DNA of 64,000 nt from Advenella kashmirensis W13003 (GTDB lineage: Bacteria; Pseudomonadota; Gammaproteobacteria; Burkholderiales; Burkholderiaceae_B). Made by a program: the position numbers and the translations under genes. The notes under the pieces are model-generated. The model did not search any database. It had not been told where the DNA came from and saw only the letters and a program-made list of their open reading frames with translations. Positions within the stretch are counted from its first letter, which is position 1, and every line of letters starts with the position of its first letter. The stretch lies in the NCBI RefSeq assembly GCF_000506985.1, contig NZ_KI650980.1, positions 930,001 through 994,000 of the forward strand, read 5' to 3'. This document shows positions 1 through 64,000 of the stretch, piece by piece.

Positions 1-730
1 CAGCACTGGCGGTCGGCACTTCAGGCAGCGAAGGCAACGGGTCCTTGCTGGTGACAACCAATGCCTTGAGCGCGCCCGACTTAATATGCGGCAGCAACGG
101 TGGCGGTGTGGTGATAGTCATATCCACGACACCCGCCAGCAAATCGGTCAGCGCAGGTCCCGTTCCCTTATACGGAACATGCGTGGTCTTGATGCCGGCC
201 ATCTGGTTCAATTGTTCCGTTGCGACATGCTGCAGCGCGCCCGTGCCTGAGGAGGCGTAGTTGAGCTTGCCCGGATTATCCTTGGCATATTGCACCAATT
301 CTTTCAGGCTGTTGACCGGCAAATCCTTTTTGACGACCAGTACCTGCGGTGCGGACAATACATTTGCGATTGGCGTAAAGTCCTTGACCGGATCCCAGCT
401 GACTTTTTCAATGCTCGGCGTAATTACCTGATAGCCTGAATACTGCAGCAACAGGTTGTATCCGTCGGGTTTCGAGCGCAGAACCTGTTGGGCGGCAATG
501 CCACCCGAGGCGCCGGGCTTGTTTTCCACCACCACCGGCTGACCCAGCTCCTTGCTGAGAGGATCCGCAATCATGCGGGCGGCAAGATCAGTGGTTCCAC
601 CGGGCGCAGCCGACACGATCAAAGAAATGGGTCGTTGCGGATATGCCGACTCCTGGGCCATTGCCTGCGTGGCAGTTGCCGCAGCGATGGCCAGCGTTAG
701 CAGCGGTAATTGGATATAGCTACGTTTCAT
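1..730 (-). CDS. Bug-family tripartite tricarboxylate transporter receptor (partial)
   Basis: Periplasmic solute-binding protein of the Bug/TctC type, which captures small carboxylates. The frame is open to the left edge of the window, so only about 243 N-terminal residues are present. Residues 1-25 form a signal peptide (basic start, hydrophobic core, cleavage near AMA-QE). The mature start has the family pattern YPQRPISLIV followed by APGGTTD. The ATG is preceded by GGAGAC at good spacing. No TctA or TctB membrane subunits are seen, so it may be an orphan receptor, as is common in Alcaligenaceae. It lies 33 bp behind the HMG-CoA-lyase-like gene on the same strand, so I infer co-transcription and a substrate related to that pathway. 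Family call is firm, substrate unknown. Confidence 0.93.
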   Translation of the reverse strand, partial: MKRSYIQLPLLTLAIAAATATQAMAQESAYPQRPISLIVSAAPGGTTDLAARMIADPLSKELGQPVVVENKPGASGGIAAQQVLRSKPDGYNLLLQYSGYQVITPSIEKVSWDPVKDFTPIANVLSAPQVLVVKKDLPVNSLKELVQYAKDNPGKLNYASSGTGALQHVATEQLNQMAGIKTTHVPYKGTGPALTDLLAGVVDMTITTPPPLLPHIKSGALKALVVTSKDPLPSLPEVPTASA

Positions 731-763
731 AAAAGTCTCCGTTGTTGTCTGTAATTTGCTCGA

Positions 764-1702
764 TCACTGCGAATGCTGCAATTGCTGCACATATTCAGGC
801 ACCGGGTGCAGCGACATGCGGGTCCCCGCTGCCAGCGTCTGACTGTTGACGTCATGACCGATCAGCGGCGCCAGCGTACGACTGATTGCCAGAATGGCGG
901 CCAAATCCACCCCTGTGTCATAGCCCATCAATTCGAGCATATGCACCAGGTCTTCGGTCGTCACGTTGCCCGAGGCGCCGGGCGCATAGGGGCATCCGCC
1001 CAATCCGCCCAGCGAGCTGTCGAACCGCTCTACACCAGCCTGCAGCGCTGTCACGGTATTGGCCAGCGCCATGCCGCGTGTGTTGTGAAAATGAGCGGTG
1101 ATCTGCAAGCCGGAAAAGCGCTCGATCACAGTTGAAAACAGACTGCCCACTTGTGTCGGATAGGCCATACCGGTGGTATCGCATAGCGTGACGCCGTTGA
1201 CGCCCAATTGCGCAAACCGGTCGATCCAGCCCAGCACGTCAGATTGTTCTATGTCCCCCTGCATCGGACAGCCGAACACGGTTGATAAGGACACGTTAAT
1301 GGCCGTATCTGTGTTCCTGACTTCCTCAATCACAGCGGCCAGCTGTTCAAAGGAGCGCTCGCGGCTCATGCGAAGATTCGAAAGATTATGCGTTTCGCTG
1401 ACTGACATGACCAGATTGATTTCATCCACACCGCAGGACATGGCCCGTTCTGCTCCTCGCATATTGGGCACCAGCACCGTGTAGACCACATCCGGGTTTC
1501 TGTGAAGACGATGCATCACCGCTTCTGCATCCTTCAATGCCGGGATGGCCCGCGGAGACGTGAAGGAAGTGACTTCGATTTTCGCGTAGCCGCACAGGCT
1601 CAACTGATCGACAAATGCAATTTTGTCTTCCGTATCGATAAAACGCGCTTCATTCTGAAAACCATCCCTGGGCGCTACTTCCTGAATAAACAGTTTCTTC
1701 AT
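764..1702 (-). CDS. Hydroxymethylglutaryl-CoA lyase family protein
   Basis: A 312-residue HMGL-like TIM-barrel lyase. The family cleaves 3-hydroxy-3-methylglutaryl-CoA to acetyl-CoA and acetoacetate, or related citramalyl-CoA-like thioesters. Visible signatures are APRDGFQNE near residue 10 (catalytic Arg/Asp), the metal-binding HFH motif in AHFHNTRG, and the Cys loop GLGGCPYAPGASGN. An upstream in-frame ATG would add 23 residues, but the ATG at 1702 has a clear AGGAGA site and gives the usual family N-terminus (MKKLFIQEVAPRDGF). It follows a family III CoA-transferase by 44 bp and precedes a Bug receptor, which suggests uptake, CoA activation and cleavage of a branched dicarboxylate. The exact thioester cannot be told from sequence. 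Confidence 0.9.
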   Translation of the reverse strand: MKKLFIQEVAPRDGFQNEARFIDTEDKIAFVDQLSLCGYAKIEVTSFTSPRAIPALKDAEAVMHRLHRNPDVVYTVLVPNMRGAERAMSCGVDEINLVMSVSETHNLSNLRMSRERSFEQLAAVIEEVRNTDTAINVSLSTVFGCPMQGDIEQSDVLGWIDRFAQLGVNGVTLCDTTGMAYPTQVGSLFSTVIERFSGLQITAHFHNTRGMALANTVTALQAGVERFDSSLGGLGGCPYAPGASGNVTTEDLVHMLELMGYDTGVDLAAILAISRTLAPLIGHDVNSQTLAAGTRMSLHPVPEYVQQLQHSQ

Positions 1703-1746
1703 GTCGTTCTCCTGACGCCCTTGCGTCGATCCGTATAGTCTGTACG

Positions 1747-2937
1747 TCAGATGATGCCGCGCGCACGCCATTGCTCACGCGTGGCTGCATCAATGCCGAG
1801 CCGGTCCAGGATGTCCTGTGTATCCTGGCCAAGCAGCGGTGCGCGGCGTCGCACATCGCCCGGCGTCGCGCTCAGTTTGGGCAGCACACCCGGCAGCGTC
1901 ACCGGCGTGCCGTCTTCAAGCTCTCCATCTATCAGCATCTGACGAGCCTGGTAATGCGGATCCTGGGCAATATCGGCGGCATCATAAATCCGGCCGCCGG
2001 GAATACGGTGTTCGTGCAATTGGCTAAGCACCTCGTCCAGCGTATGCTGCGCCGTCCATTGTCCGATCACGCCGTCGATATAATCGGCCTGAGCGGCGCG
2101 ACCATCGTTGTGTGCCAAAGCGGGATCATTGCCGATATCGTCACGGCCGATCAATGCCATCAGACGCTTGAATATGCTGTCGCCATTGCCGGCAACCAGC
2201 GCATATTTGCCGTCAGCGCACCGGTACGCGTTGCTGGGAGTAATACCGGGCAGACTGCTTCCCGCAGGCTGACGTACGTGTCCAAAAACGGAGTATTCGG
2301 CAAGAGTACTTTCCATCATATTGAAGACAGATTCGTACAAGGCCACGTCGATCACCTGGCCCTTGCCGTTGAATTGATCCCGATGACGCAAGGCCAGCAA
2401 TACGCCGATCACGCCATGCAATGCAGACAGCGAGTCGCCAATTGAGATGCCGACACGCACTGGTGGCCTGTCGGGCTCCCCGCTCAAATGGCGCAGCCCC
2501 CCCATAGCCTCACCCACGACGCCAAAACCCGGCAAATCCTTATAAGGACCGGTCTGTCCATAGCCCGACACTCGCAGCATGATCAAGCGCGGATTGATTT
2601 TGCGAAGATCCTCGAACCCCAAATTCCATTTTTCCAGCGTACCGGGGCGAAAGTTTTCGACAATGACATCCACATCAGCCACCAGTTGGCGGATGACGTC
2701 CTGCCCTTCCCGCTCATGCAAATTGAGTGTGACCGACTTTTTATTGCGCGATTGCGAGGCCCACCATACCGAGGTGCCTTCGTGCAGCATGCGCCACTTG
2801 CGCAGGGGATCGCCCGTGCCGGGCGGCTCGATCTTGATGACCTCCGCGCCGAACTCGCCCAACATTTTGGTGGCAAAGGGGCCGGCAATCAGTTGCCCGA
2901 GTTCCAGGACCTTGATTCCATCCAGCGGTTTTGACAT
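1747..2937 (-). CDS. CaiB/BaiF family III CoA-transferase
   Basis: A 396-residue family III CoA-transferase, which moves CoA between acyl-CoA and a free carboxylate through an aspartyl-CoA intermediate. The N-terminus (LDGIKVLELGQLIAGP) is typical, VENFRPGTLEKWNLG and SGYGQTGPY match conserved blocks, and Asp168 in SIGDSL sits where the catalytic Asp of the family lies. Length is normal. It is the first gene of a leftward unit with the HMGL-like lyase and the Bug receptor. A 183-bp gap separates it from the LysR gene upstream, and that gap holds palindromic sites. I infer that it activates the acid later cleaved by the lyase, with the neighbouring LysR protein as the likely regulator. Confidence 0.92.
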   Translation of the reverse strand: MSKPLDGIKVLELGQLIAGPFATKMLGEFGAEVIKIEPPGTGDPLRKWRMLHEGTSVWWASQSRNKKSVTLNLHEREGQDVIRQLVADVDVIVENFRPGTLEKWNLGFEDLRKINPRLIMLRVSGYGQTGPYKDLPGFGVVGEAMGGLRHLSGEPDRPPVRVGISIGDSLSALHGVIGVLLALRHRDQFNGKGQVIDVALYESVFNMMESTLAEYSVFGHVRQPAGSSLPGITPSNAYRCADGKYALVAGNGDSIFKRLMALIGRDDIGNDPALAHNDGRAAQADYIDGVIGQWTAQHTLDEVLSQLHEHRIPGGRIYDAADIAQDPHYQARQMLIDGELEDGTPVTLPGVLPKLSATPGDVRRRAPLLGQDTQDILDRLGIDAATREQWRARGII

Positions 2938-2993
2938 GGCGTGACCTGTATATGTATTTCAGTGCCACCATCATGACCGTAATTTGATTATTT

Positions 2994-3010
2994 GAAAATT
3001 GCTAATTTTC
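2994..3010. promoter_or_regulatory. Candidate LysR operator palindrome
   Basis: Perfect inverted repeat GAAAATT-gct-AATTTTC, centred 65 bp upstream of the CoA-transferase start. It has the dyad, AT-rich form of LysR-type sites (T-N11-A). The adjacent LysR gene makes it a plausible operator; binding is inferred. Confidence 0.4.
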
Positions 3011-3043
3011 TGACAACCCTTTCCTGATTTTCAAGGCTGACAG

Positions 3044-3090
3044 ATATTCGAACACATATTCGGGTCGCAGACCGGCACTGCATATGTTCG
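3044..3090. promoter_or_regulatory. Repeat cluster between LysR gene and CoA-transferase gene
   Basis: ATATTCG occurs twice with a 12-bp period (3044 and 3056), and CGAACA at 3049 is mirrored by TGTTCG at 3085. This is a possible second binding region for one of the two upstream regulators, or part of the CoA-transferase promoter. Confidence 0.3.
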
Positions 3091-3120
3091 CCGCTTATCG
3101 TTCGGCGGAGGACCAAACCC

Positions 3121-4044
3121 TTATTTGACCTGAGCGTGAGCCTGTTTCAGAAAATCGAGCAATCGCTGTGCGTCCGGCTTGAGCCCGGCGGCGTTGCGAA
3201 CACCCACATAAAGCGTGCGCTGCCCCCATTCGTCTTCCAATGGCAAGGCGTGCAGGCCTTTACCGATAATTTCAGAGCGCACCGCTTCCAGGGGCAATAG
3301 CCCCACCCCCAAGCCCGCTTCAATCATCCTGCAGATCGCGTCAAAGCTGCTGACCTGAACACGCAGTCGCAGCGTTTTTCCGGCAGCCAGCGCGGCGTCC
3401 TGCATCCTCACTTGCAACGAGCTGCCATCGGACAAACCCACAAAGTCATTGTCCAGCACCTGGGCAAATCGAATGCGCCTGCGCTTGCCCAGAGGATGAC
3501 CGCGCGGTACCAGCACCACCAGTTGGTCATGACGATAGAAATATTTTTCAACCAGGCCGCTTGGGATATTGTCGGCAAAGATACCAATATCGATCCGTTC
3601 CTGCGTGAGCGCCGTAATAATCTCGTGGCTCAGCTTTTCGTCAAGGCTCAATCTGATCGCCGGATGCGCACGGGAAAACGCCGCCAGATCGCCTGGCAGA
3701 AACTGAATCACAGATGACGTATTTGCCCAAATTCGCACCTGGCCGCGCAGCCCGGCAGAATAGGCATTCATATCCGATGTCAGGCGTGAAACAGCAGCAA
3801 TGACCAATTGTGCATGTTCCACCAGCGCGTGGCCCGCAGGCGTCAGTTCCAGCCCGCGTGCGCGTCGGATGAACAGCTCACACCCGATCTGCTTTTCCAG
3901 TTCGGAAATACGCTTGCTCAACGCCGACAGCGTCATATGAGCATGATCGGCCGCACGGGTCAGATTCAGCGCACGCGCTGCCAACAGAAAAAGGCGGAGG
4001 GTCTGGGGGTCGAAACGCGACAGATTAACCGGTTCAGAAATCAT
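3121..4044 (-). CDS. LysR-family transcriptional regulator
   Basis: A 307-residue LysR-type regulator: winged HTH at about residues 10-69 (LNLTRAADHAHMTLSALSKR, then ELFIRRARGLELTPAG) and a two-lobed substrate-binding domain after about residue 95. An ATG three codons upstream is in frame, but the ATG at 4044 forms an ATGA overlap with the stop codon of the preceding HTH gene, so I use it. The overlap implies translational coupling with that gene. The CoA-transferase unit follows on the same strand behind a palindrome-rich gap, so it is the likely target. The effector is unknown. Confidence 0.93.
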   Translation of the reverse strand: MISEPVNLSRFDPQTLRLFLLAARALNLTRAADHAHMTLSALSKRISELEKQIGCELFIRRARGLELTPAGHALVEHAQLVIAAVSRLTSDMNAYSAGLRGQVRIWANTSSVIQFLPGDLAAFSRAHPAIRLSLDEKLSHEIITALTQERIDIGIFADNIPSGLVEKYFYRHDQLVVLVPRGHPLGKRRRIRFAQVLDNDFVGLSDGSSLQVRMQDAALAAGKTLRLRVQVSSFDAICRMIEAGLGVGLLPLEAVRSEIIGKGLHALPLEDEWGQRTLYVGVRNAAGLKPDAQRLLDFLKQAHAQVK

Positions 4045-4964
4045 GAGACACAATCCAGTCCAAGGGCCACTTTTTTATCGAGCAGCTTTCGACTATGCTC
4101 ATCGGCCGGAACGTAGACCAGCAGCCGATCGCCAGCCACCGGCATGCTCCACCAGTTGGTCTGCAATACTTCAAGCGTCCCCAGGCCGGCATATTTATAG
4201 CGAACAATATGATCGACCGTCGCACACACTTGATTGCGATTCCAGAGATCAGCAAATTGTGCGGAACATCCAAGCAGGCGCTCAAGCGTGCGTTCCCATG
4301 CCGGATTCCCCAGGTGCGCCGCCATTTGAGCTCGCAGTCGTGCCGCCATATGTGCAATGATCTGCTCCTGGTCATGCAACACCGCCCTGACCCGGTCGTC
4401 GGTCAGCGTCAGATAAATACAATTGCGATCCTGGATCGCGACCTGGTTCAGGTCGCGATCAATCATGCAGCAAAAGGCGTGATTAAACGCAGTGATATCG
4501 AAACGCTCACTTTGCAGGACAGCCGGCAGCGGATGCAAATGGTCCAGGATAGTCTGTACCGCATCCGGCATCATACGGCAAATTTTCCCTGTCACTTCCG
4601 ATGCCGGACTGGCCAGACCGGCCAATGTGAACAAATAACGGGTTTCCGTATCGGAGCACTGTAGTGCCGACGCAACAGCCTGCAGTACTCTGGACGACAC
4701 CCGAATGGGTCTTCCCTGCTCCAGCTTGGTATACCAGGTGATGCCGATGTCAGCCAGTTGTGCCACTTCTTCCCGGCGCAACCCCGGCGTTCGTATTCGA
4801 CCATAGCGAGGCAATCCCAAGCGAACCGGGTCCAGGCATTCGCGGCGATTACGCAAAAATGCACCCAGTTCCTGCGCCCTGTCTTCCCTGTCGTCAACAG
4901 GTTCTTTCGGGGGTTCGCCTGCGCGAGGCGTTATAAATGCGGATATGCCCTCTGTCATTTTCAT
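4041..4964 (-). CDS. Helix-turn-helix regulator with MmyB-like ligand domain
   Basis: A 307-residue regulator with an XRE-type HTH at about residues 30-105 (LGAFLRNRRECLDP, then TPGLRREEVAQLADIGITWY) and the MmyB/MLTR-like C-terminal domain that follows this HTH type. The motif TWYTKLEQGR is characteristic. It is divergent from an MFS efflux gene, with a 130-bp gap that contains ACCAG repeats, so I infer control of the pump and probably autoregulation. Its 3' end overlaps the start of a LysR gene by 4 bp (ATGA). Two unrelated regulators coupled in this way is unusual. The ligand is unknown. Confidence 0.9.
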   Translation of the reverse strand: MKMTEGISAFITPRAGEPPKEPVDDREDRAQELGAFLRNRRECLDPVRLGLPRYGRIRTPGLRREEVAQLADIGITWYTKLEQGRPIRVSSRVLQAVASALQCSDTETRYLFTLAGLASPASEVTGKICRMMPDAVQTILDHLHPLPAVLQSERFDITAFNHAFCCMIDRDLNQVAIQDRNCIYLTLTDDRVRAVLHDQEQIIAHMAARLRAQMAAHLGNPAWERTLERLLGCSAQFADLWNRNQVCATVDHIVRYKYAGLGTLEVLQTNWWSMPVAGDRLLVYVPADEHSRKLLDKKVALGLDCVS

Positions 4965-4994
4965 TTTTTCATCCTGATCATGAACCTTTTCTAC

Positions 4995-5037
4995 ACCAGC
5001 CTGACACTTTTTATACCAGTCTAAACAGGCTCTGGTA
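4995..5037. promoter_or_regulatory. Candidate operator for the divergent HTH regulator/MFS pair
   Basis: ACCAGYCTRA occurs at 4995 and 5015, exactly 20 bp apart, and the second copy forms an inverted pair TACCAG (5014-5019)/CTGGTA (5032-5037). Two-turn spacing and a position between divergent genes fit an operator for the MmyB-type regulator. Binding is inferred. Confidence 0.4.
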
Positions 5038-5094
5038 CCCGTTTAAAAGAATCTTCATAATACCGCATTGATCACTTTTCTCCAGGGTTTTTCC

Positions 5095-6537
5095 ATGGCT
5101 GATACAACCCATGACAACGCTCAAATGAGTCGCGCCGGACTAGCAGTCCTGCTTGCCGGTATGTTTCTCCCGCAGATTGATTTTTCCATTATCAATGTGG
5201 CGCTGGATTCCGTTGCCCGTTCGCTGCACGCAAGCGAATATGAACTTGAACTGATGGTGGCCTTGTATGGTGTCGCCTTCGCCGTCGTGCTGGCCATGGG
5301 CGGCAGGCTGGGCGATATATACGGACGCAGGCGTCTGTTCAATATCGGCGTGCTGCTCTTTGGCATCGCCTCGTTGCTTTGCGGTATAGCGCCTGCCATA
5401 TACTTTTTGCTGCTGGCCCGCACCCTGCAGGGCATCGCCGCCGCACTCATGGTTCCACAGATTCTGGCAACCATTCACGTCTGCCTGAAAGGGCACGCGC
5501 ATTCGCGCGCTATTGGTCTGTATAGTTCGATTGGCGGCCTGTCTTTTATTATTGGCCAGGTGCTGGGAGGGTTTCTCGTTCATGCAAATATTGCCGGATC
5601 GCAGTGGCGCAGCATCTTTTTGATCAATCTTCCTGTCTGCGCGGCTGTGCTGTTGCTGTCACCCCGTTTCATTCCCGAAACGCGGCGCTCGAACCCGGCC
5701 GGAATCGACTGGCCTGGAACAATTTTGCTGGCTTTGCTGATTATCAGCATTCTGGTGCCCGTTGCCGTGGGCCCTTCTGTCGGATGGTCGTGGCCCTGGC
5801 TGCTTGCGATGGCCGCAGCGCTGCCGCTTGCAGTGGCACTTTGGAAAACAGAAGTCAATCAGGCAAAACGAGGTACGCTTCCCCTGCTGCCCCCATCCCT
5901 GACGCGGCTGCCAACGGTGCGTTTCGGTTTTTTCATGGCCATCCTGTTTTTTTCTTGCTGGAGCGGTTTCATGTTCGTTCTGGCGCTGACACTGCAGGCA
6001 GGCGCGGGCCTCACCCCGTTACAATCGGGTAATTCTTTTATTGCGCTGGGCGTCGCGTTTTTTGTTGGTTCGCTGCTGAGCACGCGCACGGTTGCACGAA
6101 TCGGGTTGCTTCCAACGCTGATCCTGGGCTGCGCCATGGTTATACCGGGTCTGCTGTGTCTGCTTTGGATCTTGCGGGTGGTCTGGCCCGCTCCGGACCT
6201 GCTATCGCTGACCATTCCTTCCTTTCTGATCGGTATCGGACAGGCCTTTATTGTCGGTGCATTCTACCGGATCGGTATGTCGCAAATTCCTGCTGAACAG
6301 GCAGGCGCCGGCAGCGCCATGCTGTCGACTATACAGCAAGCCTCCATGGGATTCGGCCCGACCCTTTTGGGTGCCGTATTCTCGCAGGCACTGCTTCACG
6401 GACATGATTATCAACACGCGCTGGGCGCCAGCCTGCAGCTCGAAATGGTGCTGATCGCGATTCTGCTGGTTGCTGCAACAGGCTATTATTTCCGCACACG
6501 CAACCAGTCGCGTCTGGCTGTTCAGGGCAACAGCTGA
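5095..6537 (+). CDS. MFS transporter, DHA2 (EmrB/QacA-like) type
   Basis: A 480-residue inner-membrane proton-driven exporter of the 14-helix DHA2 group. Hydrophobic segments run the whole length; motif A reads GRLGDIYGRRR after helix 2, and a long hydrophilic stretch lies mid-protein near ETRRSNPAGIDWPG. A TTG 27 bp upstream is in frame, but the ATG at 5095 gives the normal cytoplasmic start (MADTTHDN). The ribosome site is weak. It is divergent from the HTH regulator, the usual layout for drug or metabolite efflux under local control. Substrate unknown. Antibiotic or aromatic-acid export would both fit. Confidence 0.92.
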   Translation: MADTTHDNAQMSRAGLAVLLAGMFLPQIDFSIINVALDSVARSLHASEYELELMVALYGVAFAVVLAMGGRLGDIYGRRRLFNIGVLLFGIASLLCGIAPAIYFLLLARTLQGIAAALMVPQILATIHVCLKGHAHSRAIGLYSSIGGLSFIIGQVLGGFLVHANIAGSQWRSIFLINLPVCAAVLLLSPRFIPETRRSNPAGIDWPGTILLALLIISILVPVAVGPSVGWSWPWLLAMAAALPLAVALWKTEVNQAKRGTLPLLPPSLTRLPTVRFGFFMAILFFSCWSGFMFVLALTLQAGAGLTPLQSGNSFIALGVAFFVGSLLSTRTVARIGLLPTLILGCAMVIPGLLCLLWILRVVWPAPDLLSLTIPSFLIGIGQAFIVGAFYRIGMSQIPAEQAGAGSAMLSTIQQASMGFGPTLLGAVFSQALLHGHDYQHALGASLQLEMVLIAILLVAATGYYFRTRNQSRLAVQGNS

Positions 6538-6779
6538 ATGTCGGAACCGGCGCTCGCCAGGAAGGTGCTTGACGAGCGCGTATTGCCCCAGGCCCGCACG
6601 CGCCGGAAACGACAGTGTCATTTGTGATATTGGCAACACTTTGAAGCGGAACACGGCAGCGGCGGCGCCATGCGCTGGCATTAACAGAGTAAATCCTCTA
6701 CCATAGGAATCAGGGCTTTCCCCAGTATCATTTGCCGGAACGCTGCGCCCCAGCCCGGCCGCCGTTTTTCCGGAAACAC
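6538..6779. other. Intergenic region without a supported gene
   Basis: The gap between the MFS and EamA genes contains an inverted repeat GCGCTCG (6550-6556)/CGAGCGC (6573-6579) just after the MFS stop, without a T-run. It may be a weak or Rho-assisted terminator. Nothing else stands out. Confidence 0.35.
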
Positions 6780-7694
6780 ATGAATCAGCCGACCGCATCC
6801 GTCTCCAGCCCCCTGCCTGGAATTATTTCACTGCTTGTTGCGATGTCGGTTCTGTCCATGCTGGACGCCACCGGCAAATGGCTGATGTCCGTGGGCGTTC
6901 CGTTGCTCTTGCTGTGCTGGGTCCGGTACTCGGTACACCTCATATTGATCACGTCGCTTGTCATACCAGCCAAAGGCTGGCAGATCCTGAAAACGAAAAA
7001 ACCCGTAGAACAATTGCTGCGCGGTGTGTTCATGCTGACCTCGACCATGGTCTTTTTCACCACCTTGCGTTATTTGCCGCAAGCGCAAGCGACCGCAATC
7101 AACTTTATCGCCCCGCTTATTCTTCTGGCCGTCGCGCCCTGGATTCTGAAGGAAAAAGCCATGTTGTCGCGGTGGATTGCCGCGATTGTGGGATTTCTTG
7201 GCATTCTGGTTGTTATCCGTCCATCGGGTGGCCTTGACCCGATCGGCGTCATGTTCGGCCTGTCCAATGCCGTGATTTTTTCCTTGCAGTTTATCGCCAA
7301 CAGGCGCCTGGCCGGCGACAACCCGCTGACTACCGTGATCTGGAGCGGCTTTTTCGGCACTGCTGTCCTGACGGGCTACACACTGTTTACCCTGGACGAA
7401 GTCGTGTCAGTCATGGCAACGCTGGATCTCAAACAATGGCTGCTGCTTCTGTCTACCGGTATCACGGGCGGCATGGGCCACTTGCTGCAGATTCAGGCCT
7501 ACCGCCACGCACCTGCTTCGCTGCTGTCGCCCTTCGTTTATCTGCAGATCATCAGCGCCACGGTTCTGGGATGGCTGATCTGGAATCAGTTTCCCGACGC
7601 AATTACGTGGCTGGGCATCGGCATTATTTGCGCCAGCGGTATCGGCATCACCCTGTACGAGCTGCGTGCCCGGCCAGTGCCCGTCGCTGCCTAG
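6780..7694 (+). CDS. EamA (DMT superfamily) transporter
   Basis: A 304-residue ten-helix inner-membrane protein with two EamA repeats (about residues 12-145 and 160-295). Typical pieces are LSMLDATGKWLM in helix 1 and the block YLPQAQATAINFIAPL in the first repeat. A longer frame starts 48 bp upstream, but the ATG at 6780 gives a normal amphipathic start (MNQPTASVSS). Members export amino acids, nucleosides or drugs; the substrate cannot be read from sequence. It is convergent with the MgtC gene, with only 25 bp between stops. Confidence 0.9.
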   Translation: MNQPTASVSSPLPGIISLLVAMSVLSMLDATGKWLMSVGVPLLLLCWVRYSVHLILITSLVIPAKGWQILKTKKPVEQLLRGVFMLTSTMVFFTTLRYLPQAQATAINFIAPLILLAVAPWILKEKAMLSRWIAAIVGFLGILVVIRPSGGLDPIGVMFGLSNAVIFSLQFIANRRLAGDNPLTTVIWSGFFGTAVLTGYTLFTLDEVVSVMATLDLKQWLLLLSTGITGGMGHLLQIQAYRHAPASLLSPFVYLQIISATVLGWLIWNQFPDAITWLGIGIICASGIGITLYELRARPVPVAA

Positions 7695-7719
7695 TGCTGT
7701 CGTACGCCACGTACTTCAT

Positions 7720-8421
7720 TCACCACGAATAGGGATCAATTTCCTCATCGGAATCCATTTCTGAATAGGATTCAATGCCGGGAAGGTCATTGAATTTTTT
7801 TCGAATCAGAACATATTCCTGCAATGACATCCGTGAAAAAACCACGTATACCTCGTCATATTCTTCGTCTTCGCCCGGCTGCACGATGAATTGCTTGACC
7901 CGGTTGGCGCTCACGCCCAGCGCTTGGTTGAACGACCCCAGGGTCAATTTCCCCCGCTTGACCTTGATCGTGACATGACGCCGACGGTGATAGGCAATGA
8001 AACGTTTTTCCAATGGTTTGACGCCCGCCAGAATAAGCAGAATGATCAAGGTGGCGGCAATAGATGGCGTATACAGTCCGCCTCCCACCGCCAGACCGAT
8101 ACCAGCCACAGACCACACGCTGGCAGCGGTGGTCAGGCCGCGGATAACCTGCCCGCGCGCCAGAATGGCGCCTGCACCCAGAAAACCGATCCCTGAAACA
8201 ACCTGGGCGGCCACCCGGGATGGGTCCAGGGTCACATGGTCGCCCAAGGTGTCGGTAAACCCATAGATGGAGACGATCATCATGAGGCTCGAACCCACAC
8301 ACACCAGCATATGCGTGCGCAAACCTGCCGCCCAGGACAGTCGCTCCCGCTCAAAGCCGATCAGGCTTCCCAACGCCGCTGACATGACCAGCCTTCCCAC
8401 CAGTTCCATTTCTGACGCCAT
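7720..8421 (-). CDS. MgtC/SapB family membrane protein
   Basis: A 233-residue inner-membrane protein. The N-terminal half has about five hydrophobic segments and the family motif LGSLIGFERERLSW. The C-terminal half (after about residue 140) is a soluble ACT-like domain ending in acidic residues. The ATG at 8421 has a strong GAGGAAA site 7 bases ahead; a 15-codon longer form is less likely. MgtC proteins help adaptation to low magnesium or acid and, in pathogens, survival in macrophages; SapB-like members in environmental bacteria are poorly understood. No magnesium-transport ATPase gene is adjacent. Confidence 0.9.
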   Translation of the reverse strand: MASEMELVGRLVMSAALGSLIGFERERLSWAAGLRTHMLVCVGSSLMMIVSIYGFTDTLGDHVTLDPSRVAAQVVSGIGFLGAGAILARGQVIRGLTTAASVWSVAGIGLAVGGGLYTPSIAATLIILLILAGVKPLEKRFIAYHRRRHVTIKVKRGKLTLGSFNQALGVSANRVKQFIVQPGEDEEYDEVYVVFSRMSLQEYVLIRKKFNDLPGIESYSEMDSDEEIDPYSW

Positions 8422-8764
8422 TGTCGGTTTCCTCGTTTTTCGTTGTACAAACAACCAGTGTGGCAATCGGCTTCGTCGTCTATCACAGACGTAATATCGA
8501 CTTTGTCGGCAACCATGCTGATCATATTGGCAACGCGGGTTTTGTTATATTTCAATTGCAGTATAGCAGGGACCTGCCGCAGCACCATTTCACGCCCTGC
8601 CCCCCCCGCCAATGCCATCATCCAGATGACCAGAACCTGAATGCAATACAGGGTAAAACCCACGCTAAAGCCGGACAAACCCCAGCGTGAAAATAGTCAG
8701 GGTCTGTGTTCGCAAGACGTATGCTATATTTTGCTCTTTCCGATCAACTTCCGCATCTCAATTT
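8422..8764. other. Intergenic region between divergent mgtC-like and cysK genes
   Basis: This 343-bp gap must hold both promoters. No RNA gene or riboswitch fold that I recognise is present. An open frame covering most of it on the minus strand runs into the mgtC start in another frame and has no convincing ribosome site, so I do not call it. Confidence 0.4.
8722..8730 (+). promoter_or_regulatory. Candidate extended -10 promoter for cysK
   Basis: TGCTATATT fits an extended -10 element (TGN plus TATATT) and lies 35 bp before the cysK start. There is no good -35 hexamer, which extended -10 promoters can do without. Confidence 0.35.
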
Positions 8765-9682
8765 ATGAAAGCAGAATCCGTACTCGATACCATCGGCCAT
8801 ACCCCACATATTCGTTTTTCCCGCTTGTTCCCCGGCACGCAAGAAGTCTGGATCAAGGCAGAACGCGCCAATCCGGGCGGTTCTCTGAAGGATCGCGCTG
8901 CGCTGGCCATGATTGAAGCAGCCGAACAATCGGGCGCACTCAAGCCTGGTGCGACCATTATTGAACCCACCTCCGGCAATACCGGCGTGGGTCTGGCCAT
9001 GGTCGCTGCAGTCAAGGGTTATAAGCTTATTCTGGTTATGCCGGAGAGCATGAGTATCGAACGTCGCCGTCTGATGACAGCCTACGGCGCCTCGTTCGAC
9101 CTTACGCCCAAAGAAAAGGGAATGAAAGGCGCCATCGCGCGGGCCATTGAGCTTGCAGAGCAAACCCCCGGGGCCTGGATTCCCCAGCAATTTGACAATC
9201 CGGCCAACCCACAAGTGCATGCCGAGCGCACTGCCCAGGAAATCATCGACGATTTTCCCGAAGGACTGGATTATCTGATTACCGCAGTCGGCACTGGCGG
9301 CCATATTACCGGCATTGCCCGCAGCCTGAAAAAAACGTGGCCGAATATCAAGGTGCTGGCCGTCGAACCAAGTGCCTCGGCGGTGATCGCGGGCGGCGAG
9401 CCAGGCCCTCATGCGCTTCAGGGGATCGGCGCCGGATTCATTCCCACCAATCTGGACGTGGCCATGCTCGACGGCACTATTTCGGTAGAAGTTCCGGAGT
9501 CGCTGGACTATGCTCGCCAGGCGGCGACAAAAGAAGGCCTGCTGGTAGGCATCAGCAGCGGCGCGACGCTGGCTGCGATAGCGAAAAAACTTCCGGAGCT
9601 GCCTGCCAACGCCAAAGTACTGGGTATCAATTACGATACCGGTGAGCGGTACCTGTCCGTCAAGGACTTTCTGCCTGAATAA
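8765..9682 (+). CDS. cysK: Cysteine synthase (O-acetylserine sulfhydrylase)
   Basis: A 305-residue PLP enzyme that makes cysteine from O-acetylserine and sulfide in the cytoplasm. The PLP lysine is Lys42 in NPGGSLKDR, the substrate loop PTSGNTG is at residues 68-74, and the phosphate-binding loop is GTGGHITG. Length is normal. A longer frame begins 78 bp upstream, but the ATG at 8765 gives the family N-terminus ([14 protein letters not shown]). The next gene is 160 bp downstream, so it is probably monocistronic. CysM-type or cystathionine-beta-synthase-like variants are possible alternatives. Confidence 0.88.
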
Positions 9683-9842
9683 GCAATTCGCTACGAACAG
9701 GCACAACTGCCCTGTTGTCCGGCTCATATTTCAATCGTCCGACACCAGGAGGAACGGGCCTGTTGCCGGACCCCACCACCATGCAGCGCCCCGTCATAAG
9801 TGGTTCTGAAGCAAAATCGGTATCAAAACAAGGAGACAACAA

Positions 9843-11534
9843 ATGAAGCCATTCTTCCGTTTAAAACCGCAGGTCCTGGCCGTCTTTACGCTAAGCATGG
9901 CCGCCAGTCTGGCCCATGCGGCCAATACTGGCGAGCTGCCCTGCAAAACAACAGCCGAATGTGAACAGCAGGCCATCAAGGCCGGCGCTGTAGCCAAACC
10001 CGTATCAAGCAAGGCCACCAGTAAAAACGATGAGAAAGAGGATCAGTTTTACTGGCTGGGCAAAATCAACAAGGCCTCGGCCGTGATGTTGACTGAAGAG
10101 AAAATTGTGTCGCCGGAAATGGGCGCCAAACTCGCCACCGGTGTCGCTTACTCGCTGGACCAGTCGGAAAAACCCGGGGGCAAGCGCCCCAAAGATGTAT
10201 TGCAGATTGAAAAAATTATCACCGACGACATTGGTCCCGATGCATCATTGATTCATACCGGGCGCAGCCGCCAGGATATGTACGCAACCTATCGCATGGC
10301 AAAGTTGCGCAACCAGGTGCTGGACTATTCTGATGCACTGGATGCGCTGCGAAGCCAATTGCTTGCAGTGGCCGCCAAGAACGTCGACACGATCGTGCCC
10401 GCTTACACCAATGGCGTCCAGGCCATGCCGATCAGCTATGCACATTATCTGCTAGCCTATGAAGCCTCATTTGCCAGAGATTCACAACGTATTCACGAAC
10501 TGTACAAGCGTATGAATTTGTCTGCCATGGGCACGGCGGTTCTGGCCAACTCCAGCTGGCCGCTTAATCGCGAACGCATGGCCGAACTGCTGGGCTTTGA
10601 CGGCATCATAGAAAACTCCCTGGATTCGAGCCAGGTCGCGCCTTCTGACGTGTCGCTGGAAGCCACGGGCATCCCCTCTTCGTCGGCTATCCGACTGGGC
10701 GTTCTGCTACAGGACATTCATACACAATACCACCAGACCCGTCCCTGGCTGTTGCTGGATGAAGGCAGTACCTACACCAGCAGCGCCATGCCACAAAAAC
10801 GCAATCCGGGTGTGATTATGCGTGCACGCGAGGCTGCCTCCAATGTCGTCGGACTGGCCCAGACGGTTGTCTTCAGGAATCATAACGTGACGACCGGCAT
10901 GACCGATTACAAATCCGCATGGGACGATATCGGGATCTTCCCGCAGGCCATTTCAATGATCGATAAAGTCAATGTCGTAATGAAGGCGCTGACCGTCAAT
11001 CCGAAACGCTCTCTGGAAGAACTCGAAGACGACTGGACCACGTCCATGGAACTGGCTGAAGCCTTGCAAAAGGAACATAAAATCCCGTTCCGCGTCGGCC
11101 ATAGCTTTGCCTCGTCGATTGTGACCGAAGCGCGCGCCAATGGGTTCAAGCCCAAGGATTTTCCGTACGAGAAGGCAGCCGAGCTTTACACAAAAGCACT
11201 ACAGAAATACAAACTGCCCGAAGAAAAATTTCCGATTAACGAAACGCATTTCCGCGAAGTGCTGTCGCCCGAATTCATGGTCAAAACCCGTGTTGGTACA
11301 GGCGGACCGCAGCCGGCCGAAGTCAAGCGTATGCTGGATGAAAGTAAAAAACGGCTGGATGAGGACAAGGCCTGGATGAAATCGACCCGCGATAAATTGG
11401 CACAGGCTGATCGCAAGCTGGATGAGGTTTTCGTCAAACTGAAGGATTCAGCAGACAAAGAACCCAATGCAGGGCCAGCCGAAGACAAGGCAAACAAACC
11501 CGCGGCGGAGTCGGCCCAAAAACCCAAGGGGTAA
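9843..11534 (+). CDS. Exported argininosuccinate-lyase-like protein
   Basis: A 563-residue member of the fumarase/argininosuccinate lyase superfamily with a signal peptide, so probably periplasmic. Residues 1-26 are basic then hydrophobic and end in AHA. The lyase core follows: HTGRSRQD at 138-145, a region-2 motif AYTNGVQAMP around 188-196, and the superfamily signature SSAMPQKRNP at 313-322. In ArgH the region-2 motif normally reads GYTHLQ; here Asn190 replaces the His used as general acid. The last 80 or so residues are Lys/Glu/Asp-rich and probably helical, beyond the normal ArgH end. AAGGAGACAACAA precedes the ATG. It stands alone and ends in a hairpin terminator. Activity may be altered. 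Not the biosynthetic argH. Confidence 0.85.
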   Translation: MKPFFRLKPQVLAVFTLSMAASLAHAANTGELPCKTTAECEQQAIKAGAVAKPVSSKATSKNDEKEDQFYWLGKINKASAVMLTEEKIVSPEMGAKLATGVAYSLDQSEKPGGKRPKDVLQIEKIITDDIGPDASLIHTGRSRQDMYATYRMAKLRNQVLDYSDALDALRSQLLAVAAKNVDTIVPAYTNGVQAMPISYAHYLLAYEASFARDSQRIHELYKRMNLSAMGTAVLANSSWPLNRERMAELLGFDGIIENSLDSSQVAPSDVSLEATGIPSSSAIRLGVLLQDIHTQYHQTRPWLLLDEGSTYTSSAMPQKRNPGVIMRAREAASNVVGLAQTVVFRNHNVTTGMTDYKSAWDDIGIFPQAISMIDKVNVVMKALTVNPKRSLEELEDDWTTSMELAEALQKEHKIPFRVGHSFASSIVTEARANGFKPKDFPYEKAAELYTKALQKYKLPEEKFPINETHFREVLSPEFMVKTRVGTGGPQPAEVKRMLDESKKRLDEDKAWMKSTRDKLAQADRKLDEVFVKLKDSADKEPNAGPAEDKANKPAAESAQKPKG

Positions 11535-11583
11535 TTGCAGTGACCGCGTGACGTACCTGCCACAAGCGATACGCTCCGACCAG

Positions 11584-11620
11584 CGAGAAAGCCACTCCAA
11601 GGAGGGCTTTCTCGTTGTTT
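11584..11620 (+). terminator. Hairpin terminator after the exported lyase-like gene
   Basis: Perfect stem CGAGAAAGCC/GGCTTTCTCG (11584-11593 and 11605-11614) with an inner CTCC/GGAG pair, followed by TTGTTTATTT. It lies between convergent genes and may also stop the first porin transcript. Confidence 0.7.
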
Positions 11621-11668
11621 ATTTAAAAACGCAGTAATTAAAAGCGTTATATGTGACGGGCATGGGCA

Positions 11669-12889
11669 TCAGAAGCGATGCCGCAGACCAACGCCTAACT
11701 GGGTGGATCGCAATTTCGCATCGCGTTTTTCCGGGTCGGCAAACGCCAATTTGCCAGCCCCATAAGACACGACTGCATTGAGATTGGTCCGTTTGGACAA
11801 CTGATGGGTATAGCCCAGGCTGAACACATTCAGACGTCCTTTGATACCCTGGTATTCGTCATCCGTATTCCTGGACCTGTTTCCCTGGTAAGAGAACATG
11901 ATTTTTCCCGCATCTCCCACAGGCGCCGTCGCGCCCAACAGCCAGGCGTGTTGGCGAAATCCGGCAGTCTGGAAGTAATTGCGCGAACTGACCGGGTCCG
12001 TTGCGTAGTGCGCGAGCTCGCCATTCAGGCCGGGCCCCACATCGGCTTCACTCACGACTTTGTGCGCCAGCGAACCGTGAATTCGGCCATATCCCGCGTA
12101 CAACTTAACGACCCCCAGGTCATAGGCACCAAAGAGGTTCCATATCACTGTGGTGCCGCTGTTTTTGTTATCGAAAGCCTTCCCGGCCTGATCGACACCA
12201 CTGACGCGCGCATCGCTGCGGAAACGGTCATATGAGGCACCCACTGACACCGGGCCACGTTCATAACCAGCCCCCGTTGAGACCCAGCGAGACATGTCCC
12301 GATCCTCCTTGGTTACGGCGCCATTTTCAGAGGATTCTGCAGAACGTTTATGCGACCCGGTATACGACAGGCCAAACTTGAAGCCACTCATTTCGGGTGA
12401 CTGGTATTTGATGGATTGTTCCATGTAGGCGCCAAAATCACCGAAAGTGGTATTCATTCCAGCCTGGCGAAACCCGGTGCTGAACGGGTCAAAACTCCCG
12501 GTGAAATCGTCGGCGACGTTCGACTGGCGACCCACGGTCACCGTACCCCAGCTCTCGCCTGTCAGCCCCATGATCGCTTCGCGGCCGAACAGACGACCTC
12601 CCTGCCGCGCGTGGCCGGTGCCCAGGCTGAATCCATTTTCCAGTGAGAAGATCACGCTGGTCCCGTTGCTCAGGTCTTCTGATCCACGCAACCCCCAACG
12701 ATTACTGCTCTGATTGAAATCGGCCAGGTGAACCTGCCGTTCACGGCTCCATTCGTCTCCGTGTGACACTTTGATATCAGTGTAGCGGATGCCCGCTTCA
12801 ACCAATCCGTACAGCGTAACTGAGGTCGTCGCGTGCGCCACCCCGGTGGCAGTGCCAAGCAGCACTAGGCATTGCAGTGCCTTTTTCAT
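11669..12889 (-). CDS. Gram-negative porin 1 (GBP/OmpC-like, betaproteobacterial)
   Basis: A 406-residue outer-membrane porin: signal peptide to about residue 20 (GVAHA-TTSV), the family start SVTLYGLVEAGI, the inner strand FGREAIMGLTGESWGTVTVGR, and a terminal HRF with Phe as last residue, which the BAM complex recognises. An in-frame TTG two codons upstream exists, but the ATG at 12889 has AAAGGAG at proper spacing. It is the leftmost of three tandem paralogues (also 13392-14639 and 14996-16171), each with its own leader hairpin and probably its own transcript. Passive uptake of small anionic solutes is the likely role. Confidence 0.93.
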   Translation of the reverse strand: MKKALQCLVLLGTATGVAHATTSVTLYGLVEAGIRYTDIKVSHGDEWSRERQVHLADFNQSSNRWGLRGSEDLSNGTSVIFSLENGFSLGTGHARQGGRLFGREAIMGLTGESWGTVTVGRQSNVADDFTGSFDPFSTGFRQAGMNTTFGDFGAYMEQSIKYQSPEMSGFKFGLSYTGSHKRSAESSENGAVTKEDRDMSRWVSTGAGYERGPVSVGASYDRFRSDARVSGVDQAGKAFDNKNSGTTVIWNLFGAYDLGVVKLYAGYGRIHGSLAHKVVSEADVGPGLNGELAHYATDPVSSRNYFQTAGFRQHAWLLGATAPVGDAGKIMFSYQGNRSRNTDDEYQGIKGRLNVFSLGYTHQLSKRTNLNAVVSYGAGKLAFADPEKRDAKLRSTQLGVGLRHRF

Positions 12890-12918
12890 ATACAAACTCC
12901 TTTAATCATACTCATTGA

Positions 12919-12935
12919 ATCCGGCGTGTCGGATT
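12919..12935 (-). promoter_or_regulatory. Leader palindrome of porin 1
   Basis: ATCCG-gcgtgt-CGGAT, about 30 bases ahead of the start codon. A near-identical palindrome lies at the same distance from porin 2 (14671-14687), and a different one near porin 3. It could be a 5' mRNA hairpin or a regulator site. Confidence 0.45.
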
Positions 12936-12950
12936 CGTTGTCTCCTTTCA

Positions 12951-12974
12951 GCCAGCGGATGGATACCCGCTGGC
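12951..12974 (-). promoter_or_regulatory. Second inverted repeat in the porin 1 leader
   Basis: Perfect 8-bp inverted repeat GCCAGCGG/CCGCTGGC with an 8-base loop, 62 bp before porin 1. It may act in the mRNA leader or as an operator. Confidence 0.35.
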
Positions 12975-13292
12975 AATGGCCGGTATTTACCGACCCGTGC
13001 CGACAACGCGACCAGATTCACGTCAATAGCGTGATGTCAATCGCGTATGCCGTCACGTCGCTGCTCCGGCGCTCGCTTGCCAATGCAGTCAAAACGGGCG
13101 CCGAAGCGGCGTGAGGCGTATCATATTTTCAGAATCGCAATGACGCCTTGATCTATGTAAAGGACAAATGTGAGGACTGTGTATATGGAGAATGAAGAAG
13201 GAACTCCGGAGCGCAAAAAATGCGCCTTAAGCCTTGTTTTATAAATAAAAATAGCTTTTTCCAGACACAAATAAAACCGGAAATTCGAATAG

Positions 13293-13336
13293 AAAAAAGC
13301 CTGAAAAATGTCGTATCAACATCAATCAGGCTTTTA
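13293..13336 (-). terminator. Terminator downstream of porin 2
   Basis: Inverted repeat AAAAGCCTGA/TCAGGCTTTT (13295-13304 and 13326-13335) which, read leftward, ends in a T-run. It lies about 55 bp past the porin 2 stop. The GCCTGA/TCAGGC arms recur in the porin 3 terminator. Confidence 0.65.
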
Positions 13337-13365
13337 AAAAGGTCAGATCGCTTTTGCTTGCGTGT

Positions 13366-13387
13366 ATGCATCGCCAAAGCGATGCAT
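13366..13387 (-). other. Hairpin directly after the porin 2 stop codon
   Basis: Perfect 9-bp stem ATGCATCGC/GCGATGCAT with a 4-base loop, 4 bp past the stop. There is no T-run on the leftward strand. It probably protects the mRNA 3' end ahead of the terminator further along. Confidence 0.45.
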
Positions 13388-13391
13388 CGCA

Positions 13392-14639
13392 TTAGAAGCG
13401 GTGTTGCAGACCAACACCAATCAGAGTGGCTTTCAGTTTGTAGTTACCCATATGGTATTGTTCACCAAACTTCATTTTACCCACACCGTATGAAGCAGCA
13501 GCGTATACACGAGTACGTTTAGACAGACCTTGTACGTAGCCAACACTGAAGATGCTCAGCTTGCCTTTGATATCCTTGAACGCGAAGCTTGTATTTTTGG
13601 ACTTATTACCCTGGTAAGAGAACAATAATGTTCCACTGTCACCCACAGGAGCGCTCAGACCAACCAGCCATGCTTGTTGGCGGAAACCGTCGGTTTGGGT
13701 GTAGTTATACTCTCTGGCAACAGTCCCAAATGCGCCCCTCTCTTTGTGAGTATAGACATTTGCCAGGCTACCATTCAGACCCACACCACCGACTTCACCT
13801 GCCACGGCACCACGAGTCTGGCCATAACCCAGATGCAGTTTAACGACTTCAAAGTCGTAGGCACCGAACAGGTTCCACATATGCGTAGTGCCAGCACTTT
13901 GAGTTTCTGTGTCATTACCGTTGGTGCTCGTTACATTGCGAACATCCGTGCGATAGCGGTCATATGACACACCAACTTCAATCGGACCATTCGCATAGCC
14001 CAGACCGGTAGAAATCCAGTTGGAAGTATCACGTTTCTCGGACTCGGTGTCGCCATCATCAGAAGTCACTTTACTGTTAACGCCAGAATAGGCCAGACCG
14101 AATTTGAAACCACCAAATTCAGGGGACATGTATTTGAAGGAATTGTCCATGCGAGAAGAAAGAGAATCGCCGAATGCGCCATCGGTAGCACCTGCGAAAA
14201 GAACGCTTGTACCAAATGGATCAATTCCGGAAACCACGTCGTCAGCGACGTTGTATTGGCGACCCAGAGTCAGCGTACCCCAGCTGTCGCCAGTCAGACC
14301 GATGATCGCTTTGCGACCAAACAGACGGCCACCTTGGGCTGATTTACCGTTACCCAGATTAAAACCACTTTCTACCTGGAAAATCGCACTTGTGCCATTG
14401 CCCAGATCTTCAGAGCCTTTCAGACCCCAGCGGTTACCATTCAGAATGCCGTTGACCATGCCGACATTGCGTGTCTTAGTCCAGCTTCCGGCTTGATCAG
14501 CGGTTGCATCCTGTGTCACTTTGGTTTGGGTGTAACCGATACCTGCATCAACCAGACCGTACAGCGTAACGGAAGTTGCAGCATGAGCCGCCCCGGTAGC
14601 AGCACCGAGCAGCACGATAGATTGCAGTGCCTTTTTCAT
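13392..14639 (-). CDS. Gram-negative porin 2
   Basis: A 415-residue outer-membrane porin, closely related to its two neighbours. It has a signal peptide (GAAHA-ATSV), the start SVTLYGLVDAGIGYTQ, the conserved stretch FGRKAIIGLTGDSWGTLTLGR and a C-terminal QHRF. An ATG six codons upstream is in frame, but the ATG at 14639 matches the MKKALQ start of porin 1 and has GGAG 8 bases ahead. The middle copy of the tandem array, flanked by a leader palindrome and two 3' hairpins, it is likely a separate transcription unit. Solute preference is unknown. Confidence 0.94.
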   Translation of the reverse strand: MKKALQSIVLLGAATGAAHAATSVTLYGLVDAGIGYTQTKVTQDATADQAGSWTKTRNVGMVNGILNGNRWGLKGSEDLGNGTSAIFQVESGFNLGNGKSAQGGRLFGRKAIIGLTGDSWGTLTLGRQYNVADDVVSGIDPFGTSVLFAGATDGAFGDSLSSRMDNSFKYMSPEFGGFKFGLAYSGVNSKVTSDDGDTESEKRDTSNWISTGLGYANGPIEVGVSYDRYRTDVRNVTSTNGNDTETQSAGTTHMWNLFGAYDFEVVKLHLGYGQTRGAVAGEVGGVGLNGSLANVYTHKERGAFGTVAREYNYTQTDGFRQQAWLVGLSAPVGDSGTLLFSYQGNKSKNTSFAFKDIKGKLSIFSVGYVQGLSKRTRVYAAASYGVGKMKFGEQYHMGNYKLKATLIGVGLQHRF

Positions 14640-14934
14640 ATTGAATACTCCATTCATATTACAAATTTCATTCCGGCGTACCGGATTACTTCACCACCTG
14701 CATGAGCATCCGCTTATCTTTTCAAATCAAAGGTTTACGGAAGCAGCTTGAGGAGTATTGTATTTTTGAGGGGTAAAGTGCCGCCTTGACCCAGGTTAAG
14801 GACAAGAGGAATGAAAAGGTGTATATGGAAAAGGCCGGCCGGGTGACCGCAGAATGCCGCTCCACCCTGATTTTCCGGGGAAAACGCTCAAAGGAGTGGA
14901 CAATGAAACTGCAAAAAAACCGGGCAAAAGAAAT
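14640..14934. other. Intergenic region upstream of porin 2
   Basis: Contains the porin 2 leader palindrome and, presumably, its promoter. No supported gene. The part next to porin 3 holds its terminator. Confidence 0.4.
14671..14687 (-). promoter_or_regulatory. Leader palindrome of porin 2
   Basis: TTCCGGCGTACCGGATT lies 32 bases before the start codon. It matches the porin 1 element in 14 of 17 positions while keeping the dyad, which suggests a conserved structure and not only paralogue drift. Confidence 0.45.
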
Positions 14935-14969
14935 GCCTGAAAGGTGTCGCTTTTTTGCACCAATCAGGC
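14935..14969 (-). terminator. Terminator downstream of porin 3
   Basis: Nested stem GCCTGA..GGTG / CACC..TCAGGC, 26 bp past the porin 3 stop. T-rich sequence follows on both strands (ATTTCTTTT leftward), so it fits an intrinsic terminator for porin 3. Confidence 0.6.
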
Positions 14970-14995
14970 TTTTTTACAACATTTTGAGCGGGTGT

Positions 14996-16171
14996 TTAGA
15001 AGCGGTGTTGCATTCCTGCAGCAATCAGCGTGGACTTGAGTTTCACTTTATCTTCCAGTCCGTCAAAGCGGATACTTCCACTGCCATAAGAGGCTACCGC
15101 ATACAGCGTGGTGCGTTTCGACAAATCCTGGCTGTAACCCAGGCTTCCAATATGCAGTGTTCCTTTGGCATTGTCGAACACGGTATCGGCGTTTTTCACC
15201 CGGTTGCCCTGATACGACATCATCAGGTGCCCTGCCTCGCCCACAGGAATGGTCAGGCCACCCAGCCAGGCCTGCTGACGATAACCGCTAGTGCCACTCA
15301 GAACAGAGGCAAAGCCGTCATCGGCCAATGCATTGTCGATAGAACGCACCAGGCCGGGAGATAGGCCGGTGGCAGGCAGTGCACCGCGTGTCTGGCCATA
15401 CATCAGATGGGCTTTGACAACGCTGAAGTCATATGTCGCACCCACGTTCCACATATGCGTGGTCGATTTTTCACTATTGTCTCCAAGAGTGATGTCGGTG
15501 CGGAAACGGTCATAAGTTGCCGCAATCACAAGCGGCCCATTTGTGTAGGCCAGGCCCGTCGTGATCCAGTTAGAGGTATTTCTGTCAACTGACCGGCCCG
15601 TGGCGTTGCTGTACTCGGTCTTCTCATTGCGACCCGCAAAGCCCAGGCCGAATTGAAAGCCGCTCCATGAAGGACTCATGTATTTAACAGCATCGGACAT
15701 ATTGGCTGATACAGAATCACCAAAAGCGCCGCCGGTCACGCCTGCCTGACCGAAATTGGTGCCGAAAGGATCCAGCGGCGACAGCAAATCATCCGCGATA
15801 TTGAACTGGCGCCCCAGCGTCAATGTTCCCCAATCAGCGCCGCTTAATCCCACCAGTGCACGCCGATCAAACAGCGTGCCTTCGGACAGGGAATGACCCG
15901 TCCCCAGGCTGAACCCGCTTTCCAGCTGGAAAACTGCGCTGGTGCCGTTGCCTAGATCTTCAGTCCCTTTCAGGCCCCAGTTGTTGGTTCCGCCCAGACC
16001 GTCGACCAGTCCGATATCGCGTGTTTTGACCCAGCTATCGCCGTAGCTGACTTTTGTTTGCGAATATCCCACACCCGCATCGACCAGTCCATACAGCTGT
16101 ACCGATGTTTCTGCATGCGCCAGACCTGCAAATGCAGTCAGCAGCGCCAACGGGAACAGACTTTTATTCAT
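14996..16171 (-). CDS. Gram-negative porin 3
   Basis: A 391-residue outer-membrane porin, the first copy in the leftward direction of the tandem trio. Signal peptide MNKSLFPLALLTAFAGLAHA, then SVQLYGLVDAGVGYSQ, FDRRALVGLSGADWGTLTLGR and a terminal QHRF. The ATG has TTTGGAGAAA ahead. It differs from the other two in its signal peptide and lacks the MKKALQ start, so it is the most divergent of the three. Its leader has a different imperfect hairpin. A general or small-acid diffusion channel is likely. Confidence 0.94.
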   Translation of the reverse strand: MNKSLFPLALLTAFAGLAHAETSVQLYGLVDAGVGYSQTKVSYGDSWVKTRDIGLVDGLGGTNNWGLKGTEDLGNGTSAVFQLESGFSLGTGHSLSEGTLFDRRALVGLSGADWGTLTLGRQFNIADDLLSPLDPFGTNFGQAGVTGGAFGDSVSANMSDAVKYMSPSWSGFQFGLGFAGRNEKTEYSNATGRSVDRNTSNWITTGLAYTNGPLVIAATYDRFRTDITLGDNSEKSTTHMWNVGATYDFSVVKAHLMYGQTRGALPATGLSPGLVRSIDNALADDGFASVLSGTSGYRQQAWLGGLTIPVGEAGHLMMSYQGNRVKNADTVFDNAKGTLHIGSLGYSQDLSKRTTLYAVASYGSGSIRFDGLEDKVKLKSTLIAAGMQHRF

Positions 16172-16483
16172 ATTGATTTCTCCAAAGACCGATAGGCTGT
16201 TGCGGCCATGCCGGCAAAATTGATTTGTAGTTGGAACAGCTGCACCCGATATACGCGGGACTCATCGATCGATGGATGCCGGATATATCATTCGTAATGA
16301 AAGCAAGTACCGTGCCGGAAAGAGTATGCCGCAGAATAAATGTCGGTCCGTCTAATCCCCTGATGACGCATCGGCTGTCTGCAAGCTGAATCAGGCCCGG
16401 CACGCTATAGCGATTGTGATATATGTGCCCCATACCGAGTACCCTGCATGGATGCGTTCGAGCCGCCCGGGCCGCAACCAATC
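16172..16483. other. Intergenic region upstream of porin 3
   Basis: Carries the porin 3 leader and probably its promoter. An open frame of 105 codons overlaps it on the minus strand but runs into the porin start and looks non-coding. No gene is supported. Confidence 0.4.
16200..16217 (-). promoter_or_regulatory. Imperfect leader hairpin of porin 3
   Basis: TTGC-GGC-cat-GCC-g-GCAA, with a one-base bulge, 29 bases before the start codon. It takes the same position as the palindromes of porins 1 and 2 but has another sequence. Confidence 0.35.
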
Positions 16484-16507
16484 AAAAAACAGGCACGCAG
16501 GCCTGTT
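16484..16507 (-). terminator. Terminator of the small periplasmic protein gene
   Basis: Perfect 7-bp stem AACAGGC/GCCTGTT (16488-16494 and 16501-16507). Read leftward it ends in a T6 run. It lies 170 bp past the stop of the gene at 16676-16993. Confidence 0.65.
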
Positions 16508-16675
16508 CTTTGTTATTTCCGGTTAAAGGCGATATGAGCCGGAGTGGTGCTTTTCCTGCTCCCGAATGATGCATGTCCGTAACACACTGGGTCGCTGGCT
16601 TGCAAGTCACCGTTGCTGCTTCAAAAAGTCCCTACCTGCGTGACTGCTTGCCCGGCGTTAAATTCTTATGGAGCG

Positions 16676-16993
16676 TTAGCTACTGGCCTTATGCAGCATG
16701 CAGTAGTCGTATGCTTCCTGGCCGATTCCTGTCTTATTCACATCACTTTCGTAGGCGACATCGATCGCATAAACAAACATGGGTTCGCCGGCTTGCTTGC
16801 CCAGTTTGGCTTTATCCCCTTCCCTGTCGTTATGGCCGGATTTGCGCGCCGCCAGTGTTTCCTCTGCCTTGGCCTGGACCTGTTTGCAGACCATGGAGGC
16901 ATGCTGAAAAGCCGGTTTGACCGGTTCGGCAGCGTATGCCTGCAATGATGCTGCGGCACACAATGAAGCAAAGACAAACGTCATTTTTTTCAT
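16676..16993 (-). CDS. Small exported protein of unknown function
   Basis: A 105-residue protein that I do not recognise. Residues 1-21 form a clear signal peptide (MKKMTFVFASLCAAASLQAYA). The mature part is charged and has two cysteines (ASMVCKQVQ and YDYCMLHK), which could form a disulfide in the periplasm. An ATG 17 codons upstream is in frame, but the ATG at 16993 has GGGAG about 8 bases ahead and starts the signal peptide. It ends in its own terminator and is not linked to an operon. Confidence 0.75.
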   Translation of the reverse strand: MKKMTFVFASLCAAASLQAYAAEPVKPAFQHASMVCKQVQAKAEETLAARKSGHNDREGDKAKLGKQAGEPMFVYAIDVAYESDVNKTGIGQEAYDYCMLHKASS

Positions 16994-17234
16994 TTGAAGA
17001 CTCCCTTTGCAAGTTGAGAACTTAAGCATACCGGAAATTGCCAACCCGGATGTTTCGCACTGTCATACTTATTTTATCGCTGGCTTCCTGCAGAACTGCA
17101 TTATGATACAAGGCATGCATCATACCGGCTATCGCATCTGCAATCATAGCGCGCAGTAGTTCCCCGCTTCATTACAGACGTAATAACATCCCATCCCGTT
17201 CTTCCTATCCAACCTGTTGACCGCCCGATTCATT

Positions 17235-18395
17235 ATGAGCACGATTCAATCCATTACACCGATCCCCTTCAATGTTTCTGCCAAAACAAACTGGTTTTTT
17301 ATCTCGGTTCAAATGAGCGACGGCAGGCATGCCTGGGGCGAAGCCTCTCTGAACGGATGGGAGGCAGCCCTGCAGACAGCAACCCCGTTGCACGCCCAGC
17401 CGCTGATCGGTCTGTCGGCAGAATCGGCCATTGCCCAACTGCGCCCCTCACCAGCACTGCCGGGTGGACTGGTATCCAATGCAGTTATCAGCGCACTGGC
17501 ACAGGCCTTGTGGACCATTCGTGCCCAGGAAGAAGACATGCCTTTGCATACCGCGCTGGCACCGCTGCAAAGAAAAGCGGTACCGGTCTATGCGAACATC
17601 AATCGCGCCACCACCGACCGCACACCCGCCGGGTTTGCCGCTACCGCCAAGCGTGCTGCGCAAGCCGGTTTTGAGGGCTTCAAAGCCGCACCGTTTGATG
17701 GCGTCACGCCGGCACAATGTGCAACCGGCGATGCTGAGCAACACATACAGCATGGCATTGACTGTCTTTATGCGATCCGCGAAGCGGTCGGGCCGCAAGC
17801 GAAGTTGATGGTTGATTGCCACTGGCGCTTCGACGAAAAAAGCGCGCTGAGTACGTTACGGCGGCTGGAAAGCATCGGGCTGCACTGGTTTGAATGCCCC
17901 ATGGCCGAAACCTATGACAACTGGGATAGTCTGCGTCGAATCAAGGACCAGGCCAACCAGCAGAATGTACTGGTTGCCGCCGCCGAAACGCAGGTGGGTG
18001 TCGCCGCCTTTGAAATGCAAATCCGGGAAAAGCTGCTGGATGTGGTCATGCCGGATATCAAATATTGCGGCGGCCCGGCCCAGATGCTGGGCATCGCTGA
18101 AATGGCCGCTTCGCACGGCGTGATGTTTGCCCCTCACAACCCCACCGGCCCGATCTGCACTGTTGCCTCGCTGCATGTTGCCTGCGTGGCGCGCGGCGCG
18201 CACATGCTGGAATTGCAGTTTGACGAAAGCCCGCTATACGATGCCCTGATCGGACATCAACACCCGGTGCTGCGTAACGGAAAATATCAGGTTCCCAACA
18301 CCACCGGCCTGGGCGTCGATCTGGACAAAAAAACGCTGGCTGCCCATCCGTTCAAGCCGGTGCCATTTGGCATTGAAACCCTGCTGGCAAATTGA
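17235..18395 (+). CDS. Mandelate racemase/muconate lactonizing (enolase superfamily) enzyme
   Basis: A 386-residue two-domain enolase-superfamily enzyme: N-terminal capping domain (1-125) and a TIM barrel. The three metal ligands appear intact: Asp194 in VDCHWRF, Glu220 in FECPM and Glu251 in AAETQVG. Lys150 (GFKAAPFD) and the pair Asp274 (PDIKYCGG)/His301 (APHNPTGP) are likely acid/base residues, as in the mandelate-racemase subgroup. A TTG 18 bp upstream is in frame, but the ATG at 17235 fits better. The subgroup commonly dehydrates sugar acids or cycloisomerises lactones. A convergent Bug receptor follows and may import the substrate. Exact reaction unknown. Confidence 0.88.
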   Translation: MSTIQSITPIPFNVSAKTNWFFISVQMSDGRHAWGEASLNGWEAALQTATPLHAQPLIGLSAESAIAQLRPSPALPGGLVSNAVISALAQALWTIRAQEEDMPLHTALAPLQRKAVPVYANINRATTDRTPAGFAATAKRAAQAGFEGFKAAPFDGVTPAQCATGDAEQHIQHGIDCLYAIREAVGPQAKLMVDCHWRFDEKSALSTLRRLESIGLHWFECPMAETYDNWDSLRRIKDQANQQNVLVAAAETQVGVAAFEMQIREKLLDVVMPDIKYCGGPAQMLGIAEMAASHGVMFAPHNPTGPICTVASLHVACVARGAHMLELQFDESPLYDALIGHQHPVLRNGKYQVPNTTGLGVDLDKKTLAAHPFKPVPFGIETLLAN

Positions 18396-18440
18396 TCATT
18401 CATACCGTTAATCGTCTGGCGCGCGTCCTCGCCCTGTCGA

Positions 18441-19409
18441 TCAATCGGCCTTGATATTTTTTTCCTGCGCCAGTTTTTTCCACCGGCTTACATCGCCTCG
18501 CACGCGTTCGGCGAACGCTTCGGGACTGCCAGCGGCAGGCGCACAACTGACGGCCTTCAGACGTTCCTGGATCTCGGGAGATGCCAGCGCCTTATTGATT
18601 TCGCTATTGACCCGGGCAACAATGTCCGGCGGCGTACCTGCCGGCGCCAGGACACCGAACCACGCGACGGTTTCAAAGCCGGGATACGTTTCAGCCAGGG
18701 TCGGCACATCAGGCAATTCCGGCACACGTTCCTTTGTCGTGACTGCCAGCGCCTTGGCTTTGCCGGAGCGGATCTGACTTAACCACGGCGGCAGATTGCC
18801 GATCATCGTGACCACTTCGTTGGATAGCACGGCCTGAACAGCCGGCGTGGCGCCACGATAGGGAATATGCACCAGCGGAACATCGGCCAGGCTTTTGAAC
18901 AGCTCCGCGGACAAATGGGCGGAGCTGCCAATACCGCCCGAAGAATAATTCAGCGACGTTTTGCTGTTTTTCACATACGCCACAAATTCCTTGACATTGT
19001 TAACAGGCAGATCGCTGTTGACGGCGAGCACGTTTGCCGTTGTACAAAACAATCCGACAGGCTGAAAACTTTTAACTACGTCGTAGCGCAGCTTGCTGTA
19101 AATAGCGGCATTGATGCCATGTGAGCCCGCGTTGCCGACAATCATCGTATAGCCGTCAGGCCGGGCATTGGCCACGGCCTCCGAGCCGATCACGCCGCCC
19201 GCGCCTGGTTTGTTCTGGATCACGATTGTCTGGCCCAGAGCGTTGCCGACCTTATCGGCCATCAGACGGCCAATCGAATCAGAACCATCGCCGGGCGGGC
19301 TGGGAATCACCCAGGTAATCGGACGTTCAGGATAGGCGGCCAGTGCGGAAGTACCCGCGGCCACCAGAGAAAAGGTTATAGCAAGCGTCGAGATACGATT
19401 CAACATCAT
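18441..19409 (-). CDS. Bug-family tripartite tricarboxylate transporter receptor
   Basis: A 322-residue periplasmic solute receptor of the Bug/TctC type. It has a signal peptide to about residue 24 (LVAAGTSALA-AYPER), the family start YPERPITWVIPSPPGDGSD and the ligand loop NKPGAGGVIGSEAVA. Two adjacent ATG codons (19409, 19406) follow GGAG; the second has slightly better spacing. It is convergent with the enolase-superfamily gene, 45 bp apart, and no TctA/TctB gene is seen. I infer uptake of a sugar acid or carboxylate, probably with a shared permease elsewhere. Confidence 0.93.
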   Translation of the reverse strand: MMLNRISTLAITFSLVAAGTSALAAYPERPITWVIPSPPGDGSDSIGRLMADKVGNALGQTIVIQNKPGAGGVIGSEAVANARPDGYTMIVGNAGSHGINAAIYSKLRYDVVKSFQPVGLFCTTANVLAVNSDLPVNNVKEFVAYVKNSKTSLNYSSGGIGSSAHLSAELFKSLADVPLVHIPYRGATPAVQAVLSNEVVTMIGNLPPWLSQIRSGKAKALAVTTKERVPELPDVPTLAETYPGFETVAWFGVLAPAGTPPDIVARVNSEINKALASPEIQERLKAVSCAPAAGSPEAFAERVRGDVSRWKKLAQEKNIKAD

Positions 19410-19591
19410 TCTCCAAAAAAAGGACCCAGTGTATTGACCGGCGCCCGTGAAATGAACGACTTTCTGATTGAATTGTTATTTCCACCAGGTATAACGATGG
19501 TGATATATTGCCCTAGTCAGTGCAATTTGTGGTTTTCTGGCAGATTTTAAGGGTATTTTCCGCGTAAAAAACGCGCACTTGACATATTTTC

Positions 19592-19621
19592 TTTACGTAC
19601 AGCAGTAAACCCTACTATAAT
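19592..19621 (+). promoter_or_regulatory. Promoter of tRNA-Leu
   Basis: A perfect TATAAT at 19616-19621 with TTTACG as -35 at 19592-19597 (spacer 18). Transcription would begin near 19628, just ahead of the tRNA 5' end. A TTGACA at 19579 is too far away (31 bp) to pair with it. Confidence 0.6.
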
Positions 19622-19635
19622 CCACGTTCTTTGAT

Positions 19636-19720
19636 GCGAGCGTGGCGGAATTGGTAGACGCACTGGATTTAGGTTCCAGCGCCGAAAGGTGTAAGAGTTC
19701 GAGTCTCTTCGCTCGCACCA
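19636..19720 (+). tRNA. tRNA-Leu, anticodon UAG
   Basis: An 85-nt class II tRNA with long variable arm. The acceptor arms GCGAGCG and CGCTCGC pair perfectly and the gene encodes ACCA at the 3' end. The anticodon loop TTTAGGT (stem CTGGA/TCCAG) gives UAG, and the T loop reads TTCGAGT. It reads CUN codons, mainly CUA and CUG. Confidence 0.97.
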
Positions 19721-19901
19721 CAGTATTGAAATGCCTGTTGGTTATAAAAACCAGTAATTATAAAAATCAACATGTTGCTGTATATTCAAAGTGAGAAAAA
19801 GACCCCTGGTGTCACATCCCTACTCACGCTGATAGTAGAAGACACTCCGCCTGTTTGCTAAAATTTTTGTATGTTCCCGTTTTCTTCTACAGCCTGAACA
19901 T

Positions 19902-20354
19902 ATGACCAGAATCATCCTCCATCAAGTCGACTCCAAACTGCAAGCCGCCGAGGCCCGCACAGAAGCCCGGGTTGCTCACATCGAAACAATGGTACAAGCC
20001 AATATTCAGGCGCTGAATGAGTTTAAAAAGGACACAAATGAATTCAAGAAGCTAATACATGCAGAGGTTCAGGGGCTCAGAAAGGATATGTCAAATCTGA
20101 AATTCCAGGCAGTCCTGTTCTCTCTGGCGATGGTCGCGACCATTATTTTGGGGGTCGCGGCGTTCAACAGCGCCATCGTGTCAAACGTCATTGGGTCTTT
20201 TGAAAAGGGATTGGTGTCCGCAGATCGGGTAAGAACGGAAGTCTCTGCGCAAACAAGAAACCTGGCCGAGGAAATCGCAAAACTATCCGACACAATCAAC
20301 AGACTACATCTGCGCGACCAGCATCAAACCGAGCCGCAGGAAAAGCGTCGCTAG
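19902..20354 (+). CDS. Coiled-coil protein with one membrane helix, unknown function
   Basis: A 150-residue protein that I cannot assign. Residues 1-65 are charged and heptad-like (LQAAEARTEARVAHIE, then NEFKKDTNEFKKL), a strong hydrophobic helix spans about 67-90 (FSLAMVATIILGVAAF), and the tail returns to charged helix. The shape recalls small membrane coiled-coil proteins found in mobile elements and the DUF1640-like group. It starts about 180 bp after the tRNA-Leu, a usual insertion site, but no integrase or direct repeat is visible. No good ribosome site precedes the ATG. Moderately likely to be a true gene. Confidence 0.6.
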   Translation: MTRIILHQVDSKLQAAEARTEARVAHIETMVQANIQALNEFKKDTNEFKKLIHAEVQGLRKDMSNLKFQAVLFSLAMVATIILGVAAFNSAIVSNVIGSFEKGLVSADRVRTEVSAQTRNLAEEIAKLSDTINRLHLRDQHQTEPQEKRR

Positions 20355-20397
20355 CATCGTCGTGCCTGCAACAAGACCTGGGACCCAAATCCAGCCG

Positions 20398-20634
20398 CTA
20401 CCAGAACCACCCGCCCCCACCCAGTCTGGAAGACTGGCGGCGATTCAACCGCGCTGCCTCACGTTCGGCATAATCCCGCTCTCCTTCCTCATACGAGCCT
20501 TCATACTGGCAACTGCTGCGATACCAAGCGCACTCGCCTCCCAGCCCAGAAGATCGCCCGCCTCCGCCGCATCCGGCCAGCAGGGTTGCCAGCGCCAGTG
20601 AGAGTGTTACTTTATAGAAAATCGTGCGCGTCAT
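20398..20634 (-). CDS. Small lipoprotein of unknown function
   Basis: A 78-residue protein with an N-terminal signal and lipobox LLAG-C (Cys22), so it is probably lipid-anchored. The mature part has a Gly-rich linker, two further cysteines (ECAWYRSSC), an acidic and Arg-rich helix, and a Gly/Trp tail. AGGAGCAGGA precedes the ATG. It is convergent with the coiled-coil gene. I know no function for it; a cell-envelope role is inferred from the lipobox only. Confidence 0.72.
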   Translation of the reverse strand: MTRTIFYKVTLSLALATLLAGCGGGGRSSGLGGECAWYRSSCQYEGSYEEGERDYAEREAARLNRRQSSRLGGGGWFW

Positions 20635-20806
20635 TCCTGCTCCTGTGTCAGATGGTTGACCCCTATTCTATACCAACTGGTCAACTCCACGTCGCCGGGC
20701 GAAAACCTGCCGGGTTCGTGAACCCGGACAGCAAGCACAATCCGGCGCTGTTGTGCCGTTGACTCCCCTATAAATGGTAAACTTGCACATCTACGCAAGG
20801 TCTGTC

Positions 20807-22003
20807 ATGAATCCCAAATTACGTCTGCTGCAACCCTATCCGTTCGAAAAATTGCGGGCGCTGCTCGCCGCTGCGCCTACGCTGCCAGCCGAATACGCTC
20901 ACATCAACCTGTCCATTGGCGAACCCAAACATGACGCGCCCGAATGCGTGAAGCAGGCCATCGCCGACAATCTGTCGGGCCTGTCGACCTATCCGCCTAC
21001 CAAAGGCGATGCAGCGCTGCGCAACGCCATCGCGAACTGGATTGGTCGCCGCTATAACATCCCGACTCCAAACGCAGACACACAGGTTTTACCGTGCCTG
21101 GGTTCGCGCGAGGCACTCTTTGCCTTTGCGCAAACCGTGCTGGACGACGCCAGTGACAGTCTGGTCATCTGTCCCAACCCGTTCTACCAGATTTACGAAG
21201 GGGCTACGCTGCTGGGCGGGGCGAAGCCTTATTACGTGAATGCAGTGCCCGAACGCAACTTCAGCCCCGACTGGTCGGCCATTCCTGCCGAGGTGTGGGA
21301 AAAAACACAATTGCTATTCGTCTGCTCCCCCGGCAACCCCGCCGGCAATGTCATGCCGGAGTCTGAATGGCAACTGCTGTTCGAGCTGTCGGATCGCTAT
21401 GGGTTTGTAATTGCGTCCGATGAATGCTATTCCGAAATCTATTTCGACGAACAACGACCACCGGTCGGCATTCTGCAGGCGGCGCACCGCCTTGGCCGGC
21501 ACGACTTCAGGAACTGCATTGCCTTTTCCAGCCTGTCAAAACGCTCGAACGTACCGGGCATGCGCTCGGGCTTCGTTGCGGGCGACGCCGCTTTGCTTGA
21601 ATCCTTCCTGCTTTATCGCACTTATCATGGCAGCGCCATGAGCCCGGTCTTCAGCGCGGCCAGCATCGCCGCCTGGAACGATGAGGCGCACGTCAAGCAA
21701 AACCGGGCACTCTACAAGGCCAAATTCGACGCGGTCTATCCGATCCTCGCTGACGTGCTGGACGTAAAAATGCCCGATGCCTCGTTCTATTTGTGGGCGG
21801 GCACGCCTGTGGCAGACCCGGACTTCGTGCGGGATCTGTTCGGCTCGCAACACGTCACGACGCTGCCTGGCAGCTACCTGGGGCGTGAAGCACATGGTGT
21901 CAACCCGGGCGCCGATCGCATCCGGCTGGCCCTGGTGGCGCCGTTGGCGCAATGCGTGGAAGGGGCCGAACGCATTGCGCGGTTTGTACGTGAGCGCTAT
22001 TGA
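20807..22003 (+). CDS. dapC: Succinyldiaminopimelate transaminase
   Basis: A 398-residue fold-type I PLP aminotransferase that makes N-succinyl-LL-diaminopimelate from the 6-oxo compound, using glutamate, in the lysine and peptidoglycan pathway. The PLP lysine is Lys245 in SLSKRSNVPG; other marks are LSIGEPKH near residue 35 and NPFYQIYEGA. An ATG 33 bp upstream exists, but the ATG at 20807 has AAGG ahead and gives the usual start MNPKLRLLQPYPFEKLR. It precedes dapD, dapE and prmB, but a terminator hairpin separates it from dapD, so the latter may have its own promoter. Confidence 0.93.
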   Translation: MNPKLRLLQPYPFEKLRALLAAAPTLPAEYAHINLSIGEPKHDAPECVKQAIADNLSGLSTYPPTKGDAALRNAIANWIGRRYNIPTPNADTQVLPCLGSREALFAFAQTVLDDASDSLVICPNPFYQIYEGATLLGGAKPYYVNAVPERNFSPDWSAIPAEVWEKTQLLFVCSPGNPAGNVMPESEWQLLFELSDRYGFVIASDECYSEIYFDEQRPPVGILQAAHRLGRHDFRNCIAFSSLSKRSNVPGMRSGFVAGDAALLESFLLYRTYHGSAMSPVFSAASIAAWNDEAHVKQNRALYKAKFDAVYPILADVLDVKMPDASFYLWAGTPVADPDFVRDLFGSQHVTTLPGSYLGREAHGVNPGADRIRLALVAPLAQCVEGAERIARFVRERY

Positions 22004-22057
22004 TCTTGACCAATATGCAAGGGCGCAGCCCAGTGACCTTGCAACCCAGGCATAAGT

Positions 22058-22083
22058 AAAGGGCGGCCACCGCCCTTTGTTTC
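22058..22083 (+). terminator. Terminator between dapC and dapD
   Basis: Perfect 9-bp stem AAAGGGCGG/CCGCCCTTT with a 3-base loop, followed by GTTTC. It implies a separate promoter for dapD-dapE in 22084-22221. Confidence 0.7.
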
Positions 22084-22221
22084 ACAGCAACGCCGGGGAT
22101 TTTGTTAAGCTTCGGTATCCTGAAGAAAATGCGTATCGTCCGGTTACCAGCCGGCCATGGCCTGTCCGTGAAGACACCCTTTTCCCTTGAACCCTGTTTT
22201 TATTATTTTTGAAATTATCCA

Positions 22222-24194
<1,973 letters not shown>

Positions 24195-24239
24195 ACTGCG
24201 CAGGTAGCGGCATATCATTCATTTAATATCGGATATATC

Positions 24240-25139
24240 ATGGCTTCGAAAATCCACAATGAACTGAAAACGGTACGCGACGTGATCCGTTACGCCGTTT
24301 CCCGATTCAATGACGCGCAACTGGCTTTCGGCCACGGCAGTGACAATGCCTGGGACGAAGCCGTTTACCTGGTGCTCTCGACGCTGCACCTGCCGCTGGA
24401 CACGCTGGACCCGTTCCTGGATGCCCGGCTGCTGGAGGACGAGAAAAAGAAATGTATCAGCCTGATCGAGTTACGTATCAAAAAGCGGGTCCCCCTGGCC
24501 TATCTGACCGGTGAAGCCTGGTTGCAGGGCCACCGATTTCTGACGGACAAGCGGGTCATTGTTCCGCGCTCCCCTATTTCCGAGTTGCTGGCCGACCAGC
24601 TTGAGCCCTGGGTCGACGAGCCCGACGCCGTCCAGGAGGTACTGGATCTGTGCACCGGTTCCGGTTGCCTGGCGATTCTGGCGGCGCTCGCCTTTCCTAA
24701 TGCCCGTATCGACGCGGTCGATCTGTCCGAACACGCGATTCGTCTGGCCCAACGCAATGTGGAACTGTACAAACTGACCGATCGGGTCTCGGTGCTGCAG
24801 GGCGATTTGTATACTCCCGTAGCTGACAGGCAATATGACGTGATTGTCTGCAACCCACCCTACGTCAACAGTCACGCTATGGCCACGCTGCCCAGCGAGT
24901 ATCAGCATGAGCCTGCTCTGGCGCTGGCCGGCGGAGAAGACGGCATGGATACCATTCGCGATATTCTGGGACAGGCTGCATCCCATCTGGCACAGGACGG
25001 TTTTATCATTCTTGAAATCGGCAATGAATACGAACATTTCATGAATGCCTTCCCGACGCTAAATCCGGTCTTTCTTGAAACAGAGCATTCCGACGATTCA
25101 CTGCTGCTGCTTACCCGCGAACAGTTGCAGACCGTCTAA
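24240..25139 (+). CDS. prmB: Ribosomal protein L3 N5-glutamine methyltransferase
   Basis: A 299-residue SAM-dependent methyltransferase that modifies a glutamine of ribosomal protein L3. The N-terminal helical domain starts with the PrmB-type block DAVIRYAVSRF-like (VIRYAVSRFNDAQLAFGHG). The SAM loop is DLCTGSGCLAI, and the catalytic NPPYV motif lies in CNPPYVNSHAM. This N-terminus separates it from the release-factor enzyme PrmC. It follows dapE closely and ends with a terminator, so it closes the dap transcript. Confidence 0.93.
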   Translation: MASKIHNELKTVRDVIRYAVSRFNDAQLAFGHGSDNAWDEAVYLVLSTLHLPLDTLDPFLDARLLEDEKKKCISLIELRIKKRVPLAYLTGEAWLQGHRFLTDKRVIVPRSPISELLADQLEPWVDEPDAVQEVLDLCTGSGCLAILAALAFPNARIDAVDLSEHAIRLAQRNVELYKLTDRVSVLQGDLYTPVADRQYDVIVCNPPYVNSHAMATLPSEYQHEPALALAGGEDGMDTIRDILGQAASHLAQDGFIILEIGNEYEHFMNAFPTLNPVFLETEHSDDSLLLLTREQLQTV

Positions 25140-25164
25140 AATTGCAGACTCTTTAAAGTTGCAC

Positions 25165-25196
25165 GCCCGTTAATCAAACGGGCCTTTCCTTTTTAT
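25165..25196 (+). terminator. Terminator after prmB
   Basis: Stem GCCCGTT/AACGGGC (25165-25171 and 25177-25183) with tail CTTTCCTTTTTAT. It lies 26 bp past prmB and just before the ABC-F start codon, so the next gene's leader is very short unless its promoter is upstream of the hairpin. Confidence 0.7.
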
Positions 25197-25209
25197 CAGG
25201 TTATTTGCT

Positions 25210-27156
25210 GTGATCCGCTCTACTGGTCTTACTTTACGCCGCGGCACCAAGGTGCTGCTTGAAAACGCCGATTTTGTCGTTCATCCCAAGGAACGCGTCG
25301 GCGTGGTTGGCAAAAACGGGTCAGGTAAAACGACGCTGTTCGCCGTGCTGCAAGGCAAAATCGACGCCGATGCCGGCGATCTGTTCATTCCCGAGTCCTG
25401 GCGTATTGCGACCGTCGAACAGGAAATTCATGCTACGACGCAGCCGGCCAGGGAGTTTGTGATCGATGGCGATCATCATCTGCGCGAACTGCAGCAGGCA
25501 CGTGCGGCCACGCCCGATAGCGAAGGCACCCGCATTGCCGAACTGGAAGCTGCGCTGGTCGAAGCCGATGCCTGGAGCGCACCGTCACGGGCTGAACAGT
25601 TGCTGGCGGGCCTGGGCTTTACCCCGGAACAATGGACGCAACCGGTCAACAGCTTTTCGGGCGGCTGGCAAATGCGTCTGGCACTGGCCCGCGCCCTGAT
25701 GGCGCCATCCGAATTGCTGTTGCTGGACGAACCGACCAATCACCTGGATCTGGATGCCATGTTGTGGCTGGAAAAATGGCTGTCGGCATACGACGGCACC
25801 GTGATCCTGATTTCCCACGATACCGAATTTCTCAATGCAGTGGCACGGACCATTCTGCATGTGGATCAGCAAAAACTGGTGCGCTACAAAGGCGGCTATG
25901 ATGATTTCCTGACCCAGCGCGCCGAACGGCTGCGGCAATTGCAGACTGCCATTGATCGTCAGAGTCGTGAAACGGCCCGGCTGCAATCCTTTATCGATCG
26001 CTTCAAGGCCAAAGCCACCAAGGCCAAGCAAGCACAAAGCCGCGTCAAGGCTCTGGCGCGCATGGAAAAACTGGCGCCCCTTCAGGCCGAGTCGGGAATC
26101 TACATACATATCCCCTCCCCCCCATCCATGCCCGACCCGCTGCTGCGGCTGGACAAGGTAGCCACCGGATATGTGGACGCACAAGGCAAGCAGACAACCA
26201 TTCTGACGGATATCGAACTGATGATCCGCGGTGGCGCCCGCATCGGCGTGCTGGGGGTCAACGGTGCGGGTAAAAGTACCCTGATCAAAACCATCGCCCG
26301 CGAACTGGCCCCGCTGGCCGGTCACTATAAGCCGTCGAAGGGCCTGGAAATCGGTTATTTTGCCCAGCATCAGCTGTATATGCTGGACATTGACGCCAGT
26401 CCGCTTCAGCATTTGCAACGCATTGCGCCACTTGCCCGGGAACAGGAACTGCGCAATTACCTTGGCGGCTTCGGCTTTGGCGGCGACAAGGTCAATGACA
26501 AGGTGGCGCCGTTTTCCGGGGGAGAAAAAGCCCGGCTGGCGCTCTCGCTCATTGTGTGGCAAAAACCCAATTTATTATTGCTGGACGAACCCAGCAATCA
26601 CCTGGATGTCGACACCCGGGAAGCCCTGGCTACGGCGCTGGCCGAATTCGAAGGCAGCATGCTGATGGTCTCGCATGACCGCCATTTGCTGCGCACCACA
26701 GTCGACAGCTTCTGGATTGTGGCAGACGGCCATGTGCAAACCTTTGATGGCGATCTGGACGACTATCGCGACTGGCTGAACCAGCGTGCGCTTGCGCAAC
26801 GACAGGAAGCACGTGATGCCTCGGCCGCAATCGATGGCACCGTAATCGCACCGGACCGCAAGGCGGTGCGTCGGCAGCAGGCAGAAGAGCGCCAGCGTAT
26901 CGCGCAGTTACGCAAACCGCTGGACAAGCGTCTTGGCCTGGTTGAAAAAGCGATCGAAATCGCACAAGCCAGGCTGGGCGAGATGGATGCGCTGATCGCG
27001 GATGAAGATTTTTATGCTGACGCACGCCGCGACGAGCGGGTTGCCGTACTGGCCGAGCATGGCGAGCTGAGCGCCAAAATGCAGACACTGGAAGAAGAAT
27101 GGCTGCAACTTCACGAATCCATTGACGCCCTGTCAGCATCGGCCGACATTGACTAA
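25210..27156 (+). CDS. ABC-F family ATPase (YheS-like)
   Basis: A 648-residue cytoplasmic protein with two ABC ATPase domains and no membrane segment. Walker A motifs are GKNGSGKTT (about residue 35) and GVNGAGKST; signatures are NSFSGGWQMRLALARAL and FSGGEKARLALSL; Walker B regions LLLLDEPTNHLD and LLLLDEPSNHLD. The charged linker between them (RFKAKATKAKQAQSRVKAL) and the C-terminal coiled coil fit YheS/Uup ribosome-associated factors. The start is GTG. ABC-F proteins act at the ribosomal E site to resolve stalled or damaged states. The YheS sub-family is my best fit by length and ends. Confidence 0.92.
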   Translation: MIRSTGLTLRRGTKVLLENADFVVHPKERVGVVGKNGSGKTTLFAVLQGKIDADAGDLFIPESWRIATVEQEIHATTQPAREFVIDGDHHLRELQQARAATPDSEGTRIAELEAALVEADAWSAPSRAEQLLAGLGFTPEQWTQPVNSFSGGWQMRLALARALMAPSELLLLDEPTNHLDLDAMLWLEKWLSAYDGTVILISHDTEFLNAVARTILHVDQQKLVRYKGGYDDFLTQRAERLRQLQTAIDRQSRETARLQSFIDRFKAKATKAKQAQSRVKALARMEKLAPLQAESGIYIHIPSPPSMPDPLLRLDKVATGYVDAQGKQTTILTDIELMIRGGARIGVLGVNGAGKSTLIKTIARELAPLAGHYKPSKGLEIGYFAQHQLYMLDIDASPLQHLQRIAPLAREQELRNYLGGFGFGGDKVNDKVAPFSGGEKARLALSLIVWQKPNLLLLDEPSNHLDVDTREALATALAEFEGSMLMVSHDRHLLRTTVDSFWIVADGHVQTFDGDLDDYRDWLNQRALAQRQEARDASAAIDGTVIAPDRKAVRRQQAEERQRIAQLRKPLDKRLGLVEKAIEIAQARLGEMDALIADEDFYADARRDERVAVLAEHGELSAKMQTLEEEWLQLHESIDALSASADID

Positions 27157-27171
27157 ACTGCGTTGCTTGCG

Positions 27172-27209
27172 GCTGACGGTGCCTTATAGCAATTTGCACC
27201 GCCTTCAGC
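27172..27209 (+). terminator. Possible terminator after the ABC-F gene
   Basis: Bulged stem GCTGA-CGGTGC (27172-27182) pairing with GCACCG-cct-TCAGC (27196-27209), followed by GCTTTATATG. The T-tract is poor. Confidence 0.4.
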
Positions 27210-27235
27210 GCTTTATATGATATATGGCAATATCG

Positions 27236-27296
27236 ACATTCTTTTAATGTATTTCAGTCATAAGTAAATACTTTCTATACTGACCGGCATGCATGC
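27236..27296. promoter_or_regulatory. Candidate control region of the flavoprotein-rubredoxin-ABC operon
   Basis: Contains a dyad ACATT-cttt t-AATGT (27236-27250), a possible -10 TATACT at 27276-27281 with a weak -35, and a palindrome GCATGCATGC at 27287-27296 where a repressor could block the start site. AGGATAAGT precedes the first gene's ATG. No regulator gene is adjacent. Function inferred. Confidence 0.35.
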
Positions 27297-27314
27297 ATTA
27301 AGTATAGGATAAGT

Positions 27315-28451
27315 ATGTCTGCCACCGAAATTTCCCCCTCCGCAAGCAGTGAGACCGCTCAACGATTCGAAGCGATTGACGCGCTGCTGGCCGCCAAACT
27401 CAAACCGCTGGTCCAGCAAATTGACCAGGAAGGACTGTATCCCGAAGCAGTGATCCGCGAGCTGGGTCAGCTGGGTGCGTATGACGCAGCCGTGACTCGT
27501 CCTTTCGGTGGGCGCGAGACCGGACTGGCCGAACAGATCGAAATTACCCGCCGTATTGCGGGCTACTGCGCATCCACTGCGTTTATCACCTGGTGCCAAT
27601 CCACATCAGCATGGTATCTGCAGCATGCCCCCAATGCAGCGGCACGGGAGAAATTCCTGCCCGCAGTCGCCAGCGGGCAGTTGCTGTCTGGCACCGGCAT
27701 GTCCAATACTGTCAAGCACCTGGCCGACATTGAGCGCATCCATCTGACGGCAACACGCAACGGCGACAACCTGATTGTCAACGGTAGTCTGCCCTGGGTA
27801 TCCAACCTGGGCCAAGGCCATATCGTCATTGTCGCAGCGCGTGTCGAAGACGAAGGCTATGCCATGTTTGCCGTCGATTGCGACCAGCCGGGGCTGACAC
27901 TCAAGCCTTGCCCTGAATTTTCCGGCTACGAAGGCACACGCACGTTCAATGTGCGCTTTGCCGATGTGCAGGTTCTAGCCGATCATGTGCTGGCCCAGCC
28001 CGCCCAATTCAAAGAATTCATTCGACGCATCAAGCCCGGTTTCATTCTCGGGCAGATCGGCATTGGCCTGGGTGTCATTGATGCGAGCCTGAAGATTATT
28101 CGCGACAGTAACCTGACGCACGAACATGTCAACGTCTTTCTGGATGACCAGTTTGACGAGTTGAAGTCGGAACTGGATGCTTATGCTTCTGCGACAGGCA
28201 ATATGTCTGCATTGGCCGATACGGATCAGTCCGAACTGCTGCCTGTGCTGCAAGCGCGCGCTGCAGCGTCGGAGCTGAGCCTGAAAGCCACGCAATCGGC
28301 TGCGCTGCATGCCGGCGCAAAGGGTTACCTGATGCGCCACGCTGCCCAGCGCCTGTTGCGCGAAGCCCTGTTTGTAGCCATCGTGACGCCCGCGCTCAAA
28401 CATTTGCGCAAGGAAATCCATGCGCTGCAGAACGAGAAACAGGCGGCATAA
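27315..28451 (+). CDS. Acyl-CoA dehydrogenase-like flavoprotein
   Basis: A 378-residue flavoprotein of the acyl-CoA dehydrogenase fold: helical N-domain (to about 115), beta domain (about 115-220, with GTGMSNTVKH where flavin is usually bound) and helical C-domain. The C-terminal block that holds the catalytic Glu in beta-oxidation enzymes here reads REALFVAIVTPALKHL, with no obvious Glu at that place. That resembles flavin monooxygenase-type relatives (DszC/SfnC group) more than true dehydrogenases. Its stop overlaps the rubredoxin start (TAATG), and an ABC importer follows, so I infer oxidation of an imported compound. Substrate unknown; desulfurisation is one guess. Confidence 0.83.
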   Translation: MSATEISPSASSETAQRFEAIDALLAAKLKPLVQQIDQEGLYPEAVIRELGQLGAYDAAVTRPFGGRETGLAEQIEITRRIAGYCASTAFITWCQSTSAWYLQHAPNAAAREKFLPAVASGQLLSGTGMSNTVKHLADIERIHLTATRNGDNLIVNGSLPWVSNLGQGHIVIVAARVEDEGYAMFAVDCDQPGLTLKPCPEFSGYEGTRTFNVRFADVQVLADHVLAQPAQFKEFIRRIKPGFILGQIGIGLGVIDASLKIIRDSNLTHEHVNVFLDDQFDELKSELDAYASATGNMSALADTDQSELLPVLQARAAASELSLKATQSAALHAGAKGYLMRHAAQRLLREALFVAIVTPALKHLRKEIHALQNEKQAA

Positions 28452-28615
28452 TGAAACAGTGGATGTGCGCGCCCTGTGGTTTTATCTATGACGAGGCGGC
28501 GGGCCTGCCCGGAGAAGGCATTCCCGCCGGCACCCGTTTTGAAGACATTCCGGATAGCTGGGTTTGCCCCGACTGCGGACTGAGCAAAATGGACTTTGTC
28601 CTGATTCCGGACTGA
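28451..28615 (+). CDS. Rubredoxin
   Basis: A 54-residue one-iron electron carrier, MKQWMCAPCGFIYDE at the N-terminus. The two metal knuckles are CAPCG (Cys6, Cys9) and CPDCG near residues 39-42, giving four cysteine ligands. The ATG overlaps the stop of the flavoprotein gene by one base, which implies coupled translation and a working partnership. Rubredoxins feed electrons to monooxygenases and other flavoproteins. The ABC ATPase gene begins 4 bp after the stop. Confidence 0.94.
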   Translation: MKQWMCAPCGFIYDEAAGLPGEGIPAGTRFEDIPDSWVCPDCGLSKMDFVLIPD

Positions 28616-28619
28616 CACC

Positions 28620-29480
28620 ATGAAATCATTTCTGCCGGACGACTCGCCCGTTTACCAGAATAGCGGTACGCTGTCGAGCGTCGCACAACCGCAGGCCAGC
28701 GCAGATGGTCGGCACACGCTGTTGCATGCCGAGCACATTCGTATCAGCTACCAGCGTGATGGTACTGAGCGCACCATTTTGGATGATTTTTCGCTGTCGC
28801 TGCACGAGCAGGAATTTGTGGTCATTATCGGGCCCAGTGGTGTAGGCAAATCTTCCCTGCTGCGTATTTTGTCCGGTCTGCAGGCGCCGCAGGCGGGGCA
28901 GATTCTCCTGAAAAACCAGCCTGTTACTCAGCCCCACCCTGATATCAGTTTCGTCTTTCAGGATCCGAATCTGTTGCCCTGGCTGAATGCGTCACAGAAT
29001 ATTGCATATGGCATGAATTTCAAACGTCATAAAAATCGCAGCCGGCCTGAAATTGATGCGGCCGTCAGCGAAGCCATTGAGACAGTCAAACTGCGTGGCT
29101 TTGGCAGCCACTATCCGGCTGATCTGTCGGGCGGGATGGCGCAGCGTGTTGCCCTGGCCCGCAGTCTGGCACGTCGGCCACGCATCCTGATGCTGGATGA
29201 ACCCTTAAGCGCCCTGGATGAAATTACCCGTACCCAGATGCAACAGTTGCTGCTGGATACGATCGCGCATTATCGCGCTTCAGCCGTGATGGTCACCCAT
29301 GATATTGATGAAGCGCTGACCCTGGCGGATCGCATCATTCTGCTGGATAACAACGCGACCGGTCACAGGCAGTGGCAACTGAATCAGGCCCATCCTCGCG
29401 ACGTGGCCAGTACCGAATTTCTGCAGCTTCGCGCCGACATCATCCATACGCTGCGCAATGCTTTTGGCGCCCTCGCCTGA
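28620..29480 (+). CDS. ABC transporter ATPase, nitrate/sulfonate/taurine type
   Basis: A 286-residue ATP-binding subunit of the SsuB/TauB/NrtD group. Walker A GPSGVGKSS is at residues 71-79, the signature is LSGGMAQRVALARSLARR and Walker B is ILMLDEPLSALD; the switch His lies in VTHDIDEAL. The first 35 or so residues are an extra, low-complexity lead without known role. It starts 4 bp after the rubredoxin stop and precedes the binding protein and permease, so it energises this importer. Confidence 0.93.
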   Translation: MKSFLPDDSPVYQNSGTLSSVAQPQASADGRHTLLHAEHIRISYQRDGTERTILDDFSLSLHEQEFVVIIGPSGVGKSSLLRILSGLQAPQAGQILLKNQPVTQPHPDISFVFQDPNLLPWLNASQNIAYGMNFKRHKNRSRPEIDAAVSEAIETVKLRGFGSHYPADLSGGMAQRVALARSLARRPRILMLDEPLSALDEITRTQMQQLLLDTIAHYRASAVMVTHDIDEALTLADRIILLDNNATGHRQWQLNQAHPRDVASTEFLQLRADIIHTLRNAFGALA

Positions 29481-29532
29481 CTTTTCCTACCGTGTTTTTT
29501 CCATCCCTATTCTTTCAATCGAGTCATTGTTC

Positions 29533-30711
29533 ATGAATATCCGCTCCCGCCGTGAATTTCTTCGTCTGTCATCCATGCTCACGGCTGCGGGCGCCCTGCC
29601 CCTGCTCAATGCCCAGCAGCGCGCGTTTGCCGCCGAGCCTGACGCGCCTGTGCGTATCGGCTATCTGCCGATCACCGACGCCACGCCGCTGCTGGTGGCC
29701 CATGCCAATAAACTGTTCGAAGCAGAAGGTCTGCAGGTGGATAAGCCGCGGCTGTTTCGCAGCTGGGCACAGCTTGCCGAAGCGTTTCTGAGCGGTCAGG
29801 TCAATGTGATTCATTTGCTATCGCCCATGACGGTCTGGACACGCTACGGCAGCCAGGCCAAGGCCAAAGTGGTGGCCTGGAACCATATGTCGGGCTCAGG
29901 GCTGACCGTCGCGCCCAATATCAATGACGTGAAGGACTTGGGTGGCAAAACGGTAGCCATTCCGTTCTGGTATTCCATACATAACGTGGTCCTGCAGCAA
30001 TTGCTGAGCAAAAACAATCTGACACCCGTCTCGCACGACAAACCGGCCGCCAATGAGGTCAAGCTGGTTGTCATGGCGCCCTCCGACATGGTCCCGGCCC
30101 TGGCCAATAAAACCATTGCCGGCTACATTGTGGCGGAACCGTTCAATGCCCTGGCCGAGGATCTGAAAGTCGGTAAAGTACTGCGGTTTACGGGCGATGT
30201 CTGGAAGGACCATGCCTGTTGCGTGGTCCTGATGCATGAGCGCGACCTGACCGAAAGGCAGGATTGGACCCAGAAAACCGTGAACGCCATCGTCAAGGCG
30301 CAGGCCTGGATTCGGGATCACCGTCAGGAAACGGCCGATTTGCTGAGCAAGGACGGCACTAACAAGTACACCCCGCACAGCAAACCCACGCTGTCGCGCG
30401 TGTTGGTGCCCGAGGCGAATTTCGAGACCCAATATGAATCCACCGGTGCCATTCGTCATGCCGACTGGAAAACCGCGCGCATCGATTTTCAACCGTACCC
30501 GTTCGCCTCTTATACCGAAGAGCTGATCCGTCAATTGAAAAATACGCATATTGAAGGCAATAACGCCTTCCTGAAAGACCTGGATCCCGCGTTCGTTGCA
30601 GGCGATCTGGTCGATGACCGCTTTGTCAAAAACGCGCTTGCCGCAGTGGGCGGTTTGAAGACATTCGGGCTGGATGACACGTTTACACGCACCGAACAGG
30701 TCGCCGCCTAG
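29533..30711 (+). CDS. ABC substrate-binding protein, NrtA/SsuA-like, Tat-type signal
   Basis: A 392-residue periplasmic binding protein of the nitrate/sulfonate/aromatic-compound (NMT1/THI5-like) group. The N-terminus carries a twin-arginine motif SRREFLRLSS with a hydrophobic stretch and cleavage near AFA-AEP, so it may be exported folded through Tat. The mature start VRIGYLPITDATPLLVAHA is typical. An earlier in-frame start 75 bp upstream would bury the signal, so ATG 29533 is preferred. Between the ATPase and permease genes in one operon. The ligand is not known and bears on the flavoprotein's substrate. Confidence 0.92.
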   Translation: MNIRSRREFLRLSSMLTAAGALPLLNAQQRAFAAEPDAPVRIGYLPITDATPLLVAHANKLFEAEGLQVDKPRLFRSWAQLAEAFLSGQVNVIHLLSPMTVWTRYGSQAKAKVVAWNHMSGSGLTVAPNINDVKDLGGKTVAIPFWYSIHNVVLQQLLSKNNLTPVSHDKPAANEVKLVVMAPSDMVPALANKTIAGYIVAEPFNALAEDLKVGKVLRFTGDVWKDHACCVVLMHERDLTERQDWTQKTVNAIVKAQAWIRDHRQETADLLSKDGTNKYTPHSKPTLSRVLVPEANFETQYESTGAIRHADWKTARIDFQPYPFASYTEELIRQLKNTHIEGNNAFLKDLDPAFVAGDLVDDRFVKNALAAVGGLKTFGLDDTFTRTEQVAA

Positions 30712-30719
30712 GAACGCTT

Positions 30720-31538
30720 ATGACAACGGCTAGCATCGCCCCCTCGTCCGCTTCGTCGACCAAACCCCGTCGTACCTTTCGATCGCCGTCAGTGCTGGCT
30801 GGTATTGCGGGCCTCGTGGTGCTCGTATTGCTGTGGGGGATTGGTGCACACAGCCTGAGCGGTTCCATGCCGTTGGCAGAGCAGCTATCACCACAAAACA
30901 GTTTTGCGGCACTGGCCCGGTTGCTGGGACAAAGCGAGCTACCCGCACACGCGCTGACCAGCCTGCGGCGTGTTTTTGTCGGACTGGCCCTGGCGCTGGT
31001 GATCGGTATTCCGATCGGACTCGCGGTAGGCAGCTCGCGCTGGTTCGACAACAGCACGCAACCGGCGTTTCAGTTTCTGCGCATGATTTCGCCGCTTTCG
31101 TGGATGCCTATTGCCGTGATGATTTTCGGCATTGGCGATGCGCCCATCTATTTTCTGCTGACCTTTGCCGCTGTCTGGCCCATCATCCTGAATACGGCCG
31201 CAGGCGTCAGGAACCTGAATCCACAATGGCTGCAACTGAGTCGCAGCATGTCGGCAACCCGATTTGAAACGCTCAGGACGATTGTCCTGCCAGGCGTGCT
31301 ATCGCATATCCTGACAGGCTTGCGACTGTCTATCGGCATCTCCTGGATTTTGCTGGTGCCCTGCGAAATGCTGGGTGTCTCCTCGGGCCTGGGCTATTTC
31401 ATTCTTGATACCCGGGACCGGCTGGCCTACTCAGAACTGATGGCAGGCATTCTGTTTATTGGTCTGCTTGGCTTTGTTCTGGATTATCTGGCACAGGCGC
31501 TGTATCGCCATTTTACTTACGGCAAGCAGACCAGTTAA
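30720..31538 (+). CDS. ABC transporter permease, nitrate/sulfonate/taurine type
   Basis: A 272-residue inner-membrane subunit with about six helices and the BPD-transport inner-membrane domain; the EAA-type loop is around SMSATRFETLRTIVLPGVL. It follows the binding protein by 8 bp and completes the importer. An Ala/Ser/Pro-rich lead of about 25 residues precedes helix 1. Its stop codon overlaps that of the convergent trpF gene: both are TAA within TTAA at 31535-31538. Confidence 0.93.
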   Translation: MTTASIAPSSASSTKPRRTFRSPSVLAGIAGLVVLVLLWGIGAHSLSGSMPLAEQLSPQNSFAALARLLGQSELPAHALTSLRRVFVGLALALVIGIPIGLAVGSSRWFDNSTQPAFQFLRMISPLSWMPIAVMIFGIGDAPIYFLLTFAAVWPIILNTAAGVRNLNPQWLQLSRSMSATRFETLRTIVLPGVLSHILTGLRLSIGISWILLVPCEMLGVSSGLGYFILDTRDRLAYSELMAGILFIGLLGFVLDYLAQALYRHFTYGKQTS

Positions 31539-32203
31539 AGCTCAACGGGTCTGTGCTGCCGGTCAGCATCGGTCAGCGCCAGCATGAACGAGCGCATTTT
31601 GCCTGCGCTTTTTTCACCCGGAGCGATTTCAATTCCGCTACTCAAATCAACTGCATACGGGTGATACTCGCTCACCAGCGAGGCGATATTGCTCGCGTTC
31701 AGCCCGCCTGCGATCATAATTCTGTGCGAATCCAGTCTGCTGCGAGCCTGAGCCAGCAATGTCATGTCAAATGAAATCCCCGCGCCGCCATAGGCAGGCG
31801 AATAGGCATCAAACAGGAAGGCCCTCGCGTTCGGGTACGCTTCTATTGCAGTTGCAATTTCCTGAGCGGTCGTCAATCCAGGCGCGCCGACCCGCAAGGC
31901 ACGAATATACGGATAGGAAAACTGTTCGCAGAACTCGCCGGATTCATCACCATGGAACTGGATGAAATCCGGTGCAATATCACGCATGATCTGTTCAATG
32001 TTCTGTGCGCTTTCATTCACGGTCAGCGTAACCGCGCTGACAAAAGCCGGGACCTCGCGCCGCAAAACGGCTGCCCGTGCCAGCGGCACATAGCGCTTGC
32101 TCTTTGCATACAACACCAGTCCGATGGCATCGGCACCGGTCTGGACTGCGTCGTGGATATCTTTTTCCGACGACAGCCCACAAAATTTAACGCGGGTTCT
32201 CAT
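31535..32203 (-). CDS. trpF: Phosphoribosylanthranilate isomerase
   Basis: A 222-residue TIM-barrel isomerase that converts phosphoribosylanthranilate to the ribulose form in tryptophan synthesis. KFCGLSS near residue 6 contains the catalytic Cys; Asp in FLFDAYSP and the phosphate loop IAGGLNASN are also present. A ten-codon longer frame exists, but the ATG at 32203 gives the usual start MRTRVKFCG. The usual neighbours trpB and trpA are not here. A strong terminator ends about 13 bases before the start codon, so expression may rely on a promoter upstream of it or on readthrough. Confidence 0.95.
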   Translation of the reverse strand: MRTRVKFCGLSSEKDIHDAVQTGADAIGLVLYAKSKRYVPLARAAVLRREVPAFVSAVTLTVNESAQNIEQIMRDIAPDFIQFHGDESGEFCEQFSYPYIRALRVGAPGLTTAQEIATAIEAYPNARAFLFDAYSPAYGGAGISFDMTLLAQARSRLDSHRIMIAGGLNASNIASLVSEYHPYAVDLSSGIEIAPGEKSAGKMRSFMLALTDADRQHRPVEL

Positions 32204-32215
32204 TACCGTATCCCA

Positions 32216-32253
32216 TAGAAAAAACCCTGGCAAAAGACCACTGCCAGGGTTTT
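32216..32253 (-). terminator. Strong terminator between the TRAP operon and trpF
   Basis: Perfect 12-bp stem AAAACCCTGGCA/TGCCAGGGTTTT (32221-32232 and 32242-32253). Read leftward it ends in TTTTTT, only 13 bases before the trpF start codon. Confidence 0.85.
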
Positions 32254-32303
32254 GAGTGTACCGAAATTCCCAGGTCCGTGTCCTGAAATATCCGATAGCG
32301 ACC

Positions 32304-32338
32304 GATCAGGCGCGCGGGAACGGCACGCCCGCCTGATC
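32304..32338 (-). other. GC-rich hairpin directly after the TRAP large permease
   Basis: Perfect 9-bp stem GATCAGGCG/CGCCTGATC, 9 bp past the dctM-like stop, with extra G/C pairing inside. No T-run. It probably protects the 3' end or slows polymerase ahead of the main terminator. Confidence 0.45.
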
Positions 32339-32346
32339 AGCGTATG

Positions 32347-34062
32347 CTATTTGAAGGCATTGGCCGGGTCGTCATAAGCATCGCCCGAGCCCTGCTCGCT
32401 CTTGTCTCCTTTGTCGCCACTGCTGTCCGAACCATACGGGTCGGTGCCATAGCTTGTGCCCGTATCAAAGGTTACCTGGCTCGGGTCGATGCCCGTACCT
32501 GTTCCCTTGTAGTGCATGACCAGACCCGGGAAAGCCATGACCGCAGCAACCATGCACAGCTGGATCACGATAAACGGAATAGAACCCTTGTAGATCTCGC
32601 CGGTTGTGACCCGTTTGACTTTCTTGCCAGTGACGCGATCAATGTAGTCTTGCTTGGGCGCGACCGAGCGCAAATAGAACAGCGCAAAGCCAAATGGCGG
32701 ATGCATGAAAGAGGTCTGCATATTGACCGCCAGCAGGACACCGAACCAGATCAGGTCGATGCCCATTTTGTCGGCCACCGGGCCCAGCAAAGGCACGATA
32801 ATGAAGGCCAGCTCGAAAAAGTCCAGGAAAAACGCCAGAAAGAATGTCGCAACGCTGACAACGATCAAAAAGCCCACTTCTCCGCCCGGCAGGGACGCGA
32901 ACAGTCCTTCAACCCAGTGCTGTCCGCCAAAACCCGTGAAGGTCAGTGTAAAAATGGTCGACCCTACCAGAATGAAAACCACAAAACTGGTGAGCTTGGT
33001 TGTTGTGTCCATCGCCTGCTTGAGCAGTGACATTGTCAGGCGGCCACGAATCAGGGCCATGATGATCGCCCCCACCGCACCCATTGCCCCGCCCTCGGTT
33101 GGTGTGGCAACACCGATAAAGATGGTACCCAATACCAGGAAGATCAGGAACAGCGGCGGCACCATCACGAAGACGACCCGTTCGGCAATTTGCGAAAGCA
33201 TTTTCAGGCGCAGCAGACGATTCAGGCCTGCGATGACGAATGCAATGACGCCCCAAAGCAGCAGATTCAGAACGATGGTCTCGTCCGCTGCACTTTTTTC
33301 GGACAGGAACACTTTGCCCAGCAACCACGCGCCTACGCTGGCAACAACGACCAGCACGGCGAGCGACGCCAGGCCATTGCTGCCATTAGGTTCACGATAA
33401 ACGCGCGCCTCGGGCGGCAGAGCCGGTGCATAGGAGGGCTTGATCAGCGAAGCGATCACGACGTACAGAATATAGGCGCCGGCCAGAATGAAACCGGGTA
33501 TCATGGCGCCACGGTACATATCGCCGATAGAGCGTCCCAACTGGTCTGCCAGAATAATCAGGACCAGTGACGGCGGAATGATTTGCGACAACGTACCCGA
33601 AGCCGCGATGACGCCGGTCGCCAGTTTGCGATCATAGCCGTAGCGCAACATGATGGGCAGGGAAATCAGACCCATGGAAATCACCGAAGCCGATACTACA
33701 CCCGTGGTGGCGGCAAGCATGGCGCCCACGAACACGACGGCGATTGCCAGCCCCCCGCGAATGGGGCCGAACAGCTGGCCAATGGTTTCAAGCAGATCCT
33801 CGGCCATCCCCGATCGTTCGAGAATCAGCCCCATCAAGGTGAAAAACGGCACCGCCAGCAGTGAATCATTCTGAACAATACCAAATACCCGGTCAGGCAG
33901 CGCCTGCAAAAACGGGAAGGTGAATTCGCCGAACGCGATGCCCAGCAAGGCATAAAGAATACCGTTGGCCGCCAGCGAAAAAGCCACCGGAAAGCCCAGC
34001 AGCAAAAAGCAGATCAATGTCGCGAACATGATCGGCGGCATATTATTTATTAAAAACTCCAT
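32347..34062 (-). CDS. TRAP transporter large permease (DctM-like, long form)
   Basis: A 571-residue inner-membrane subunit that forms the sodium-coupled path of a TRAP system. About 12 or more helices are visible, with LAATTGVVSASVISMGLISLP in the first half and IGVATPTEGGAMGAVGA in the second. It is some 140 residues longer than the typical DctM: there is an inserted stretch with two extra helices (around residues 205-290) and a Gly/Asp/Ser-rich cytoplasmic tail. This long form goes with TakP-type binding proteins. It follows the small permease by 2 bp. Confidence 0.92.
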   Translation of the reverse strand: MEFLINNMPPIMFATLICFLLLGFPVAFSLAANGILYALLGIAFGEFTFPFLQALPDRVFGIVQNDSLLAVPFFTLMGLILERSGMAEDLLETIGQLFGPIRGGLAIAVVFVGAMLAATTGVVSASVISMGLISLPIMLRYGYDRKLATGVIAASGTLSQIIPPSLVLIILADQLGRSIGDMYRGAMIPGFILAGAYILYVVIASLIKPSYAPALPPEARVYREPNGSNGLASLAVLVVVASVGAWLLGKVFLSEKSAADETIVLNLLLWGVIAFVIAGLNRLLRLKMLSQIAERVVFVMVPPLFLIFLVLGTIFIGVATPTEGGAMGAVGAIIMALIRGRLTMSLLKQAMDTTTKLTSFVVFILVGSTIFTLTFTGFGGQHWVEGLFASLPGGEVGFLIVVSVATFFLAFFLDFFELAFIIVPLLGPVADKMGIDLIWFGVLLAVNMQTSFMHPPFGFALFYLRSVAPKQDYIDRVTGKKVKRVTTGEIYKGSIPFIVIQLCMVAAVMAFPGLVMHYKGTGTGIDPSQVTFDTGTSYGTDPYGSDSSGDKGDKSEQGSGDAYDDPANAFK

Positions 34063-34064
34063 GC

Positions 34065-34679
34065 TCAGTTACCTGTCTGCAGTGATTGTTGTCGTTTCAG
34101 TTCGGCTTCGGCCGCGATTTCTTCGGCGAGCAGTTCTTCGGCTGTCTTGCCGCCCATAGGGGCCAGCGGGTCCGGACCTTTGCCAGTCAGATAGGCAACG
34201 CATTTAATAAGGTGGGATATGCCGGCCAATACCAGTAAGGTGAAACCGATAGGAATCAGCAACTTGACAGGCCAGCGCACCAGCCCTCCCGCATTGGATG
34301 ACTGTTCATTGGTTTCGAACGCCAGCATAAAAAAGGGCCACGACAGGTAAATCAGCAACAGGCAGGCCGGCAGCATGAAAAACAGCACGCCGATGGTTTC
34401 GATAATGATTTGGGTTCGCTTGGACAGTCGCTGCGAAATAATATCCACGCGAACGTGTTCATTTTTCAGGAACGTGTAGCCCGCAGCAAGCAGAAAAATC
34501 GCGCCAAACAAATACCACTGGATTTCCAGCCAGCCGTTTGAACTGTAATGAAATAATTTACGGACCACGGCATTTGCCGCACTGATCAGCACCACCACCA
34601 GTGTCAGCCAGATAACGATCCGGCCGATTGTCAACATGAGCGCGTCAATCGCCCGGGAAAGAGTGAAGAGAAACTTCAT
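34065..34679 (-). CDS. TRAP transporter small permease (DctQ-like)
   Basis: A 204-residue inner-membrane protein with four helices (about 15-35, 45-65, 90-115, 140-160) and the conserved piece NGWLEIQWYLFGAIFLLAAGYT. It partners the large permease, from which it is separated by 2 bp. The C-terminal tail is Glu/Ala-rich and cytoplasmic. A hairpin and 109 bp separate it from the binding-protein gene upstream. Confidence 0.92.
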   Translation of the reverse strand: MKFLFTLSRAIDALMLTIGRIVIWLTLVVVLISAANAVVRKLFHYSSNGWLEIQWYLFGAIFLLAAGYTFLKNEHVRVDIISQRLSKRTQIIIETIGVLFFMLPACLLLIYLSWPFFMLAFETNEQSSNAGGLVRWPVKLLIPIGFTLLVLAGISHLIKCVAYLTGKGPDPLAPMGGKTAEELLAEEIAAEAELKRQQSLQTGN

Positions 34680-34721
34680 TAGCTTTCACACCAAAGTTTA
34701 AGGAAAAGAAATACACGCCCA

Positions 34722-34768
34722 CTTTACCGGCAAAGGTGCTTGCACAGAAGCGCTTTTTGCCGGTAAAG
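34722..34768 (-). other. Long hairpin between TRAP binding-protein and permease genes
   Basis: Perfect 13-bp inverted repeat CTTTACCGGCAAA/TTTGCCGGTAAAG (34722-34734 and 34756-34768), with more partial pairing inside. It sits 20 bp past the dctP-like stop within the operon. Likely to stabilise the binding-protein mRNA or attenuate the permease genes, which fits the need for excess binding protein. Confidence 0.7.
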
Positions 34769-34788
34769 CAGCGATTTTACATGGTGTT

Positions 34789-35889
34789 TTATTTTTTATT
34801 TCTCAGCGCGTCCAGCATGAACGCATCGTAGCTGAACTCGGCCACGCCGAACCATGGATAAACGTCATTGCGGAACGCCATATAGTCGTCATGGATTTTC
34901 TTGAACAGCGGGTCTTTTGCCGACAACTCTTCATAAACTTTGGTAGCTTCGGCAAACGAGGCATCCAGTACTGACTTTGGAAACCGCTTGAGCACACCAC
35001 CGCCGGCAATCAGCCTGCGCAGGGCGCCTGGATTTTTTGCATCGTACGTACCGATCATTTCTTCGGTCGCCAGCGCGCTTGCCTGCATAATGGCGGACTG
35101 GTAACGTTTTGGCAGTTTTTCGTACTCACCGTCGTTCACGTACAGCGATACCTGGAATCCGCCTTCCCACCAGCCCGGATAATAATAGTATTTGGCTACT
35201 TTATTGAAGCCCAGCTTTTCATCATCATAGGGGCCAATCCATTCGGCCGCGTCGATCGTACCTTTTTCGAGCGACGGGTAAATGTCGCCGCCGGCCACTT
35301 GTTGAGGAATGACGCCAAGACGCGAGAGAACCGCGCCGGCAAAGGCGCTGCAACGCATTTTCAGACCTTTCAGGTCTTCAACGCCATTGATTTCCTTGCG
35401 GAACCACCCGCCCATTTGCGTGCCGGTATGTCCGCAGGGAAAGTTCACGATGTTGAACTTTTTGTACACCTCGCGCGTGAGCGCCAGGCCATTGCCTGAG
35501 CGCATCCAGGCGTTATATTGGCGGGTATTCAGACCGAAAGGGACGGCCGCATCAAAACTCAGGGCCGGGTCTTTGCCATAGTAGTAATAGGCTGCACTGT
35601 GGCCGCACTGTACTGTATTGTTCTGGACTGCATCAAGCACCTGAAGCGCCGGTACGACTTCGCCGGCGTGGTGGACACTGACCTTGAATTTGCCGTCGGT
35701 CGCTTCCGCCATGTGCTTGGCAAAATTGACACTGCCGTTATAGATTGCATCAGCACTGGTGGGGAAGCTGGAAGCCAGACGCCAGCTTATGCTGGGCGCA
35801 TCCTGCGCAAAAACGGGTGATGCCAGAACAGCACCACCCGTTGCAGCCACACCTGCAGTGGCCTGCTTAAGGAAGGAACGACGTTTCAT
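34789..35889 (-). CDS. TRAP substrate-binding protein, TakP (2-oxo acid) type
   Basis: A 366-residue periplasmic receptor. The signal peptide has a Tat motif (KRRSFLKQ) and cleavage near VFA-QDA. The mature protein matches the TakP/lactate-binding group: Arg in MRCSAFAG and the pair Glu216-Trp217 in EWIGPYDD, residues that hold substrate and cation in TakP. Likely ligands are 2-oxo or 2-hydroxy monocarboxylates such as pyruvate or lactate. A longer frame starts 63 bp upstream, but ATG 35889 begins the signal and has GGAG ahead. It is the first gene of the TRAP operon. Confidence 0.93.
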   Translation of the reverse strand: MKRRSFLKQATAGVAATGGAVLASPVFAQDAPSISWRLASSFPTSADAIYNGSVNFAKHMAEATDGKFKVSVHHAGEVVPALQVLDAVQNNTVQCGHSAAYYYYGKDPALSFDAAVPFGLNTRQYNAWMRSGNGLALTREVYKKFNIVNFPCGHTGTQMGGWFRKEINGVEDLKGLKMRCSAFAGAVLSRLGVIPQQVAGGDIYPSLEKGTIDAAEWIGPYDDEKLGFNKVAKYYYYPGWWEGGFQVSLYVNDGEYEKLPKRYQSAIMQASALATEEMIGTYDAKNPGALRRLIAGGGVLKRFPKSVLDASFAEATKVYEELSAKDPLFKKIHDDYMAFRNDVYPWFGVAEFSYDAFMLDALRNKK

Positions 35890-35950
35890 CGTTGGTGTCT
35901 CCAATGGGTATTGTGAGTAGGGAAAGAATCGAAACTTTTGGTTACCGTCC

Positions 35951-36077
35951 AAATCCTACAGGATTTGAGGCGACATTACCCTTAAGAATTACCCTTATCC
36001 TTGCGGCAGGCACGACCACTATTGCCGCAGTCACGCTGTAACCACAAATATATTTGGAGTGACATTACAAGTGTAAT
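35951..36077. promoter_or_regulatory. Cluster of candidate operators upstream of the TRAP operon
   Basis: Three ordered elements: dyad AAATCCT-ac-AGGATTT (35951-35966); direct repeat ATTACCCTTA at 35975 and 35988 (period 13); and dyad ATTACA-ag-TGTAAT (36064-36077). They lie 62-190 bp before the dctP-like start, in a gap without other function, so promoter control of the TRAP genes is the simplest reading. Confidence 0.45.
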
Positions 36078-36165
36078 TACTTGAGTCTGTTGAATTGAAC
36101 TGTTGTGAATTGACATCAGGCAACCGATCGCTTTCTGTCGTCTTGTTGTGCGCAATCGGCAGAGA

Positions 36166-37044
36166 CTACACGTCAAACAGGAGCGCCTGCAACGGCCTGT
36201 TCACGTCAAAATAGTCCAGTGAGTCAAGGCCGAAGTGGCCAGGATAGCTGGCCTGGGCAAAATACAGCCCGTCGGCCATAAACGTCGGCGCCGCCATCTT
36301 GCGATCGCATTGCGCAAGCACCTGCGCGATCCAGTCGGGCTCATGACGTCCCTTACCCACAAACAGCAGGCATCCCAGAATATTGCGTACCATATGATGC
36401 AAGAAAGCATTGGCACGCAATGTAAACACAAAAAAGGCGCCTTCCTGCACAATGTCCAGATGCTCGACCGTCCTGATGGGATTGGCCGCCTGGCATTGCG
36501 ATGAGCGAAAGCTGCTGAAATCGTGCTGCCCAACCAGGTATTTTGCAGCCTGCTGCATGGCGTTCAGATCCAGCGGATGAAAATCCCAGCCCGCACGCCC
36601 ATGCCAGTGTGGAGACAAAATGCGTTCATTCCTGAGCAGATACACATAAGTTCTGGATTGGGCAGAGAAACGGGCATGAAAATCCTCAGGCATCTGTCTG
36701 GCCCAGCGCACGGTAATCTCGGGTGGAAGGTGCGCGTTCACACCACGCACCCAGGATTCCATACGCCGATCGACCAGGGTATTGACGTGCACGACCTGGG
36801 CACGGGCATGGACGCCTGTATCCGTGCGTCCCGCGCATATTGTCGGGGTGGGTTCGCAGGTGAAGGCGGCCAATGCCTTTTCCAGCGTATCCTGCACCGT
36901 GCGTCCCCCCGGCTGCGTCTGCCAGCCAAGATAAGGCTTGCCATTATAGGCAACGCCCAGCGCGATGCGCCGGGTCGGCGGCTCGCCATCCGTTACTGCC
37001 GTGTGTTCAGGAACGGGTTGATGCGTCGGAGTCGGGTGCATCAA
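36166..37044 (-). CDS. truA: tRNA pseudouridine(38-40) synthase
   Basis: A 292-residue enzyme that makes pseudouridine at positions 38-40 of the anticodon arm. The catalytic Asp75 lies in [10 protein letters not shown]. Conserved pieces [10 protein letters not shown] and the late block [15 protein letters not shown] are present. The N-terminus has about 24 extra residues before the family core ([11 protein letters not shown]), and its first 38 bp overlap the end of the 71-codon gene upstream. That overlap could mean the true start is further in. Part of the asd-(fimV position)-truA operon. Confidence 0.95.
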
Positions 37045-37222
37045 GATCCAGATTGATTGATTTTAATTTTTGCTGGAAAGCGTCATAGCCCGGGCCGGAA
37101 GGAAGCCGTGCACGGCGGCGCTGGTCGCACCGCTGCATGATCAACAGACCCACGACGATGACCGCCAGTACAGCCAGCAGCCATAACGAAATATAGTTCG
37201 CGATCCAGGCGGGCAGTTCCAT
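37007..37222 (-). CDS. Small membrane protein at the FimV position
   Basis: A 71-residue protein: one membrane helix at about 10-29 ([18 protein letters not shown]), a basic patch (RCDQRRRAR), and a tail with [15 protein letters not shown]. In many betaproteobacteria a large FimV/HubP polar landmark protein is encoded between asd and truA. The helix followed by the LDL-rich acidic tail resembles the membrane-to-cytoplasm part of FimV, so I infer a drastically reduced remnant or a minimal relative. It starts 3 bp after asd and overlaps truA by 38 bp, so it belongs to that operon. Function unknown. Confidence 0.7.
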
Positions 37223-37225
37223 GAT

Positions 37226-38356
37226 TTACAGTTCTCCAACACTGATACGCAGCATGCGGCGCAGTGGTTCGGCGGCACCCCACAGCAACTGGTCACCGAC
37301 GGTAAAGGCGCTCAGATACTCGGGCCCCATCGACATTTTGCGCAGACGGCCTACCGGGATATCCAATGTACCGGTGGTGGCAACCGGGGTCAGGTCCTGC
37401 ATGGTTTCATCACGAGTATTGGGAACCACTTTGACCCATTCGGTGCCTTCCTTGAGCATGTCGGTGATCTCATCGATCGACACATCTTTTTTCAATTTGA
37501 TAGTCAGCGCCTGGCTGTGGCAACGCATGGCGCCAATCCGAACACACAGGCCGTCGATTGGAATAGGCGCACTGCCAAACCCTTCGCCGCGCCCCAGAAT
37601 TTTGTTGGTTTCAGCTTCGGCTTTCCATTCTTCGCGGGACTGCCCGTTGCCCAGGTCTTTGTCAATCCAGGGAATCAGACTGCCGCCCAGCGGGACACCG
37701 AACATGTCACGGGGCAGATTTGCGTCCTGCTGTTTTGCCAGTACCTGACGGTCAATTTCCAGAATCGCAGATGCAGGATCATCCAGCAATGGCCGGACGG
37801 CTTCGTTAAGCAGGCCGAACTGTGTGAGCAGTTCGCGCATATGCTGGGCGCCACCGCCAGAGGCCGCCTGGTAGGTCATGCTGGTCATCCAGTCGATCAG
37901 ATCGTGCTTGAACAGACCTGCCAGCCCCATAAGCATGCAGCTGACCGTGCAGTTGCCGCCTACGAAATCCTTGACGCCTTTGGCGACGGCAGTATCGATA
38001 ACACTGCGGTTGACCGGATCCAGCACAATAACGGCATTGTCTTTCATGCGCAGGGTGCTGGCCGCGTCGATCCAGACGCCGTCCCAGCCTGCACTGCGCA
38101 GTTTGCCGTGCACCTGTGTCGTATAGTCGCCCCCCTGGGCGGTCACAATAATTGGCAGCTTCTTCAGTGAGTCAATATCGTTGGCGTCCTGCAGCGGACC
38201 GGCACCGTCGGCCCAGGCGGGTGCCTTGCCGCCGGCATTGCTCGTGGAAAAAAAGACCGGATTGATAAAGGCGAAGTCGCCCTCATCGCGCATGCGCTGC
38301 ATAAGCACGGAACCCACCATTCCGCGCCACCCGACAAAACCCACTGACTGTGACAT
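37226..38356 (-). CDS. asd: Aspartate-semialdehyde dehydrogenase
   Basis: A 376-residue NADPH-dependent enzyme that reduces aspartyl phosphate to the semialdehyde, the branch point to lysine, threonine and methionine. The NADP loop is [10 protein letters not shown], the catalytic Cys136 lies in GGNCTVSCM, and the acid/base His is in [11 protein letters not shown]. Length fits the gram-negative form. It supplies the dap genes and thrB elsewhere in the window. Upstream AT-rich repeats may form its control region. Confidence 0.96.
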
Positions 38357-38398
38357 GATTTCCTTACCTGATTCTGTGAACTGATTCTATAAACTGGT

Positions 38399-38444
38399 TA
38401 TATCAAGCTGGTATATATAAATGAGGTTGATATAGGTTGATATA
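38399..38444. repeat. TTGATATA repeats upstream of asd
   Basis: TTGATATA occurs at 38427 and 38437 (period 10), with an inverted copy TATATCAA at 38399. The AT-rich stretch lies 43-88 bp before the asd start. One helical turn between the direct copies fits cooperative binding of a regulator; function inferred. Confidence 0.45.
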
Positions 38445-38525
38445 TAAAGCTGAAAAACAAAGTCGAAATAAAACGATTTCCTGAAAATCAAAAAACCGCA
38501 TTTCCTGAAAATGCAAACTGCCATA

Positions 38526-38555
38526 GCGGATCGCACGACTGATCGCGCGATCCGC
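38526..38555. other. Inverted repeat between leuB and asd
   Basis: Perfect 9-bp stem GCGGATCGC/GCGATCCGC with a 12-base loop, 42 bp past the leuB stop. No T-run follows leftward. It could end or protect the leu transcript. Confidence 0.4.
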
Positions 38556-38596
38556 CATTATGACGGCCATATAAGTGACTGAATCTTATAACTATA

Positions 38597-39673
38597 TCAG
38601 TTTAAAGCCTTTAATACGGCATCACCCATTTGAGAAGTGGAAACTTTTGTGGTGCCCGCTTCGAAAATGTCGGCTGTGCGCAACCCTTGTTCCAGCACTG
38701 CTTTGACTGCATTTTCTACGCGGTCGGCCGCTGCTGCCTCGTTCAGGGAGTAACGGAGCAGCATGGCCGCAGACAGGATCGTCGCCAATGGATTGGCAAT
38801 ATTTTTGCCGGCGATGTCCGGGGCTGAGCCGTGGCTGGGTTCATACAGACCCTGATTCGAAGCATTGAGTGAGGCTGAAGGCAGCATGCCGATCGAACCC
38901 GTCAGCATGGCAGCTTCATCGGACAGGATATCGCCGAAAATATTGCCGGTGACAATAACGTCAAATTCCTTGGGCGCGCGCACTAGCTGCATGGCGGCAT
39001 TATCGATATACATATGGGACAGTTCCACATCCGGATAATCTTTGGCCACATCAATCATGATGTCACGCCAGAACTGCGAGGTTTCCAGTACATTGGCCTT
39101 GTCCACGCTGCACAGCTTTTTGTTGCGCTTTTGTGCTGACTCAAACCCGACGCGCGCAATGCGACGCACCTCGGATTCAGCGTAACGCATGGTGTCGAAA
39201 CCTTCCCGTTCTCCCTTGAACTCACCTTCCTGTACTTCACGCACGCCGCGTGGCTTGCCGAAATAGATGTCACCGGTAAGTTCGCGAATGATCAGGATAT
39301 CCAGGCCCGAGACGATTTCGGGCTTGAGTGATGAGGCATTGGCCAGTTGCGGATACAGAATGGCCGGACGCAGATTGGCGAACAGGCCCAGATTTTTGCG
39401 CAGTCCGAGAATCGCCTGCTCGGGGCGGTGTTCGCGGGGCAGCGAGTCGTATTTCCAGTCTCCGACGGCACCAAACAGAATGGCGTTGCTTCGCTTGGCC
39501 AGCGCCAGTGTAGCTTCAGGCAAAGGATGACCGTGCTGATCATAGGCGGTGCCGCCGACCGGGGCCTGCTCCATGGTCAGATCCAGATTCAGCGCCCCCA
39601 GGACGCGCTGCGCCTGTTCGACGATTTCGTGACCGATGCCATCACCGGGAAGAACTGCAATTGTGTGTGTCAT
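38597..39673 (-). CDS. leuB: 3-isopropylmalate dehydrogenase
   Basis: A 358-residue NAD-dependent decarboxylating dehydrogenase that gives 2-oxoisocaproate in leucine synthesis. It starts [17 protein letters not shown]; the substrate region includes [13 protein letters not shown] and [14 protein letters not shown], and the metal-binding Asp lies in [13 protein letters not shown]. Full length. Third gene of leuC-leuD-leuB, 27 bp behind leuD. Confidence 0.97.
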
Positions 39674-39700
39674 AACGCGAATGTCTCTGTTGATTGGGAT

Positions 39701-40357
39701 TTAACGGGACAGGCCAGTGCTGCCTTCGAGCCAGGGATGGCGGGCCAGTCGCTCGGCCTCGAAGGCCCGGATCTGGTCGGAGCGGCGCAAGGTCAGGCCG
39801 ATATCGTCAAACCCGTTAAGCAGGCAGTATTTGCGAAACGCATCCACATCAAAGCCCAGCTCCCGTCCTTCGGGCGTAATCACGACCTGGCGTTCCAGAT
39901 CGATGCGTAATTTGTAGCCGTTGAACGCACGCACCTCATCAAACAGTCGCGCCACCTCCAGTTCCGACAGCACAATGGGCAACAACCCGTTTTTGAAGCT
40001 GTTGTTAAAGAAAATGTCGGCATACGAAGGCGCAATAATGGCCTTGAATCCGTATTGAGTCAGGGCCCATGGTGCGTGCTCGCGGCTTGAACCACAACCG
40101 AAATTTTTGCGGGCTAGCAACACGCTGGCACCCTGGTAGCGCGGCTGGTTCAGCACGAACTCGGGGTTGACCGGGCGCTTGCTGTTATCCATGCCCGGCT
40201 CGCCATGATCCAGATAGCGCAATTCGTCAAACAGATTGGGACCAAAGCCGGAGCGCTTGATGGACTTGAGGAACTGCTTTGGAATGATCAGGTCGGTGTC
40301 CACATTCTCGCGATCCAGCGGTGCGACCAACCCTTCATGAATGGTAAATGCTTCCAT
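39701..40357 (-). CDS. leuD: 3-isopropylmalate dehydratase, small subunit
   Basis: A 218-residue swivel-domain subunit that, with LeuC, isomerises 2- to 3-isopropylmalate. Conserved blocks are [19 protein letters not shown] and the substrate loop [15 protein letters not shown]. Length is normal. It begins 4 bp after leuC, so the two subunits are co-translated. Confidence 0.97.
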
Positions 40358-40361
40358 GATG

Positions 40362-41765
40362 TTATCCTAATTTTCTGACGTCGACAAAATGACCGGCAAT
40401 GGCGGCAGCCGCAGCCATGGCGGGGCTGACCAGGTGGGTGCGCCCCCCCTGCCCCTGACGGCCTTCGAAGTTGCGGTTGGAGGTCGAAGCGCAACGTTCA
40501 CCCGGCTCCAGGCGATCGGCGTTCATGGCCAGACACATGGAGCACCCGGGCTCGCGCCACTCGAAACCGGCGTCGACAAAAATTTTGTCCAGGCCTTCCT
40601 TTTCTGCCTGTTGCTTGACCAGCCCCGAACCGGGCACCACCATGGCCTGGATCACATTGGACGCAACGCGGCGTCCGCGTGCCACCTTGGCCGCAGCACG
40701 CAGGTCTTCTATACGCGAATTGGTACAGGAACCGATAAATACACGATCCACGCGCACATCGGAAATGGGCGTGTTGGGTTTAAGGCCCATATATTCCAGC
40801 GCCCGTTCCATGCCGTTGCGCCTGACGTCATCTTTTTCACGGTCAGGGTCGGGAACGCGGTCTTCAATGGACAGCACCATCTCGGGCGATGTGCCCCAGG
40901 TGACCTGCGGGCGTACCTGACGCGCATCGATCTCAATGATTTTGTCAAATTTCGCGCCCGGATCCGAATGCAACGTCTTCCAGTACGCCACGGCCTGATC
41001 CCACAACACGCCTGAGGGCGAGTACGGACGGTTCTTGAAGTATTGGATGGTTTTATCATCTACGGCAACCATGCCCGAACGGGCGCCGGCTTCAATCGCC
41101 ATATTGCAGACCGTCATGCGCCCTTCCATAGACAGATCACTCACGGCCTTGCCGGCAAACTCAATAGCATGGCCCGTTCCGCCCGCCGTACCGATCACGC
41201 CGATGATATACAGAACCAGGTCTTTGGCGGTACAGCCAAAAGGCAGATCCCCATTAACGCGGATCAGCATGTTCTTGTTTTTCTTCATCAACAGTGTCTG
41301 AGTAGCCAGAACGTGTTCGACTTCAGAGGTACCGATACCGAAGGCCAGCGCGCCCATCGCGCCATGGGTGCTGGTATGCGAATCGCCGCAAACCACGGTC
41401 ATGCCAGGCAAGGTTGCACCCTGCTCGGGCCCGATCACATGCACGATGCCCTGGCGCAAATCATTCATGCGAAACTCGGTCACGCCATAGGTTTCGCAGT
41501 TCTTATCCAAGGTATCGACCTGCAGTTTAGATACGGGATCACTGATACCCTGTGCGCGACCCAGCGTCGGCACGTTATGATCGGCGACCGCCAGATTGGC
41601 AGAGAGCCGCCAGGGTTTGCGCTCGGCCAGCGTCAGACCTTCGAAGGCCTGGGGGCTGGTCACTTCATGCAGTAAATGACGGTCAATGTACAACAGACAG
41701 GTGCCGTCCTCTTCCTGGTGCACCACATGGGCATCCCAGAGTTTATCGTAAAGGGTCTGAGCCAA
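40362..41765 (-). CDS. leuC: 3-isopropylmalate dehydratase, large subunit
   Basis: A 467-residue aconitase-family iron-sulfur subunit. The 4Fe-4S ligands are in [13 protein letters not shown] and [11 protein letters not shown]. The first in-frame ATG (41810) would add a 15-residue lead that does not match the family. A TTG at 41765, with AGGAGAACA just ahead, gives the normal start (M)[14 protein letters not shown] and the usual length, so I assign TTG. A rare start codon here could lower translation of the first leu gene. Confidence 0.95.
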
Positions 41766-42117
41766 AATGTTCTCCTGAAAACGAATAAGCGCATTCGCCC
41801 GCCTTTGCATGCTAACGTGATGACTGGTGGTTGATGTCGATTACCGGTCGTTGCCGCTGGCTGGGCGTTGCTGTTGCCCCCCGGTATGGCCAGGAGACAG
41901 CGTCAATTGCCATACCTGTATTATGGACAAATCCGTTGCGTTAACAAGCCCATATATTATACTGGTATCAATACTACTATATTAGCCGTATTATCCGGTG
42001 CAACGTGCCAGGAAACGTCCGGATCAATCTGTCACAGGGGCTTACCCGCACGATTCCTTACAAAGCAGAAAAATATCCATATTGTGAGTAGAATAGGCTA
42101 TCCATATGGAGAAACCT
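41766..42117. other. Divergent promoter region between leuC and the transaminase gene
   Basis: This 352-bp gap contains AT-rich stretches around 41945-41990 with several TATATT/TATTAT-like hexamers, fit for two divergent promoters. I find no Leu-codon-rich leader peptide or T-box-like element. An open frame on the plus strand through it overlaps the transaminase in another frame and is not supported. Confidence 0.4.
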
Positions 42118-43437
42118 ATGACGACCGAGACCCCCGACCTGACCCATTTGTGGATGCCTTTTACGGCCAACCGACGTTTCAAGGAAGCGCCGCGATTGCT
42201 GGCTTCGGCAAAAGGAATGTATTACACCAGCACAGACGGCCGCCAGATTCTGGACGGTTGCGCCGGCCTGTGGTGTGTCAACGCCGGGCATTGCCGCGAG
42301 CCCATCGCCCAGGCAATCGCCACGCAAGTGTCCACGCTGGATTACGCACCCAGTTTCCAAATGGGCCATCCACTGGCATTCAAGGCAGCCACCGCCGTCG
42401 CTGCGCTCATGCCGACCGGCATGCAACGCATTTTCTTTACCAACTCCGGGTCTGAATCGGTCGATACCGCACTGAAAATCGCCCTGGCGTACCATCGGGC
42501 CAATGGCCAGCCCCAGCGTACCCGGCTGATCGGGCGCGAACGCGGCTATCACGGCGTTGGTTTCGGTGGCATTTCGGTCGGGGGAATCAGCCCGAATCGC
42601 AAGGCCTTTTCCAACTCCCTGCTGCCAAACGTCGATCATCTGCCCCACACCCATAACCTGGAGCATAACGCCTTTAGCAAGGGGCAGCCTGCCTGGGGCG
42701 CCCATTTGGCTGACGAGCTGGAACGCATCGTTGCCCTGCATGATGCATCCACCATTGCCGCCGTGATTGTCGAACCCATGGCCGGCTCGACAGGCGTGCT
42801 GATTCCACCCGAGGGCTATCTTCAACGCCTGCGTGAAATCACCCACAAGCACGGCATTCTGCTGATTTTCGACGAAGTCATCACCGGTTTCGGTCGCTTG
42901 GGCGCCAATACGGCCAGTGATTATTTTGGTGTGACGCCAGACATACTGACCATGGCCAAGGGGATCAGCAACGCAGCGGTGCCCGCTGGTGCGGTTGCAG
43001 TCAACAACACTTTATACGATACCGTCATCAACGCAGGCGACAATGGCATTGAGCTGTTTCACGGCTATACCTACTCCGGGCACCCCCTGGCCATGGCGGC
43101 TATTACTGCGGCACTCGAGTTATATCAATCAGAGCATATTTTCGATAACGCACGCACGCTCTCTCCTGCGTTCGAAGCGGCAGCCCATGGCATGAACGGC
43201 CTGCCCAATGTCATAGACGTGCGCAATCTGGGAATTGTGGCAGGCGTCGAACTGGCGCCGCGCAAAGATGCACCGGGCGCACGTGCGGCCGAGGTGTTCC
43301 AGCGCTGTTACGACGCAGGCGTTCTGTTGCGCTACACCGGCGACACCATTGCGATTTCACCGCCGCTGATTATCAGCCAGGAACAAATCGGTACCATTTT
43401 TGATGTGCTCGGCAAAGCCATCAGTGAAACGGCATAA
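42118..43437 (+). CDS. Omega-amino acid--pyruvate aminotransferase (beta-alanine type)
   Basis: A 439-residue class III PLP transaminase. The PLP lysine is Lys281 in LTMAKGISNAAVP; FDEVITGFGR holds the pyridine-binding Asp; the substrate-side pieces HLWMPFTANRRF, NSGSESVDTALK and GYHGVGFGG match beta-alanine:pyruvate transaminases. An ATG four codons earlier is possible, but ATG 42118 has GGAGAAAC ahead. It converts beta-alanine or other omega-amines to the semialdehyde, with pyruvate as acceptor. No malonate-semialdehyde dehydrogenase gene is adjacent. Confidence 0.92.
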   Translation: MTTETPDLTHLWMPFTANRRFKEAPRLLASAKGMYYTSTDGRQILDGCAGLWCVNAGHCREPIAQAIATQVSTLDYAPSFQMGHPLAFKAATAVAALMPTGMQRIFFTNSGSESVDTALKIALAYHRANGQPQRTRLIGRERGYHGVGFGGISVGGISPNRKAFSNSLLPNVDHLPHTHNLEHNAFSKGQPAWGAHLADELERIVALHDASTIAAVIVEPMAGSTGVLIPPEGYLQRLREITHKHGILLIFDEVITGFGRLGANTASDYFGVTPDILTMAKGISNAAVPAGAVAVNNTLYDTVINAGDNGIELFHGYTYSGHPLAMAAITAALELYQSEHIFDNARTLSPAFEAAAHGMNGLPNVIDVRNLGIVAGVELAPRKDAPGARAAEVFQRCYDAGVLLRYTGDTIAISPPLIISQEQIGTIFDVLGKAISETA

Positions 43438-43464
43438 CGTGCGCGGCACGCATCGTTTGACAAC

Positions 43465-43482
43465 ATCCCGTCACTGCGGGAT
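43465..43482 (+). terminator. Weak hairpin after the transaminase gene
   Basis: Stem ATCCCG/CGGGAT with a 6-base loop, 28 bp past the stop. No T-run, so at best a Rho-assisted site. Confidence 0.3.
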
Positions 43483-43553
43483 TCTGCGAATGGGCTGCCG
43501 CTGCGATTCACGTTACACTCATCAACCAGCATTTTTATACTTTTAATTGAAAC

Positions 43554-44882
43554 ATGATCACTCTTAACGATACACATCAGGCGGACCTTACCAGTTGGGT
43601 AGACAGCGCTAACGTCACCGGCAATGGTTTTCCGATCCAGAACCTGCCCTTTGCCTCGTTTCGCCGACGCGGATCGGGCGAAGCGTTCCGCCCCGGTGTC
43701 GGCATCGGCAATCAGATCGTTGATCTGTCCCGCCTTTATGACCTGAACCTGTTCACCGACAAGGCGCAACAGGCGCTTGAAGCCTGCCAGGGCATTCAGC
43801 TCAATGGCCTGATGGCATTGGGACAGCCATACTGGTCGGCCTTGCGCCTGGCGCTGTCGCAGGCGTTGCGCGTCGGTTCCGCGCACGAAGAGGCCATTCG
43901 TCCCCTGCTGGTTGCCCAGGATGAAGCCGAATTTATCACCCCTTCACGCATCGGCGATTACACCGACTTCTACATTTCCGTGCATCACGCCACTGCCGTC
44001 GGCAAACAGTTCCGCCCGGACAACCCGCTGCTGCCCAACTACAAATGGGTGCCTATCGGTTATCACGGCCGGGCTTCCAGCATCGCCGTATCCGGCCAGG
44101 CGTTCCCGCGTCCGGTCGGTCAGACCAAACCCAAGAACGAAGGCGATGCGCCCGATTTCGGTCCGTGCAAGCGGCTGGACTACGAACTGGAACTGGGCAT
44201 CTTCGTGGGCGAAGGCAACGAACAGGGTCAGCGCATTGAAATCGAACAGGCCGACAAGCATATTTTCGGCTTCTGCATTTTGAACGACTGGTCGGCCCGT
44301 GATCTGCAAGCATGGGAATATGTGCCATTAGGCCCGTTCCTGGCCAAGAATTTTGCGTCCACCATTTCCCCCTGGATCGTGACCCAGGAGGCACTGGAGC
44401 CGTTCCGCTGCGCGTTTGCCCACCCGGCCGACGATCCCCAGCCCTTGCCCTATCTGAGCTCACAGGCCAATGCCGAAGGCGGTGCCTACGATATTCAATT
44501 GCAGGTGCAACTGACCACGCAACAGTCGCGCGACAGCGGTCAGCCCGCGTTTACGCTGGCCGACAGCAATTTCAAGGAAGCTTACTGGACCGCTGCGCAA
44601 CTGATTACGCATCACACGGTCAACGGCTGCAATCTGCAACCGGGCGATCTGCTGGGCTCCGGCACGCTTTCCGGCCCGGATGCCGCTCAGGCGGGTTCCC
44701 TGCTGGAACTGACAGACGCAGGCAAAAAGCCAATCACCCTCCCCTGGGGTGAAAGCCGCAGTTTTCTTGAAGACGGAGATGAAATCATTATGAAGGCCGT
44801 CTGCAAAAAAGAAGGCTACCCCGATATTTCGTTTGGCAGCGTCTCTGGTTCGGTGCTCAAGGCCAATTTCAAAACGGCTTAA
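43554..44882 (+). CDS. fahA: Fumarylacetoacetase
   Basis: A 442-residue hydrolase that splits fumarylacetoacetate into fumarate and acetoacetate, the last step of tyrosine/homogentisate breakdown. It has the N-terminal SH3-like domain (FPIQNLPFASFRRRG) and the catalytic domain with DYTDFYISVHHAT, YELELGIFVGEGN, NDWSARDLQAWE and GPFLAKNFASTISPW. Length fits the eukaryote-like FahA form. Homogentisate dioxygenase and maleylacetoacetate isomerase, the usual neighbours, are not in this window, so the pathway is split or partly elsewhere. Confidence 0.95.
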   Translation: MITLNDTHQADLTSWVDSANVTGNGFPIQNLPFASFRRRGSGEAFRPGVGIGNQIVDLSRLYDLNLFTDKAQQALEACQGIQLNGLMALGQPYWSALRLALSQALRVGSAHEEAIRPLLVAQDEAEFITPSRIGDYTDFYISVHHATAVGKQFRPDNPLLPNYKWVPIGYHGRASSIAVSGQAFPRPVGQTKPKNEGDAPDFGPCKRLDYELELGIFVGEGNEQGQRIEIEQADKHIFGFCILNDWSARDLQAWEYVPLGPFLAKNFASTISPWIVTQEALEPFRCAFAHPADDPQPLPYLSSQANAEGGAYDIQLQVQLTTQQSRDSGQPAFTLADSNFKEAYWTAAQLITHHTVNGCNLQPGDLLGSGTLSGPDAAQAGSLLELTDAGKKPITLPWGESRSFLEDGDEIIMKAVCKKEGYPDISFGSVSGSVLKANFKTA

Positions 44883-44904
44883 GCGTAACGGCTCTTATCA
44901 ATGC

Positions 44905-45960
44905 TCAACGATAGGCTTGCTGGCGCAAGGCGTGGTCAATCAGCACCAGTGCCAGCAATGCCTCGGCGATGGGCGTGGCGCGGATGCCGACGCAGGGATC
45001 GTGACGACCCAGTGTTTGCACCATGACCGGCTCGCCTGCGCGGTTGACCGACTTGCGCTCAATGCGGATGCTGGAAGTCGGTTTGATGGCCAGCGATACC
45101 GTGATGTCCTGCCCTGTTGAAATGCCGCCCAGTATGCCCCCGGCGTGATTGCTCAGATAGCCTTCGGGCGTAAGTTCATCGCCGTGCTCGGAACCCCGTT
45201 GCGTAACGCACCCGAACCCGGCGCCAATCGACACGCCTTTAACAGCATTCAGGCCCATCATGGCGAATGCAATATCGGCGTCCAGCCTGTCATACAGAGG
45301 TTCGCCCCAGCCGGCTGGCAGACCCTGTGCGACCACTTCAATCCGTGCACCGATGGAGTCGCCGTCCTTGCGCAACTGATCCATAAAGGCTTCAAGTTGC
45401 GGGACAACCGATGCATCGGCGGCGTAAAACGGATTATGTCCGACTTCATCCCAGGACTGGAATGGAATCTCAATCGGCCCGAGCTGGCTCATATATCCAC
45501 GAATGACCGTGCCGAATTTTTCACTCAGCCATTTTTTTGCAATGGCTCCGGCCGCTACCGTAGGGGCTGTCAGGCGTGCCGACGAACGGCCGCCGCCACG
45601 CGGATCACGGATGCCATATTTTTCCCAGTAGGTACGATCAGCATGCCCGGGACGAAAGGTGTCGGCAATGGCCGAATAGTCCTTGCTGCGCTGGTCCTGA
45701 TTGCGGATCAGCAGACCAATGGCGGTGCCGGTCGTTTTGCCCTCATACACGCCGGACAGGATCTCGACCGTGTCGGGTTCCTGTCGCTGCGTAACATGAC
45801 GCGAGGTACCGGGGCGCCGCCGATCCAGTTCAATCTGGATATCCTGTTCAGACAGCGACATACCGGCCGGACAGCCGTCAATGACACAACCGATGGCCGG
45901 TCCGTGGGACTCACCGAAATTGGTGACCGAAAAAAGTTTGCCTAATGTGTTACCCGACAT
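44905..45960 (-). CDS. aroC: Chorismate synthase
   Basis: A 351-residue FMN-dependent lyase that makes chorismate from EPSP, the shared precursor of aromatic amino acids. Marks are [18 protein letters not shown], the FMN-site block [17 protein letters not shown] and the late Arg/Asp motif [15 protein letters not shown]. Full length. Convergent with fahA at a 22-bp gap. It supplies trpF's pathway among others. Confidence 0.97.
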
Positions 45961-46035
45961 CGCTTATCCAGGAAAAATGAGATGCAAGCCCGTTACAGAA
46001 CGGAAGAAGTACGAAAGAATACCAGAAACTGCCGG

Positions 46036-47523
46036 TCAGGATGAACAACTGACTTCGAGTTCGCGTCCCCACTCAGGTGGCGGTTCAGCATAATGGGCCA
46101 TGCCGGACTGCTCGGTATATGGATCGCGCAACAGAGGCAGCAAGGCATCGATGACGCTCATATCGCCCTTGGCCGCCGCCTGGATCGCCTCTTCTGCCAG
46201 ATAATTGCGCAGCACATACAGGGGGTTGACGCGATTCATCCGGCGGGCGCGCGCTTTGGCATCCGCATCAGCATTGTCCTGCAGGCGTTCCCGATATCCG
46301 GCCAGCCACTCATCCAGTCTCGTTGTATCGGCAAACAGGCTGCGCAGCGGATCTTCATCCTCGTCGATCAGCGCCAAATGACGAAAACTCAGCGTAAAAT
46401 CGGCCGACTGCTCGTGCAGCGTGCGCCACCAGCCGTCGATGAGTTCATCATCGCCCTCTTTCCAGACGTCCAGCCCCAGCTTGGCCGCCAGGCGCGCCCG
46501 ATAGGCATCGATAAAGATGCCTTCGTACCGCTCCAGTCGCGCCTTGAGGCGCTCCGGATCAGCGCCCAGCGCCACAAAGCAGTTGGCAAAGCGATACAAA
46601 TTCCACAAGGCGACCGACGGCTGCGCATTCCAGGCGTAACGGCCCTGTGTGTCGGTATGATTGCAGACGTGATTGATGCGAAAATCATCCATAAAGCCAT
46701 AGGGACCATAATCCAGCGTCAGGCCCAATACCGACATATTGTCGGTATTCATGACGCCGTGATTGAACCCCACCGACTGCCAGCCGGCCATGAGCGTCGC
46801 GGTGCGCGCGACCACGACATCGACAAAGCGCTCGATCACATCTGTCAGGCTATGCGTGCTGTCCTGCTGCGGCACTTCGTCGGCAAAGAAATGCGAAACA
46901 ACATAGTCCAGCAACTCCCGCAATCTTTCGGTATTTTTTGCCGCATACCAGTGCTCAAACGAACCGAAACGCACAAAAGACGGTGCCACGCGCGCCACAA
47001 TGGCGGCCGTTTCCACGGTTTCACGATAGACCGGATCGTCGGACCCGACCAGGCACAAGGCCTGCGTCGTCGGGATACCCAGGCCGGTCATGGCGGCACT
47101 GGCCAGATACTCACGCACCGACGAGCGCAACACCGCGCGCCCGTCACCCATGCGTGAATACGGCGTTCGGCCCGCACCCTTGAGCTGAAGTTCCCAGTCT
47201 GCGGGCTGGTCTTGTTCGTTGGTGCCCCGAATGGCCCCCAGCAAATGGGCGCGGCCATCGCCCAGTTGCCCTGCCCAGATGCCGAATTGATGTCCGCTAT
47301 AGACGGCCGAAAGTGTGACCCCGCCCGGCAAATCGGCATTGCCGGACATGATCGACAAAAATTCCTGCGAGTGCGCATCGTCCATCGACAACCCCAGCAA
47401 CGCCAGCACGTCGGGATTGACATGCAACAGTGTGGGGTCGGTCAGGCCCTGCATTTTGAGCCGCGTGAAAAACGCCGGTGACAAGGATGCAAAGTCGTTA
47501 CTGACGATCAGATCAGATCGCAT
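46036..47523 (-). CDS. selO: Protein adenylyltransferase SelO (UPF0061/YdiU)
   Basis: A 495-residue pseudokinase-fold enzyme that transfers AMP from ATP to Ser, Thr or Tyr of target proteins, linked to redox stress. Conserved pieces are YSGHQFGIWAGQLGDGRAHLLG, LKGAGRTPYSRMGDGRAVLRSS and the metal-binding HGVMNTDNMSVLGLTLDYGPY. Unlike many SelO proteins the end lacks a selenocysteine or clear CxxC near the C-terminus; it ends EVSCSS. It starts 2 bp after the DUF2069 gene, so the two are co-transcribed. Confidence 0.94.
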   Translation of the reverse strand: MRSDLIVSNDFASLSPAFFTRLKMQGLTDPTLLHVNPDVLALLGLSMDDAHSQEFLSIMSGNADLPGGVTLSAVYSGHQFGIWAGQLGDGRAHLLGAIRGTNEQDQPADWELQLKGAGRTPYSRMGDGRAVLRSSVREYLASAAMTGLGIPTTQALCLVGSDDPVYRETVETAAIVARVAPSFVRFGSFEHWYAAKNTERLRELLDYVVSHFFADEVPQQDSTHSLTDVIERFVDVVVARTATLMAGWQSVGFNHGVMNTDNMSVLGLTLDYGPYGFMDDFRINHVCNHTDTQGRYAWNAQPSVALWNLYRFANCFVALGADPERLKARLERYEGIFIDAYRARLAAKLGLDVWKEGDDELIDGWWRTLHEQSADFTLSFRHLALIDEDEDPLRSLFADTTRLDEWLAGYRERLQDNADADAKARARRMNRVNPLYVLRNYLAEEAIQAAAKGDMSVIDALLPLLRDPYTEQSGMAHYAEPPPEWGRELEVSCSS

Positions 47524-47525
47524 AT

Positions 47526-48041
47526 TTATTTACCCAGTTTTTTGGCGCGTTTGGCAGCCTGTTTGGCGGGCCGCACATACAAAATGGCAGCAAGAAAAAA
47601 GACGAGCGCCAGAATCGTCTCGATGCCGCCCAGCATGGACGAGGTCACGCTGATATCGGAATACCAGCGTACCACACCTTCGGTAAAATACAGCAGCACC
47701 AGCATGGAGGACCATTGCAGGGTATACAGATTGCCCTTGTAGACGCCATACAAGGGAAACAGCAGGGGCAAGGCCTTCAGGACATAGAGACTGCCGCCAG
47801 GCACCAGCGGGTCAAGAAACAGCTCCCAGGCAATACACAGCAAAAACAGCAGCAGAAGGGAAATAAACGCCAGGACCCGATAGCGGGGGTTCAATGCAAT
47901 CTGGGTCGGACGATGGACCGAGGCCGCTGTCAAATCGGTTGCAGAGGGAGTAGGAGAAGGCTTTGTCAACGTCGTATTCCAATCAATCTTGTCAGACTGA
48001 ACATTATATTCGTTGTGCCCTCGCCCGTTCCGGTAAAACAC
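47526..48041 (-). CDS. DUF2069 family membrane protein
   Basis: A protein of up to 171 residues with four membrane helices (about 53-70, 80-100, 108-125, 135-155) and the family block LDPLVPGGSLYVLKALPLLFPLYGVYKGNLYTLQWSSML. It ends in a basic tail (KQAAKRAKKLGK). The first start is a GTG without a clear ribosome site; a later TTG within the poorly conserved first 30 residues is possible, so the N-terminus is uncertain. In an operon with selO. Function unknown. Confidence 0.83.
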   Translation of the reverse strand: MFYRNGRGHNEYNVQSDKIDWNTTLTKPSPTPSATDLTAASVHRPTQIALNPRYRVLAFISLLLLFLLCIAWELFLDPLVPGGSLYVLKALPLLFPLYGVYKGNLYTLQWSSMLVLLYFTEGVVRWYSDISVTSSMLGGIETILALVFFLAAILYVRPAKQAAKRAKKLGK

Positions 48042-48182
48042 AAAGGCACCGTCGGATTACAATTTGCAACCCAACGGCAACAGCAGGATGACGGCCTGGA
48101 CGGGCGGTTTGTTATACTGCCCTTAACCTGAACCGATTATCATTGATTGATCTGCGCCACGCGGCAAACCAGCAAGCTGACC

Positions 48183-49544
48183 ATGACAAAACATCACGAT
48201 TTCGAACTCGCCCAGCAAAAAAAACAGGAAACCCAGGAAGCGATCGAAGCACAGGAAGAATTGCGATTGAATATGGGCGATTCGGAACTGGGCTTTCAGT
48301 TTTACAAAAAAGCCGTCATGTTCGGCATCCAACGGCTGCTGCGCGACAAGCTCACGCAGGTTGCCTCCAGCCTGACGTTTACTACGGTGCTGGCCACTGT
48401 CCCCATGCTGGCCGTCATTCTGTCGCTGTTTACCGCGTTCCCGCTCTTTACAGACTTCAAGGTGTCGCTTGAACAGTTTCTGACGCACAACCTGATGCCC
48501 GAGACCGTGTCCGAAACCATTATGAGTTACCTGAACATGTTCGCGCAGCAGGCCTCGAAACTGACGGCCATTGGTGTGGGCTTTCTGATTGTCACCTCCA
48601 TCATGCTGATGATGACCATAGACGAAGTGCTCAATGATATCTGGAATGTGACGCGTCGCCGCCCGCTGGGGCAGCGGGTGCTGGTGTATTGGGCCATTCT
48701 CTCGCTGGGCCCGATTTTCCTGGGCGCCAGCCTGTGGACCTCTTCTTATATTGCGCAGGAAAAGCTGGGATTGGTGACGCAGTTTTCGATCATCAAAAGC
48801 CTGCTGTTCACGCTGGTGCCTGTCATCGTATCCGGGCTGGTCTTTGCCCTGCTTTATTATCTGGTGCCCAATCGCAAGGTGGCCTGGAAAGATGCCATGA
48901 TAGGCGGCTATACGACCGCGATTTTACTGGAGATCATGAAGGCCGGGTTCGCCTATTACATTACCCAGTTTCCTTCCTACACACTTATTTACGGCGCTTT
49001 TGCGACCATCCCGATCTTCCTGCTGTGGATTTACCTGTCCTGGCTGGTGGTGCTTTTCGGCGCAACGGTAGCGGCGCTGGCACCCCAGATCCGCAGCGGA
49101 CAGATGCGTGATAAAGTCTCGCCGGGCGTGCACTTTGTGACCGCACTGTTTGTCCTGCGCCTGCTGCACGGCGCACGCGACCACAACCCGCCAGGCTACG
49201 GCACCCCCTATATCGCCCGGCAGATCAAAATGAATTATAGCGAGACGCTGGATATTCTAGAGCCGCTGGTGTCCATGGGCTATATCGTCAATACGGCCGG
49301 CAAGCGCTCCGAACGATGGGTACTGGCCAGCAGCCTGAATGCCAGCCTGGATCCGCTGGCCGATTGCTTCCTGTTCGACAGCAAGGTGATCGAAATCGGT
49401 CACGACCCTGCACTGCGCCAGGTGATCGCGCGACTGCTGACCGAAGACAATACCGTGAAATTACGCGACATTCTGTATCAGGATGAGTCAGTAACGGGGC
49501 CGGATTCAACCGGGCAGGACAACAGAGACACAGTTAGCACGTGA
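48183..49544 (+). CDS. YihY/virulence factor BrkB family membrane protein
   Basis: A 453-residue inner-membrane protein. After a charged, helical N-terminal lead of about 60 residues come six helices (residues about 70-320) with the family motif ASSLTFTTVLATVPMLAVILSLF and DEVLNDIWNV. The C-terminal 130 residues are soluble and look like a winged-helix domain (ETLDILEPLVSMGYIVNTA). A longer frame begins 36 bp upstream; ATG 48183 is the conventional start. BrkB was first tied to serum resistance in Bordetella, but the general role of the family is not settled. Confidence 0.9.
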   Translation: MTKHHDFELAQQKKQETQEAIEAQEELRLNMGDSELGFQFYKKAVMFGIQRLLRDKLTQVASSLTFTTVLATVPMLAVILSLFTAFPLFTDFKVSLEQFLTHNLMPETVSETIMSYLNMFAQQASKLTAIGVGFLIVTSIMLMMTIDEVLNDIWNVTRRRPLGQRVLVYWAILSLGPIFLGASLWTSSYIAQEKLGLVTQFSIIKSLLFTLVPVIVSGLVFALLYYLVPNRKVAWKDAMIGGYTTAILLEIMKAGFAYYITQFPSYTLIYGAFATIPIFLLWIYLSWLVVLFGATVAALAPQIRSGQMRDKVSPGVHFVTALFVLRLLHGARDHNPPGYGTPYIARQIKMNYSETLDILEPLVSMGYIVNTAGKRSERWVLASSLNASLDPLADCFLFDSKVIEIGHDPALRQVIARLLTEDNTVKLRDILYQDESVTGPDSTGQDNRDTVST

Positions 49545-49597
49545 ATCGCTTTGCATGGCAGGTGATTTCAGGTACATTTCCATATAACCAGATCATT

Positions 49598-49617
49598 GTC
49601 CGGTAACGGTATCGGAC
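49598..49617 (+). promoter_or_regulatory. Hairpin in the leader of the CBS protein gene
   Basis: Inverted repeat GTCCG/CGGAC with inner TA/TA pairing, 28 bp before the CBS gene start. It may be the leader hairpin or the end signal of the BrkB transcript; no T-run. Confidence 0.3.
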
Positions 49618-49645
49618 GGCAGAATAAAGCGACAGGAGGATTGCC

Positions 49646-50104
49646 ATGTTGAAAATCAGTGAAGTCTTGCGGGTCAAGGGCAATATCCTTTACACCGCCA
49701 CCCCGGACCAGTCGGTCGCCGAAGCCATTGCAACCATGAGTGAGCGCGATATCGGATCGCTTGTCATCATGGAACAGGGCGAACTGACCGGCATGCTCAC
49801 CTTCCGCGAAATTATCCGTCACCTGCACGAAGCACCCGGCTCAACAGAAAACACCACCATCCGCAAAATCATGGATGATGCACCGGTCAGCGTGTCTCCC
49901 AATACCGAGGCCGAAGAAGTGCGCCGGCTGATGCTGGAACATCATGCCCGCTACGTGCCGGTCATGGACGGCCCGGTCCTGATGGGGGTGATCTCCTTTT
50001 ACGACATGGCGCGTGCCATGCTCGAAGCCTCCAAATTCGAAAACAAAATGCTCAAGGCGTACATCCGCGACTGGCCAGGTGAAGCTGAAGAAGACAAAGA
50101 ATAG
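49646..50104 (+). CDS. CBS domain pair protein
   Basis: A 152-residue cytoplasmic protein made of two CBS repeats (about 10-65 and 75-130): MSERDIGSLVIMEQGELTGMLT-like first unit and HHARYVPVMDGPVLMGVISFYD second unit. Such stand-alone pairs bind adenine nucleotides and control other proteins. CAGGAGGATTGCC precedes the ATG, a strong ribosome site. No partner enzyme is fused or adjacent; the BrkB gene upstream is 101 bp away. Confidence 0.92.
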   Translation: MLKISEVLRVKGNILYTATPDQSVAEAIATMSERDIGSLVIMEQGELTGMLTFREIIRHLHEAPGSTENTTIRKIMDDAPVSVSPNTEAEEVRRLMLEHHARYVPVMDGPVLMGVISFYDMARAMLEASKFENKMLKAYIRDWPGEAEEDKE

Positions 50105-50111
50105 CTCAACG

Positions 50112-50134
50112 GGGCCGGGCACAAAAACCGGCCC
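50112..50134. other. GC-rich hairpin between convergent genes
   Basis: Perfect 7-bp stem GGGCCGG/CCGGCCC with a 9-base loop, 7 bp past the CBS gene stop. No T-run on either strand. Confidence 0.4.
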
Positions 50135-50165
50135 TCAAGACCGGTGCCATAAAACCGTCACTGCA

Positions 50166-50210
50166 AGACCACTCCTGATCAGGCCAAACCACGCCAGACC
50201 ACTCCGGATC
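50166..50210. repeat. Two-copy 15-bp direct repeat
   Basis: AGACCACTCCTGATC (50166) and AGACCACTCCGGATC (50196) match in 14 of 15 positions with a 30-bp period, in the gap between the CBS and phosphoesterase genes. No role known. Confidence 0.5.
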
Positions 50211-50231
50211 CAAGCAATCCCTGCACCCCCT

Positions 50232-51038
50232 TTACACTGTCTTCCACATATCCTTTTCCGCACACGTAAAACGATCGGCATGCCCGCTGTCTTTGGACTG
50301 ATACGTCCAGGTCGTGATGTGGATTTTCTTTTCCGGGTACAGATCCAGCACGTTCAGTGAATTGGGAATATGGCGCCGCACCCGGTACGACGTCGTGGTG
50401 CCACCCTGCACGACCAGTGTCGGATTGGGCAGATCCGGATAACGCCGGGTCAGCGGGTAGACATAGGGTACATGGATATGCCCGCCTAGGATCAGATCTA
50501 CGCCCGCCGCGGACCAGGCGCGAATCGCCGCCTCGTGATTTTCAACCAGCTGATCCTCATCGGCCTCGTCCAGCACATGGAATGGATGATGAGCCACCAC
50601 AATAACACCCTTGCCCGCCGCATTATCAAGCGCCAGTTGTTCCACCCGCCGGATTTGCGCGTCGCTCACAATGCCGCGTTTATGGCGAAATGGTGTGGTG
50701 GTATTCACCCCGATCACAATCGCCCTGTCGGTCTCAAGTAGCGGTTCCACTTCTTTGTGCAGATAGCGGCGGTAGCGGCCATAAGGATGCAGAAACCGGG
50801 TCCACAGGGCAAACAGCGGGATGTCATGGTTGCCCGGAATGCACAGCACCGGAGCAGGCAGCGTTTTGAGCCAGGCGTTGGCAGCCAGAAACTCACTGCG
50901 CCGGGCTCGTTGAGTGATGTCGCCCGAGACAATGCACAGCGATGGCGACAACTGGCGAAGCGTATGCACCAGCGCATTCAGCACATGCGCATTCACAGTG
51001 CCGAAATGAAGATCCGAAAGCTGGATAATCCGATGCAT
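50232..51038 (-). CDS. Calcineurin-type metallophosphoesterase (CpdA-like)
   Basis: A 268-residue metallophosphoesterase with the complete metal motif set: QLSDLHFG (D-x-H), VSGDITQRA (GD), PGNHDI (GNHD), VVAHHPFH and GGHIHVPY (GHxH). The nearest known group is the 3',5'-cyclic nucleotide phosphodiesterases and related phospholipid hydrolases. It is last in a leftward operon after a diacylglycerol-kinase-like gene (8-bp gap) and an alcohol dehydrogenase. The kinase neighbour makes a lipid or glycerophosphate substrate plausible. Confidence 0.88.
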   Translation of the reverse strand: MHRIIQLSDLHFGTVNAHVLNALVHTLRQLSPSLCIVSGDITQRARRSEFLAANAWLKTLPAPVLCIPGNHDIPLFALWTRFLHPYGRYRRYLHKEVEPLLETDRAIVIGVNTTTPFRHKRGIVSDAQIRRVEQLALDNAAGKGVIVVAHHPFHVLDEADEDQLVENHEAAIRAWSAAGVDLILGGHIHVPYVYPLTRRYPDLPNPTLVVQGGTTTSYRVRRHIPNSLNVLDLYPEKKIHITTWTYQSKDSGHADRFTCAEKDMWKTV

Positions 51039-51046
51039 GCGCGGCC

Positions 51047-52081
51047 CTATTGCGGCGGTTGCTGTGCCGGCTCAGACATTGGCATCAGCACCTTGAGCAG
51101 ATCTTTATTGGCTTTTACGGTAAAGGGCGCATCCAGCGTGTGAACCTCCCCATCCATGGCGACCTCGATTGTGCGACTTCCCCGCTTTTTATCGATATCC
51201 AGCGATTCAAACGGAAAGCTGATGATCTGCCGATCCTGATTCAGGCGCTTGAATATGAGCTTTAGCGCAAGCAACATCATGCGCTTGCGGCTGGACGGCT
51301 TGAGCACAATACCGTACAGATAGCCTTGCCCCATTTTTTCGTCATATTCAACGCCAGCCTGCTCTGCCTGCAAATTATTGTTGCAAGCCATAAAGCTCAC
51401 CGTTTTCACCAGTTGCTTGCCATCCCCACGGTTAAACTGCAGAAAATAGGAACGGCCGTATTTCATGATCGTGGAAAATGCTGCGAAAATCGCCACGCCC
51501 CGACGCCGGCCAAACTGATTTTTCCATTCCTCCCGATCGGCCAGCAACTGGGAATACAGACCCAGCGTGGCATTAACGATGAAATGGACACCACCGATTT
51601 CTCCGGTCTGAACCGGCCGGATCTGACCGGTCAGCAAGTCACGCAAGGCCGTATCGGTATCAAGCGACAGGCCGTGATCGCGGGCAAACATATTGAAGGT
51701 GCCAAACGGCACGATCGCCATGGGAAACTGTTCACGGATGGCGTGATTGGCCATGGCGCTGATGGTTCCATCCCCGCCGGCCACGACCAGAATCGCGTTG
51801 TGTTTTTTGACCAGGCTGACCGCTTCCTTCTGTCTTTGCTCGTGACTGTCTTCGGGATAGACACACACGATATGATACGGATGCCCTTGCATGACCACCG
51901 CTATTTTCTCCAGAAATTGTTCGGTGTCCTGATTACCTGAGCTGGAGTTGGTAAAAAACACAAAAGTGCGTGCAGGCTCGTGACCCGCTGGCGCCTGGCC
52001 CTGCGCATTTGGGTCAGCGCCCTCGTTCTTGCCGACGCCGTCGGCTGTCTGCGTCGTTAGCTCAGATGAGGTCATATTCAT
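51047..52081 (-). CDS. Diacylglycerol kinase catalytic-domain (YegS-like) lipid kinase
   Basis: A 344-residue lipid kinase of the DAGK_cat group. The nucleotide loop VVAGGDGTISAMANHA near residue 100 and PFGTFNMFARDHGL are signature pieces; the C-terminal beta-domain follows. The first 35 residues are polar and disordered. ATG 52081 overlaps the stop of the alcohol dehydrogenase gene (ATGA), so translation is coupled. It may phosphorylate diacylglycerol, sphingosine-like lipids or phosphatidylglycerol. Confidence 0.88.
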   Translation of the reverse strand: MNMTSSELTTQTADGVGKNEGADPNAQGQAPAGHEPARTFVFFTNSSSGNQDTEQFLEKIAVVMQGHPYHIVCVYPEDSHEQRQKEAVSLVKKHNAILVVAGGDGTISAMANHAIREQFPMAIVPFGTFNMFARDHGLSLDTDTALRDLLTGQIRPVQTGEIGGVHFIVNATLGLYSQLLADREEWKNQFGRRRGVAIFAAFSTIMKYGRSYFLQFNRGDGKQLVKTVSFMACNNNLQAEQAGVEYDEKMGQGYLYGIVLKPSSRKRMMLLALKLIFKRLNQDRQIISFPFESLDIDKKRGSRTIEVAMDGEVHTLDAPFTVKANKDLLKVLMPMSEPAQQPPQ

Positions 52082-53145
52082 TCCACTGATGGCGTCAACA
52101 CTGCCCGGCCGATGACCTTGCCGTCGTGCAGCGCCATCAAGGTGTCATCGGCCTGGTCAAGAGGATGTCGGCTCACGGGAATCGGCCGAACCTTACCCTC
52201 TTTGACAAAGGCCATTAATTCCCGCAACTCGGCGAGATTGCCCACATAGGAGCCCTGCACGGTGGCGGCCTTCAATGGAAACAACGCCAGAGACCATTCA
52301 CTCTGGCCGCCGAACAGACCAACGATGACCAGTTTGCCGCCCTTGACGAGTAAATTGAAGGCCTGGGTCGCGGTGGCGGGCGCACCGACGTAATCGATGA
52401 CAGACCAGATATTGCGTGTACCCGCAGCCGCCTGGATATCGGCAACCAGGGTGTCGCTGTTGCCATCGATAGCCGCCAGTGCTCCGGCCTGCAGGGCTGC
52501 CTCGCGCTTGGCCGGATCCAGATCGACGACGATCGCGCCCTTGCCGCCCATGGCATGCAACCACTGCAGGCACATCAGGCCCAGCCCGCCCGCGCCGAAA
52601 ATAACGACTGGTTCATTTTGCAGGACAGCCGGATCAAACTTTTTGAGTGCCGAAAAGGTGGTCAGGCCCGAACAGGCATAGGGCGCGGCCAGCACCGGGT
52701 CCATATCACCGATGTCCACCAGATACCTGGGATGCGGCACCACGATCTGCGTGGCATACCCGCCATGACGATGAATGCCCAGGCAGGCCGGCGCCGCACA
52801 CAGATTCTCATCACCTCGCTGGCAAACGGCGCATTGGCCGCACCCGATCCAGGGATAAATCAGATAGTGCTTTGAGGTGTCCAGCGCAGGGGCGTCCGGG
52901 CCCATGGCCCGGACTACACCGACGGTTTCATGACCAGGCGTGAGCGGCAACGCCACCCCGCGGTCTTTGAGTTCAAGCCGTTTGCCGTGCCCCAGATCGT
53001 ATCCGCCTTCCCATAGATGCAAATCACTATGACAGACACCGGCCGCTTTGACGTCCAGCACAACCTGTGTTCCCTGCGGGACAAAGTCCTCTTTTTCCAT
53101 CATTTGCAAGGGGGCTTTAAAATCGCAGATGCAATAACACTTCAT
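52078..53145 (-). CDS. Zinc-dependent alcohol dehydrogenase
   Basis: A 355-residue medium-chain dehydrogenase. Catalytic zinc ligands are in AGVCHSDLHLW and TPGHETVG; the structural zinc loop is GCGQCAVCQRGDENLC; the nucleotide loop is FGAGGLGLMCLQ, followed by VDLDPAKRE, where Asp suggests NAD preference. Substrate unknown; it resembles the broad-range alcohol dehydrogenases. First gene of a leftward trio with the lipid kinase and phosphoesterase, linked by a 4-bp overlap. Confidence 0.92.
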   Translation of the reverse strand: MKCYCICDFKAPLQMMEKEDFVPQGTQVVLDVKAAGVCHSDLHLWEGGYDLGHGKRLELKDRGVALPLTPGHETVGVVRAMGPDAPALDTSKHYLIYPWIGCGQCAVCQRGDENLCAAPACLGIHRHGGYATQIVVPHPRYLVDIGDMDPVLAAPYACSGLTTFSALKKFDPAVLQNEPVVIFGAGGLGLMCLQWLHAMGGKGAIVVDLDPAKREAALQAGALAAIDGNSDTLVADIQAAAGTRNIWSVIDYVGAPATATQAFNLLVKGGKLVIVGLFGGQSEWSLALFPLKAATVQGSYVGNLAELRELMAFVKEGKVRPIPVSRHPLDQADDTLMALHDGKVIGRAVLTPSVE

Positions 53146-53415
53146 GGTCAGGCGGCTCCTGGGTCAATGAATGGCATCGCTGATAGGACGATCAGCGAGA
53201 GTGTACTGAAAAGGTTATTGTATATGAGTGCTTGCGACGGTCGCGCAAGGCAGTGGCCCTGCCGGTCAATTTGCTATCTGAACCTGAGCAATATAGACAT
53301 AAGTATTTGATATTTCACTCGCAGGCTACATCCATTTAAACTGAATTTTACACTGGCACTGTGCGCCCGGTTCGAGCAGAACAGATTGCACTAGGCTGCA
53401 TAACAGGAAGAATTC

Positions 53416-53700
53416 ATGAAACCCGATCCGAAATGGTCCTTCGTACTTACCGTCCTGCTGTTTTCCAGCATGATGATCGGATTGTCCATATCAGTGCTCA
53501 ATGACCTGATGGCGCAAACTGCGGCCCTGAGCGGACGCGATATGTTTGTGATGACCATGCATGTGATCTGGCTCTTGTTATGGTCCGTTGCCACCATCTT
53601 TGCATTGAAGGTCGCGTTCCTGCCTTCTCACAAAAAACAGGGCAAGAACCTCACTCAGACGGCTCGTTCGGCCCGAAATCCAGCGACGACTGAATATTGA
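53416..53700 (+). CDS. Small two-helix membrane protein, unknown function
   Basis: A 94-residue protein with two hydrophobic helices (about 9-29 and 46-68: TVLLFSSMMIGLSISVL and HVIWLLLWSVATIFAL) and a basic tail. I do not recognise a family. AGGAAGAATTC precedes the ATG. Its last 50 bp overlap the end of the convergent ferredoxin gene, so its tail is encoded opposite the ferredoxin C-terminus. Probably a real gene. Confidence 0.68.
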   Translation: MKPDPKWSFVLTVLLFSSMMIGLSISVLNDLMAQTAALSGRDMFVMTMHVIWLLLWSVATIFALKVAFLPSHKKQGKNLTQTARSARNPATTEY

Positions 53701-53986
53701 ACTCTTCACCCAGCACGGGCTGTTCGGGTGTATGCGCCAGCCGGGCCTCAAGTTGCACCGGTCCCTGCGGGACGCAGCAGCAAGGCAGAATTTCATCCCT
53801 GGCAATGTAGGCCAGCGGATCGGTCAGATACCGCACCTTGCCCGAGACCAGATGGGTGCGGCACGATCCGCAATAACCCGCCCGGCACTGGAACTCCACT
53901 TCATGATTGGTGCGTTCCAGTCCTTCAAGCAGCGTTTCTCCCTCCAGCAATTCAAACCTGCTGTCGGTCGTGACGACTGAGGTCAT
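53651..53986 (-). CDS. 2Fe-2S ferredoxin (YfaE-like)
   Basis: A 111-residue plant-type [2Fe-2S] ferredoxin. Cluster ligands are Cys34, Cys39 and Cys42 in CRAGYCGSC and one Cys in the later CCC triplet (LPCCCVPQG). It follows nrdB with a 4-bp ATGA overlap, the same place as yfaE, whose product keeps the NrdB diiron-tyrosyl cofactor active. The last 25 residues extend beyond the YfaE end. A general electron carrier is the alternative. Confidence 0.92.
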
Positions 53987-55116
53987 AGCTCAAAATGCTG
54001 CAGATCGTCAGTATTCATTTGTGAATCAATCTGTCCGATCAGATAAGAGCTGATTTCAACCTCTTGCGGCGCCACCTGGACATTGTCCGATGACAGCCAG
54101 GCATTGATCCAGGGGATCGGATTCTGACGCACACCTGCAAAGGCCGGTTGCAAGCCGACAGCCTGCATGCGCAGATTGGTGATGTATTCCACGTACTGAC
54201 ACAGAATGTCCTTGTTCAGGCCAATCATGGAGCCACCCTTGAACAAATATTCGGCCCACTCTTTTTCCTGCAGCGCAGCCTGTTTGAACAGATCGAAACA
54301 CTGATCGCGTGTTTCAACGGCGATTTCGGCCATTTCCGGATCGTCTTCCCCACTGCGCAGGATATTGAGCATATGCTGCGTGCCGGTCAGATGCAGAGCC
54401 TCGTCGCGGGCGATCAGCTTGATGATCTTGGCATTGCCTTCCATCAGTTCGCGCTCGGCAAAAGCGAAAGAGCAGGCAAAACTCACGTAGAAGCGGATGG
54501 CCTCCAGGACATTGACGACCATCAGGCACAGATACAATTTCTTCTTGAGTTCACGCAGCGAGACCACCACTTCTTTGCCGGCCAACTGGTGCGTACCTTC
54601 GCCGAACTGGTGGTACAGCTGGGTATATGAAATCACGTCGTCGTAATAGAAAGCAATATCGCGCGCGCGCTTCAGAATGTATTCATTGGCTACGATATCG
54701 TCAAACACCAAAGAGGGATTGTTGACGATATTGCGGATAATATGCGTGTACGAGCGCGAATGAATAGTTTCGGAAAACGACCAGGTTTCAATCCACGTTT
54801 CCAGTTCCGGAATGGATACCAGCGGCAGCAGCGCCACGTTGGGACTGCGCCCCTGGATCGAATCGAGCAATGTCTGGTATTTCAGATTGCTGATAAAAAT
54901 ATGCTTTTCATGCTCGGGCAGCGTCTGATAGTCGATCCTGTCCTGGGAAACGTCCACTTCTTCGGGACGCCAGAAAAAAGACAACTGCTTTTCGATCAGT
55001 TTTTCAAAAATCTCATATTTTTGCTGATCGTAGCGCGCCACATTGACCGACTGACCAAAGAACATGGGTTCTTTCATCTGATCGTTCGGTACCTGACAAA
55101 ATGTACTGTATGCCAT
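53983..55116 (-). CDS. nrdB: Class Ia ribonucleotide reductase, beta subunit
   Basis: A 377-residue subunit that holds the diiron-tyrosyl radical for reducing ribonucleotides. Conserved helices include [19 protein letters not shown] and [24 protein letters not shown], which carry Glu and His metal ligands. The end DDLQHFEL matches the family tail that docks to NrdA. It lies 28 bp after nrdA and overlaps the ferredoxin gene by 4 bp. Confidence 0.97.
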
Positions 55117-55144
55117 TATTTTCTCTTACTTGATTGCTGCCTGA

Positions 55145-57418
55145 TCAGATCTTGCACGCGCCGCTTTCGCAATCGTCCTGTGCCTGATCTTCCTGTTTGT
55201 CTTCTGCACCGTCACGGGTGTTCTGGTAATACAGGGTCTTGACGCCCAGTTTGTAGGCCATCAACAGGTCCTTGATCATCTGGTTCATGGGCACACGGCC
55301 GCCTTCGAAACGAGCAGGATCATAATTCGTGTTGGCCGAAATGGATTGATCCACGAATTTTTGCATAATGCCCACGATCTGCAGATAGCCTTTATTGCCG
55401 GGCATGCTCCACAACAGCTCGTATTTATCCTTAAGACGATCATACTCCGGAACGACCTGTTTCAGGATACCGTCCTTGGAAGCCTTGACCGTGACCAGCC
55501 CGCGTGGCGGTTCAATGCCGTTGGTGGCATTGGAAATCTGCGACGAGGTCTCGGACGGCATCAGCGCAGTCAGCGTTGAATTGCGCAGGCCATGCGTGGT
55601 GATTTCCTTGCGCAATGCTTCCCAATCCAGATGCAGCGGCTCATTGCAAATGCCATCCAGATCTTTTTTGTATGTATCAATGGGCAAAATACCCTTGGCA
55701 TACGTTGTTTCATTGAACGCCGTGCAGGGGCCGAATTCTTTGGCCAGACCGACAGAGGCTTTGAGCAGATAATACTGAATTGCCTCAAAGGTCCGGTGGG
55801 TCAGCCCATTGCCGCTGCCGTCTGAGTATTTGGCGCCGTTCTTGGCCAGATAATAGGCGAAGTTGATGACACCGATACCCAGCGTGCGGCGTTTCATTGA
55901 GCCGATATACGCAGCTTTTATCGGATAATCCTGATAGTCCAGCAGGGCATCCAGGGCACGGACCGCCAGATCGGACAGGCCTTCGAGCTCATCAAGTGAT
56001 TCGATCGCGCCCAGGTTGAATGCAGACAAGGTACACAGGGCGATTTCGCCGTTCTCGTCGTTGATGTCTTCCAGGGGTTTGGTCGGCAAGGCAATTTCCA
56101 GACACAGATTGCTCTGGCGTACAGGGGCCACGGCCGGATCGAACGGGCTGTGCGTATTGCAGTGGTCCACGTTCTGGATATAGATGCGGCCTGTTCCTGC
56201 ACGCTCCTGCATCATCAGGGAAAACAGTTCCGTCGCTCTGACCGCACGCTTGCGAATGGTCGGATCCTGTTCATATTTCGCATACAGTTCCTCAAAACGG
56301 TTCTGGTCTTCGAAGAATGCATCGTACAGCCCAGGAACGTCGGAAGGCGAAAACAGCGTGATATCGCCGTTTTTGATCAGACGCTGATAAAGCAGGCGGT
56401 TGATTTGTACGCCATAGTCCATATGTCGAACGCGGTTTTCTTCCACGCCGCGGTTGTTTTTAAGCACCAGCAGCGATTCGATTTCAAGATGCCACATCGG
56501 GTAGAACAAGGTGGCCGCCCCGCCGCGCACACCGCCCTGCGAGCAGCATTTGACCGCGGTCTGAAAATGCTTGTAGAACGGGATGCAACCGGTATGCTGG
56601 GCTTCGCCGCCGCGAATCGGACTGCCCACTGCGCGAATGCGACCGGCATTGATGCCGATACCCGCACGCTGCGACACATAGCGCACAATGGCGCTGGTGG
56701 TGGCGTTGATGGAATCCAGGCTATCGCCGCACTCGATCAGCACGCAGGAGCTGAACTGACGTGTGGGAGTACGCACGCCCGACATGATCGGCGTGGGCAG
56801 GGAAATCTTAAATTGCGATGTTGCGTCGTAGAAACCCTTGATGTAGGACAGACGAGTTTCTTTCGGGTACTTGGAAAACAGGCATGCCGCGACCAGAATG
56901 TACAGGAACTGCGGGCTCTCGTAGATTTCGTGGTTTACCCGGTTCTGCACCAGGTACTTGCCCTCAAGCTGCTTGACGGCGCCGTAGGAAAAACTCATAT
57001 CACGGCTGTGATCAATATAGCTGTTCATTTCGTCGAACTCTTCCCGCGTGTAGTCCTGCAGAATATGTTCGTCGTATTTGCCCATTTCGGTCAGCCGGGT
57101 GACGTGATCGAACAGCGTTGGCGGATCGAAATGCTGGAAGGCTTTCTTGCGCAGGTGGAAGATGGCCAGGCGCGCCGCCAGATACTGATAATCCGGCGTG
57201 GCCGTGGAAATCAGATCGGCCGCAGCCTTGATGATGGTCTCGTGGATGTCTTCGGTCTTGATACCGTCATAGAACTGAATGTGCGACTTGAGCTCGACCT
57301 GCGACACCGACACATGATCTAGCCCTTCTGCTGCCCATGTAATTACACGGTGAATTTTATCCAGATCGATGGGTTCTTTTCGGCCGTCACGTTTGGTGAC
57401 CAAGAGTGTGCTGTTCAT
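55145..57418 (-). CDS. nrdA: Class Ia ribonucleotide reductase, alpha subunit
   Basis: A 757-residue catalytic subunit of aerobic ribonucleotide reductase. An N-terminal ATP-cone (VTKRDGRKEPIDLDKIHRVI) controls overall activity. The active-site barrel includes QFSSCVLIECGDSLDSI and LCLEIALPTKPL. The C-terminal Cys pair is Cys750 and Cys755 in CESGACKI, used to reduce the active site. First gene of nrdA-nrdB-ferredoxin; two NrdR boxes upstream show likely control by NrdR. Confidence 0.98.
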   Translation of the reverse strand: MNSTLLVTKRDGRKEPIDLDKIHRVITWAAEGLDHVSVSQVELKSHIQFYDGIKTEDIHETIIKAAADLISTATPDYQYLAARLAIFHLRKKAFQHFDPPTLFDHVTRLTEMGKYDEHILQDYTREEFDEMNSYIDHSRDMSFSYGAVKQLEGKYLVQNRVNHEIYESPQFLYILVAACLFSKYPKETRLSYIKGFYDATSQFKISLPTPIMSGVRTPTRQFSSCVLIECGDSLDSINATTSAIVRYVSQRAGIGINAGRIRAVGSPIRGGEAQHTGCIPFYKHFQTAVKCCSQGGVRGGAATLFYPMWHLEIESLLVLKNNRGVEENRVRHMDYGVQINRLLYQRLIKNGDITLFSPSDVPGLYDAFFEDQNRFEELYAKYEQDPTIRKRAVRATELFSLMMQERAGTGRIYIQNVDHCNTHSPFDPAVAPVRQSNLCLEIALPTKPLEDINDENGEIALCTLSAFNLGAIESLDELEGLSDLAVRALDALLDYQDYPIKAAYIGSMKRRTLGIGVINFAYYLAKNGAKYSDGSGNGLTHRTFEAIQYYLLKASVGLAKEFGPCTAFNETTYAKGILPIDTYKKDLDGICNEPLHLDWEALRKEITTHGLRNSTLTALMPSETSSQISNATNGIEPPRGLVTVKASKDGILKQVVPEYDRLKDKYELLWSMPGNKGYLQIVGIMQKFVDQSISANTNYDPARFEGGRVPMNQMIKDLLMAYKLGVKTLYYQNTRDGAEDKQEDQAQDDCESGACKI

Positions 57419-57470
57419 TGCGTATCCGTATCAATGGTGGTTGACGGACCCGTTGGGCGGGACCAAATGG

Positions 57471-57486
57471 AAACTATATATAGTGT
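57471..57486. promoter_or_regulatory. NrdR box 1
   Basis: The 16-bp site containing ACTATATATAGTGT fits the NrdR consensus (acaCwAtATaTwGtgt) in 15 of 16 positions, 53 bp before nrdA. Confidence 0.85.
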
Positions 57487-57501
57487 TTTATTTTGTATTT
57501 G

Positions 57502-57517
57502 GCACAATATATAGTAT
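57502..57517. promoter_or_regulatory. NrdR box 2
   Basis: GCACAATATATAGTAT fits the NrdR consensus in 14 of 16 positions. It lies 31 bp (three helical turns) from box 1, the usual spacing of NrdR pairs, and overlaps the likely nrdA promoter region. Confidence 0.85.
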
Positions 57518-57757
57518 CTAAATGGATATTTCAAGCGCTTTCAGGTTCGTGCAAAACCTTGAAAAAAGACGCAACGCATTGATTAATATAATTATTTTTT
57601 CGATTTAAAAAAAATGTAACGGTGTGGATTTTACACGATGCGGGTCCCACCGGGTTGCCCGCGCCGCCGGGTTTTGATCGACGGCTGCCCTACTACACTT
57701 GAATCACGACACTTGAATCAGGATGCCCGATTCAGGGCAGCCACTCAAGACATTGCC
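57518..57757. other. Remaining nrdA-dusA intergenic region
   Basis: AT-rich around 57575-57620, then GC-rich. It includes a small dyad GTGT-ggatttt-ACAC near 57621. The nrdA promoter is likely close to the NrdR boxes. No gene seen. Confidence 0.35.
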
Positions 57758-58876
57758 TCACGCCACCGATTCAGGCGCTGCGCCTTCAATAAAGGCAAAG
57801 GCTTCATGCAAGATGGCCGGGTCCTGCGTCGCCAGCGGGGCCGGGTCAGACAGATGCCGACGCCATTGCCGTGCTCCTTTACGACCATTGAACAGGCCCA
57901 GCATCGGCTTGATAATGGACCGTAGCGGTGCGCCATGTGACCGCTCAGACGTTGCGTACCGGACCATCTCCTGCACAATCTGCGCATCGTCGGGTACCGC
58001 GGTGTCCGGCCACAATCGTTGACTGATCTGGCGCAGCATGTAAGGCTCATGCCAGGCGATCCGCCCCACCATGGCGCCATCGAATGTGGTTGCGGCCTCA
58101 ATGATCTGTTCAGCATCGCTCAACCCGCCATTGAGGACAAAAAGTGCATCGGGAAAGTCGCTTTTCAGCCGCGAGACGACACCATACCGCAAGGGTGGTA
58201 TTTCACGATTATCCTTCGGTGAAAGCCCCTTGAGGACGGCATTGCGTGCATGAGCAATGAATACCCTGCAGCCGGTATCGTAAAGTTGCCCCACAAAATC
58301 CCGAACAAAATCGTAGGATTCATCATAGTCCAGGCCCAGCCGGTGCTTCACTGTGACCGGCACACTAACCGCGTCCTGCATAGCCTTGATACAATCAGCC
58401 ACCAGTGCAGGCTCGGCCATCAGGCAGGCGCCGAATGCGCCTTTTTGCACCCGCTCTGAGGGGCAGCCGCAATTGAGATTGATTTCATCGTACCCCCAGT
58501 CCTGGCCCAGTCGGGCACAGCGAGCCAGGGCATCGGGTTCGCTGCCGCCCAGTTGCAGGGCCACCGGATGCTCCTGCGCACTGAAGCGCAAATGCCTGGG
58601 CACATCGCCGAAAATCAGGGCGCCTGTGGTAATCATTTCAGTATAGAGCAAGGCGTCAGGCGCCAGCAGACGATGAAAATAACGGCAGTGCCTGTCGGTG
58701 ACATCGATCATGGGGGCCACACTCAATTGCCAGGGCCGGCTGCCGCTGGTTTGAGTGTAATCCAATGCGGCAGCCGCAGCCGGGCCAGGCTGAGCGGCGC
58801 CTATGCCGTCAGGCGCTTTCAAAAGAGGATCGGCCTGTGCAACAGCCGTATGGGACGAAATAGCAGAATAGGTCAT
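57758..58876 (-). CDS. dusA: tRNA-dihydrouridine synthase A
   Basis: A 372-residue FMN enzyme that reduces uridine 20/20a in the tRNA D-loop. FMN-barrel start APMIDVTDRHCRYFHR, substrate block NLNCGCPSERVQKGAFGACLM with the catalytic Cys, and KHRLGLDYDESYDFVRDFV are typical of DusA. The first 45 or so residues are a low-complexity Ala/Pro-rich lead; a shorter start may be used. It begins 2 bp after the ClC gene, so the pair is one operon. Confidence 0.93.
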   Translation of the reverse strand: MTYSAISSHTAVAQADPLLKAPDGIGAAQPGPAAAAALDYTQTSGSRPWQLSVAPMIDVTDRHCRYFHRLLAPDALLYTEMITTGALIFGDVPRHLRFSAQEHPVALQLGGSEPDALARCARLGQDWGYDEINLNCGCPSERVQKGAFGACLMAEPALVADCIKAMQDAVSVPVTVKHRLGLDYDESYDFVRDFVGQLYDTGCRVFIAHARNAVLKGLSPKDNREIPPLRYGVVSRLKSDFPDALFVLNGGLSDAEQIIEAATTFDGAMVGRIAWHEPYMLRQISQRLWPDTAVPDDAQIVQEMVRYATSERSHGAPLRSIIKPMLGLFNGRKGARQWRRHLSDPAPLATQDPAILHEAFAFIEGAAPESVA

Positions 58877-58878
58877 GA

Positions 58879-60663
58879 TTACTTATCGCGGGATATGCGA
58901 AAATCGATATGCGGCGGCTGGTGTCGGTCCTGCAGTTCGCGTTGTGCTTCAAGTTGCTGGAGAATGGCGGATTTGCGCACCACACCCAGCAGCCTGGGCT
59001 CATCTTTGGACAACAGCACCGGCAAACGTTCACCCATAAATGTCAGGAACAGCTCCAGCCCCTGACCCAGTGTCATGTCCGGATACAGCACCGGGATAAA
59101 ATGCGGTTGTACCATAAGCTCGGATATGGGCGTTGTCATGGGCGATTGCGACAGCAGCCAGCGGGTGACTTCCTGATTCGACAGCACGCCCTGGTAATGC
59201 TCGTTTTCGTCCACAACATAAATATAACGTACAGGATACGCCTGAAACATGGCCACGGCCTGCTCCAGCGTCTGATCCTGGCGCAATACGGTCTGCGCAT
59301 CCAGAATCAGGCCCTTGACCGTGGCGCTCTCCGCCTGGCGTTTGAGCCTTGCTGTCTGCTCGCGTGACAATGTCACGCCATACATGGCCGGCGTACTGTA
59401 CAGGCTGCCAACCACATTTGCAATCACGCAGGCAAACATGAGCGGCAATACCAGATCAATGCGATGCGTCATTTCAAATATCATCAGTATGGCCATCAGG
59501 GGTGCATGCGTACCGGCAGCCAGGAAAGCGCCCATTCCGATCAGAATATACAGGGACGGCTGGCCGGCAAACTCAGGAATCACAAGTGAAATGATCTGGA
59601 AAAACAGCATGCCAACGCTGGCGCCTACCATCAACATGGGCGTAAATACCCCGCCCGTGGCGCCCGAGCCCACGGTAGCCCCGGTGGCAAGCACCTTGTA
59701 CGCGAGTATCAACAACACGGCGGGTATGGTCCAGGACTGCGTCAGCATATCCTCTATCGGCCCATAACCATTGCCCGCGGCATTGGGCTGCAAAATAAGA
59801 ATGCCACCCAGCAACGCGCCCCCCAGGGCCAGACTCAGGGGCAACGGCAGCTTGGTTTTGCGAAACAACTGGCGCACCGCATCCAGAAAACGCAGAAACA
59901 ACGGAGCCAGCAGACCGGCAAATATGGCCAGCACCATTAACAGCAGCAAAGTGCCATCAATGGACAGCGAGATGGGTTTGACGTCATACGTGATCCGATA
60001 GTAGCCGGTCAATTGCATGGTGACATTGGCGACGCCGGCTGAAATAATCAGCGGCCCCAGAGTGGTCACAGACAGGGTGCCCAGCACGATTTCGGCGACA
60101 AACAGCGCGGCAGCCAGCGGCGCGTTATAGGCCGCCGAAACACCGGCGGCTGCGCCGCAAGCAACGAGCAGCCGTATGTCATTTGAATTGAATGCGAGAA
60201 ACCGCCCGATTGCCGATGCCGCCATCGCCCCCAGATGCACCATGGCGCCCTCGCGACCAATCGAGCCGCCGGTGACCACAGTCGACAACGAAGAGAACAC
60301 CCTGAGTGCGCCCTGGCGCAAAGACAGGCGCCCGTCCGAGAGCGCGACCGCTTCCATATAGTCGGCATTCATGTCCTTGCGCACTTTTGACGACAGCCAC
60401 AGCAAGGTGCCGGCAATCAGCCCGCCTACAGTGGGAAACAGCACGCGCTCGGTGTCCGTCCAGCGACTGGCTACCGTCTCGATTTCTCCCGGCACCGACC
60501 CTGTCAGCAGTTGCCCCCAGTGAATTGCCATATGAAACAAAATGGTCAGACCCGCTGCCGCCACACCCACCACAATCGCCCAGACGAAGAATGCCGGGCG
60601 GTTTGTCAGCCAGGCAAACTGCGTGAGTTTATTGCGTGCCTCAAAGGGAGAAAATAGAGCCAT
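58879..60663 (-). CDS. ClC family chloride channel/transporter with CBS domains
   Basis: A 594-residue inner-membrane ClC protein with about 17 hydrophobic helices to residue 430, then two CBS domains. The gate motif reads GSIGREGAMVHLG, with the gating Glu kept but Ala where many ClC proteins have Pro. Other conserved pieces are YNAPLAAALFVAEI and GSGATGGVFTPML. A 22-codon longer frame exists; ATG 60663 (MALFSPFEAR) fits better. It may act as a proton/chloride antiporter in acid resistance. Co-transcribed with dusA. Confidence 0.92.
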   Translation of the reverse strand: MALFSPFEARNKLTQFAWLTNRPAFFVWAIVVGVAAAGLTILFHMAIHWGQLLTGSVPGEIETVASRWTDTERVLFPTVGGLIAGTLLWLSSKVRKDMNADYMEAVALSDGRLSLRQGALRVFSSLSTVVTGGSIGREGAMVHLGAMAASAIGRFLAFNSNDIRLLVACGAAAGVSAAYNAPLAAALFVAEIVLGTLSVTTLGPLIISAGVANVTMQLTGYYRITYDVKPISLSIDGTLLLLMVLAIFAGLLAPLFLRFLDAVRQLFRKTKLPLPLSLALGGALLGGILILQPNAAGNGYGPIEDMLTQSWTIPAVLLILAYKVLATGATVGSGATGGVFTPMLMVGASVGMLFFQIISLVIPEFAGQPSLYILIGMGAFLAAGTHAPLMAILMIFEMTHRIDLVLPLMFACVIANVVGSLYSTPAMYGVTLSREQTARLKRQAESATVKGLILDAQTVLRQDQTLEQAVAMFQAYPVRYIYVVDENEHYQGVLSNQEVTRWLLSQSPMTTPISELMVQPHFIPVLYPDMTLGQGLELFLTFMGERLPVLLSKDEPRLLGVVRKSAILQQLEAQRELQDRHQPPHIDFRISRDK

Positions 60664-60862
60664 AGGCGGTCTCAGGGACTCAAAGGAAGGAGCGGCCAAA
60701 AGAGGACGCGGGTGGCAGATTGGCTGCAAACCCGCAAAAGTGCCTCATTGTAGCAAAACTCACTTGTGATTCTTTTGCGCATGACCCATTCCCCACGCTT
60801 ATATGACGCCAACCTGAACTAAAATGATCGGCATTCAATGATTCTGTGTGTCGCATTTATCC

Positions 60863-61831
60863 ATGGCCGTCTTTACTCCTGTCACTAATCAGCAAGCCAC
60901 TGACTATCTGGCTCAGTATGCACTTGGCGATTTCGTTTCCCTGCGCGGTATTACCGCCGGTATTGAAAATACCAATTTTTTTCTGAACACCAGTCAGGGA
61001 GAATATGTACTGACGCTGTTCGAGGTGCTCAACCACGAGCAATTGAACTTCTATATCGAATTAATGCACACGCTGGCCAGCCGCGAGGTCAAAGTGCCCA
61101 TGCCGCAAACCCGGCGCGATGGTACCCGGATCGGAACGCTGAACGGCAAACCGGCAGCGATCGTTGATCGCCTGGCCGGCGGATACGAGTCCGATCCCGG
61201 CATTCAGCATTGCATCATCGCCGGACGTACCCAGGCGCAGGCGCATCTGGCCGCGCGCGACTTTGCGCTTTACCAGCCGAATCTGCGCGGGCTGCCTTGG
61301 TGGGAAGAGACCTATCCGGGCATCCGCCCGTTCCTGACCGACAGCCAGGACCGGTTGTTTACCGCCAGCCTTGAGGAACAGCGCCAGATTCAGACCGGTG
61401 ACGACTGGAAAAGCATGCCGGCCGGGGCCTGTCATTGCGATCTGTTTCGCGACAATGTGCTGTTTGACGGCACCTACGATGAACCGCGCATGGGAGGCAT
61501 TATTGATTTTTACTTTGCCGGCCACGATGCGTGGCTGTTCGATGTCGCGGTCGCCGTGAATGACTGGTGTATCGAACGGTCAACCGGCGCGCTGCAGCCC
61601 TGGCTGGTTCAGGCGTGGCTGCAGGCCTATGCACAGGAGCGCCCTTTTACCGAAACGGAAAAGAAATTATGGCCGATCGCCCTGCGTGCTGCCGCCCTGC
61701 GCTTCTGGACCTCAAGGCTGAACGATTATTTTCGCCCCCGCCCTGCGCAAACGCTCAAACCGCACGACCCGACCCATTTTGAGCGCATCCTGACGCTGCG
61801 CGTACAACAACCGGTTCCACCACTTCCTTAA
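60863..61831 (+). CDS. thrB: Homoserine kinase, aminoglycoside-phosphotransferase-like type
   Basis: A 322-residue kinase of the APH fold that makes O-phosphohomoserine for threonine synthesis. It starts MAVFTPVTNQQATDYL; the ATP-binding piece is GIENTNFFL, the catalytic loop HCDLFRDNVLFDG and the metal motif GIIDFYFAGHDAW. A GTG five codons upstream is in frame. It is unrelated to the GHMP-type ThrB of enteric bacteria. Two membrane/envelope genes follow at 4 bp and 2 bp, so the three form one operon. Confidence 0.93.
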   Translation: MAVFTPVTNQQATDYLAQYALGDFVSLRGITAGIENTNFFLNTSQGEYVLTLFEVLNHEQLNFYIELMHTLASREVKVPMPQTRRDGTRIGTLNGKPAAIVDRLAGGYESDPGIQHCIIAGRTQAQAHLAARDFALYQPNLRGLPWWEETYPGIRPFLTDSQDRLFTASLEEQRQIQTGDDWKSMPAGACHCDLFRDNVLFDGTYDEPRMGGIIDFYFAGHDAWLFDVAVAVNDWCIERSTGALQPWLVQAWLQAYAQERPFTETEKKLWPIALRAAALRFWTSRLNDYFRPRPAQTLKPHDPTHFERILTLRVQQPVPPLP

Positions 61832-61835
61832 AAAC

Positions 61836-62657
61836 ATGATTGCTGCGACTCTTCCCGCCTCGTCGGGCTGGCAATGGCTCAAAGATGCTTTTCTGATCTT
61901 CCGCAAGCAACCTTTTGCCCTGCTCGCCCTGTTGTTCGTCATCAATATGATGAGTCAGATCCTGCTACAGATCCCCGTGCTGGGCGCGGGTTTGTTCATT
62001 ATCACCATGCCCATCGCCAGTCTGATCGTGGTCAGCGCCTGTCGCGATATCCAGGGCAAACCGGCAGGATTCAACCAGCTTGATCCGAAAACCTGGGTCG
62101 CCAGTCTGCAAAAACCCAAGGTGATTTCCCGGCTTGCCTTTTCCGGTTTTGTATACGCAGCCCTGATTCTGCTGCTGAGCGTGGTGCTGCTCTATCCGCT
62201 GCTGGATGAACAGACTATCGCGCAAATCAGCAGTGTGCTGTATGGTGCACAGGGTGGCGCCACGACAACGGCCGATGCGCTGCCCGACGGCAGCACACTC
62301 GTTCTGCTGCTGGGCTGGGCCATACTGCTGTTTATTGTAACACTGATGTTCTGGCACGTGCCCCAGCTGATCGGCTGGGAAAATCAGACCGTCGGCAAGG
62401 CAATTTTCTATTCCTTTGTTGCTTCCTGGCGCAACAAGACTGCATTTTTGATGTATTTTCTGATCTGGTTTGTTTTCTTCATTTTCCTGCAATTTGTGAT
62501 TGTGCCCTTGCTGATCGGAGTGGGACTGCCCGCGTTGTTTATCGCATTTCTCATGCAGGTCATACTGATGATTATGGTCGCAACGATTTATTGTGGCTTT
62601 TATTCCAGTTATGCTGCAATCTTCGGCACCCAGCACAGGGCTTTACCTGAGGAATAA
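61836..62657 (+). CDS. BPSS1780-type membrane protein
   Basis: A 273-residue inner-membrane protein with about six helices; the N-terminus has SGWQWLKDAFLIFRKQP, typical of the BPSS1780 group found after thrB in related genera. It lacks enzyme motifs. It is 4 bp after thrB and 2 bp before an M48 lipoprotein gene. Function unknown; an envelope role is inferred from the neighbour. Confidence 0.82.
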   Translation: MIAATLPASSGWQWLKDAFLIFRKQPFALLALLFVINMMSQILLQIPVLGAGLFIITMPIASLIVVSACRDIQGKPAGFNQLDPKTWVASLQKPKVISRLAFSGFVYAALILLLSVVLLYPLLDEQTIAQISSVLYGAQGGATTTADALPDGSTLVLLLGWAILLFIVTLMFWHVPQLIGWENQTVGKAIFYSFVASWRNKTAFLMYFLIWFVFFIFLQFVIVPLLIGVGLPALFIAFLMQVILMIMVATIYCGFYSSYAAIFGTQHRALPEE

Positions 62658-62659
62658 GC

Positions 62660-63391
62660 ATGTTAAGACAATTAGCCCTTGTCACCCTTGCCGCCAGCAC
62701 CCTGACTGCCTGCCAAAACATGAATGTGGCCGGCATGGTGGGTGCGGCCTCTTCCCTGTTTCAGGCCGCCACGGTCTCCGACGAGCAGATCCAGGCACTG
62801 GCGGTCACCTCCCAGCAGGAGCTGGATTCGCAAAATAATATTGCCTCGGCCAACAGCAAATACACAACGCGACTGGCCCGGGTAACGCGTAATCTGAGAA
62901 GTTACCAGGGCGTTCCCCTGCAGTTCAAAGCGTACATCAACCCTGAAGTCAATGCCTTTGCCCTGCCCAATGGCAGCATTCGGGTCTATTCCGGCCTGAT
63001 GGATAAAATGACTGATAACGAGCTGTTGTTTGTCCTGGGCCATGAAGTCGGGCATGTGATCGAAGGACACTCCAAAGCGCAGGCGCGTTCGAGTCTGCTG
63101 ACGCTGGCCGCTCAACAGGCGGGTGCCGCCAGCGGCGTTCCTATTCTGTCTACCCTGTCGGGCAGCCAGCTGGGAGCCCTGGCCAATGGCCTGGTCAACG
63201 CCCAATATTCCCAGTCGCATGAATATGCCGCGGACGCCTTTGGCCTGAAAGTGCTCAAGGAACAGGGGCACGATAAATCGGCAGCCGTCTCGGCCCTGCG
63301 TAAACTGGAATCCCTATCGGGCGGTGGGTCAGGGGTTTTCTCCAGCCATCCCGATTCAGGCAGCCGGGCGGATCGCATCGAAGCCATGTAA
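62660..63391 (+). CDS. M48 family metallopeptidase lipoprotein (LoiP/YggG-like)
   Basis: A 243-residue zinc protease anchored to the envelope. The lipobox is LTA-Cys18. The zinc motif HEVGH is at residues 128-132 and the third ligand is the Glu in SHEYAADAFG. The later C-terminal piece FSSHPDSGSRADRI is family-typical. Homologues cut misfolded or stress-linked outer-membrane proteins. Last gene of the thrB operon, followed by 13-bp repeats and a strong terminator. Confidence 0.94.
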   Translation: MLRQLALVTLAASTLTACQNMNVAGMVGAASSLFQAATVSDEQIQALAVTSQQELDSQNNIASANSKYTTRLARVTRNLRSYQGVPLQFKAYINPEVNAFALPNGSIRVYSGLMDKMTDNELLFVLGHEVGHVIEGHSKAQARSSLLTLAAQQAGAASGVPILSTLSGSQLGALANGLVNAQYSQSHEYAADAFGLKVLKEQGHDKSAAVSALRKLESLSGGGSGVFSSHPDSGSRADRIEAM

Positions 63392-63411
63392 TTGGTCTTG
63401 CGCGGGTTCAG

Positions 63412-63463
63412 ATACGACGCTCGAATACGACGTTCAAGTGCAGCAGTCAAATACAGCGCTCGA
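63412..63463. repeat. Degenerate 13-bp tandem repeat
   Basis: Four units in register from 63412: ATACGACGCTCGA, ATACGACGTTCAA, GTGCAGCAGTCAA and ATACAGCGCTCGA, with part of a fifth after them. The period is not a multiple of three and it lies after the stop codon of the M48 gene. Confidence 0.7.
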
Positions 63464-63470
63464 ATACAAC

Positions 63471-63525
63471 TCACCCGTCATTGCGGCGAAAGCATATGCC
63501 GCAATGACGGGTGAAATTTTTTCTG
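63471..63525. terminator. Strong terminator between M48 gene and etfA
   Basis: Perfect 17-bp stem (63471-63487 and 63498-63514; core CCCGTCATTGCGGC) with a 10-base loop, followed by AATTTTTTCTG. It ends the thrB operon and may serve both convergent transcripts. Confidence 0.92.
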
Positions 63526-63587
63526 TTTGTCGTTCAGACTGCGTGCAAATGAGTGCAACGCATGCACCCATTCACATTTGCCCAATT

Positions 63588-64000
63588 TTAAATGGCTTTT
63601 TCCAGCTCAGGCACTGCAGTGAACAGATCCGCAACCAGGCCGTAATCGGCCACACCGAAAATCGGTGCTTCCGGATCTTTGTTGACGGCAACAATGACCT
63701 TGGAGTCTTTCATACCGGCCAGATGCTGGATGGCGCCGGAAATACCGATAGCAACATACAGTTGCGGCGCAACGATTTTGCCGGTCTGACCGACCTGCCA
63801 GTCGTTGGGCGCAAAACCGGCGTCAACCGCAGCGCGTGAGGCACCCAGGGCGGCGCCCAGTTTGTCAGCCAGCGGTTCGAGCAGTTTGAAGTTTTCTGCG
63901 CTGCCCATGCCACGACCACCAGAAACAACCACCGAAGCGGCAGTCAGTTCAGGCCGGTCATTCTTGGCCACTTCGCGGCCGATGAAAGACGACAGGCCGG
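63588..64000 (-). CDS. etfA: Electron transfer flavoprotein, alpha subunit (partial)
   Basis: The C-terminal part (about 136 residues) of ETF alpha; the frame continues past the right edge. It contains the FAD-binding signature [37 protein letters not shown] and [19 protein letters not shown], all typical. ETF takes electrons from acyl-CoA dehydrogenases and passes them to the quinone pool. An internal ATG near 63971 is not the start. Confidence 0.97.

Follow-up and report, generated by a model that had tools for sequence, protein, structure and literature searches.

A conserved flavoprotein–rubredoxin–ABC importer unit of Advenella kashmirensis, with thiocyanate desulfurization as its proposed role

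Results and Discussion

The window analyzed here, a 64,000-nucleotide stretch of Advenella kashmirensis W13003 DNA, contains a five-gene unit that is real and conserved, with rubredoxin not forming its core. On balance, the unit appears to be a thiocyanate importer coupled to a flavin enzyme giving cyanate and sulfur, in the service of sulfur scavenging; in this scheme the ligand, the way the flavin reacts, the path of the electrons, and the part played by CMD/OsmC are inferred. The ABC importer (binding protein, permease, and ATPase) would carry SCN− into the cell, where a flavoprotein of the acyl-CoA dehydrogenase (ACAD) fold, reduced via rubredoxin where one is present, would attack the thiocyanate sulfur with O2 and split the C–S bond, yielding cyanate and an oxidized or sulfane sulfur destined for assimilation. 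A CMD/AhpD (CxxCxxxH) or OsmC protein alongside in most relatives may act as a thiol relay or peroxidase, and some lineages add a rhodanese, DUF302, persulfide dioxygenase-like, or cyanase gene that may handle the products. We thus propose the flavoprotein as a desulfurizing flavin oxygenase and rubredoxin as its electron donor, optional in the family. More tentatively, at somewhat short of an even chance, the unit may constitute the intracellular cyanate pathway still missing for heterotrophs. Imported thiocyanate would then be desulfurized to cyanate by a flavoenzyme of the ACAD fold that takes electrons from rubredoxin or some other donor and works with a CMD/OsmC partner, in organisms from cyanobacteria to Neisseria and pseudomonads, regaining sulfur spent by rhodanese on cyanide.

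Organization of the five-gene unit

All five genes lie on the forward strand, packed as one unit in the order given by the first-pass annotation: the flavoprotein (378 aa; 27315–28451; an ORF with Pfam N and M domains), the rubredoxin (54 aa; 28451–28615), the importer ATPase (28620–29480; PF00005), a Tat-type periplasmic binding protein bearing a WKDHACC signature (29533–30711; NMT1_2), and the importer permease (30720–31538; PF00528, BPD permease). ORF coordinates bear out the reported overlap of flavoprotein and rubredoxin, a single base within TAATG, and the 4-bp gap between rubredoxin and ATPase. The rubredoxin matches PF00301 at 74.4 bits (cut-off 23). Because the longest ORF of the binding protein begins at 29458, inside the ATPase gene, and the Tat-type start MNIRSRREFLRLSS lies at 29533, the gene was set as 29533–30711. 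Upstream lies a gap of 158 bp (27157–27314, forward strand) holding one weak sigma-70-like site (27193–27221), preceded by an ORF (25210–27156) that is ABC-F ATPase-like in appearance. Scanning of 27000–31800 returned four promoter-like sites against 2.7 expected, and promoter and terminator scans did not exceed shuffles, so these sites provide no evidence of function. No Rfam match above the gathering score was found in 26900–31800.

The flavoprotein has an ACAD fold without the catalytic Glu

The flavoprotein model (mean pLDDT 96.4) has a predicted ACAD fold with Z of about 43, matching 1ivh (Z 43.7, rmsd 2.5, 363 aligned) and 2vig (Z 43.4, rmsd 2.6, 366 aligned). Pfam recognized only the N and M domains, the ACAD C-terminal domain PF00441 not being found at E up to 0.01. 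The IVTPALKH block had been noted in place of the catalytic Glu region, and alignment agrees: within the IVTPA motif, the catalytic Glu position of the window's flavoprotein is taken by Thr358, a residue shared by 43 of 43 relatives. Of the MCAD-type and IVD-type columns, which we take to be the two catalytic Glu positions, neither holds an intact Glu, the latter falling in a three-column gap throughout the flavoprotein family. A missing Glu at the 358 column alone is not unusual, since 8 of 21 ordinary ACADs of the same genome have Glu there, with Asp in 4 and other residues in 9 (21 of 23 rows were usable; L176 and L199 were dropped as wrong-frame reads). The earlier suspicion that the enzyme is probably no ordinary dehydrogenase is supported by loss of Glu at both positions. 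An ordinary beta-oxidation acyl-CoA dehydrogenase was rejected because both known Glu positions are lost and the C-terminal domain is unrecognized; the flavoprotein is probably something other than this. Desulfurization, if true, would be new chemistry for the ACAD fold.

Least probable among the alternatives is a redox-silent enzyme that, like the ACAD relative 3-sulfinopropanoyl-CoA desulfinase, cleaves a C–S bond, its substrate being a sulfur acid that is imported and then activated. The desulfinase of an Advenella species (5ahs) is indeed among the fold matches (Z 40.4) and NCBIfam returns a weak match, but its 54.2 bits are far below the cut-off (600); the unit has no CoA ligase or transferase, and the frequency of rubredoxin or reductase matches in related loci (56 of 89) argues for redox turnover.

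Conserved partners of the flavoprotein

Relatives were found by an alignment-based scan of genome contigs, a single-sequence scan finding none, and the flavoprotein-led survey comprises 89 loci. Conservation of the neighborhood is far beyond chance. The flavoprotein is accompanied more steadily by the importer and by a thiol-redox protein than by rubredoxin: the binding protein occurs in 77 of the 89 loci and a thiol-redox gene in 83 (CMD/AhpD in 43, OsmC in 40). A rubredoxin or rubredoxin-reductase profile match is present in 56 loci; two of these matches (L054 and L073) are reductase-like, lie on the opposite strand, and are possibly unrelated. Within the 3 kb downstream, a gene for rubredoxin or its reductase is present at 54 of the 89 loci (23 of the 43 of CMD type), and a quick tree of the family requires at least 15 changes of the rubredoxin label (with long-branch warnings for L011, L122, L054, and L010, and few independent pairs for cyanase versus partner type). 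When the search was led by the binding protein instead, the flavoprotein adjoined it in 15 of 17 other loci and rubredoxin in one. The ACAD–rubredoxin pair, which the first-pass annotation had set at the heart of the unit, does recur elsewhere, but as a conserved core it is rejected in favor of the steadier partners. The window itself, unlike most relatives, lacks a CMD/OsmC gene beside its flavoprotein, and its genome contains no rubredoxin-binding reductase; both count against the thiocyanate reading.

Given that CMD and OsmC are thiol-peroxidase families, that the CMD protein carries CxxCxxxH in 42 of 43 cases, and that several Neisseria loci keep CMD, flavoprotein, and rubredoxin with no importer in the stretch examined, the unit could be imagined as a defense against host or self oxidants (peroxide or hypothiocyanite) with CMD/OsmC as effector. 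This role is highly improbable: an importer would be unexpected, and P. aeruginosa mutants in PA2328–PA2331, among the HCN-controlled genes tested, showed no significant hypochlorite sensitivity (PMC10687435).

The binding-protein model is nearer nitrate- and bicarbonate-type proteins

Fold comparison of the binding-protein model (mean pLDDT 83) gave NrtA (Z 36.0) and CmpA (34.5) ahead of SsuA (25.5) and TauA (25.4), placing the predicted structure nearer nitrate/bicarbonate- than sulfonate-binding proteins, which favors the thiocyanate reading. Weighing against that reading, the best PDB match by sequence is an uncharacterized Staphylococcus aureus protein, 3un6, rather than NrtA, and the block containing HxCC (residues 221–230) averages a pLDDT of 62. 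A nitrate importer of the NrtABC kind was not recognized, as the ATPase scored 197.9 bits against 291.8 for TIGR01184 and the permease 152.8 against 209.05 for TIGR01183; the ATPase also fell below the NCBIfam cut-offs for NtrCD, SaoA, and SsuB. In nitrate-type binding proteins, the Lys of a PEK block is presumably a nitrate contact; PEK is present in all four nitrate-type controls, and the window has HACC instead. Near one control (L209) lies a second binding protein with neither PEK nor CC.

The ssu and sfn units pair an ABC importer with a flavin enzyme serving a sulfur source, and the five-gene unit resembles them in this pairing. Import of a sulfonate, sulfinate, or sulfone for a class D-like monooxygenase, with rubredoxin replacing the FMN reductase, is unlikely but draws on several observations: sulfur-linked expression of PA2328–PA2330 and the pANL location (both below), weak NCBIfam matches of the flavoprotein to SfnB and DszC, and SsuA_fam (TIGR01728) as the best NCBIfam match of the binding protein. 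A peroxiredoxin adjoins ssu genes, offering a parallel to CMD/OsmC. The SsuA_fam match, however, reaches 100.6 bits against a cut-off of 163.5, so that an aliphatic sulfonate importer SsuABC is not recognized, and the binding-protein model is nearer the nitrate/bicarbonate kind. The flavoprotein also scores closer to dehydrogenases, its profile matching DszC at E 2.3e-14 and many dehydrogenases better, to E 1.3e-37, and organosulfur scavenging leaves the cyanase and HCN links unexplained.

A two-cysteine signature shared with cyanase-adjacent importers

The HxCC signature, derived in the present analysis as a cyanase-adjacent marker, is contained in WKDHACC of the window, as in cyanate-type importers. 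It is carried by the binding proteins of flavoprotein loci without exception (77 of 77), by 12 of 12 adjoining cyanase (cyanase-led sample, the best 40 of 70 by E-value; contig ends cut short four of these stretches, and L241 and L157 are one place), and by none of the four nitrate-type controls; this distribution supports the thiocyanate reading. If the reading is true, the two cysteines would tell cyanate-type from nitrate importers in annotation. With both strands read, HxCC was found in 21 of 23 survey loci, the window (L126) counted in. The exceptions are L130, apparently the same place as L020, where HxCC was found, and L142. The window thus shares HxCC with cyanate importer–cyanase (cynABDS-type) operons but differs from them in that 10 of the 12 sampled cyanase-adjacent binding proteins (best 40 of 70) belong to loci without a flavoprotein, and in that its own genome lacks cyanase.

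Cyanase is present in 21 of the 89 flavoprotein-led loci, with at least eight label changes on the quick tree, and in 69 of 398 genomes of the phylum. In three loci (L004, L074, and L157), a binding protein 45 to 48% identical to that of the window lies in one cluster with cyanase. Both observations favor thiocyanate. Counted by genome, cyanase accompanies the window-type binding protein in 8 of 17 against 61 of 381 (Fisher p 0.0036, kinship ignored and assuming that both searches drew the same 398 genomes). No cyanate utilization operon was found in the one genome of the window, which has no cyanase; bare cyanate is therefore an unlikely cargo there, again favoring thiocyanate. Against the thiocyanate reading, cyanase is absent from all 43 loci of the CMD type, which is the one closest to the window (stretches up to 8 kb), the flavoprotein occurs in only 2 of the 40 cyanase-led loci (best 40 of 70 by E-value), and HxCC is also carried by a Bradyrhizobium importer whose neighbor is a molybdopterin oxidoreductase, the part of that locus read showing no cyanase. 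Because the binding protein of OsmC-type loci is often another sub-type (23–28% identical to that of the window), cyanase there may belong to a separate cyanate importer merely adjoining the flavoprotein. Overall, an anion of the cyanate/thiocyanate type fits the evidence better than a sulfonate or an aromatic compound does. Of the S-, N-, or aromatic-compound oxygenase or oxidase pathway first suggested, scavenging of a sulfur or nitrogen compound by an importer-linked flavin enzyme is supported, and the aromatic option is disfavored.

Counterparts in other bacteria

P. aeruginosa PA2327–PA2331 resembles the five-gene unit in its permease, NrtA-like binding protein, ATPase, and acyl-CoA/acyl-ACP dehydrogenase and in their order, a match based on published names and gene order rather than PAO1 sequence; PA2331 is putatively a CMD. 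Units of family f16, taken at a guess as Pseudomonadaceae on the weak hint of one L145 stretch matching Azotobacter at 79%, likewise combine CMD, flavoprotein, and importer, with a binding protein 65 to 70% identical to that of the window, and differ in having no rubredoxin and a flavoprotein only 27 to 28% identical. PA2327–PA2331 is activated by quorum sensing (PMC3315558), a table in PMC10687435 (after Frangipani 2014) gives PA2328–PA2331 as up with endogenous HCN, rhodanese converts HCN to thiocyanate (PMC10687435), and deletion of PA2504 lowers PA2328–PA2330 along with cys and sulfonate genes (PMC8466066). Responses to HCN and quorum together with co-variation with sulfur genes support thiocyanate as the substrate, and, if this is true, a function would be assigned to a quorum- and cyanide-responsive operon. 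The HCN response, the cyanase neighbors, and the HxCC common to cyanate importers could also reflect cyanide or cyanate handling in which sulfur is not the goal, the flavoprotein converting cyanide to cyanate or acting on a cyanide-derived compound beside a cyanate importer. This is distinctly unlikely, as an importer should be needless for HCN, cyanase is missing from the genome of the window and from the CMD-type loci (stretches up to 8 kb), and the sulfur co-variation, rhodanese neighbors, and pANL location are at odds with it.

Thiocyanate dehydrogenase and thiocyanate hydrolase share the substrate proposed for the five-gene unit, but are different protein families from its flavoprotein. 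PMC5328954 and PMC8061750 give thiocyanate dehydrogenase of lithotrophs as a cyanate-pathway enzyme, assigned also in an autotrophic Afipia. Term searches of the literature turned up no such enzyme for heterotrophs, and the thiocyanate literature searched by term mentioned neither rubredoxin nor acyl-CoA dehydrogenase, nor OsmC where it was searched, which counts against the thiocyanate reading. The earlier statement that no described pathway matches thus holds for the open-access literature searched, and the thiocyanate reading, if true, would mean that sulfur is gained by a route whose heterotroph enzyme was not found described there.

Synechococcus elongatus pANL carries flavoprotein, ATPase, binding protein, and permease in one run, as in the window, its binding protein being 57% identical. 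The pANL unit differs in having DUF4242 upstream instead of CMD/OsmC, a flavoprotein only 26% identical, and no rubredoxin found. Compared with ssu and sfn units, the five-gene unit has a binding protein nearer the nitrate/bicarbonate kind, an enzyme scoring nearer dehydrogenases, and rubredoxin instead of FMN reductase. srpI, on a plasmid rich in sulfur-related genes (pANL by the reference list), is described as induced by sulfur starvation (PMC8049743). The pANL unit lies three genes from cysK, and rhodanese occurs in 8 of the 89 flavoprotein-led loci, both in keeping with thiocyanate as a sulfur source.

Organization of the five-gene unit

The five packed genes reported in the first-pass annotation (27315–31538, + strand; window at 930001–994000 of contig C2 in a 4.85-Mb genome) were all recovered and each product was identified by Pfam. 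Their positions held except for the start of the binding protein gene, which most likely lies at 29533, where the Tat signal begins, rather than at 29458. The unit looks self-contained, since the flanking ORFs, read by eye, resemble an ABC-F ATPase upstream and, in convergent orientation, a phosphoribosylanthranilate isomerase downstream. No gene for CMD or OsmC, the thiol-redox partners of related flavoproteins, adjoins the window's flavoprotein. Elsewhere in this genome, one distant CMD match (30%), four OsmC matches, and one additional rubredoxin were detected; a rubredoxin-binding reductase domain was not found in the genome. The window's copy may have its partners in trans or may represent a reduced variant of the unit.

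Atypical features of the flavoprotein

The AlphaFold2 model of the flavoprotein (27315–28451; mean pLDDT 96.4) was nearest in fold to isovaleryl- and short-chain acyl-CoA dehydrogenases (Z 43–44). Position 358 corresponds to the column at which ordinary acyl-CoA dehydrogenases (ACADs) can have the catalytic Glu of a YEGT block; in 43 of 43 relatives, Thr occupies this position and Pro comes next. The alternative Glu site of isovaleryl-CoA dehydrogenases falls in an alignment gap. The earlier suggestion of an atypical flavoprotein was thus borne out as regards the missing catalytic Glu, but this loss alone proves little, because 8 of 21 usable ordinary ACADs from the window's genome have Glu at this column. 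As judged by alignment, the family marker is the strict Thr-Pro and not Glu loss by itself, and the sequence argues against the usual alpha-proton abstraction. Invariant residues among 59 aligned flavoproteins include Phe90, Trp93, Ser130, Asn131, Lys134, Glu140, Trp161, Gln247, Arg315, Glu350, and Thr358, with Cys85 kept in 53. The rubredoxin (28451–28615), together with the thiol-redox partners, suggests an oxygenase or oxidase.

Gene neighborhoods of flavoprotein relatives

The closest relatives in plasmid records were 35 to 50% identical (tblastn). When an alignment of the window's flavoprotein with eight plasmid-record relatives was used to search one-per-species genomes, at least 570 relatives were obtained among at least 597 matched stretches; within the window's family, the flavoprotein was present at E ≤1e-60 in 23 of 61 genomes. 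The best 80 of the at least 570 genome relatives and nine plasmid-collection loci (n = 89) were scanned in all frames with profiles derived from initial matches. Within 8 kb, 83 of 89 loci contained CMD/AhpD (43) or OsmC (40), never both by these profiles (0/89), although at one locus (L059) Pfam identified a small CMD gene adjoining OsmC. Also within 8 kb were the binding protein (77/89), a rubredoxin or reductase match (56/89), a sigma-54 activator (30/89), cyanase (21/89, and 0/43 CMD-type loci), and rhodanese (8/89). When coverage of no less than 1.5 kb on the left and 2.5 kb on the right was required, 76 loci remained, of which 73 had CMD or OsmC, 70 the binding protein, and 49 rubredoxin or reductase. 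Under stricter limits, 74 of 89 loci had a CMD/OsmC partner no more than 1.5 kb from the flavoprotein, and 54 of 89, among them 23 of the 43 CMD-type loci, had rubredoxin or reductase encoded on the same strand no more than 3 kb downstream. Some loci encode a rubredoxin-reductase fusion, and L059 a stand-alone reductase with a rubredoxin-binding domain. In a quick tree built from 96 flavoproteins, with rows of insufficient context omitted, no fewer than 15 changes were required for the rubredoxin label and no fewer than 8 for cyanase.

A Neisseria gonorrhoeae locus (L003:6389–8350, from a chromosome-sized record filed as a plasmid) encodes CMD, a 50% identical flavoprotein, and intact rubredoxin; an importer was not found within 7 kb on either side, nor in the stretches examined at several other Neisseria loci. 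At L060 (9174–9566), a small DUF302 gene (by Pfam) directly follows the flavoprotein, and a similar gene does so at L090 (9096–9485). The unit resides on conjugative-typed plasmids of Marinobacter, Acetobacter, Pseudosulfitobacter, and Agrobacterium (L004, L005, L008, and L125), and Thioalkalivibrio strains (L069, L072, L074–L076, and L078) have the OsmC-flavoprotein unit with an importer.

Binding protein signature and cargo

The binding protein model (29533–30711; mean pLDDT 83, block 221–230 averaging 62) was nearest NrtA (nitrate; Z 36.0), CmpA (bicarbonate; 34.5), and Staphylococcus aureus 3un6 (32.5), an uncharacterised protein that was also the top match by sequence, and farther from SsuA (25.5) and TauA (25.4). 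In nitrate-type proteins, the Lys of a block ending in PEK contacts nitrate; the window's protein has WKDHACC here. All 77 binding proteins from flavoprotein loci share this HxCC signature, which thus extends across both sub-types. Cyanase occurred in 69 of 398 genomes of the phylum. Of 70 cyanase rows, the 40 with the best E-values included 12 loci in which an NrtA-like importer adjoined cyanase, 10 of them without the flavoprotein. All 12 binding proteins carried HxCC, as did that of a plasmid-borne cyanobacterial operon that has cyanase but lacks the flavoprotein, whereas four of four nitrate-type controls (two beside nirB, two nitrate-named by annotation) carried PEK. Sequence comparison thus indicates that HxCC is a mark of importers for cyanate-like anions, with one exception: a Bradyrhizobium importer (L205:3255–4679) has HPCC and adjoins a molybdopterin-dependent oxidoreductase, but cyanase was not found in the stretch examined. 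This importer may carry another anion of the same class. Because the window's genome contains no cyanase, thiocyanate, the sulfur analogue of cyanate, is the more likely cargo of its importer.

In a separate search led by the binding protein, 17 of 398 evenly drawn genomes of the phylum, including the window's, had a match at E ≤1e-45. Across 17 other loci (one genome contributing two), the flavoprotein adjoined the binding protein in 15, 12 with CMD and 3 with OsmC, whereas in 2 the binding protein had none of these partners; rubredoxin occurred in one (L147, apparently the same place as L020) and reductase in one (L157). The binding protein was 61%, 57%, and 69% identical to those of Bartonella sp. 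HY406, Synechococcus pANL, and Agrobacterium T29, respectively, as compared to 24 to 26% for the flavoprotein, and the cargo has therefore probably remained constant while the enzyme diverged.

Published counterparts and a proposed thiocyanate pathway

Pseudomonas aeruginosa PA2327–PA2330, annotated as a NitT/TauT permease, NrtA-like binding protein, ATPase, and acyl-CoA/acyl-ACP dehydrogenase (PMC8274868, PMC8466066), share the window's gene order as judged by published names; PA2331 would be the CMD protein. A table in PMC10687435, crediting Frangipani et al. 2014, marks PA2328–PA2331 as up with endogenously produced HCN; its text refers to 12 HCN-induced genes, describes conversion of HCN to thiocyanate by rhodanese, and reports significant hypochlorite sensitivity, among mutants tested, for PA4134 only. 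The PA2327–PA2331 operon is described as quorum-activated (PMC3315558), as are PA2330 and PA2331 (PMC8863103), and PA2328–PA2331 share a table with hcnABC (PMC7775676). An effect of AmpR is likewise reported in PMC3315558, but its sign in the table differs from that in the text. Upon PA2504 deletion, PA2328–PA2330 were reported down along with cys and sulfonate genes (PMC8466066). In Synechococcus elongatus, pANL carries the unit three genes away from cysK, and srpI is reported to be induced by sulfur starvation and to share a plasmid, which the paper's references link to pANL, with many sulfur-related genes (PMC8049743); the available literature text contains no statement on induction of its flavoprotein gene itself. 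As thiocyanate-oxidiser papers treat cyanase as an unreliable mark of the cyanate pathway, the argument draws also on the binding protein signature and expression data.

The combination of a cyanate-type anion importer with a redox flavoenzyme and a thiol-redox partner, the optional presence of rhodanese and cyanase, and expression linked to cyanide and to sulfur genes favor thiocyanate, which fits better than any other compound considered; we hold thiocyanate uptake and desulfurization with modest confidence. The importer would bring in SCN−, flavin-dependent C–S cleavage by the flavoprotein would yield cyanate and a sulfur species, thiols would capture the released sulfur, and cyanase, where present, would act as the last step.

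Other ORFs in the window

Reading by eye revealed three tandem porin-like ORFs, alike in sequence, at 11669–16171 (− strand), and at 9843–11534 a protein resembling the fumarase/argininosuccinate-lyase type that seems to carry an export signal, which enzymes of this type do not usually have.
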